Assembly: GCA_913056435.1 (NCBI GenBank)
Contig: CAJXMY010000003.1
Span: forward strand, 1-39,502
Length of the DNA stretch: 39,502 nucleotides
Direction of reading: 5' to 3'
Origin: an uncultured Hyphomonadaceae bacterium
GTDB taxonomy: Bacteria; Pseudomonadota; Alphaproteobacteria; Caulobacterales; Hyphomonadaceae
The first letter of the stretch is position 1. Each line of letters opens with the position of its first letter. This document shows, one piece after another, positions 1 to 39,502 of the stretch. Below the pieces are notes generated by a model. That model was not told the origin of the DNA. It was given only the letters and a program-made list of their open reading frames with translations, and did not search any database. Position numbers and translations under genes: made by a program.

Positions 1-1
1 G

Positions 2-475
2 TTCCGGTCCGGTCCGCCAGGCCGGATCATCAACATTACCAGTGTGGGGGGGCGGCTGGCCTCACCTTTCCTCGGCGCCTATACCGCGACCAAGCATGCC
101 GTCGAAAGCATGACCGACAGCCTGCGTCGGGAGCTGGTCATTTATGGCATTGATGCCATCGCCGTTGGACCCGGCGCTGTCCAGACCCCCATCTGGGACA
201 AGGCAGAGGAAGCCAACCAGGATGAGGCCTACAGCGAGACGGCCTGGGCCGACGGGCTGAAAGCCTTTTCGGAGTCGATGTTGGACAGTGGACGAAAAGG
301 TCTTCCCGCGGACCGGATTGCCCATATCGTGGCCACGGCGCTAACGACCCCTCGCCCCAAAGCCCGTTATGCCCCCGTTCCGGACAAGCTGACAAATTTC
401 ACCCTGCCGTTGCTGTTGCCAAAGCGGGTGGTTGACCGGGTCTTCGGAAAACGGCTGGGTCTGGTTCGAAAGTGA
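2..475 (+). CDS. SDR family NAD(P)-dependent oxidoreductase, 5'-truncated by window edge
   Basis: Open frame from base 2 (...FRSGPPGRIINITSVGGRLASPFLGAYTATKHAVESMTDSLRREL); NxxS...YxxxK short-chain dehydrogenase active-site pattern. Confidence 0.85.
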   Translation, partial: FRSGPPGRIINITSVGGRLASPFLGAYTATKHAVESMTDSLRRELVIYGIDAIAVGPGAVQTPIWDKAEEANQDEAYSETAWADGLKAFSESMLDSGRKGLPADRIAHIVATALTTPRPKARYAPVPDKLTNFTLPLLLPKRVVDRVFGKRLGLVRK

Positions 476-492
476 GCCCGCCGGTTGGCGGA

Positions 493-1392
493 CTACCGAC
501 CGCGGGGGTGTGCCTGTGTGTGGACTTTTCTCAGGCGGTGGGCATCGACGCCGGTATAAACTTGTGTGGTCGATAGGCTGGCGTGGCCCAGAAGGGTCTG
601 TATGGCCCTGAGATCGGCCCCATGCGCAAGCAGGTGGGTCGCGAAGCTGTGCCGCAGCGCGTGCGGTGTCGCCGTTTCCGGGAGCCCAAGCCTGTTCCGA
701 AGCAGCTGAACCTGCTTGCGCAGGACCGCAGGCTGCAGCACCTTGCCTCTCGCACCGAAGAAGAAGGGCGTCCCGGCGCCCATGCGGAATGGACACAGAG
801 CCGCATAATCATCCATGGCCTGTCGTACCGCGGGCAACAGTGGAACCTGGCGAAATTTTCCGCCCTTTCCCATCAGTCGCAAGATCTCGGGGGCCGGGCT
901 GACGTTCCCGGACAGGCTGAGCGCCTCGCTGATCCGGAGGCCCGCACCATACATGAGTGCCAGAGCGGCTGCATCGCGAGCGGCAATCCAAGGTTCGTCC
1001 TGAAGGGTTCCAATCTGATCGATCATGTCGCCGGCGGCCCGCTCAGAAACGGGACGGGGCAAGCGCCGGCCCCGGGACGGACCGGTCAGGAAGGCGATAT
1101 CGGGATTTTCAATGCCATGGGCGTGATCCAGCCACCGGTAGAAGCTCTTGATCGCGGACAGCAGCCGCGACACGGAGGCATCGGTCAGTCCGTCCCGGCG
1201 GCGTTGCGCCAGAAAGGCCCTGATATCCCGCGCCTGGAGGCCCGCGAAATGGGTGATTCGGGGCGGCATGCCGAGATGAACCGTCAAAAAGGCCTGAAAC
1301 TCCCTCAGATCGGCACCATAGGCGTCGATGGTGTTGGCCGCCAGGCGGCGTTCTCTGGAAATATAGGTCAGGAAAGCATCCACAAGCGCCAT
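493..1392 (-). CDS. xerC: Tyrosine recombinase XerC-like
   Basis: Phage-integrase catalytic motifs GAGLRISEAL, HALRHSFATHLL, LLGHASLSTTQVYT; SAM-like N-terminal domain. Confidence 0.9.
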   Translation of the reverse strand: MALVDAFLTYISRERRLAANTIDAYGADLREFQAFLTVHLGMPPRITHFAGLQARDIRAFLAQRRRDGLTDASVSRLLSAIKSFYRWLDHAHGIENPDIAFLTGPSRGRRLPRPVSERAAGDMIDQIGTLQDEPWIAARDAAALALMYGAGLRISEALSLSGNVSPAPEILRLMGKGGKFRQVPLLPAVRQAMDDYAALCPFRMGAGTPFFFGARGKVLQPAVLRKQVQLLRNRLGLPETATPHALRHSFATHLLAHGADLRAIQTLLGHASLSTTQVYTGVDAHRLRKVHTQAHPRGR

Positions 1393-1413
1393 GCCCGACC
1401 TATAGGCCCCGAG

Positions 1414-1457
1414 ACCTTAAAAGCAGGTTTCGGGAACCTTAATCGAAAGTTTCGGCA
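1414..1457. repeat. Two contiguous 22-bp imperfect direct repeats in the divergent xerC/ndh intergenic region
   Basis: ACCTTAAAAGCAGGTTTCGGGA followed immediately by ACCTTAATCGAAAGTTTCGGCA (17/22 identical by eye). Confidence 0.6.
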
Positions 1458-1517
1458 GGACTTTTTGCAGACGGCCGAAAGGCCCATTAGCGCCGATGTG
1501 AGCCAAACCCATTTCCC

Positions 1518-2882
1518 GTGCGTAAAGACCATATCGTTGACCATTCACTCAGTTGGGGAGACAGGGGCTTGAAACGCAAAACGCAGATTGTCGTTGTGGG
1601 CGGCGGTGCAGGCGGTCTGGAACTGGTTGCGCGCCTTGGGGCCCGGTTCAGCCGCAAGGACTATGACATCATCCTGCTGGAGAAGAACCGGACCCATATC
1701 TGGAAGCCCCTTCTGCACGAGGTGGCTGCCGGATCGCTGGACGCCAATCTCGACGAGGTGGGGTATGGTGCCCACGCCCACAGATGGGGATACCGCTTTT
1801 TCCAAGGCTCGATGATGGACATTGACCGGGCCGCCAAGGAGGTCGTGGTTGCCCCGCTTCTCGACGAAGATGGTCAGGAAATCATGGGCGAACACCGGAT
1901 TCGCTATGATTATCTGGTGATCGCCATCGGATCTGTCTCGAACGACTTTGGTGTCGAAGGTGTCTCCGATCACTGTCTCTCTCTGGAAAGTCGCCGCGAC
2001 GCTGACACATTCCGGTCCCGCCTTCTGAACCAGTGCCTGCGATGCTCACGTTTGCTGAGCGCGGACCCGGACGCCGACGAGCATGTTCGCATCGGAATTG
2101 TCGGGGCCGGCGCCACGGGGGTCGAACTGGCCGCAGAGCTCTACAATGCCGCGGCGGCCCTGCGATATTACGGGCTGGAAGTTTTCGATGAAAGCCGGTT
2201 CAAGGTCACCCTGATCGAAGCGGGCCCACGAATACTCCCGGCCCTGCCCGAAAAACTTGCCGAAGCCGCCCATCGCGAACTCGAGGCACTGGGTGTGAAC
2301 GTTGTGACCGGGGCCATTGTCCAGCGCGTCACCAGAACGGCGATCGAAACCCGGGATGGCACCACCTATCCGACCAATCTTCGGGTCTGGGCCGCCGGGG
2401 TCAAGGGGCCAGCCTTCCTCTCAAACCTCGCGGGTCTGGAGTCCAACAATCGCGACCAGCTCATTGTCCGGGAGACGCTTCAGGCCACCCGGGACGATCA
2501 TATTTTCATCCTCGGCGACTGCGCCTCCTATACCCCCGAAGGTTCCGACCGCCCGATCCCGCCACGGGCCCAAAGCGCACACCAAATGGCCGAGACCGTG
2601 TTCCATAATGTGTGTGCGATGATCCGGGACCGCCCGCTCAGGGCCTTCGTCTACAAGGATAACGGATCCCTGGTGTCGCTCTCGCGGTTCGCCACCGTCG
2701 GGTCGCTGATGGGAAATCTGGTCGGGGGCCGTATGGCCGTCGAAGGCCGTCTGGCACGCTTTGTCTACATGTCTCTGTACCGACTTCACCTTCTGGCCAT
2801 CCATGGGTGGCTCCGGGGGGCAGGGATGATCATGATGGGGCACGTCAACCAGATCGCGCGGCCGAGGCTCAAATTGCACTGA
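1518..2882 (+). CDS. ndh: Type II NADH dehydrogenase (NAD(P)/FAD-dependent oxidoreductase)
   Basis: VVVGGGAGGLELVARL Rossmann motif, second GIVGAGATGVELAAEL motif, HEVAAGSLD, ILGDCAS; GTG start, possible alternative TTG at 1569. Confidence 0.85.
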   Translation: MRKDHIVDHSLSWGDRGLKRKTQIVVVGGGAGGLELVARLGARFSRKDYDIILLEKNRTHIWKPLLHEVAAGSLDANLDEVGYGAHAHRWGYRFFQGSMMDIDRAAKEVVVAPLLDEDGQEIMGEHRIRYDYLVIAIGSVSNDFGVEGVSDHCLSLESRRDADTFRSRLLNQCLRCSRLLSADPDADEHVRIGIVGAGATGVELAAELYNAAAALRYYGLEVFDESRFKVTLIEAGPRILPALPEKLAEAAHRELEALGVNVVTGAIVQRVTRTAIETRDGTTYPTNLRVWAAGVKGPAFLSNLAGLESNNRDQLIVRETLQATRDDHIFILGDCASYTPEGSDRPIPPRAQSAHQMAETVFHNVCAMIRDRPLRAFVYKDNGSLVSLSRFATVGSLMGNLVGGRMAVEGRLARFVYMSLYRLHLLAIHGWLRGAGMIMMGHVNQIARPRLKLH

Positions 2883-3021
2883 GCAGGACCTTCATCCGGC
2901 GCGGTTTCATAGAAAGCGCCAGACCCTGTGCCCCGACCCGGACTGCCAGCCGCGCTTGAACGTTGCTCCCGCGGCAGCCATCTGGAACAAGATATAAAAA
3001 AAGTAGAAGGAGCATGGTCCA

Positions 3022-5169
3022 ATGTTGAGACGTTTTCACAGGCTCAGCGCCTGCGCGCTGCTGGGGTCCCTCGCCCTCTTGCCGGCCGAGGCGCGCGAAC
3101 ATCGCGACGAGGCGGCGCCCACCGAACCCGAAATCGTCACGTCCACGCCGGATGTCTGGGGTGACTGGGGTGTCAATCTTGAGACCTTTGACCCCGACAC
3201 GGCCGCTGGCGATGACTTCTACAGACATGTCAACGGCGCGTGGCTGACATCGTTTGAAATTCCCGCTGACCGGTCTTCCTATGGAGCCTTCACGCTGCTT
3301 GCCGAGAAATCCGAGCAACGCGTGAGGTTCATCATCGAGGAAATCGCGGCCGATGCCCCCGATACTGTGACGCTCGAGGGTAAGATCGCCGCCATCTATA
3401 ATGCCTTCATGGATACGGAGGCCATCGAAGCGCGCGGCCTGGCGCCGGCCCAACCTTATCTTGATGCGATTGCCGGGATTGAGACAAGGGAAGATCTGGC
3501 CCGGATATTCGCCCGGCCCGGCTTTGCCAGCCCATTCGGCGCCGGCGTCAGCATCGACTCCAAGCAGAGCGACCAGAACATCCTTTATATCAGTCAGGCC
3601 GGACTGGGGCTCGGTGACCGGGATCTCTATCTGGTCGACTCCGAGAAGAACCAGTCCTATCGCGCGGCTTATCGCGACATGATGATCCGTCTTCTGGATG
3701 CGGCAGGCTATGACGCCCCGGAGGCGGCCGCGGAGGCTGTTCTGGCCCTGGAAACGGAACTTGCCCGGGCGCACTGGGACCGTGCCGCCGGCCGGAACCG
3801 CGATCTGACCTATAACCGCCTCGACCTTGACGGTCTGAAGGCCCTATCCGGCGGCTTCCCCGTAGAGGCCGCACTCGAGGCACTCGGCGTCCTAGACGAA
3901 CCAGCCTTCATTGTTCGTCAGGTCACCCCCACAGAAGAGGAGATCGCGGACCAGGGCCTGAGCCCGGCCCAGGTCGAAAAACTTTCCGGCGGTGGCGTCG
4001 GCCGGATCATGGAGCTCGCTCAGACCGGCGATCTTGATGCGTGGAAAGCCTGGCTGACGACCCGGTTCCTCGTGGCGCAGGCCGGTGTGCTGCCGGCCCG
4101 CATAGATGAGACGGTCTTCGCCTTTTACGGCACAACGCTCAATGGACAGGAAGTCCAGCGTGAACGGTGGAAACGGGCGGTCTCGGAAGTTCAGAATGCG
4201 GTCGGGGAAGGCGTCGGAAAGGTCTATGCCGAGCGGTATTTCCCGGCGGAGAACAAAATCGCCATGGAGGCCCTGGTCGCCAATTTGAGAGAGGCCATGG
4301 CGCTAAATCTGGCCGATCTGGACTGGATGGGGGATGCCACCCGCGAAGAAGCCCGGGACAAGCTGAACAAGTTCACACCGAAAATCGGTTATCCGGCCAA
4401 GTTCGAAACATATGAGACGCTCAGGGTCGGATCGAACGCTCTCGACAACAGCCTTGCCGTGGCGGCGTGGGCGCTCGCAGACAATCTGGCCGAACTCGGC
4501 CAGCCCATCGATCCCGACGACTGGTTCATGCTGCCCCAGACGGTCAATGCCTATTACAGTCCGACCCGGAATGAGATCGTGTTCCCGGCCGCCATCCTGC
4601 AACCGCCCTTCTTCAATCTTTCGGCGGACCCCGCCGTCAATTATGGGGCCATCGGGGGCGTGATCGGACACGAGATCGGACACGGCTTTGACGATCAGGG
4701 ATCGCGGTCGGATGGCGACGGGAATCTGAGAAACTGGTGGACCGCCGATGATCGGGCGAATTTCGAAGCCCGGACCGGCGCCCTGGTCAGCCAGTACAAC
4801 ACCTTCTGTCCCCTCGATGACGGCACAACCTGCGTCAATGGCGCCCTCGGCCTCGGCGAGAATATCGGGGACCTCGGCGGGCTGTCCATGGCGTATCGCG
4901 CCTATCAGCTTCACCTGAACGGCGAAGAGGCCCCGGTGATCGATGGCCTGACCGGAGACCAGCGCTTCTTCATCGGCTGGGCCCAGGTCTGGCGGTTCAT
5001 GGCCAGAGAGGACGCCCTGCGCCAGCGTCTGGTGCGGGGCCCCCATTCGCCGCCGCGCTACCGGGTCAACGGCGTCGTGCGCAATATGGACGCCTGGTAT
5101 GAAGCCTTCGGGGTCACCGAGGATCATGCCCTCTACATTCCGCCCGAGGAGCGTATTCGCATCTGGTAG
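3022..5169 (+). CDS. M13 family (neprilysin/PepO-like) zinc metallopeptidase with signal peptide
   Basis: HEIGHGFDDQGS (HExxH) and ENIGDLGGL (ExxxD) motifs; hydrophobic N-terminus LSACALLGSLALLPAEA. Confidence 0.92.
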   Translation: MLRRFHRLSACALLGSLALLPAEAREHRDEAAPTEPEIVTSTPDVWGDWGVNLETFDPDTAAGDDFYRHVNGAWLTSFEIPADRSSYGAFTLLAEKSEQRVRFIIEEIAADAPDTVTLEGKIAAIYNAFMDTEAIEARGLAPAQPYLDAIAGIETREDLARIFARPGFASPFGAGVSIDSKQSDQNILYISQAGLGLGDRDLYLVDSEKNQSYRAAYRDMMIRLLDAAGYDAPEAAAEAVLALETELARAHWDRAAGRNRDLTYNRLDLDGLKALSGGFPVEAALEALGVLDEPAFIVRQVTPTEEEIADQGLSPAQVEKLSGGGVGRIMELAQTGDLDAWKAWLTTRFLVAQAGVLPARIDETVFAFYGTTLNGQEVQRERWKRAVSEVQNAVGEGVGKVYAERYFPAENKIAMEALVANLREAMALNLADLDWMGDATREEARDKLNKFTPKIGYPAKFETYETLRVGSNALDNSLAVAAWALADNLAELGQPIDPDDWFMLPQTVNAYYSPTRNEIVFPAAILQPPFFNLSADPAVNYGAIGGVIGHEIGHGFDDQGSRSDGDGNLRNWWTADDRANFEARTGALVSQYNTFCPLDDGTTCVNGALGLGENIGDLGGLSMAYRAYQLHLNGEEAPVIDGLTGDQRFFIGWAQVWRFMAREDALRQRLVRGPHSPPRYRVNGVVRNMDAWYEAFGVTEDHALYIPPEERIRIW

Positions 5170-5204
5170 GCCCCCGCCCCGCCGCGAGGACCGATCCCAT
5201 CTTC

Positions 5205-5245
5205 CGGCCGGCCTTCCCCCCGGGGACAGGCCGGCCGCCTGTTTT
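5205..5245 (+). terminator. Probable Rho-independent terminator after M13 peptidase gene
   Basis: 10-bp perfect stem CGGCCGGCCT/AGGCCGGCCG, followed by CCTGTTTT. Confidence 0.6.
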
Positions 5246-5298
5246 GACGGCCCGGAATTTCAGCTGGCCCCGTCCAGTGCCTCTGCTATGACCAGACC

Positions 5299-7461
5299 AT
5301 GGCCATCGCCCAAGTTCTCTTTCCCCTCATGCTTCCCGAGCCCTTCGATTACGAGGTTCCCGACACGCTGTCGGTCCGCCCGGGCAGCTATGTTCGGGCG
5401 CCGCTCGGCAAGCAGGACCGCACGGGTCTTGTCTGGCGCCTGTCTGACGCGGCGCCACAGCGCGTCCTCAAGCCGATCCAAGAGGTGTACCCAACGCCGC
5501 CCATGACCGAGACCATGCGACGGTTCATCGCGTTCGCCGCGCGCTACAATGTCGTCGCGCCCGGACAGGTTCTGGCCATGGCCCTGCGTGCGCGTGGTGG
5601 TCTTCAGCCTTCCCCAGAACGGACTGTCTACACGCTGGGCGACCGGGCGCCGCAGCGCCTGACCCCAGCGAGGACGGCGGTCCTCGAGTATGCCCGGACC
5701 CAGCCGGCCCTGAGCGCCAGTGCTCTGGCCACCGGCGCCGGAGTCTCCACCGGGGTTGTCAAAGGCCTCGCCGACGCCGGCGCGCTTGTCGCGGCGGCCG
5801 AACCGGTGGACCGGGTCTTCGCCACCCCCGATCCTGATCGCACAGGCTTTCAGCTCAGCGCGGAGCAAGCCGACGCCGCCAACACTCTGCGGCAGGCCGT
5901 TCAAAAGGGTCAGTTCGCGCCCATCCTTCTGGACGGGGTCACTGGTTCAGGCAAAACGGAGGTTTATTTTGAAGCAATTGCGGCGGCCCTAAAACAGGAC
6001 CCCACCAGTCAGATCCTCGTCCTGTTGCCCGAAATCGCCTTAACCCAGGCGGTCCTGGAGCGCTTCGAACGCCGCTTTGGAGCAGCACCTGCCCCCTGGC
6101 ATTCGGGCCTCTCGGAGCAACAGCGCCGGCGCAGCTGGCGGGAAGTGGCCCATGGGAGAGCCCGGATCATCGTCGGGGCCAGATCCGCGCTCTTTCTGCC
6201 CTTTCAGTCTCTCAAGCTGATCATTGTCGATGAAGAGCACGACACGTCCTACAAGCAGGAAGACGGCGTCACCTACCAGGCCCGGGATATGGCCGTGATG
6301 CGCGCCAAACTCGAGCAGGCCGTGATTGTCCTGGCCTCCGCGACACCGGCGCTGGAAACCGTCGTCAATGTCGAGCAGGGGCGCTATGCCCGCCTGAAGC
6401 TGTCCGCGCGCCCCGGCAGCGCCAGGCTCCCCGATGTTGAGCTGGTGGACCTGCGCGCGGCCCCGCCCGAGCGGGGACAGTGGCTGTCACCACAACTTCG
6501 CCATGCCCTGGCCGATACGCTGGAGGCCTCGGAGCAGGCCCTGCTCTTTCTCAACCGCCGCGGTTATGCCCCGCTGGTGCTTTGCAAGTCCTGCGGCGAA
6601 CGCCTCAAAAGCCCGGCGACGGACAGCTGGCTGACCGAGCATCGCTATACGGGCCGGCTGGTCTGTCACCTCACCGGCTGGTCCATGCCCAAGCCAGCCC
6701 ATTGCCCCTACTGTCACGCCGAGGGCTCCCTGATGGGGGTCGGTCCGGGCGTCGAGCGGGTGGCCGAGGAGGTTCGCGTCCTGCTTCCGGGCGCCCGAGT
6801 CGAGATTTTTTCATCGGATACAGCGCTGGGCGGCGAGGCCACGCGGGAGATCATTTCCCGCATGGCCTCCGGCGACATCGATGTCCTGATTGGGACCCAA
6901 ATTGTCGCCAAAGGACACAACTTCCCGAATCTGACGCTTGTCGGGATCATCGATGCGGACTCTGGTCTGCAGGGCGGGGACCTGCGCGCTGGGGAGCGCA
7001 CCTATCAACTGCTCAGCCAGGTGGCCGGACGCGCCGGGCGGGCAGAGCGTCCCGGCCGGGCCCTGGTACAGACCTATCAACCGGACAATCCCGCCATGCA
7101 GGCCCTGGCCCTGTCCGACCGGGATGCCTTTCTGGCCATCGAACGGGATGTTCGTGAAGAACTCCAGCTGCCGCCCTTCGGACGCATGGCCGCCCTGATT
7201 CTTTCGGCACCGGACGCCGAGACCGCGGTCACCTTTGGACAACAGATCGCCCGTGCGGCTCCAAATGGTGAAAATATCACGGTCTACGGACCGGCCCCGG
7301 CCCCCATTGGTATCCTGCGCGGGCGACATCGTTTTCGTTTTCTGATCACCGCCCCCAAACAGGTTGATCTGTCGGCCTATATGGCCGCCTGGCTCAGCCG
7401 TCTGAAACTTCCGGCCGCCCTGCGACTGTCGGCAGATATTGATCCTTACTCCTTTCTCTGA
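5299..7461 (+). CDS. priA: Primosomal protein N' (PriA helicase), Zn site 2 degenerate
   Basis: Walker A DGVTGSGKTEVYFEAI, DEEHD motif, SATPALETV, RGYAPLVLCKSCG..., GTQIVAKGHNFPNLTLVGIIDAD, QVAGRAGRA. Confidence 0.95.
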   Translation: MAIAQVLFPLMLPEPFDYEVPDTLSVRPGSYVRAPLGKQDRTGLVWRLSDAAPQRVLKPIQEVYPTPPMTETMRRFIAFAARYNVVAPGQVLAMALRARGGLQPSPERTVYTLGDRAPQRLTPARTAVLEYARTQPALSASALATGAGVSTGVVKGLADAGALVAAAEPVDRVFATPDPDRTGFQLSAEQADAANTLRQAVQKGQFAPILLDGVTGSGKTEVYFEAIAAALKQDPTSQILVLLPEIALTQAVLERFERRFGAAPAPWHSGLSEQQRRRSWREVAHGRARIIVGARSALFLPFQSLKLIIVDEEHDTSYKQEDGVTYQARDMAVMRAKLEQAVIVLASATPALETVVNVEQGRYARLKLSARPGSARLPDVELVDLRAAPPERGQWLSPQLRHALADTLEASEQALLFLNRRGYAPLVLCKSCGERLKSPATDSWLTEHRYTGRLVCHLTGWSMPKPAHCPYCHAEGSLMGVGPGVERVAEEVRVLLPGARVEIFSSDTALGGEATREIISRMASGDIDVLIGTQIVAKGHNFPNLTLVGIIDADSGLQGGDLRAGERTYQLLSQVAGRAGRAERPGRALVQTYQPDNPAMQALALSDRDAFLAIERDVREELQLPPFGRMAALILSAPDAETAVTFGQQIARAAPNGENITVYGPAPAPIGILRGRHRFRFLITAPKQVDLSAYMAAWLSRLKLPAALRLSADIDPYSFL

Positions 7462-7608
7462 GGGCAGCTGCGCGAATCCGTCACATATTCTGCCGCTCCC
7501 CCCTGTTGTCAGCCTCGGAACAACCTGCTAATCGCCCCGGAAGTTTCGGGCGGGTGGCAAGTTCATACGTCCGGAGTGCACGTGCCCGGGCAACGCCAGC
7601 CCCAAGGA

Positions 7609-9722
<2,114 letters not shown>

Positions 9723-9748
9723 TCCACTAGACCGGGAGCTGCAGCCAG

Positions 9749-12365
<2,617 letters not shown>

Positions 12366-12396
12366 CGTCCGGCCCGGCTGAGGAGTGAACCCGATC

Positions 12397-12804
12397 ATGG
12401 CAGACAAGCTTCAGTTCTCCCTCGTCTCACCGAGTCGGGAGGTCTTCTCCGGGGAAGTGGACCACGTCGTCGCACCTGGCACAGACGGCGAATTTGGCGT
12501 TCTCGCCAATCATGCCCCCTTCATGACGACCCTGAAGACCGGGGTCGTTCGGGTGCTCGATGGAGATGTCGCCCGAATGCGCCTGTTTGTTCGGGGTGGC
12601 TTCGCGGATGTGACGCCAGCGGGTCTGACGATTCTCGCGGAAGAGGCAGTGAATCTCGATGGTGTTGATGGCGCCGAAGTCGGCTCCCAACTCGCAGCCG
12701 CTCGGGAAAAACTGTTGTCGGAAGGCGCAGACAGCCCCCATAGAACCGCGCTGCAGGAAGAGATAGACTATCTCGAGGCGCTACGCAGCGCGATCAGCGC
12801 CTAG
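12397..12804 (+). CDS. atpC: F1 ATP synthase subunit epsilon
   Basis: MADKLQFSLVSPSREVFSGEVDHVVAPGTDGEFGVLANHAPFMTTLKTGVV. Confidence 0.95.
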   Translation: MADKLQFSLVSPSREVFSGEVDHVVAPGTDGEFGVLANHAPFMTTLKTGVVRVLDGDVARMRLFVRGGFADVTPAGLTILAEEAVNLDGVDGAEVGSQLAAAREKLLSEGADSPHRTALQEEIDYLEALRSAISA

Positions 12805-13589
12805 CCAAACACCGCGACAGTCTGACGGCCGACCAGAATAGGGGTGCCGGACCGACTCCATAGACGCATGTCCTGGCTGGAATAACCATTCATAGCGGTC
12901 TCAGCCGTAGACTGCGAGAACCACCACCCCTCTTCCGTATCAATATGATCGGTGAGAAATTCTGCCATCCATGTCATCGAACTTATCGGCGCCGGAGCGG
13001 ACATCATCGGCATGGCGGCCGGCGGTGGACAGTCCGCGATCGCCAGAATGGCCGTGGCATCCATGGGTGTTTCGGGATCAATACTGCGGAGCCATATGCC
13101 CATACAGCGCTCAGAGCTGGCGGATATCGGTGGGGCACCATAGGCCTGTCGCACATTGAAATGACGAGAGAAATTCGGCCGGCGGTCAGATGCGAAGAAA
13201 GACCGCATCTCGTCTGGACCACCAACTTCTGGCATCGGCATATGGGCGAACTTCAATGCGCTTTGACGCGCTGCGCCAAAGGTGAACAGACATTCGGCCA
13301 TGATGGCATCAGCCACAGATAGCGTGCTACGGACAAAAGCCGTATTCTTGCCCCGCCGTAGCAGTCTGGTCTCGACCCGGATGGCACCTCCCACAGGTCC
13401 CACAAATGCCACCTGAGCAGATCTGACCGGAAGGTCGGGCACATCCCGACGCGCCGCCTCGAGACACAGAGCCGCGGTCAAACCTCCATAGGTCGTTCGC
13501 CCCTGCATCCAGTCCTCAGGGATTGTCAGCGCCAAAGCCCCATCGCTGACCGGGCGCAGCAGGGCCAGAAGCTCTGTGTAACTTGTCAT
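12801..13589 (-). CDS. Acyl-CoA thioesterase (TesB/4HBT-like, thioesterase family protein)
   Basis: MTSYTELLALLRPVSDGALALTIPEDWMQGRTTYGGLTAALCLEAARR... and GWWFSQSTAETAMNGYSSQDMRLWSRSGTPILVGRQTVAVFG. Confidence 0.8.
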   Translation of the reverse strand: MTSYTELLALLRPVSDGALALTIPEDWMQGRTTYGGLTAALCLEAARRDVPDLPVRSAQVAFVGPVGGAIRVETRLLRRGKNTAFVRSTLSVADAIMAECLFTFGAARQSALKFAHMPMPEVGGPDEMRSFFASDRRPNFSRHFNVRQAYGAPPISASSERCMGIWLRSIDPETPMDATAILAIADCPPPAAMPMMSAPAPISSMTWMAEFLTDHIDTEEGWWFSQSTAETAMNGYSSQDMRLWSRSGTPILVGRQTVAVFG

Positions 13590-13651
13590 AAACGTTTTCC
13601 GTTGGTGCCCCGCCAACACCTGGCGGAGCGGGGTCTCAAGCTGGTCCCTGG

Positions 13652-13972
13652 CTAGTGCTGACTTTCCGGTGTCGTCACCCGAAGGCCGTCCAGCGCGTCA
13701 GAAACAGTGATCTGGCAAGACAGGCGGGAATTGTCCTGAACATTCTCGGCGAAGTCGAGCATCGACTGCTCCATGTCCTCCGGCTGCCCCACCTTGGCCA
13801 TGAAGGCATCATCGACATAAACATGGCAGGTTGCGCACGCGCAGGCTCCGCCACAGTCGGCATCAATACCGGGAACAGCATTCTTGATCGCCGTTTCCAT
13901 GACCGTTTCGCCATTGGTCGCATCCAGCGTGCGCTCCTCGCCTGTATGATCGACAAAAGTAATTTTCGGCAT
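13652..13972 (-). CDS. [2Fe-2S] ferredoxin, adrenodoxin/putidaredoxin type
   Basis: [21 protein letters not shown]...SRLSCQITV: Cx5Cx2C...C cluster ligands; AAGGAG 9 nt upstream of ATG. Confidence 0.93.
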
Positions 13973-13985
13973 GTCCATAATCTCC

Positions 13986-15224
13986 TTATGCGGCGGCCGC
14001 CGCGATCTCTTTCATAGATTGGGTTGTATCTCGCAATGTGTCTGGGGCAAGGCTGGCCCCGGAGACAATGAGCTTTTTAGACGCAAGGAACTCAGGAGCA
14101 CTGTTTACGGCATCTACCGCAAGCAAGCGGCCAGCCTTCAGATAAAAGACCGCGAACTTCCGTTCCCCCGGATCCCCTCTGACGACCAAGGTATCATACC
14201 CCTCGCTGAGACCCGCAATCTGCAATTTGAGATCGTACTGATCGGACCAGAACCAGGGACAGTCTTCAACGGGGCGGGGCTTTCCCATAATGGCTGCTGC
14301 CGCAAGTTTGCCTTGCTCAATGGCATTATGAACCGACTCAAGCCGGCCCCGACGACCATAATGAACGAGCGGACGGCAGGCACAATCGCCGACAGCAAAA
14401 ATCCGTTCGTCCTGTGTTCGCGTATCCCGGTCAACCAGAACACCGTTCGAGCAGCCGAGGCCAGAAGCTTCAGCAAGCTCCACATTGGGAACAATACCAA
14501 TACCAGCCAGCACCACATCCGCAGGGATCTCCGTGCCATCGTCGAGCACAACGCTCTGAACCGATGATCCCCCAGTCAGACCTGTTACACGGACAGACGT
14601 GCGAATATCCACACCCTGCCGCAAGTGTTCTGCCTCATAGAAAGCGCTCATGACAGGGCTGGTCACCCTCGCCAGCACCCGATCCGCCATTTCAAGCACT
14701 GTGACCTTCAGTCCGAGCTGACGGGCCACTGCCGCCGCCTCGAGGCCAATATAGCCAGCGCCGATGATCACAAGCCGACACCCGGCGCGCATATGTGGCC
14801 GAACGCCCTCAACATCCCCCAGCGTCCTCAGATCAAAGACATTTGCGAGACCGGCCCCGGCCAGCGGAAGCGTCCGGGGACGCGACCCCGTCGCCAAGAT
14901 TAAGGCATCATAGGACAGCGTCTCTTCGTTTTCCAGAAGGACCCTACATGCTGACCGATCAAGGGCGTTGACCCTGGTCTCAAGCTTCAAATCGACAGAC
15001 TGCGCCCGATACCAGTCCATGGGCTTGAAATAGAGACGCTCCTTCGCGAGCTCCCCTTTCATGTAGGCCTTCGACAATGGCGGCCGCTGATAGGGAAGCT
15101 CTGGTTCTTCGCCGATGAGGGCCAGGTCCCCTGCAAAACCGTATTGTCGCAAAGAAGCACAGGCCTGTGCAGCCGCCTGCCCCGCTCCGACGATGACAAT
15201 CCGTTCCGACGCCGACAAATCCAC
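13986..15224 (-). CDS. FAD-dependent ferredoxin/rubredoxin reductase
   Basis: [77 protein letters not shown] start at 15224 preceded by AAGGAA; ORF open to 15260. Confidence 0.9.
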
Positions 15225-15252
15225 GATGTGTTCCTTCCGATTCCGGATTTCA

Positions 15253-15266
15253 TGACGCATGCGTCA
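15253..15266. promoter_or_regulatory. Perfect 14-bp palindrome in divergent promoter region
   Basis: TGACGCATGCGTCA. Confidence 0.5.
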
Positions 15267-15387
15267 CGTTTTTGCAAGCTCTGTCCCTGCTGGTCCTGTA
15301 CACGGGCGCTCCGATCCGGTTTCCCGGTCTTGCCCACCCCCCCAAAAATGCCCTATCGCAAACCTTTGCAGCTGTCGGAACCTTGTC

Positions 15388-16509
15388 ATGACAGGACACT
15401 CTGAAACAGATCGCCACGCACGCATGATGCAGGCCCTTCACGCCTTTGGGAGGAGCCAACGGAAAGGGGACCCCGCGACGCCACCGATTGTGTCATCGGT
15501 CAAATTCAACCTACCCGGTGATCCGGAGGCGCCTTTTGTTTACGGACGTTATGGAACGCCGACCCTTGAGGCCACAGAGGCCGCATTAGGCGCTCTCGAA
15601 GGAGCTCCCGTCATTGGCTTTCCGTCAGGCATGGCCGCCGTAACGGCCGCTCTTTTTTCTTCCGTCAAGTCGGGCGATCGCCTTCTGCTGCCATCGGACG
15701 GGTACTTTGCCGTGCGCGCTCTGATCGCCGAGTTCCTTGAGATACTGGGTGTTAAGGCGGATTACGTCCCGACACCGGCGCTAAGCACACACTCCCTTGG
15801 AGGCTACAGCCTGGTCTGGGTGGAAACCCCGTCAAATCCTGGACTCGACATTTGCGATCTGCAGAGACTGGCCTCTCGGACAAAACTCGCGGGTATTCCA
15901 CTTATTGCCGACAATACCACCGCAACGCCGTTTCTTCAGCCCGTCCTCGACCTCGGCGCCGACATCAGCATTTGCTCAGACACTAAAGCCGTGTCGGGAC
16001 ATGGCGATGCCTTATTCGGCCACGTCGCCAGCCGCAATGAGGGGTTCATGGCCCGGGTTCGCGCCTGGCGAAAAATGTCGGGCAGCACCCCAGGGCCTTG
16101 GGAATCTTTTCTGGTTCAACGCGGCCTGCAAACCCTGGATGTCCGGCTTCAACGAATGTGTACAAACGCTAAAGCGGTTGCAGAGCTGGCGTCCAACCAC
16201 GCCAAGATCCGGAACGTTCGATATCCCGGGCTCGAAACCGATCCCTGTAATGCCCTTGCGGCTCAGCAGATGAGTGATTTTGGATTTCTGGTCGGTTTGA
16301 CCTTCTCAGATGCGGCAACGGCGGAGCAATTTATCGAGCACACCGCATCCATATATCCCTCGACCAGCTTCGGCGCGGTCCATACCAGCGGCGAAAGACG
16401 CGCCCGATGGGGAGACGCCGTCCCCGAAGGATACGTCCGGCTCTCTGTTGGTTGCGAACCAACATCCCATCTGCTGCGCTCTTTGAAAGACTCTCTTGAT
16501 GCGCTTTGA
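15388..16509 (+). CDS. Cys/Met metabolism PLP-dependent transferase (cystathionine beta/gamma-lyase family)
   Basis: ALEGAPVIGFPSGMAAVTAALF, VWVETPSNPGLDICDL, IADNTTATPFLQPVLDLGADISICSDTKAVSGHGD, RLSVGCE. Confidence 0.88.
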   Translation: MTGHSETDRHARMMQALHAFGRSQRKGDPATPPIVSSVKFNLPGDPEAPFVYGRYGTPTLEATEAALGALEGAPVIGFPSGMAAVTAALFSSVKSGDRLLLPSDGYFAVRALIAEFLEILGVKADYVPTPALSTHSLGGYSLVWVETPSNPGLDICDLQRLASRTKLAGIPLIADNTTATPFLQPVLDLGADISICSDTKAVSGHGDALFGHVASRNEGFMARVRAWRKMSGSTPGPWESFLVQRGLQTLDVRLQRMCTNAKAVAELASNHAKIRNVRYPGLETDPCNALAAQQMSDFGFLVGLTFSDAATAEQFIEHTASIYPSTSFGAVHTSGERRARWGDAVPEGYVRLSVGCEPTSHLLRSLKDSLDAL

Positions 16510-16945
16510 ACCTTTGCCGGAACTCGCCGCAACGGAGATATTGGCGCAACAGATCGCATCCCTGGTTAAACGAGGGGATGTGCTGGCACTCAGCGGTGGC
16601 CTCGGCGCAGGAAAGACCACCTTTGCGCGGGCCCTCATATCAAATCTTCTCGGCAAACCAACAGAAGTCCCCAGCCCAACTTATACGTTGGTTCAAACTT
16701 ATCAGGGCCCTGATTTTCCCATCTGGCATTTTGATCTCTATCGTCTGAAGGAGCCCTGTGAGGTTTTCGAGCTAGGTTGGGAAGACACGTATGATGGCCT
16801 GATGGTCGTAGAATGGCCGGACCGAGCCGGCAGCCATCTGCCACGTTACAGGTTGGATGTAGATATTCAGCACTCCACAGAAAGCCGGATCGCACGACTG
16901 GCCGGACGCGGCGAAGACTGGCAGAGAAGACTAGATGAATGGTGA
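16496..16945 (+). CDS. tsaE: tRNA t6A biosynthesis ATPase TsaE
   Basis: LSGGLGAGKTTFARALI, VPSPTYTLVQTYQG, IWHFDLYRL, VVEWPDR. Confidence 0.93.
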   Translation: MMRFEPLPELAATEILAQQIASLVKRGDVLALSGGLGAGKTTFARALISNLLGKPTEVPSPTYTLVQTYQGPDFPIWHFDLYRLKEPCEVFELGWEDTYDGLMVVEWPDRAGSHLPRYRLDVDIQHSTESRIARLAGRGEDWQRRLDEW

Positions 16946-18026
16946 TAGCGAACGCGACGACCTTAGACAAAAATTCCTTTCCCAGACCGACTGGGCGGCT
17001 GCTCGGCTCGTCTGGCTCGCTCAGGATGCTTCGACCCGACGTTATGCACGGTTGACGGGCACCAACTCAAGAACAGCTATCTTGATGGATGCTCCATCTG
17101 TTGAGCCCCCTGCCTGCTCGCCGGAAATGAGCGATGCAGAACGCGTAATATCGGGGTGGAATGCTCAGACACGTCTGGCCGCAAGCAGGATAGATGCCTT
17201 TGTGCTGATCGCCGACTATCTCAGGCAGGAGGGGTTCAGGCCTCCGGAGATTTACGCATTCGATTGCCAAAAGGGCTTCGCGTTAATCGAAGACTTTGGA
17301 CCTGCACGCGAATTTGCGCGATTGATCGAAAAAGGCGACGCCGATGAAGTTGACCTTTACCGCCGTGCGGCCTGCCTGCTGGCGAAGCTCCACGCCAAGC
17401 CTGCCCCCAAACTTCTGGTCAAAGGGTCGGAAAAATGGCCAATTCTGACACTTGATGCGCTCGCGCTCAGGGTGAGTACGGACCTGTTTGTCGACTGGCT
17501 GCCCGCACTCGACCCCCGGATGACCATGAATGAATCGATCCGGGCACATTGGACCGAGGCCCGCGATAACCTTATCGATCTGACGGCACGCTTTCCGCGT
17601 CATTTCATTCTGCGTGATTTTCACGCGGAAAACCTCCTTCTGCTAGAAAATGGCGAGATCGGTTTACTCGATTTTCAGGATGCGCTTCTTGGCTGGGATG
17701 CGTGGGACATGGCCATGCTGACACAGGATGCGAGGCGATCTGTAAGCGGGGCGGCCGAGGACGCCGCTATTCGATCTTATCTCGATCAATCGGGGGAAGC
17801 TGAAGCTGACTTCAAAGAGCGGCTCGCCGTCATAGGAACCCTAAATGCCTTGCGTATAATCGGCGTGTTCGCGCGGCTCCAAGTCCGAGATGGAAAACCC
17901 CGATACGGTTCTTTTATGCCGCGCCAGCAATGGCTGTTGGCTCGTAATCTTAAACACCCCTCCGTAAAAACGATGAGAGATTTCGTAATGGCCGCAGCGC
18001 CTCTTGTTTTTGAGACCCACCCATGA
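16935..18026 (+). CDS. amgK: Aminoglycoside phosphotransferase-fold sugar kinase (AmgK, MurNAc/GlcNAc 1-kinase)
   Basis: ASTRRYARL, FILRDFHAENLLLLENGEIGLLDFQDALLGWDAWDMAML; directly followed by murU and preceded by tsaE. Confidence 0.88.
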   Translation: MNGDSERDDLRQKFLSQTDWAAARLVWLAQDASTRRYARLTGTNSRTAILMDAPSVEPPACSPEMSDAERVISGWNAQTRLAASRIDAFVLIADYLRQEGFRPPEIYAFDCQKGFALIEDFGPAREFARLIEKGDADEVDLYRRAACLLAKLHAKPAPKLLVKGSEKWPILTLDALALRVSTDLFVDWLPALDPRMTMNESIRAHWTEARDNLIDLTARFPRHFILRDFHAENLLLLENGEIGLLDFQDALLGWDAWDMAMLTQDARRSVSGAAEDAAIRSYLDQSGEAEADFKERLAVIGTLNALRIIGVFARLQVRDGKPRYGSFMPRQQWLLARNLKHPSVKTMRDFVMAAAPLVFETHP

Positions 18027-18745
18027 ACACAGTGCCCGACACAGCGATGGTTCTGGCCGCAGGCTTGGGCTCGAGAATGCGCCCCCTGACCGAAACAACA
18101 GCAAAGCCACTGCTGAAAGTCGGCGGACGCCGTATGATCTCCTACCTACTTTCCATGCTGGCGGAGGTGGGGGTCCGCAGAGCAGTGGTCAATGTTCATT
18201 GGTTTGCCGACGACCTCGAAACCTATCTGACGAAAGACCACGGGGTCGAGATTGTCATTGCAGATGAGCGGAGCCAATTGCTGGAAACCGGAGGTGCGTT
18301 GGCTGCGGCACGGTCCTTACTCGGCAAAGATCCTATTTTCGTCGTCAACACAGATGCGTTTTGGGCGCCAGCAGATCCGGCTCCTCTCGAGGCTCTGAGT
18401 AGAAAATTCAACGCCGCAGAGATGGATGAATGTCTTATGCTCGCGGATATTGGACGCTGCTTAGGCTACAAGGGGCAGGGCGACTTCCATCTTGAGAGAA
18501 ACGGTCTCATTTCGAGGCGGCGACCATCTGAACAGGCCCGTTGGGCATATGCAGGTATCAGGATCCTGAAACCCCAACTCTACGATGACAGCCCGGTTCA
18601 ACCTTTCTCGGCCAATCGTATCTGGGACCAGCTTTTACCGAGAAAACGGATGACCGGATTGCCACTTGATCGTTTCTGGCTGCATGTAGGTGACCCCCAG
18701 GCTTTAAAAGATGCTGACATGTGGGTGCGGTGCCACGGGACATGA
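18023..18745 (+). CDS. murU: N-acetylmuramate alpha-1-phosphate uridylyltransferase MurU
   Basis: MVLAAGLGSRMRPLTETTAKPLLKVGGRRMISYLL, ETGGALAAA, FVVNTDAFW; adjacent to amgK. Confidence 0.9.
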   Translation: MNTVPDTAMVLAAGLGSRMRPLTETTAKPLLKVGGRRMISYLLSMLAEVGVRRAVVNVHWFADDLETYLTKDHGVEIVIADERSQLLETGGALAAARSLLGKDPIFVVNTDAFWAPADPAPLEALSRKFNAAEMDECLMLADIGRCLGYKGQGDFHLERNGLISRRRPSEQARWAYAGIRILKPQLYDDSPVQPFSANRIWDQLLPRKRMTGLPLDRFWLHVGDPQALKDADMWVRCHGT

Positions 18746-21700
18746 GCAACCTGTTTGAAGCAAACGCTCCCAGAGTTCTTAATCTGCCGGCGGGGAGCCG
18801 TTTCCTGAGCCTGCTGGCCCAAGGTCTCATTGAGAGTCTGTTCTCATCCGATGCCCCCGAAGAACTGGCAAACGCCATCATTTATGTTCCAAATCGACGG
18901 TCTGCCCGCGCACTTGCCTATGCGCTCTTCAAGGCCAATGGCGAAAAAACGCTCCTACTGCCGGACATCCGGGCCCTTGGAGATTTGGAATCGTCTGAGT
19001 CTCCTCCTAGCGCAGAGCTCCGGCTTGCTCCCTTACCGCCTATTTTGCCCGCCGGACAGCGACTTGGAGGCCTCGCGCGCCTTGTACTGGCGTATTTCAG
19101 CAACCGTGGAACCGAAATACCCGCAGCAGCCGCTTTGTCCGCGGCGCGCGAGCTGGCGAGCTTGCTAGACCAAGCGGCGCTCTCCGGCGACGTCAGCTGG
19201 GACAAACTAGGACAAATCGTTGACGATCAAGACCTCGCTCATCATTGGGAAGACTCGGCGAAGTTCCTCGAAATCATTTCCGCGGCCTGGCCGAACCAGC
19301 TGGAACAGGCCATGGCCATGGATCCGTTCACCCGGCGCCTCGCCGCCGCTGAAGCTCTTGCCCGCCATTGGTGTCAGAGCCCACCGAAAGCGCCCGTCAT
19401 TATCGCTGGATCCACTGGCGCGACCCCCGCAAGTCGGGTTCTGATGCAAGCTGCGCTTCAAGCGCCGAGGGGACTGATCGTTCTCCCAGGCCTCGATCCT
19501 CATATCAGCCCGACACGAGAACGGGAAATACGACAGACCCCTAGTCATCCTCAATTCACGCTTCTGCGGGCTCTCGACACGCTGGGTCTGAAGGCCCGCG
19601 ACAGTGCGGTCTGGCCTGGCCTAAAAATGACCAAGCTTGGGGAAGCCCGCGGCAGGCTCATCCACGAGGCTCTGGCCCCCGCGGCGGAAACAGCAGGGTG
19701 GACTCGGCGTCTGCGCGCAATGGCTGAAACCAGCGACATCCGCACTTTTGTAAAACAAGCCGTTCAGGGTCTCGATATTATAGCTGCCGCTGATGAAGCA
19801 GAGGAGGCGCGTCTATCCGCCCTCCTGCTCCGACAGATTTATGAAACGCCTGATCAGACAGCTGCGCTCGTGACACCAGATGCGGGTCTCGCCCGTCGGG
19901 TTAGTGCCCTTCTGAGAAGCTATAATATCCATTGCCCCCCCTCCGCAGGATACCCATTGTCCCAGACCAAGGCTGGAAGCTTTGCTCTTCTGATCGGGGA
20001 ATGGCTTTGTGATCCGACACATCCTGAGAAGCTTCTGGCCGTTCTGCGGCATGAGCTGAGCCAGTTCGGTGAGGATGCCGTCAACCAGCTGGATCGGCAC
20101 CTGCTTCGGGGTCCACGTCTCTGGCGAACGCCTCAGGAGCTATTGGCGAGGGTGGCCCGGCTGAAAGAATTTGGAGACCGCAGACTACCATCGGAGGTCA
20201 CGACTCAGATCGAGGATCTTCTCTCCACATTGGAGCCGGTGCTCGATAATCTCGCCGCCCTCAATGGGCCATCTGAATTCCAAACCGCACAGGTCATCCT
20301 CGATGCAATAACCGCAACCGCCCTACAGGTCGGAAAGCTCCCTTCACCCTGGATAGGCGAAGATGGTGCCGCCTTGTCGAAACTCTTCTCCGAATTGCTG
20401 GATATGAGCGCGCCTTTAGGCCCAATACCTGTAGCCTCCTTCATCGAGCTCCTGACTCAGGAAATGGTACGGGTCACGGCCCACCATCGGGATGGCGAAG
20501 GGCGTGTTGCAATTTGGGGCCCCCTTGAGGCCAGATTGCAATCGGCTGACCATATTATACTCGCAGGGTTGAATGAAGGTATTTGGCCCGCTCAGCCGGC
20601 AGCAGATGCTTTTCTCCCCAGACGGTTCCGGACCGTAATCGGGTTATCGGACCCAGACGAACGCGTCGGCTTATCAGCGCACGACTTCGCACAGCTGGCC
20701 TGTGCGCCCCGGGTCAGCATACTTCATGCGGCCCGGCGCGATGACAAGCCAGCAGTCGCCTCCCGATGGGTCTGGAGGCTGCGCATGCTCATCAGGGGAG
20801 CGCTTGATAAAACCCAGGCGGACGCTCTGCTCGCACCTGACCCGAACACCGACCCCCGAATGTGGCTGTCCTTTCTGAAGCAAGCTCCACCCCCTGATCC
20901 AAATCTCAATATTCGGCCGACCCCACGCCCCCCTCTGGCCGCGCGCCCGAAAAAACTCTCTGTGACCCGGATCGAAACACTCATCCGGGACCCCTACGCC
21001 ATATATTGTGAGTCAATCCTGAAATTACGGCGCCTGGACAAGCCCTGCTTAGTGCCGGATGCGCGTCACAAAGGTACCGCAATCCATTCTGCCCTAGAGG
21101 CTTTTGAGGACGCGGGAGCCAACTGGCCAGCACCAACACTGCTCGACCGCATCGAAACAGAACTCGCCGGGCAAGGAGTCAGCATGGCTGAGATCTTGGC
21201 GCTTCGAGCGGTCCGCGAAAAGGTGGTCGGGGCCTTTCTCGACTGGCACGGCAAGGTCCAAAAGACCGTGGCAAAGCCCCCCCTTGTTGAAAGCAAAGGC
21301 GAACTTGAAATTTCCCTGAGCCAAGGGACCTTCAAATTGACGGGGACTGCCGACAGAATCGATTTTGAGTCCGATCAGACGCTGGCTATCTATGACTTCA
21401 AGTCGGGGGCTCCCCCGACCGAAAAGCAGGTCAAAAGCGGACTGGCACCCCAGATGCCTCTGCTCGGCCTCATCGCTCAGGAAGGAGCCTTCGAAGGATT
21501 AAAGAGCCCATTGGCGGTCTCCCGGCTCGCCTATATTCGTTTCGGATCTGCCTTTGAAGTGAAAGAATTAAAACAGCCGCCTAGCCCTCGAGACCTTATT
21601 CAGGAAACCAAGGCCGGTCTGATAAAGCTCCTGACAGGATTTGAAAACCCGGAACAGGCTTATCTGAATGCCCCTGTTCCAGAGCGCGTGAAATATGCGT

Positions 21701-21759
21701 CCGATTATGACCGTCTTTCGCGCAGGGACGAATGGTTGGGTCTTGATACTTATGACTGA
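18742..21759 (+). CDS. addB: Double-strand break repair protein AddB
   Basis: VPNRRSARALAYALF, ILAGLNEGIWPAQPAADAFLPRRFR, C-terminal nuclease GTADRIDFESDQTLAIYDFKSGAPP. Confidence 0.93.
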   Translation: MSNLFEANAPRVLNLPAGSRFLSLLAQGLIESLFSSDAPEELANAIIYVPNRRSARALAYALFKANGEKTLLLPDIRALGDLESSESPPSAELRLAPLPPILPAGQRLGGLARLVLAYFSNRGTEIPAAAALSAARELASLLDQAALSGDVSWDKLGQIVDDQDLAHHWEDSAKFLEIISAAWPNQLEQAMAMDPFTRRLAAAEALARHWCQSPPKAPVIIAGSTGATPASRVLMQAALQAPRGLIVLPGLDPHISPTREREIRQTPSHPQFTLLRALDTLGLKARDSAVWPGLKMTKLGEARGRLIHEALAPAAETAGWTRRLRAMAETSDIRTFVKQAVQGLDIIAAADEAEEARLSALLLRQIYETPDQTAALVTPDAGLARRVSALLRSYNIHCPPSAGYPLSQTKAGSFALLIGEWLCDPTHPEKLLAVLRHELSQFGEDAVNQLDRHLLRGPRLWRTPQELLARVARLKEFGDRRLPSEVTTQIEDLLSTLEPVLDNLAALNGPSEFQTAQVILDAITATALQVGKLPSPWIGEDGAALSKLFSELLDMSAPLGPIPVASFIELLTQEMVRVTAHHRDGEGRVAIWGPLEARLQSADHIILAGLNEGIWPAQPAADAFLPRRFRTVIGLSDPDERVGLSAHDFAQLACAPRVSILHAARRDDKPAVASRWVWRLRMLIRGALDKTQADALLAPDPNTDPRMWLSFLKQAPPPDPNLNIRPTPRPPLAARPKKLSVTRIETLIRDPYAIYCESILKLRRLDKPCLVPDARHKGTAIHSALEAFEDAGANWPAPTLLDRIETELAGQGVSMAEILALRAVREKVVGAFLDWHGKVQKTVAKPPLVESKGELEISLSQGTFKLTGTADRIDFESDQTLAIYDFKSGAPPTEKQVKSGLAPQMPLLGLIAQEGAFEGLKSPLAVSRLAYIRFGSAFEVKELKQPPSPRDLIQETKAGLIKLLTGFENPEQAYLNAPVPERVKYASDYDRLSRRDEWLGLDTYD

Positions 21760-24700
21760 ACCCGTGTGGTCCCCAGCGAGCCCCAGTTTTGACCGGGCCA
21801 TACAAGCTCAAGCTCGCGCTGCTGACCCGGAACGTTCGGCTTGGGTTGAGGCAAATGCCGGGTCCGGCAAAACAAAGGTTCTGATTGATAGGGTGGCCCG
21901 GCTCCTGCTGCGACGACCAGATGGCAGACCAGGGGCCCCACCAGACACCATACTTTGCGTCACCTACACCAAGGCTGCCGCTAATGAGATGCTATCAAGG
22001 CTATTCGAACGTCTCGGCTCCTGGTCGATCTATGACGATCAACGTCTGCAGATTGAACTGGCACGCCTCGAAGGGCGTTCACCAGACGACTATGACCGTG
22101 ACACACTCGACCAAGCACGATCCTTGTTCGCTCGCGCGTTGGAAACCCCCGGGGGTCTGCGGATTGAGACAATACATGCGTTTTGTGCACGCATTCTCAG
22201 ACGTTTTCCCCTGGAAGCCGGCATCGCCCCAGGTTTTGAGGAGATGGACGACGACCAAGCCGCACGCCTGTGGCGACAAACCCTCGACGATACCATCGAG
22301 CACGCTGTCCTGTCTGAACCAGAGGCTTTCCGCCTGATCTCCGAAACTGCGGGGGGGCGCGGCCTCGAGGCGCCTATTGAGGCCCTGCGTGATCATCGGG
22401 AAGCCTTGCTTCAGCTGGCTCATGCGCTCGATCTCAACCGGACGCCCCTGTCCGACGTGATCTATGGTGCTCTGGATGCCCCCCCCGACACTCCCAGCGC
22501 GATCATAGACCGCTGTATGGGCGCAGACTTCCCCAGGGACGATATCCGAAGGGCCTGGTTGGAGCTGACATCTGGGGCCGACCCCAAAGTCACCGCCAAG
22601 AAAACCAATCAGACTTTGGCGACCCGCTTGGATGCGGTACTCAACGCCCCTAGTGCTGAGGAAGCCTTCTCGCGATATATGGGGGCCATTTCTGGTAGCA
22701 AAGGCGACTGGCCCACTGGAACAAACCCCTATGCCGGAGCGCCGCTGGATCATAGCCTAGTAGCCAGCCTTTTTCGACGGAATCTCAGCAAGGGTGACCC
22801 GGAAGGCAGCGAGATCCATCGAATGAAAAAGGCGGATGCCGCTTACCGAACAGCCCGCACCGCGGAACAGAGCATCGCACTGCTCAAACTGGGGCTTCCC
22901 ATCATTCGACACTATCAGACGCTGAAGCGCCAACGGGCGCTTCTTGACTTCGACGACCTCATTCACCACACGCTGCATCTGTTGTCGCAAAGCACGGCGG
23001 CACAGTGGGTGCTGTACAAACTTGATGGGGGGCTCAGCCACATCCTCCTGGATGAGGCTCAGGACACCAGCCCGGCACAATGGCGGTTGATGAATGCCTT
23101 GATTGCGGAGTTCCATGCCGGAACAGGGCGCGATCGCCTTGGTGACCCCAGAACGCAATTCGTCGTGGGAGACCCCAAACAATCTATTTATTCCTTCCAG
23201 GGCGCAGATCAGGAGCAATTCAAAATAGAACAAATGGCCTTTGCCAAGCAGCAGGCATCGCTTTATGGGCGCGCGAATATCCCAGAGATGACCATGTCTT
23301 TTCGGTCCTCACCCGAAATCCTGGCCTTTGTCGATGCTGTAAGGACAACTGTCCCGCTCGATGATGATGAGCTGGATCCCGTCCCGGATCTGGAAGATTC
23401 CTTCCAGCCTCACATCGCAAGACGCAGCAATCAGCCGGGACGGGTGGAAGTTTGGCCCCTTTTCAGGTCGCGAAGAGACGAGATCAAAGACAACTGGCTG
23501 ACGCCCACCGATCACATTTCAGACCTGGCGCCAACCCGGCAGCTCGCCGCCGGCATCGCAGACTATATCAAGACAGTTCTAGATAACCGAGAGGCTGTTT
23601 GGCGAGAGCAGAACAATGGTGCCTGGCAGTACGAACCGGCTCATGCCGGAGATGTTCTCATTCTCCTCCGGCGCCGTAGTGCCCTTTTTCACTCTATCAT
23701 CTCTGAGCTCAAGCGAAGAGAAATCCCGGTCGCTGGCGCAGACAGACTAAGGCTCACTGAGAATATCGGAGTGCAGGACTGTCTGAATCTCATGCGGTTT
23801 GCTCTTCAGCCGAATGACGACCTCTGTCTGGCGGAAATTTTAAGGGGGCCGTTCTGCAATCTGGTGGATGACGACCAGCACCTGTTCCGACTGGCCTATG
23901 GCCGCGGTCCGACTGAGACTCTCTGGGACCGTTTGCAAAGCCTGCAGGATGATACCTTCGAGCATGCACGAGAATTTTGTGCACACCTGATTTCGACACG
24001 AACACTGTCCGCCTTCGACTTTCTGAACCAACATCTCAATTCCACCGATGTGAAGGGGGTGTCAGGATGGGACCGGCTTTTGGGTCGACTTGGGGAGCCT
24101 GCCCGAGATCCCATTCAGGCCCTGATCAACAAAGCGCTCGGACATGCGCTTACAAGACCGGCAAGCCTGCAACACTTCCTCGCTGACATTGACGTCGACG
24201 ACAGCGAGCTCAAACGCGAGCTGGGGGAAGCCGGCAATGCTGTGCGGGTTATGACAATTCATGGGGCAAAGGGCTTGCAGGCCCCAATCGTGATCCTTCC
24301 GGATACCTGCTCACCGACGCAAGTAACGAAGAATACAGTCTTCAAAACACCCACCGGAATACCTCTTTATGCCCCAAAATCCGTTTCGGACTGCAGTGTG
24401 ACCCGTCACCTTCGCAGCCAGGAAAATGCCGCCAACGAAAAGGAAAGCCGCCGCCTTCTCTACGTGGCGCTGACCCGCGCGCAGGATCGCCTGGTGTTGT
24501 GTGGTGCTGCGCGCGGGAATGAAAAGCGCGGCTACGCTGCTTCATCTTGGTACAGATGGGGGTTGCTCGCCATGCGTCACCTGCTGTCAGAGGACATCCC
24601 GGAAGACGGGCCGGATGAAGTGTTGGTCTTCGGCGACGCAGTCCAGCACGGCACGGCCGATCCCGTCACGAGTGGTCTAACATCCATGATCCCAGGATGG

Positions 24701-25324
24701 CTAAAGAAATCGGTTGGCCCCGCAGTGCCCAATATCCTACTGGCTGCACCCAGCAGGCTCGGACGCGAAGACCAAACACCGATCTCAAATATCGCCGCCA
24801 GCGTGAGACAGCATTCTCTTCGACGCGGGCAACTTATTCATCAGTTACTTGAACACTTGCCGTCGACCTCACCGGACAGGTGGACCCGCGTGGCGAAGGC
24901 CTTTCTTGACCACGCCCCTGACCTGTCAGCGGATCTGAAATCGGAAATTCTGAAAACGACATTGGCGACGCTGGAGCATGATGAATTCGCTGAGATCTTT
25001 TTCGGCCCCGGTCGTAGCGAGGCCGCCATCGTGGGCAAACTCGAAAATGGTCTTGCCATCAATGGCCGAGTCGACCGTCTGGTGATCGAAGATCACCGCA
25101 TCCGCATCGTTGATTATAAGACCGACCGACCGGCCCCGGAAAACCCGTCAGAGATCGACACTTCCTACAAGGTCCAGATGGCAGCGTATGCTGAGATAAC
25201 CAAACAGCTCTATCCCGATCGAACGGTTGAATGCGCCTTGTTGTACACGGACGGGCCAAACCTCATAGTTCTGAATCCCCTGGATCTGTCAGAAACCCTT
25301 AACGGTCTGAAGATGGACGTTTGA
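21752..25324 (+). CDS. addA: Double-strand break repair helicase/nuclease AddA
   Basis: VEANAGSGKTKVLIDRVARLLL, LLDEAQDTSPAQW, GDPKQSIYSFQGAD, RVMTIHGAKGLQAPIVILPD, nuclease GRVDRLVIEDHRIRIVDYKTDRP. Confidence 0.95.
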   Translation: MTEPVWSPASPSFDRAIQAQARAADPERSAWVEANAGSGKTKVLIDRVARLLLRRPDGRPGAPPDTILCVTYTKAAANEMLSRLFERLGSWSIYDDQRLQIELARLEGRSPDDYDRDTLDQARSLFARALETPGGLRIETIHAFCARILRRFPLEAGIAPGFEEMDDDQAARLWRQTLDDTIEHAVLSEPEAFRLISETAGGRGLEAPIEALRDHREALLQLAHALDLNRTPLSDVIYGALDAPPDTPSAIIDRCMGADFPRDDIRRAWLELTSGADPKVTAKKTNQTLATRLDAVLNAPSAEEAFSRYMGAISGSKGDWPTGTNPYAGAPLDHSLVASLFRRNLSKGDPEGSEIHRMKKADAAYRTARTAEQSIALLKLGLPIIRHYQTLKRQRALLDFDDLIHHTLHLLSQSTAAQWVLYKLDGGLSHILLDEAQDTSPAQWRLMNALIAEFHAGTGRDRLGDPRTQFVVGDPKQSIYSFQGADQEQFKIEQMAFAKQQASLYGRANIPEMTMSFRSSPEILAFVDAVRTTVPLDDDELDPVPDLEDSFQPHIARRSNQPGRVEVWPLFRSRRDEIKDNWLTPTDHISDLAPTRQLAAGIADYIKTVLDNREAVWREQNNGAWQYEPAHAGDVLILLRRRSALFHSIISELKRREIPVAGADRLRLTENIGVQDCLNLMRFALQPNDDLCLAEILRGPFCNLVDDDQHLFRLAYGRGPTETLWDRLQSLQDDTFEHAREFCAHLISTRTLSAFDFLNQHLNSTDVKGVSGWDRLLGRLGEPARDPIQALINKALGHALTRPASLQHFLADIDVDDSELKRELGEAGNAVRVMTIHGAKGLQAPIVILPDTCSPTQVTKNTVFKTPTGIPLYAPKSVSDCSVTRHLRSQENAANEKESRRLLYVALTRAQDRLVLCGAARGNEKRGYAASSWYRWGLLAMRHLLSEDIPEDGPDEVLVFGDAVQHGTADPVTSGLTSMIPGWLKKSVGPAVPNILLAAPSRLGREDQTPISNIAASVRQHSLRRGQLIHQLLEHLPSTSPDRWTRVAKAFLDHAPDLSADLKSEILKTTLATLEHDEFAEIFFGPGRSEAAIVGKLENGLAINGRVDRLVIEDHRIRIVDYKTDRPAPENPSEIDTSYKVQMAAYAEITKQLYPDRTVECALLYTDGPNLIVLNPLDLSETLNGLKMDV

Positions 25325-25378
25325 TCCAGACAGAATCTTCCTATTTAGTCACAGCAAACCCAGAACAAGGAGGTCGAT

Positions 25379-25696
25379 ATGGCCGCAGAACACATCACGG
25401 ATGATACTTTCGAGGCTGCAATTTCAGGCTCCACGCCCACTGTAGTAGACTTCTGGGCGGAATGGTGCGGCCCCTGCAAACAAATGGCCCCCCACCTGGA
25501 TGCCATAGCTGACGAGCTGGCCGGGAAGGTCAGTGTCACAAAAATCAATGTGGATGACAATCCGATGGCAGCCTCGAAGTATGGCATCAGAGGCCTGCCA
25601 ACCCTGATGATATTCAAGGATGGGAAAATTATTGAGACCCACACGGGCGCAATGTCAAAACAGCGAATCGCGGAATGGATCAAAGAAAACGCGTGA
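25379..25696 (+). CDS. trxA: Thioredoxin
   Basis: VVDFWAEWCGPCKQMAPHLD; KYGIRGLPTLMIFKDGK; AAGGAGG upstream. Confidence 0.96.
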   Translation: MAAEHITDDTFEAAISGSTPTVVDFWAEWCGPCKQMAPHLDAIADELAGKVSVTKINVDDNPMAASKYGIRGLPTLMIFKDGKIIETHTGAMSKQRIAEWIKENA

Positions 25697-25719
25697 TCAA
25701 ATCGGACATCGCAAACCAC

Positions 25720-25750
25720 AAGGCCCTGCCGCACCGGCAGGGCTTTTTTT
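25720..25750 (+). terminator. Rho-independent terminator after trxA
   Basis: Perfect 9-bp stem GCCCTGCCG-CAC-CGGCAGGGC followed by TTTTTTT. Confidence 0.92.
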
Positions 25751-25795
25751 GTCCTCTGCTGCGCCTATGCTCCAGACATCACAGGAGGAACACCG

Positions 25796-26581
25796 ATGGA
25801 ACCCTATCGTCCACTTAATCGCTCAGTCGCCGGCAAAACCGTCTTAATTACGGGCGCAGCCAGCGGCATGGGACGGGCCACAGCACACCTGTTCGCGTCG
25901 GAAGGGGCGAAGGTCATGGCAACCGATCTCGATGGTGAGGGCGTTGAGCGGGTTGCAGAAGAAATTCGTGGCGCGGGTCTTGCTGATGTCGACGCAATGG
26001 AGCTGGATGTCGCTAACGTGGACGCCCTGAAGGCTGCCGTAAAAAGAACCATTGCCCGTTTCCACGCGCTCGACATCCTGATCAACAATGCAGGCTTTGC
26101 AAAGCCCGTGCACCCAAGTGACGACCTGTATGACGATGTCTGGGAGCGTAGCATAAACGTTATGCTCACAGCGCACCAAAGGCTGATCCGCGCAGCGCTG
26201 CCCCATCTCATGGCCTCCCCAGAAGGCGGACGCGTGGTGAATATCGCTTCAACGGAGGGGCTGGGCGCGACCCCATTGAATGGTCCATATGTGTCGGCCA
26301 AGCATGGCGTAATCGGTCTGACCCGCGCAATGGCGGTCGATTTGGGACGCGATGGTATCACCTGCAACTGCATCTGTCCGGGACCCATCCACACGGGCAT
26401 CACCAGTGGCATTCCGGATGAACACAAAGAAATTTATGCGAAAAGGCGGGTTCCACTTCGCCGGTATGGTTTGCCCGAAGAAGTCGCGAACATCACCTTA
26501 TCTCTCTGCCTGCCAGCAGCATCGTATCTCAATGGCGCAATTATTCCCGTCGATGGGGGCATGAGTATCAAAAACGCCTAG
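25796..26581 (+). CDS. SDR family oxidoreductase
   Basis: VLITGAASGMGRATAHLFA, NNAG, NIAST...YVSAKHGVIGLTRAMAVDLG, PVDGGM; AGGAGG upstream of ATG. Confidence 0.92.
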   Translation: MEPYRPLNRSVAGKTVLITGAASGMGRATAHLFASEGAKVMATDLDGEGVERVAEEIRGAGLADVDAMELDVANVDALKAAVKRTIARFHALDILINNAGFAKPVHPSDDLYDDVWERSINVMLTAHQRLIRAALPHLMASPEGGRVVNIASTEGLGATPLNGPYVSAKHGVIGLTRAMAVDLGRDGITCNCICPGPIHTGITSGIPDEHKEIYAKRRVPLRRYGLPEEVANITLSLCLPAASYLNGAIIPVDGGMSIKNA

Positions 26582-27828
26582 ACTGGTGCTTGATTGTTGA
26601 GCGCCAGAACCTCTCCCGCCAGATAAAGGGAGCCACAAATAAGAATACGGGGAGTACCGCTGGCCACAGCAGCCTGCAGGCCATCTTCAAGGCTTCTATG
26701 TGCATGAACATTTGGCAGGTATTGCGCCGCAGTACGGGCAAGATCTTCGGGACATGCGCCTGCATGACCCGGCGCGTTCGGGACCGTGTAGACCGCGTCG
26801 ACGGGCCCCTCAAAAGCCCGAAAGAAAGCCGCGTGGTCTTTCGACGCCATCATAGCGGTCACCAACGCCGTACCGCCTCCCATTTGACGAAGGACCCCGC
26901 AGATGGCCCTTGCAGCATGCGGATTGTGTCCACCATCAAGCCAGACGCTAGCGGTGCCCATCCGCTCGGTCAGGGGACCTGGCCCAAGCTGCTGCATCCT
27001 CGCGGGCCAGCTTGCCTTCTGAGCACCGCGCCAGATGGCCTGATCTGATATCGCTGAATGCTGGAGTGTACGCAGAGCCAAGCTCGCCAACCCCGCATTG
27101 TACCGTTGATGGGCTCCCGGGAGAGCCACAATTTCCGGGACCGTCTCAAGGTCGTCGACCGTCATAAATTTTAGTGGTGCGCGAAAGCGCCCCGCAGTCT
27201 CCTCGAGAACCTCCACAACTACTTTGGCCTGTGGCGCACTGACAACAGGACAGCCCGATTTGATAATGCCAGCTTTCTCCGCCGCAATCTGTTTCAGTTC
27301 GGTTCCAAGAAACTGCTTATGGTCATAATCGACAGGGGTGATGACGCTCATGGCCGGCTGCGCAATAATATTGGTAGCGTCGAACCGACCTCCAAGGCCC
27401 ACCTCCAGAATCAGAAGGTCTGCAGGGGTCTCGCTGAAAGCCAGCAATGCCGCCGCCGTTGTCGCCTCGAATTGAGTAATCGGCTGGTTGGCAATCGCCT
27501 CCCGGGTTCGTTGTAGCCAACCGACCAGTTGCGTATCCTCCACCAGAGATCCGGCCAACCGAATACGCTCATTAAATCGAACCAGATGGGGCGAGGTGAA
27601 GACATGAACTTTAAGACCGGATGCTTCCGCCATGGCCCGCAGATAAGCGCAAGTGGACCCCTTTCCATTGGTTCCGGCCACATGAATAACGGGCGGCAAG
27701 CGGTCCTGCGGTCGCCCCAGATGCTCAAGCGCCTCGACAATTCGACCCAGAGAAAGTTCAATCTGTTCAGGATAGAGGCCCTCGAAAGCCTCCAGAGCCG
27801 CGGTGACCGCGGGGGCCTGCCGAATCAA
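26578..27828 (-). CDS. folC: Bifunctional folylpolyglutamate synthase/dihydrofolate synthase
   Basis: VIHVAGTNGKGSTCAYLRAM, FTSPHLVRFNERI, EVGLGGRFDATN; downstream of accD. Confidence 0.94.
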   Translation of the reverse strand: MIRQAPAVTAALEAFEGLYPEQIELSLGRIVEALEHLGRPQDRLPPVIHVAGTNGKGSTCAYLRAMAEASGLKVHVFTSPHLVRFNERIRLAGSLVEDTQLVGWLQRTREAIANQPITQFEATTAAALLAFSETPADLLILEVGLGGRFDATNIIAQPAMSVITPVDYDHKQFLGTELKQIAAEKAGIIKSGCPVVSAPQAKVVVEVLEETAGRFRAPLKFMTVDDLETVPEIVALPGAHQRYNAGLASLALRTLQHSAISDQAIWRGAQKASWPARMQQLGPGPLTERMGTASVWLDGGHNPHAARAICGVLRQMGGGTALVTAMMASKDHAAFFRAFEGPVDAVYTVPNAPGHAGACPEDLARTAAQYLPNVHAHRSLEDGLQAAVASGTPRILICGSLYLAGEVLALNNQAPV

Positions 27829-28817
27829 CCTCGATGTCCACCTGTCTTGCGACTCGGCACATCCGCTGATGGTGGCGTCACCGGCGTCTCAGAGCCATAT
27901 TTCCCCTGTCCCTGATCCGATGACATCAAGTGCTTTAGCAAAGTTGAGAGAACGCTGCGGACCTCACTGCGAGACACGACGATGTCGACCTGTCCTTTCT
28001 CGCGCAAAAATTCTGAGCGCTGAAAGCCGTCCGGAAGCTTCTCACGAATAGTCTGTTCGATCACTCTGGGGCCGGAAAATGCGATCATCGCACCTGGCTC
28101 GGCCAGATGAACATCCCCAAGCATAGCATAGGAAGCCGAAACACCGCCCGATGTCGGATCACACAGAATGACAAGATAAGGAAGACCGGCCTCTTTCACC
28201 TCCTGGATCGCAAGCGTCGTCCTGGGCATCTGCATCAGAGACAGGGTTCCCTCTTGCATTCGGGCACCGCCGGAGGATGTGCACACAATAAAAGCCGCTT
28301 TGCGGGCGACCGCCATCTGAGCTGCAGCAATAAATGCTTCTCCCGCAGCCATTCCCAGTGAACCGCCCATAAACGCAAAATCCTGAACCAGAACAACGGC
28401 CCGTTTGTCCCCGATTTTTCCAAATGCTGCTGACATGCAGTCGTCTTGCGAGACCGGCGGCACAGAACCAGAATCCGGCGCTTCCTCCCGATCCCGCTTG
28501 GACAACTTGACCTTCGCAGCTTTGAGTCTTGCGGGATAGGGCTTGTCGTCCTTGAATCGGAGGGGGTCCTGAACAACAGGCGGCAATGGAATAGGTTCCC
28601 AGCGCTCCTTATCAAACATCAGCCGGAAGCGACGACGAGGGGAAATACGCAAATGAGCGCCTGCGGGCGTGACGTAAAAACTTTCTTCCAGATCCGATTT
28701 ATAGATCAGCTCGCCGGACAGTGGGCATTTCACCCACAAATTGTCGGGCGTGTCTTTCTTCGTTGCCGAGAGCAGGCCTTTAAGGCCTGGTGTCCTGAAA
28801 TTTGTTAGCCAGTTCAT
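27825..28817 (-). CDS. accD: Acetyl-CoA carboxylase carboxyltransferase subunit beta (degenerate zinc ribbon)
   Basis: MNWLTNFRTPGLKGLL...NLWVKCPLSGELIYKSDLE; FIVCTSSGGARMQEGTLSLMQM; DPTSGGVSASYAMLGDVHLAEPGAMIAFSGPRVIEQTI. Confidence 0.95.
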   Translation of the reverse strand: MNWLTNFRTPGLKGLLSATKKDTPDNLWVKCPLSGELIYKSDLEESFYVTPAGAHLRISPRRRFRLMFDKERWEPIPLPPVVQDPLRFKDDKPYPARLKAAKVKLSKRDREEAPDSGSVPPVSQDDCMSAAFGKIGDKRAVVLVQDFAFMGGSLGMAAGEAFIAAAQMAVARKAAFIVCTSSGGARMQEGTLSLMQMPRTTLAIQEVKEAGLPYLVILCDPTSGGVSASYAMLGDVHLAEPGAMIAFSGPRVIEQTIREKLPDGFQRSEFLREKGQVDIVVSRSEVRSVLSTLLKHLMSSDQGQGKYGSETPVTPPSADVPSRKTGGHRG

Positions 28818-28831
28818 CGCCTTGCGACCCC

Positions 28832-29671
28832 CTAGTGGCTTTCTCCTAAAAGCGCTGTCCCTTTCAGCGCCACACTGAGCTCCCTCGTGAGGTCGCCCAT
28901 CTTTAAACCAGCAAGATGCGGTGCACCGCCCTCACTGGCAACCCTTGCACAATCCACCAAAGCGGACCCTACCACAACCCCATCAGCGATCTTCGCCATT
29001 TCAGCAGCCTGAGCCCCGGTTCTGATCCCGAAACCTACACAGACTGGCAGCCCGGATATACGCCGGGCCATTTCAACACCGGGGCGAACGTCCTCCGGAG
29101 CCGCCGCGCCTGAACCCGTTACGCCGGCGACAGCGACATAATAGAGGAACCCGCTTGCGCCCTCAGCAATGATGGCCATCCGAGCCTCGTCAGTCGTCGG
29201 CGTCGCCAGCCGAATCGTCGACAAGTTATGTACCTGAAAGGCCTCTCGGAGGGGACGGTCCTCTTCTGGAGGCAAGTCAACAATGATACCGCCATCCAGA
29301 CCCGCCTGCGCGGCCGCCCGCGCGAAGACGTCATAACCCATGCGACTGATCGGGTTGGCATATCCCATAAGAATAAGGGGGGTTTCCGTGTCGATCTCGC
29401 GAAACCTGCTGGCCAGGGCCAACACGTCCGCCAGCGTGACTTTATTGGCCAGCGCCCTCAGGGCCGCCCGCTGTATAGACGGGCCATCCGCCATGGGGTC
29501 CGTAAAAGGAGCACCGAGCTCGATAATGTCTGCCCCATTATTCCGCAACGCACACAATGCCTCAAAGCTGGCCTCCAAATCAGGATCACCCGCCATGAGA
29601 TAAGTCACTAGTGCTGCCCGGCCCTCAGACTTGACCTTTTCGAAACGCGCTCTGATCCGCTCTGTTGTCAT
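28832..29671 (-). CDS. trpA: Tryptophan synthase alpha subunit
   Basis: LVTYLMAGDPDLEAS, DIIELGAPFTDPMADGPSIQRA, GVTGSGAAAPEDV, VCVGFGIRT. Confidence 0.96.
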   Translation of the reverse strand: MTTERIRARFEKVKSEGRAALVTYLMAGDPDLEASFEALCALRNNGADIIELGAPFTDPMADGPSIQRAALRALANKVTLADVLALASRFREIDTETPLILMGYANPISRMGYDVFARAAAQAGLDGGIIVDLPPEEDRPLREAFQVHNLSTIRLATPTTDEARMAIIAEGASGFLYYVAVAGVTGSGAAAPEDVRPGVEMARRISGLPVCVGFGIRTGAQAAEMAKIADGVVVGSALVDCARVASEGGAPHLAGLKMGDLTRELSVALKGTALLGESH

Positions 29672-29991
29672 GAAATATCCGTGTTTTCCTTGAGCCAGTC
29701 CGCATAGGGCGCGCTGACCTGATGACAGTCCAACGCCACGATGCCGGGTACATCATAAGGATGGAGCTCGGTCACCAACGCCTCAAGAGCGGAAAAATTC
29801 TCCCGGGGCGCCTTCAGCCAGAGCAGAAATTCCCAGGCCTGTTCAACAACACCGCGCCAGCGATAGGTCGACATCACCGGGCCCTCAATGTTGGCACAGG
29901 CGGCCAAGCGGGTCTCGACAGCGCGGTCTGCAATCTCGCTGGCCAGGCGCTGGTTTGGACAAGACACCCTGATCATCTGGACACCCATCAC
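29668..29991 (-). CDS. cutA: CutA-like divalent-cation tolerance protein
   Basis: AVETRLAACANIEGPVMSTYRWRGVVEQAWEFLLWLKA...HPYDVPGIVALDCHQVSAPYADWL. Confidence 0.92.
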   Translation of the reverse strand: MMGVQMIRVSCPNQRLASEIADRAVETRLAACANIEGPVMSTYRWRGVVEQAWEFLLWLKAPRENFSALEALVTELHPYDVPGIVALDCHQVSAPYADWLKENTDIS

Positions 29992-30055
29992 GACCGGACC
30001 TCACAATCAGGAACAGCAAATCTTTTTATCAAAATATACACTCCGGCGACCAACA

Positions 30056-31267
30056 TTACATTTTGACGCCTAACGCATCGGCCACCGAGAAGACGTCCTT
30101 GTCTCCCCGTCCGCACATATTCAGAACGATAAGCCCCTCACGTCCGAGAGTTTGAGCTACCTCACCCACTCGAGCTAATGCATGACTGGGCTCCAGTGCG
30201 GGAATAATCCCCTCCAGCCGACTACAGAGCTGGAAGGCCTGCAAGGCTTCCGTATCCGTGCAGGAGAGATATTCGGCCCGGCCTGTATCATGCAGAAAAG
30301 CGTGCTCGGGGCCAATGCCCGGATAATCAAGCCCGGCACTGATCGAGTGCGCGTCTAGGATCTGTCCGTCGTCGGTTTGCAAGAGATAGGTTTTATTGCC
30401 GTGCAAAATACCGGGGACACCCCCATTGAGTGCGGCAGCATGCTCGCCTGAGCTAAGACCATGGCCTGCAGCCTCGACCCCAATCAAGCGAACGCCCTCA
30501 TCCTCCAGAAAGGGATGGAACAGCCCAATCGCATTTGATCCCCCTCCAATGCAGGCCATAAGCACATCAGGCAAACGCCCCTCCCGCTCCTGAATCTGGG
30601 CTCGGACCTCTCGGCCAATCACGCTCTGGAAGTCCCGAACAAGTTCAGGATAAGGGTGAGGACCAGCCGCCGTCCCGATACAGTAAAACGTATCCTCGAC
30701 ATTGGTCACCCAATCGCGCAATGCCTCATTCATGGCATCCTTCAGCGTCCCGGTGCCACTTGAAACGGGGACAATTTCAGCACCAAGCAACTTCATCCGA
30801 AAAACATTCGGCTTCTGGCGCTCAACATCGGTCTCACCCATAAAAACAACGCACTGCAGGCCAAACCGCGCACAGATGGTTGCAGTCGCCACACCATGTT
30901 GTCCGGCGCCAGTTTCGGCGATAATTCGCTTTTTCCCCATCCTCTTGGCCAGTAAGACCTGACCAAGGCAGTTATTGATTTTGTGAGCACCGGTATGGTT
31001 TAACTCGTCCCGCTTGAAATAGATCTTGGCCCCGCCGAAATGCGCCGTAAGCCGCTCAGCATAATAGAGCGGCGAGGGGCGACCGACATAATGGGTCCAC
31101 AGGTCCGCCATTTCTGCCTGAAAGGCAGGATCCTTACACGCAGCTTTATACTCTTTTTCCAGATCATGAATGAGAGGCATAAGTGTTTCAGCGACATAAC
31201 GACCGCCGAAATCCCCAAAACGACCATTTTCATCTGGCCATTGGTTCCAAGTGTTGTGCAAATCCAT
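30056..31267 (-). CDS. trpB: Tryptophan synthase beta subunit
   Basis: [67 protein letters not shown]. Confidence 0.97.
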
Positions 31268-31277
31268 CAGCTCATCC

Positions 31278-31946
31278 TCAAGCGAGTTTCACCGCGTCGA
31301 TAAAAGCGCGGATCATATCCTCGTCCTTTACGCCGCGCACGCGCTCAACACCAGAGGAGACATCCACCGCGGGCGCTCCTGTCGCAGCAATCGCGGCAAC
31401 AACATTGTCGAGGGTGAGGCCACCCGCCAGAAGCCAGGGACCTGGCATTTCCACCCCGTCTAACAGACCCCAGTCGAAAGGCTCTCCATTCCCCCCTGGA
31501 ATAGTGGAAGACACCGATGGCGCAGCATCAAGCAAGAGACGGTCAACAGGCCAAGCTTCCAATGCCTCAAGATCATCCTCATCTTTGATCCGCAGAGCTT
31601 TCCACATTTCGCAGCGCCCCCCGGCGAGACGCCCCAAGTGACCCAGCTGGTCAGGGGTCTCGGATCCATGGAGCTGAATGGCGTTCAGCAGCCCAAGCGC
31701 AGCCACCGACTCGACCAGCTCGGGATGGGGATCCACCATCAAAGCGACGCAGGCCGTTCCAAGGCCCTGCGCAAATTCCGCCAAATCGACCAGGGGCTCC
31801 AGCGCATGAGGCCCGGATGCAAGAATGTTCCGGGGGCTGGGCTCGTATAGAACAAAACCGACCCAGTCGGCGCCAGCCTCAGCGGCTATGCGAACATGTG
31901 ATGTATCACGCAGACCACAGATTTTTACGCCCGTCATGACCGGCAC
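31278..31946 (-). CDS. trpF: Phosphoribosylanthranilate isomerase
   Basis: [72 protein letters not shown]. Confidence 0.95.
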
Positions 31947-31979
31947 GTGCGGTTTTGATCCAACATTGTCAAGTCAACT

Positions 31980-32267
31980 TCAGAAGCCCATGTTCAGCCT
32001 CTGCAACAAGTCAGCAATACCATCCTGATCATATTTAATCCGAAACTTCAGGAATGGGCCCTGGCGGGCGTATTCTGAAAGACTGAAATCATCATCCTGA
32101 TAGCCTGCGAAGTTCCACCCGAGGCTTATCCACATATTCTCCGCGGGGGACCATCCCAAGCTCGGCCCGACGGCCCATTGCCCGGTGCCGCTCAGCGCCT
32201 CAGAGATCCAGCTGGCCTGCAGGCCGACATCAAACCGCGCCGTCAGATCAACCCGGACCTCCGTCAC
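31980..32267 (-). pseudogene. C-terminal fragment of an outer-membrane beta-barrel protein (probable gene remnant)
   Basis: ARFDVGLQASWISEALSGTGQWAVGPSLGWSPAENMWISLGWNFAGYQDDDFSLSEYARQGPFLKFRIKYDQ...NMGF: alternating barrel-like strands ending in Phe; no signal peptide, upstream open frame (GLPLRCFGGLGKGRSAKHAKI...) not barrel-like. Confidence 0.5.
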
Positions 32268-32365
32268 AGACGCGCTGCAACCGGCGGACCGAGACGCGGC
32301 TTGTACACCTGTCGCAATTTTCGCATGTTTGGCGGATCGGCCTTTTCCGAGCCCGCCGAAGCACC

Positions 32366-32863
32366 TCAGCGGCAGGCCGCGGCCGCCCGGTCAATCGCAG
32401 AGGAAGAGCCGGAAAGGGAGAAGTGGTAGGTCACCCGCGTATTACGCCAGGACGTCGCCTCAACCCGCAGCTCCCGACCGCGTTTCAGTGCGCGGACCAG
32501 ACGGGCATCATCACTGTCCTGGGCGAAGGCTTCCGCGCCGACCCCATAGAGCGTCCAGCTCTCACGGCCGATCTGCGCCTTGCCGGGCAGATCGGCGCGC
32601 AGATCATAACCCACTTTCAGACTGGGCTGATTGCGGGCCCGCCCCGTGCGCCAGCTGGACACGTAGAACCAGACCTCGCCATGATCGGCCGCCTGTGGAG
32701 CCTTGTCGGTCGCCTGGGTCGCGGCATAACACAGGGTTTCACCGCCAACGGTCTCGGTGAAAACCGTCCAGTCGCTGTATTTGCCAAGGGCACTGGGCGC
32801 GGCCAGAGCCACCGGCCCCAGTGACAAGGCCCCCAGCAGACCGGCTACAGACCGCAACATCAT
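32366..32863 (-). CDS. Invasion-associated locus B (IalB)-like secreted protein
   Basis: Signal peptide MMLRSVAGLLGALSLGPVALAAPSA; YSDWTVFTETVGGETLCYAATQATDKAP...GEVWFYVSSWRTGRARNQPSLKVGYDL. Confidence 0.75.
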   Translation of the reverse strand: MMLRSVAGLLGALSLGPVALAAPSALGKYSDWTVFTETVGGETLCYAATQATDKAPQAADHGEVWFYVSSWRTGRARNQPSLKVGYDLRADLPGKAQIGRESWTLYGVGAEAFAQDSDDARLVRALKRGRELRVEATSWRNTRVTYHFSLSGSSSAIDRAAAACR

Positions 32864-33037
32864 GGCGCTTCTCCTGTGAACGACACCTCAACACCAACCA
32901 GTTTTATCCATGAGGGTTAAGGCCGAAATAAGACGCGGATGTTGTGCGGCCTTCAGAGATTTATTTTCTCGCCGCGGTTGCGTTGTCTCTATAATGAGCG
33001 CTTTATACGTGCAGAAAGCGCTTTCAGGGGATATGAT

Positions 33038-33616
33038 TTGGCCCTCCAGCATGGGATTCTGGCCGAAGACGAACGCACGCATTTCGCCAATTGCATGGGG
33101 CGGATTGCACGTGAGCGCTGTCGCGCCTCCTTCGCCGAGCTGTTCGAACATTTCGCGCCCCGCCTCAAAAGCTATCTCATTCGTCTGGGCAGTGACCCTC
33201 TGGCCGCGGAAGAAATCATTCAGGAAGTGATGCTGAACGTCTGGCGCAAGGCCGATCAGTACGACGCCACACAGGCCTCGGTCTCGACCTGGATCTTCCG
33301 CATCGCCCGTAACCGGCGCATTGACAGCCATCGACGCCTGGCCAGACCGGACCTGGATCCGGAAGACCCCCTCCTGCGTCCCCCCGATGCCGAGTCCCCG
33401 GACGTCATCGTCAACAGGCACCAGGTCGAAATCGTCGTCCGGCGCGAACTCGAAACCCTGCCAGAAGAACAACTCACCCTGTTGCAGGCCGCTTTTTATG
33501 ACGGCCTGTCTCATTCCGAAATCGCCAAACGCTTCGAACTGCCTCTGGGAACGGTGAAATCGCGTATTCGCCTTGCTTTTCAGAGACTGAGAAAAAGTTT
33601 GACCGGCGAGCATTAA
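33038..33616 (+). CDS. ECF-type RNA polymerase sigma factor
   Basis: Sigma2 FAPRLKSYLIRLGSDPLAAEEIIQEVMLNVWRKADQYD...WIFRIARNRRIDSHRR; sigma4 LPEEQLTLLQAAFYDGLSHSEIAKRFELPLGTVKSRIRLAFQRLR; ORF open from 32939; start uncertain (TTG 33038 after CAGGGGA, or ATG 33095). Confidence 0.93.
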   Translation: MALQHGILAEDERTHFANCMGRIARERCRASFAELFEHFAPRLKSYLIRLGSDPLAAEEIIQEVMLNVWRKADQYDATQASVSTWIFRIARNRRIDSHRRLARPDLDPEDPLLRPPDAESPDVIVNRHQVEIVVRRELETLPEEQLTLLQAAFYDGLSHSEIAKRFELPLGTVKSRIRLAFQRLRKSLTGEH

Positions 33617-33714
33617 ACCAAAGCTCACAATCTTCGCTTGCATGGCCTTGACGGAACGAAATTTGAATTATTATCGACTGTGAAGAGAGTGTTTTTTAGG
33701 GATAAACCGAGACC

Positions 33715-34386
33715 ATGCTTGCGCGAAAGCCATCTGATTTCGGCGAAATATACAGTGCCTACGCCGCTGGATGTCTGGACCCGGCCTTTCAGCTCCTCGT
33801 TGAGACTCAGGCGGCGCTACGCCCGGATGTCCGGCAGGCCGTGGCGCAGGCGGAAACCATCGCAGGCGTGTTTCTGGAGACCGAGGCCGCCACGGCCGTG
33901 TCCGATGGGGTTCTCGATCAGCTCCTCTCACGCATTGACGGGCTGGACCAGACCGCCAACGAACATACACGTGCCGCAGAAAGGGCCGGAGACATTCTTG
34001 ATGAGATCCTGCGCCTGCCCGCCCCGCTGCGGGATCAGGCTCTGGAAGCGAGCATGGACAGGTCCTGGACAAAACTGGCACCCGGCGTGTCCCGCTTAAA
34101 CCTCGGCGTGGAAAGTTCCACCGAGGTCGAGCTTTACCGGATTGAACCCGGCCGAACGCTCCCCCGCCACTCCCATCGCGGCAATGAGCTGACGCTGGTG
34201 GTGGCCGGCGGCTTCGAGGATGGCACCGGCCACTTCCGGGCGGGCGACCTGTCCGTAAAGGGCCCACAGGATGTTCATCAGCCTACCGCTGACAGCGATA
34301 GCATCTGCTTTGCGCTGGCCGTGCGCGATGCGGGCCTCGAGTTCAAGGGCGTTTTTGGCCTGGTCCAGAAAATGCTTCGCCGCTAG
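33715..34386 (+). CDS. chrR: ChrR-like cupin anti-sigma factor lacking zinc ligands in the anti-sigma domain
   Basis: SAYAAGCLDPAFQLLVETQAALRPDVR (ChrR ASD layout) plus cupin LPRHSHRGNELTLVVAGGFEDGTGHFRAGDLSVKGPQDVHQPT; downstream of ECF sigma. Confidence 0.85.
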   Translation: MLARKPSDFGEIYSAYAAGCLDPAFQLLVETQAALRPDVRQAVAQAETIAGVFLETEAATAVSDGVLDQLLSRIDGLDQTANEHTRAAERAGDILDEILRLPAPLRDQALEASMDRSWTKLAPGVSRLNLGVESSTEVELYRIEPGRTLPRHSHRGNELTLVVAGGFEDGTGHFRAGDLSVKGPQDVHQPTADSDSICFALAVRDAGLEFKGVFGLVQKMLRR

Positions 34387-34403
34387 GCGCCGCGTGACCT
34401 GAC

Positions 34404-34760
34404 TCAGCTGACGATCGCCAGACGCCGGGTTTCGAAAACCTTCAGCACCTGATGCAGATCCCGGCCTCGCTTTAAAATCTGGTCCTGACTGCCATGCACA
34501 GCATAGGCCCCCTGCGCCTGAGCCAGTGCCGGCGTCTTGACGACACGCCAGGTGGGACGCTCCGCGTGACGGCGATAGATAGCGAACACCGCCTGATCCC
34601 GGTACATGCCAACAGCATAGTCTCTGGCCTCACCAGCCATCACCAGTCGGCCATAGACATCAAGGATGGATGACATTTCGGCGCGCTGGAACGCGATGTT
34701 CACTGGGGGTGCATGTTTCGGAAGTGGTGTGACAGATCCCATACAGGCCTCATGACGCAA
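34404..34760 (-). CDS. DUF2794 domain-containing protein
   Basis: AFQRAEMSSILDVYGRLVMAGEARDYAVGMYRDQAVFAIYRRHAERPTWRVVKTPALAQAQGAYAVHGSQDQILKRGRDLHQVLKVFE; alternative start at 34742. Confidence 0.85.
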   Translation of the reverse strand: MRHEACMGSVTPLPKHAPPVNIAFQRAEMSSILDVYGRLVMAGEARDYAVGMYRDQAVFAIYRRHAERPTWRVVKTPALAQAQGAYAVHGSQDQILKRGRDLHQVLKVFETRRLAIVS

Positions 34761-34773
34761 TATTAATACAGAT

Positions 34774-34791
34774 TAAGGCAATTTTGCCTTA
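34774..34791. promoter_or_regulatory. Inverted repeat upstream of DUF2794 gene
   Basis: TAAGGCAA-TT-TTGCCTTA, perfect 8-bp arms. Confidence 0.5.
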
Positions 34792-34833
34792 TCCCCGCCT
34801 TGCGGCGGACACCAATTACGACCACTGTGCATA

Positions 34834-34914
34834 TGTCGGGTGGTGGAGTCCACAGTCATCCTGGACCCATCAGCCCCCCCAGCCCCCCGGGGCGACTGCC
34901 TCCACCGTCCGACA
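34834..34914. repeat. Long imperfect inverted repeat (17-bp arms, 47-nt C-rich spacer)
   Basis: TGTCGGGTGGTGGAGTC (34834-34850) versus GCCTCCACCGTCCGACA (34898-34914), about 14/17 complementary; spacer contains CAGCCCCCC tandem. Confidence 0.45.
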
Positions 34915-35028
34915 CCTCCCTGAACCCGGCTCGAGCGTCCAGACCGCAAAACCCGATTCTAACGGCAGCCAAACTGGTCATTCCCGACAAAGACGGCTAG
35001 GGAGTCTTGGTGGCGGGACAGGATTTCT

Positions 35029-35763
35029 TTGCCGATGCTTCGTGTGGACTCTTTGACGAAATGCTTCGATTCGGGTGCTGCGGTCAGCGCGGTCTCGTTT
35101 GAGGTCTCAAAGGGCGAAGTGGTGGGGTTTCTCGGAAAGAACGGTGCCGGAAAATCCACCACCATGCGGATGATCTGCGGGGTTCTGGACCCCGATGCGG
35201 GGGATGCCAGGCTGCAGGGCCGTTCCATTCTGACGGACCGCCATCAGGCCCAGCGTCTCATTGGCTACCTGCCAGAGGGCGCGCCCCTCTATCAGGACAT
35301 GAACCCCCTGGACTATCTGGCCTTTCTGGGCGCCTGCCACGGGCTTGCGCGTCATGCGCTCAGACATGCCATGGACCGCGCCATAGCAGATACCAGGATT
35401 GGCGATGTCGCGCATCGTCGGGTGGCCAGCCTGTCGAAAGGCTACCGCCGCAGGGTCGCCCTGGCCGGCGCCCTTCTGACCGATCCCCCCTTCCTGCTTC
35501 TGGACGAACCCATGGATGGCCTCGACCCGGTTCAGAAACAGGCCATGCGCGCCCTGATCAGACGCATGTCCGCCGAAAAGGGCATTCTGATCTCGACACA
35601 CACGCTGGAGGATGTGGCCACCATGTGCAGCCGGGCCCTGATTATTGACGAGGGCCGGCTGATCGCCGATCTCACGCCAGAAGATCTGGCGCGGAAGCAT
35701 CCGGAAGGCCTGGAGGCGGCGTTCATCGAGCTGATTTCCACGCCACAGGCGGGCCGGTCATGA
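35029..35763 (+). CDS. ABC transporter ATP-binding protein (GldA/NatA-like)
   Basis: GFLGKNGAGKSTTMRMICGVLDPDAG Walker A; LSKGYRRRVALAGALLTDPPFLLLDEPMDGLDP signature and Walker B. Confidence 0.95.
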   Translation: MPMLRVDSLTKCFDSGAAVSAVSFEVSKGEVVGFLGKNGAGKSTTMRMICGVLDPDAGDARLQGRSILTDRHQAQRLIGYLPEGAPLYQDMNPLDYLAFLGACHGLARHALRHAMDRAIADTRIGDVAHRRVASLSKGYRRRVALAGALLTDPPFLLLDEPMDGLDPVQKQAMRALIRRMSAEKGILISTHTLEDVATMCSRALIIDEGRLIADLTPEDLARKHPEGLEAAFIELISTPQAGRS

Positions 35764-36524
35764 TGGCAGATCTGGCCTTTGTCTGGACCGGAATCAAGGC
35801 CGGCTGGTGGCGCGAAATCAGGGCCTATTTTGCCACGCCTCTGGCCTATCTCTTCCTTGCGATCTTCCTGTTCACGCTGGGGGCCTTCACCTGGGACGTC
35901 GCGGGTTTCTTCGATACCGGTGCCGCGGACCTGACACCCTTTTTCACCTGGCACCCCTGGCTTTACCTGTTGTTCATGCCGGCGCTGGCCATGCGCCTCT
36001 GGGCCGAGGAAAGCCTGTCCGGGACGCAAGAGCTCCTCCTCTCCCTGCCCGTCAGCCTGCCCGGACTGGTGATCGGTAAATTACTGGCTGCCTGGAGCGT
36101 CGCCGGGCTGGCCCTTGTGCTCACCTTTCCGTGGTGGATCAGTGTCAATTATCTGGGTCCGGCCGATAACAGCTCTATCGCGCTTTCCTATGCCATGAGC
36201 TGGATCATGGCCGGGGCCTATCTCAGTCTCGGGTCCATGATGTCTGCGCTGACCAGAAGCGCCGTGATCGCCTTCGTTCTGGGTGTTCTGGGGGCCTTTG
36301 CCCTGACCGCGGCGGGCTGGCCGGTTGTGACAACCCCGGTGGCCCAGCTGTTTGGACTGTCAGCCGCAGAGACGCTCGCGGCTTTCTCTTTTCTGACCCA
36401 CTTCGAAACGGCGCAGCGTGGTGTTCTTGAGGTGGGAAGCCTGTTTTATTTCCTGTCGGTCATCAGCCTCATGATCGCGCTGAATACAATTCTGGTGCTG
36501 TATCGGCGGCGGAGCGGAAGATGA
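35760..36524 (+). CDS. ABC-2 type transporter permease (GldF-like)
   Basis: Six-helix-like hydrophobic pattern; REIRAYFATPLAYLFLAIFLFTLGAFTW, WLYLLFMPALAMRLWAEESLSGTQELLLSLPVSLPGLVIGKLLAAW. Confidence 0.9.
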   Translation: MMADLAFVWTGIKAGWWREIRAYFATPLAYLFLAIFLFTLGAFTWDVAGFFDTGAADLTPFFTWHPWLYLLFMPALAMRLWAEESLSGTQELLLSLPVSLPGLVIGKLLAAWSVAGLALVLTFPWWISVNYLGPADNSSIALSYAMSWIMAGAYLSLGSMMSALTRSAVIAFVLGVLGAFALTAAGWPVVTTPVAQLFGLSAAETLAAFSFLTHFETAQRGVLEVGSLFYFLSVISLMIALNTILVLYRRRSGR

Positions 36525-38404
36525 CGGCACGCCAGCATCTCGCGGCCATGGGCGCCGCATTGGTCCTGCTCTTCATGGGTGTGAACCTCCTTGGACAGAG
36601 CCTTCTGTCGGGCCTCCGCATCGACTTCACCGAGGCCCGCCTCTATGCGCTTTCCGACGGAACCCGCGCCACGCTGAGCCGCCTGTCAGAACCCATCGAA
36701 GTGACGATGGTCTACACGCGCGATGCCGGGCGCACGGTTCCTGCCATTCAGGCCTATGCCAACCGGGTCCGCGAAGTGCTGAAGAGCTATGAGGTCCTGT
36801 CACGCGGCATGATCAGGCTCCGTATCCTTGATCCGCGTCCTTTTTCCGAAGATGAGGATGCGGCCCTCGCCAATGGTCTGCGTGTGCTCTCGACCGGGGG
36901 CCCGGACCCGGTCTATTTCGGGCTGATAGCCCGAAACAGCGTTGATCAGACGCGGGTCATACCGTTTTTGTCTCCTGATCAGGAAACAAGGCTGGAGTAC
37001 GAACTCACACGTCTCCTGCAGCGGCTGGATCAGCCCCGTGCGCCACGTCTTGCCATCCTGTCGGCCCTGCCCGGCATTGATGCCGTGACCCCAGAAGCCG
37101 GCTACGCCCTCCTGCGTGACCTTGAGGCGAGCTACAGCATCGACCGGCTCACGCCAGACTTCGCGACCTTGCCCGACGACATTGACGTCCTGTTCATGGT
37201 TCATCCGCCGCCTCTGGATGCGTGGCAACTCTGGCAAATCGATCAATACATCCTGTCCGGTGGAAAGGCGCTGATCCTTCTCGACCCGGCCGCCAAGACC
37301 GCGCCCGGAACCGGGCCCTTTGGTCTCGGTGATCGTCAGATCCGGTCTGATCTCGGACCCCTTATGCAAGCATGGGGCATTCAGCTTGATTCGGCCGCTC
37401 TGGCGGACAGCCTCACCGCTCTTCCCATCGAGATTGAAAGCGAGAGCGGCCGGACCGAGATCGTGGCGCATCCTCTGTTCATGTCCATCCCGGCGGACCT
37501 CATGGATCCGGACAGTCTGGTCGTGGCGGGGCTGTCCCGGGGGATCAATCTCGCTGCCGCGGGCCGCTTCATCATAGATCCGCAGGCACCGGGGCACCAC
37601 CAGGTCCTGATGCAGAGCGGGCCCGCGCCAAGTCCTGTTGATCCGGCACGCGCCGCGCTCGACCTCTCGGCCGCGCAGACGCTGGCGCTGTATGAGGCCG
37701 GCGACGCGCCGGCGATTCTGGCGGTTCGCCTGTCGGGATCCCTCGACAGCGCTTTTCCAGACGGTCCACCACAGGCCCGTCTTCCCGACGACCCCCTGGA
37801 TCGGGAATGGGTGCTGGCGGCACAGCAGGAAGCCGGGCCGGGCCTCACCCGCAGCACGGGCGCCGCAGATATCATTCTCGTGGCCGATGCCGACCTGGTT
37901 GAAGACAGCCTGTATCTGACGCCCGGTGATCAGGCCGATTTTGCCGACAATGGGGTCTTCCTGCTCAATGCCCTTGATAGCCTGACTGGCGGGACTGAGC
38001 TGATGGGGCTCAGGGCCCGGGCGCCGGGTCACCGGCCCATGGCACGGCTAGATCGATTGCGCGCCGCCGCCCAGCAGGCCGTCCAGTCAGAACGCTCAGC
38101 CCTGCAGGCTCGGCTGGATCTGGCACAAGCCCAGCTTGACGACCTGCAAGCGCTCCTGGCCCGGCAGACGGTACGGCAAGGTTCTGGCCCATCCGCCCCC
38201 GCCGGAACGGAGGAGGCTGAACGGATCCGTCTGACGGAAGATATTCTCAGCACACGAGAGGCCCTCCGGGGGATTGAGCGGCGCTACAGGGCCGATATTG
38301 ACCGGCTTGAAAACGGTCTGCGCGCCTTCACGCTGGGGACAGGTCCGCTGTTAATGCTCGCTCTGGCCGGACTGCTGTACCGGCAACGAAGGAGACGCGG
38401 ATGA
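36521..38404 (+). CDS. GldG family ABC-associated membrane protein
   Basis: N-terminal TM then RIDFTEARLYALSDGTRATLSRLSEPIEVTMVYT (GldG/ABC-auxiliary domain); C-terminal coiled coil and TM. Confidence 0.88.
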   Translation: MTARQHLAAMGAALVLLFMGVNLLGQSLLSGLRIDFTEARLYALSDGTRATLSRLSEPIEVTMVYTRDAGRTVPAIQAYANRVREVLKSYEVLSRGMIRLRILDPRPFSEDEDAALANGLRVLSTGGPDPVYFGLIARNSVDQTRVIPFLSPDQETRLEYELTRLLQRLDQPRAPRLAILSALPGIDAVTPEAGYALLRDLEASYSIDRLTPDFATLPDDIDVLFMVHPPPLDAWQLWQIDQYILSGGKALILLDPAAKTAPGTGPFGLGDRQIRSDLGPLMQAWGIQLDSAALADSLTALPIEIESESGRTEIVAHPLFMSIPADLMDPDSLVVAGLSRGINLAAAGRFIIDPQAPGHHQVLMQSGPAPSPVDPARAALDLSAAQTLALYEAGDAPAILAVRLSGSLDSAFPDGPPQARLPDDPLDREWVLAAQQEAGPGLTRSTGAADIILVADADLVEDSLYLTPGDQADFADNGVFLLNALDSLTGGTELMGLRARAPGHRPMARLDRLRAAAQQAVQSERSALQARLDLAQAQLDDLQALLARQTVRQGSGPSAPAGTEEAERIRLTEDILSTREALRGIERRYRADIDRLENGLRAFTLGTGPLLMLALAGLLYRQRRRRG

Positions 38405-39502
38405 GCAAGGGCTCCCCCCAGCGCCAGACTCAGGCCCTGCTCAAAGTCTGCCTCGCGGCCCTGTGTGTCTGGGGTGTTCTGGCCCTGCACACGATCGCGA
38501 CAGGACCCGGCGGGCCCGCCATGGCGAAGGAGGTGGAGTCCCCCCTGCTCACCGACTTTGAGCGCCAGCGCGGGAACATCTCATCCATTCGATTCACTCT
38601 GGTCGATGACAGCTTCACCCTGACCCGGCGCAGAAATGGCTGGGTGATACCAGAGGCCGGAGATTTTCCTGTCAGCCCCGACCGCCTGGGCGCACTGATG
38701 ATCGGCCTTGCCAGCCTCAAGCGCGGCGATCCTCGTACCTCCGATCCCGAAAAGCTCGCCCTGCTCGGGCTGGGGGACCCAAACCTTGGCGGAAACGGCG
38801 TGCGCCTCGATCTCATCGGGGCAGATGACGGGACCACGACCAGCTTCATTCTCGGCCGCCGTCCAACCGGCTTATATGCCCGGTCTCCAGACAGGTCTCA
38901 GGCCTTCAGGCTGAAAGGGGATCTGCCCTCTTTCTACACCCGGCGCAGCTGGCTCGATGTCGATTTTCTCACCATCGCTCCCGACGCCCTGGAGGCCGTG
39001 CGTCTGTATGATGGCGACGGGCGAACAGCCTATTTCCGCCGGGAGGCCGGCGACCCTCCCGACGCCTACCGTCCGGCGCCCCCGCATATGAGCGATCAGG
39101 TCCGCAACCGCTTTGCTCTTTCGGAAACCGCCCTCGCCATCTCGGGCGTCTCCTTTCTGGACGCGAGGCCCGCTGGTGATCTGGTCACCGAACCGGTGGC
39201 GCGCCACATCAGCGAAACCTTTGATGATCTGGAAATCGAGCTTCAAGCTCATCGGGAACCCGATGGCCTTTGGGTGACCCTTCACGCCAGAGAGGCCGGC
39301 GACGGCGCGCGCAGCAGTCCGCTGATCCTGGCAACGGAAGCGTTACTCATCGCCAGCGCCCTCTATCAACAGCCGAGTTGGCGCGAACAGGCGGAGCGCT
39401 TCCTGGTGGCCGTCTCCGCCCCGGCACAGGCTCGCCCCCTTCAGTTCGCTTCCGCCCTCACGCTTGCGCAGCATCGGCCGGAGGTGATGGTGCTTCGGGG
39501 CG
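38401..39502 (+). CDS. DUF4340-like protein, 3'-truncated by window edge
   Basis: Open frame from ATG 38401 (ATGA overlap with GldG stop): MSKGSPQRQTQALLKVCLAALCVWGVLALHT...FERQRGNISSIRFTLVDDSFTLTRRRNGWVIPEAGDFPVSPDRLGALMIGLASLK; not in ORF track because no stop in window. Confidence 0.8.
   Translation, partial: MSKGSPQRQTQALLKVCLAALCVWGVLALHTIATGPGGPAMAKEVESPLLTDFERQRGNISSIRFTLVDDSFTLTRRRNGWVIPEAGDFPVSPDRLGALMIGLASLKRGDPRTSDPEKLALLGLGDPNLGGNGVRLDLIGADDGTTTSFILGRRPTGLYARSPDRSQAFRLKGDLPSFYTRRSWLDVDFLTIAPDALEAVRLYDGDGRTAYFRREAGDPPDAYRPAPPHMSDQVRNRFALSETALAISGVSFLDARPAGDLVTEPVARHISETFDDLEIELQAHREPDGLWVTLHAREAGDGARSSPLILATEALLIASALYQQPSWREQAERFLVAVSAPAQARPLQFASALTLAQHRPEVMVLRG

Follow-up and report, generated by a model that had tools for sequence, protein, structure and literature searches.

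The closest described relative of the system presented here is the SigE/RpoE-ChrR pair of Rhodobacter sphaeroides, which belongs to the ECF11 group of sigma factors (structures 2Q1Z and 2Z2S). In this organism sigma binding by ChrR depends on the zinc of its anti-sigma domain (ASD) (PMC6852236, PMC6432622), helix IV of ChrR binds sigma region 2.1, and the part that the response is known to need is the cupin domain rather than the ASD (PMC6852236). The ECF11 promoter was defined as TGATCC-N16-CGTA (PMC5507510, PMC5036791, PMC4336711), the photolyase-amine oxidase-DUF1365-cfa operon belongs to the published ECF11 core regulon, and SigE also drives rpoHII in R. sphaeroides (PMC6852236). The role of the ASD zinc in the singlet-oxygen response was stated as unknown in a review (PMC6852236), and no data rule out that its oxidation is part of the trigger (PMC6432622). 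Zinc-free anti-sigma domains are known from RseA and RskA (PMC7406223, PMC6852236), soluble class I anti-sigma factors lacking the zinc motif were put at about 28% (PMC7406223), and protein-protein contacts can stand in for the zinc of an anti-sigma factor (reviewed in PMC6852236). The ECF11 pair rpoE2-chrR2 of Azospirillum brasilense is described as constitutively expressed in a title cited in PMC5507510.

The locus considered here lies in the window, i.e., the whole stretch of 39,502 nucleotides that was analysed, and its source genome, that of a marine bacterium, groups with Henriciella (Hyphomonadaceae) among named relatives. The gene at 33715-34386 codes for a ChrR family anti-sigma factor and stands beside an ECF11-type sigma gene (Table 1). 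The protein resembles R. sphaeroides ChrR in domain order, predicted fold and cupin ligands, and the two systems have in common the adjacent sigma gene, the promoter motif and the core regulon with its rpoH-like target; unlike R. sphaeroides ChrR, however, the window's protein has no zinc ligands in the ASD. The layout also departs from that of the zinc-keeping systems surveyed, since the sigma gene has no ECF11 site and the anti-sigma gene lies about 100 nt downstream of it, behind an RpoD-like element of its own. With a probability of roughly 75%, the gene is read here as a working, zinc-independent ChrR that holds its ECF11 sigma factor, releases it through the cupin and/or proteolysis, and thereby controls an unlinked core regulon as the blocker in a switch for light and oxidant stress.

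Table 1. Features of the locus and of unlinked genes discussed in the text
Feature	Position	Strand	Details
IalB-family gene	32366-32863	-	Divergent from the sigma gene
Sigma upstream region	32864-33037	+	No ECF11 site (TGATCC-N16-CGTA); contains conserved blocks
ECF11-type sigma gene	33038-33616	+	Pfam Sigma70_r2/r4; start uncertain, TTG 33038 to ATG 33095
RpoD-like promoter element in sigma/anti-sigma gap	33648-33675	+	TTGAC-N17-NTTATC
ChrR-type zinc-free anti-sigma gene	33715-34386	+	223 aa, ATG start
Anti-sigma domain (ASD)	33715-33966	+	AF2 helices H6-17, H23-35, H37-56, H66-84; without zinc ligands
Lost zinc-ligand positions	33808-33831	+	Q32 33808-33810 (ChrR H31), R36 33820-33822 (C35), V39 33829-33831 (C38)
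Cupin domain	34051-34383	+	Ligands H152 (34168), H154 (34174), E158 (34186), H188 (34276); Pfam Cupin_7
Short ChrR-like cupin gene	G000:C1:20971-21492 = L051:8972-9493	-	173 aa; followed by DUF6134 gene
rpoH-like sigma gene	G000:C130:2360-3259 = L208:576-1478	-	Exact ECF11 site 22 nt before ATG

A ChrR-type protein without zinc ligands in its anti-sigma domain

The first-pass annotation, made from the sequence alone, had called the protein ChrR-like, and this assignment holds: the score against TIGR02451 (anti_sig_ChrR) is 140.3 bits, above the cut-off of 124.5, residues 113-200 match Pfam Cupin_7 (4e-15), and among solved structures the best phmmer relatives are the R. sphaeroides ChrR entries 2Z2S/2Q1Z (E 2.4e-24). 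AlphaFold2 (AF2), run on 45 sequences, predicted four ASD helices followed by the cupin (mean pLDDT 86.5; 74-96 for the ASD block, residues 11 to 80), so that the ASD is modelled as a complete four-helix domain that includes helix IV. A Foldseek search with this model returned ChrR 2Q1Z on top (TM 0.79), and the first six matches were all ChrR chains (2Q1Z/2Z2S). The NF051881 model, which describes the Caulobacter-type ChrR responsive to cadmium, peroxide and UV, matches the protein over most of its length; the score of 115.4 bits stays below the cut-off of 300, thus the protein is not an equivalog of that type. E. coli RseA and M. tuberculosis RskA, of the non-zinc class I, likewise have a helical-bundle ASD that contains no zinc. 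They are membrane anti-sigma factors without a cupin. Unlike them, the window's protein is of the ChrR type, and no membrane segment is predicted for it.

In the phmmer alignment to ChrR, which is free of gaps in this region, H31, C35 and C38 are replaced by Q32, R36 and V39. The annotation had read the four lost positions as K, Q, R and V; the last three agree with this alignment, but the first does not, since an alignment of 177 proteins places S7 opposite ChrR H6, and K5 would take that place only if a one-residue gap were inserted. Its broader statement, that the ASD has lost its whole set of four zinc ligands, is borne out either way. The signature of zinc-binding anti-sigma (ZAS) proteins, H-x3-C-x2-C with a fourth ligand near the N-terminus, is absent, and on its residues the protein can be classed as a ChrR that nevertheless stands outside the ZAS proteins. 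A missed N-terminal extension that supplies the ligands was considered and rejected: the in-frame TAA that the annotation had placed 12 nt before the ATG at 33715 was confirmed at 33703-33705, and the extensions of relatives lack the ligand set. The frame of the nearest relative (72% identical) is open further upstream, yet no ligands were found there.

One may ask whether the ASD binds a metal by unusual ligands, or borrows them from the cupin or from the sigma factor. Gln and other side chains can coordinate a metal weakly. However, the only His or Cys residues among residues 1-110 are C20 and H84, which makes an alternative site of three to four His/Cys ligands in the ASD impossible. The H6 position, moreover, varies among orthologues (N, S, P, I, Y, H, T, Q), unlike a ligand. 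Although a mixed ASD/cupin coordination was proposed for oxidised ChrR (PMC6432622), metal binding of this kind is therefore very improbable here.

The cupin domain has kept its site, as the annotation had noticed. H152, H154, E158 and H188 align with ChrR H141, H143, E147 and H177, thus the pattern H-x-H-x3-E...H is preserved, and all four ligands (HHEH) are present in 176 of the 177 proteins of the whole set.

Spread and maintenance of the zinc-free form

The loss of ligands is not peculiar to one protein, as it could have seemed from a single sequence. The anti-sigma gene was found in 28 of the 29 genomes of the genus sample, in which no zinc-bearing ChrR was detected; the second match in most of these genomes was a short paralogue. 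All 47 Henriciella/Hyphomonas orthologues carry Q, R and V, I or L at the three lost positions (Q-x3-R-x2-[VIL]), a fixation that argues against chance. Among 110 ChrR proteins sampled evenly across the class, HHCC was kept in 81 and missing from 29. A tree of sigma and ChrR from 121 loci, built with the ligand columns removed and containing several long branches, places the window's protein, with full support, in a clade of 59 loci, none of which has the full HHCC set and which includes the 47 Henriciella/Hyphomonas orthologues. Across the 121 loci the zinc state changed at least eight times, counted irrespective of direction. Taken beside the HHEH ligands of 176 of 177 proteins, this suggests that it is the cupin that the protein cannot do without.

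The zinc-free ASD is under strong purifying selection: for those closely related pairs that allowed an estimate, its dN/dS is about 0.03-0.1. Because of these low values and of the helices predicted by AF2, the domain looks maintained without zinc; the loss is thus not decay, but a real, conserved and recurrent change. The annotation's view that the ASD acts independently of metal is a sensible one on these grounds, i.e., no possible His/Cys ligands, a folded model and a low dN/dS. The source genome is fragmented (336 contigs), which might bring to mind an error of assembly, sequencing or start codon, yet the same residues occur in 46 other loci, those of Henriciella and Hyphomonas isolates included, and a stop codon precedes the ATG. 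Since orthologues carry the same residues, this explanation is refuted and its chance is negligible.

A search of the literature, mostly of openly available papers, turned up no account of zinc-free ChrR proteins in their own right. Three loci titled 'Candidatus Sulfopaludibacter' or 'Acidobacteria bacterium' (L065, L071, L073) are of the Hyphomonas type and group with Hyphomonas; their record titles look wrong.

Promoters of the locus and the ECF11 regulon

The neighbouring sigma factor has R. sphaeroides RpoE/SigE as its best solved relative (2Q1Z chain A, E 2.7e-42) and shares with it the -35 recognition helix LPLGT[VI]KSRIRLA; the annotation had rightly placed the anti-sigma gene just downstream of an ECF sigma gene, the neighbour being a match to the RpoE of the ChrR crystal complex. 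The listed open reading frame of the sigma gene opens at 32939, whereas in the nearest relative the frame opens only in the region of 33038-33095. Sigma and anti-sigma genes are adjacent in 47/47 loci. Given this adjacency, the selection on the ASD and the predicted helix IV, the window's protein probably binds and inhibits the neighbouring sigma factor.

Upstream of the window's sigma gene, a search for the ECF11 site with spacings of 15-17 nt gave at best 6/10, no better than shuffles, and no site of at least 9/10 was found nearby within the window. None of the 47 Henriciella/Hyphomonas loci has an ECF11 site before the sigma gene, thus they lack the arrangement of an autoregulated rpoE-chrR operon, whereas 33 of 42 zinc-keeping loci have a site (at least 9/10) there. 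The distance between the two genes differs as well, with a median of 101 nt in Henriciella/Hyphomonas vs. -1 nt, a near overlap, in the zinc-keeping systems. Conserved blocks, GTTAAGGC..GAA (at 32916) and, about 60-70 nt further on, GGTTGC, precede the sigma gene throughout the genus (32916-32990 in the window); neither is an ECF11 site.

The consensus TTGAC-N17-NATATC is present (at least 9/10, always with N17) in 37 of the 59 gaps of the zinc-free clade and in 0.08% of shuffled gaps; the motif was read by eye from the same alignments, so that the shuffle test is not independent. The element resembles the Caulobacter RpoD consensus TTGaCgS/GCtANAWC (PMC8144410). A GGAAC (general stress) promoter was also considered for the gap and rejected, its pattern being absent there. 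Zinc loss and lost autoregulation are associated (Fisher p 1.7e-16, raw, the signal coming largely from one clade), but the four supported phylogenetically independent pairs gave no significance. As the signal belongs largely to one clade, the independent pairs are not significant and the ECF11 site persists with several other ChrRs that have no zinc ligands, the idea that the one loss caused the other was rejected and no causal link is claimed.

The targets of the sigma factor are found elsewhere in the genome. Using the ECF11 consensus and core regulon carried over from other species, seven exact sites were detected in the source genome and none in the reversed control, and the promoter motifs indicate that the regulon is intact there. 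The photolyase-amine oxidase-DUF1365-cfa operon has a site of 8/10 in the source genome and of 8-10/10 in most of the genus, mostly 61-69 nt upstream; a site of at least 9/10 precedes the rpoH-like gene in 15/21 loci. In one member of the genus (G013, 100% complete) the zinc-free ChrR, the photolyase and the second rpoH-like gene are all missing, a pattern that looks like the loss of an entire module in one piece. The photolyase frame of the source genome (G000:C1:15441-16892; L051:3442-4896) is open but shows no ATG, GTG or TTG near the expected N-terminus; the ATG found shortly before it is in a different frame, so the gene may have an unusual start or may carry a one-base error of assembly.

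The annotation had further proposed an altered trigger, and zinc loss could indeed have changed the signal, e.g., from singlet oxygen to another ligand of the cupin. The promoter arrangement has changed too, and where there are no zinc thiolates their oxidation in the ASD is impossible. However, the target promoters and the regulon with photolyase, cfa and the rpoH-like gene match those of singlet-oxygen ECF11 systems, and in R. sphaeroides a need for the cupin in the response has been established, but none for the ASD (PMC6852236). With core regulon and promoter motif intact, an unchanged class of signal is the likelier case; the proposal lacks support, and a changed trigger has a rather small chance. 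The annotation's suggestion that sensing may rest only on the cupin would fit the data. The altered promoter arrangement and the second ChrR paralogue had escaped the annotation.

The short paralogue and the possible working of the switch

On a contig other than that of the window, the source genome encodes the short ChrR-like cupin protein, whose gene has an exact ECF11 site 30 nt upstream; the site is exact in 21/21 genus genomes tested and in two relatives from the family or order (23/23 together). The short paralogue shares with the window's anti-sigma factor the four cupin ligands, the ASD core helices 1-3 and ChrR 2Q1Z as best fold match (AF2 pLDDT 87), but differs from it in that the long helix IV is missing, of the zinc ligands only the His at the H31 position is kept (invariant, with no Cys ligands), no sigma gene lies beside it, and its promoter is of the ECF11 type. 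A comparison with a viral fold library gave no ChrR-like match, and in the class sample the full-length paralogue matched only the window's genome.

A rival view is that the window's ASD no longer binds sigma, so that a degenerate ChrR would be kept only for its cupin, as sensor or enzyme, while sigma would be controlled transcriptionally or by the paralogue. The zinc ligands on which R. sphaeroides ChrR depends are missing, and the lost ECF11 site together with the separate promoter-like element before the anti-sigma gene means that the ordinary operon feedback is gone; the paralogue, in turn, sits under a perfect ECF11 promoter. Yet the two genes have stayed side by side in every one of the 47 loci, selection on the ASD is strongly purifying, and the domain is predicted to be complete, with four helices including helix IV, the very helix that the paralogue lacks. 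Loss of sigma binding is unlikely on this evidence.

According to the preferred reading of a zinc-independent ChrR, the four-helix ASD would fold and hold sigma without structural zinc, the fixed Q-x3-R-x2-[VI] packing replacing the zinc-bridged knuckle of helices 2 and 3, and protein-protein contacts would keep the domain together as in RseA. Singlet oxygen or organic peroxides would then cause sigma release through the conserved metal site of the cupin and/or proteolysis, with no zinc-thiolate oxidation in the ASD; sensing is most likely a matter of the cupin or of protein stability and turnover. The freed sigma factor would transcribe the unlinked photolyase-amine oxidase-DUF1365-cfa operon, the rpoH-like gene and the short paralogue with DUF6134.

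With its promoters shifted and the short paralogue under induction, the system may use another design of feedback, and one may conjecture that the paralogue is a sigma-induced feedback partner. A wider and more tentative proposal, which is possible though on balance doubtful, is that the ECF11 switch has been rebuilt in this clade: the sigma gene is not autoregulated, the zinc-free ChrR is supplied steadily from a housekeeping promoter as holder and cupin sensor, feedback comes from the unlinked, sigma-induced paralogue without helix IV, and ASD zinc chemistry lies outside singlet-oxygen sensing.

As a large conserved clade has no ASD zinc site while cupin and regulon are kept, it offers a natural experiment on zinc as a part of the sensor, and with natural zinc-free ChrRs the role of the ASD zinc in singlet-oxygen sensing becomes directly testable. 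If the zinc-free systems respond to singlet oxygen, the response can do without oxidation of the ASD zinc, and the models of dual oxidation and mixed coordination are not general. ChrR homologues with other patterns in place of the ASD zinc ligands (e.g., K-D-A, Y-N-A, Q-N-L) were seen at loci L042, L044, L050 and L260-L285; several of these retain the ECF11 autoregulatory site and provide independent cases for comparison.
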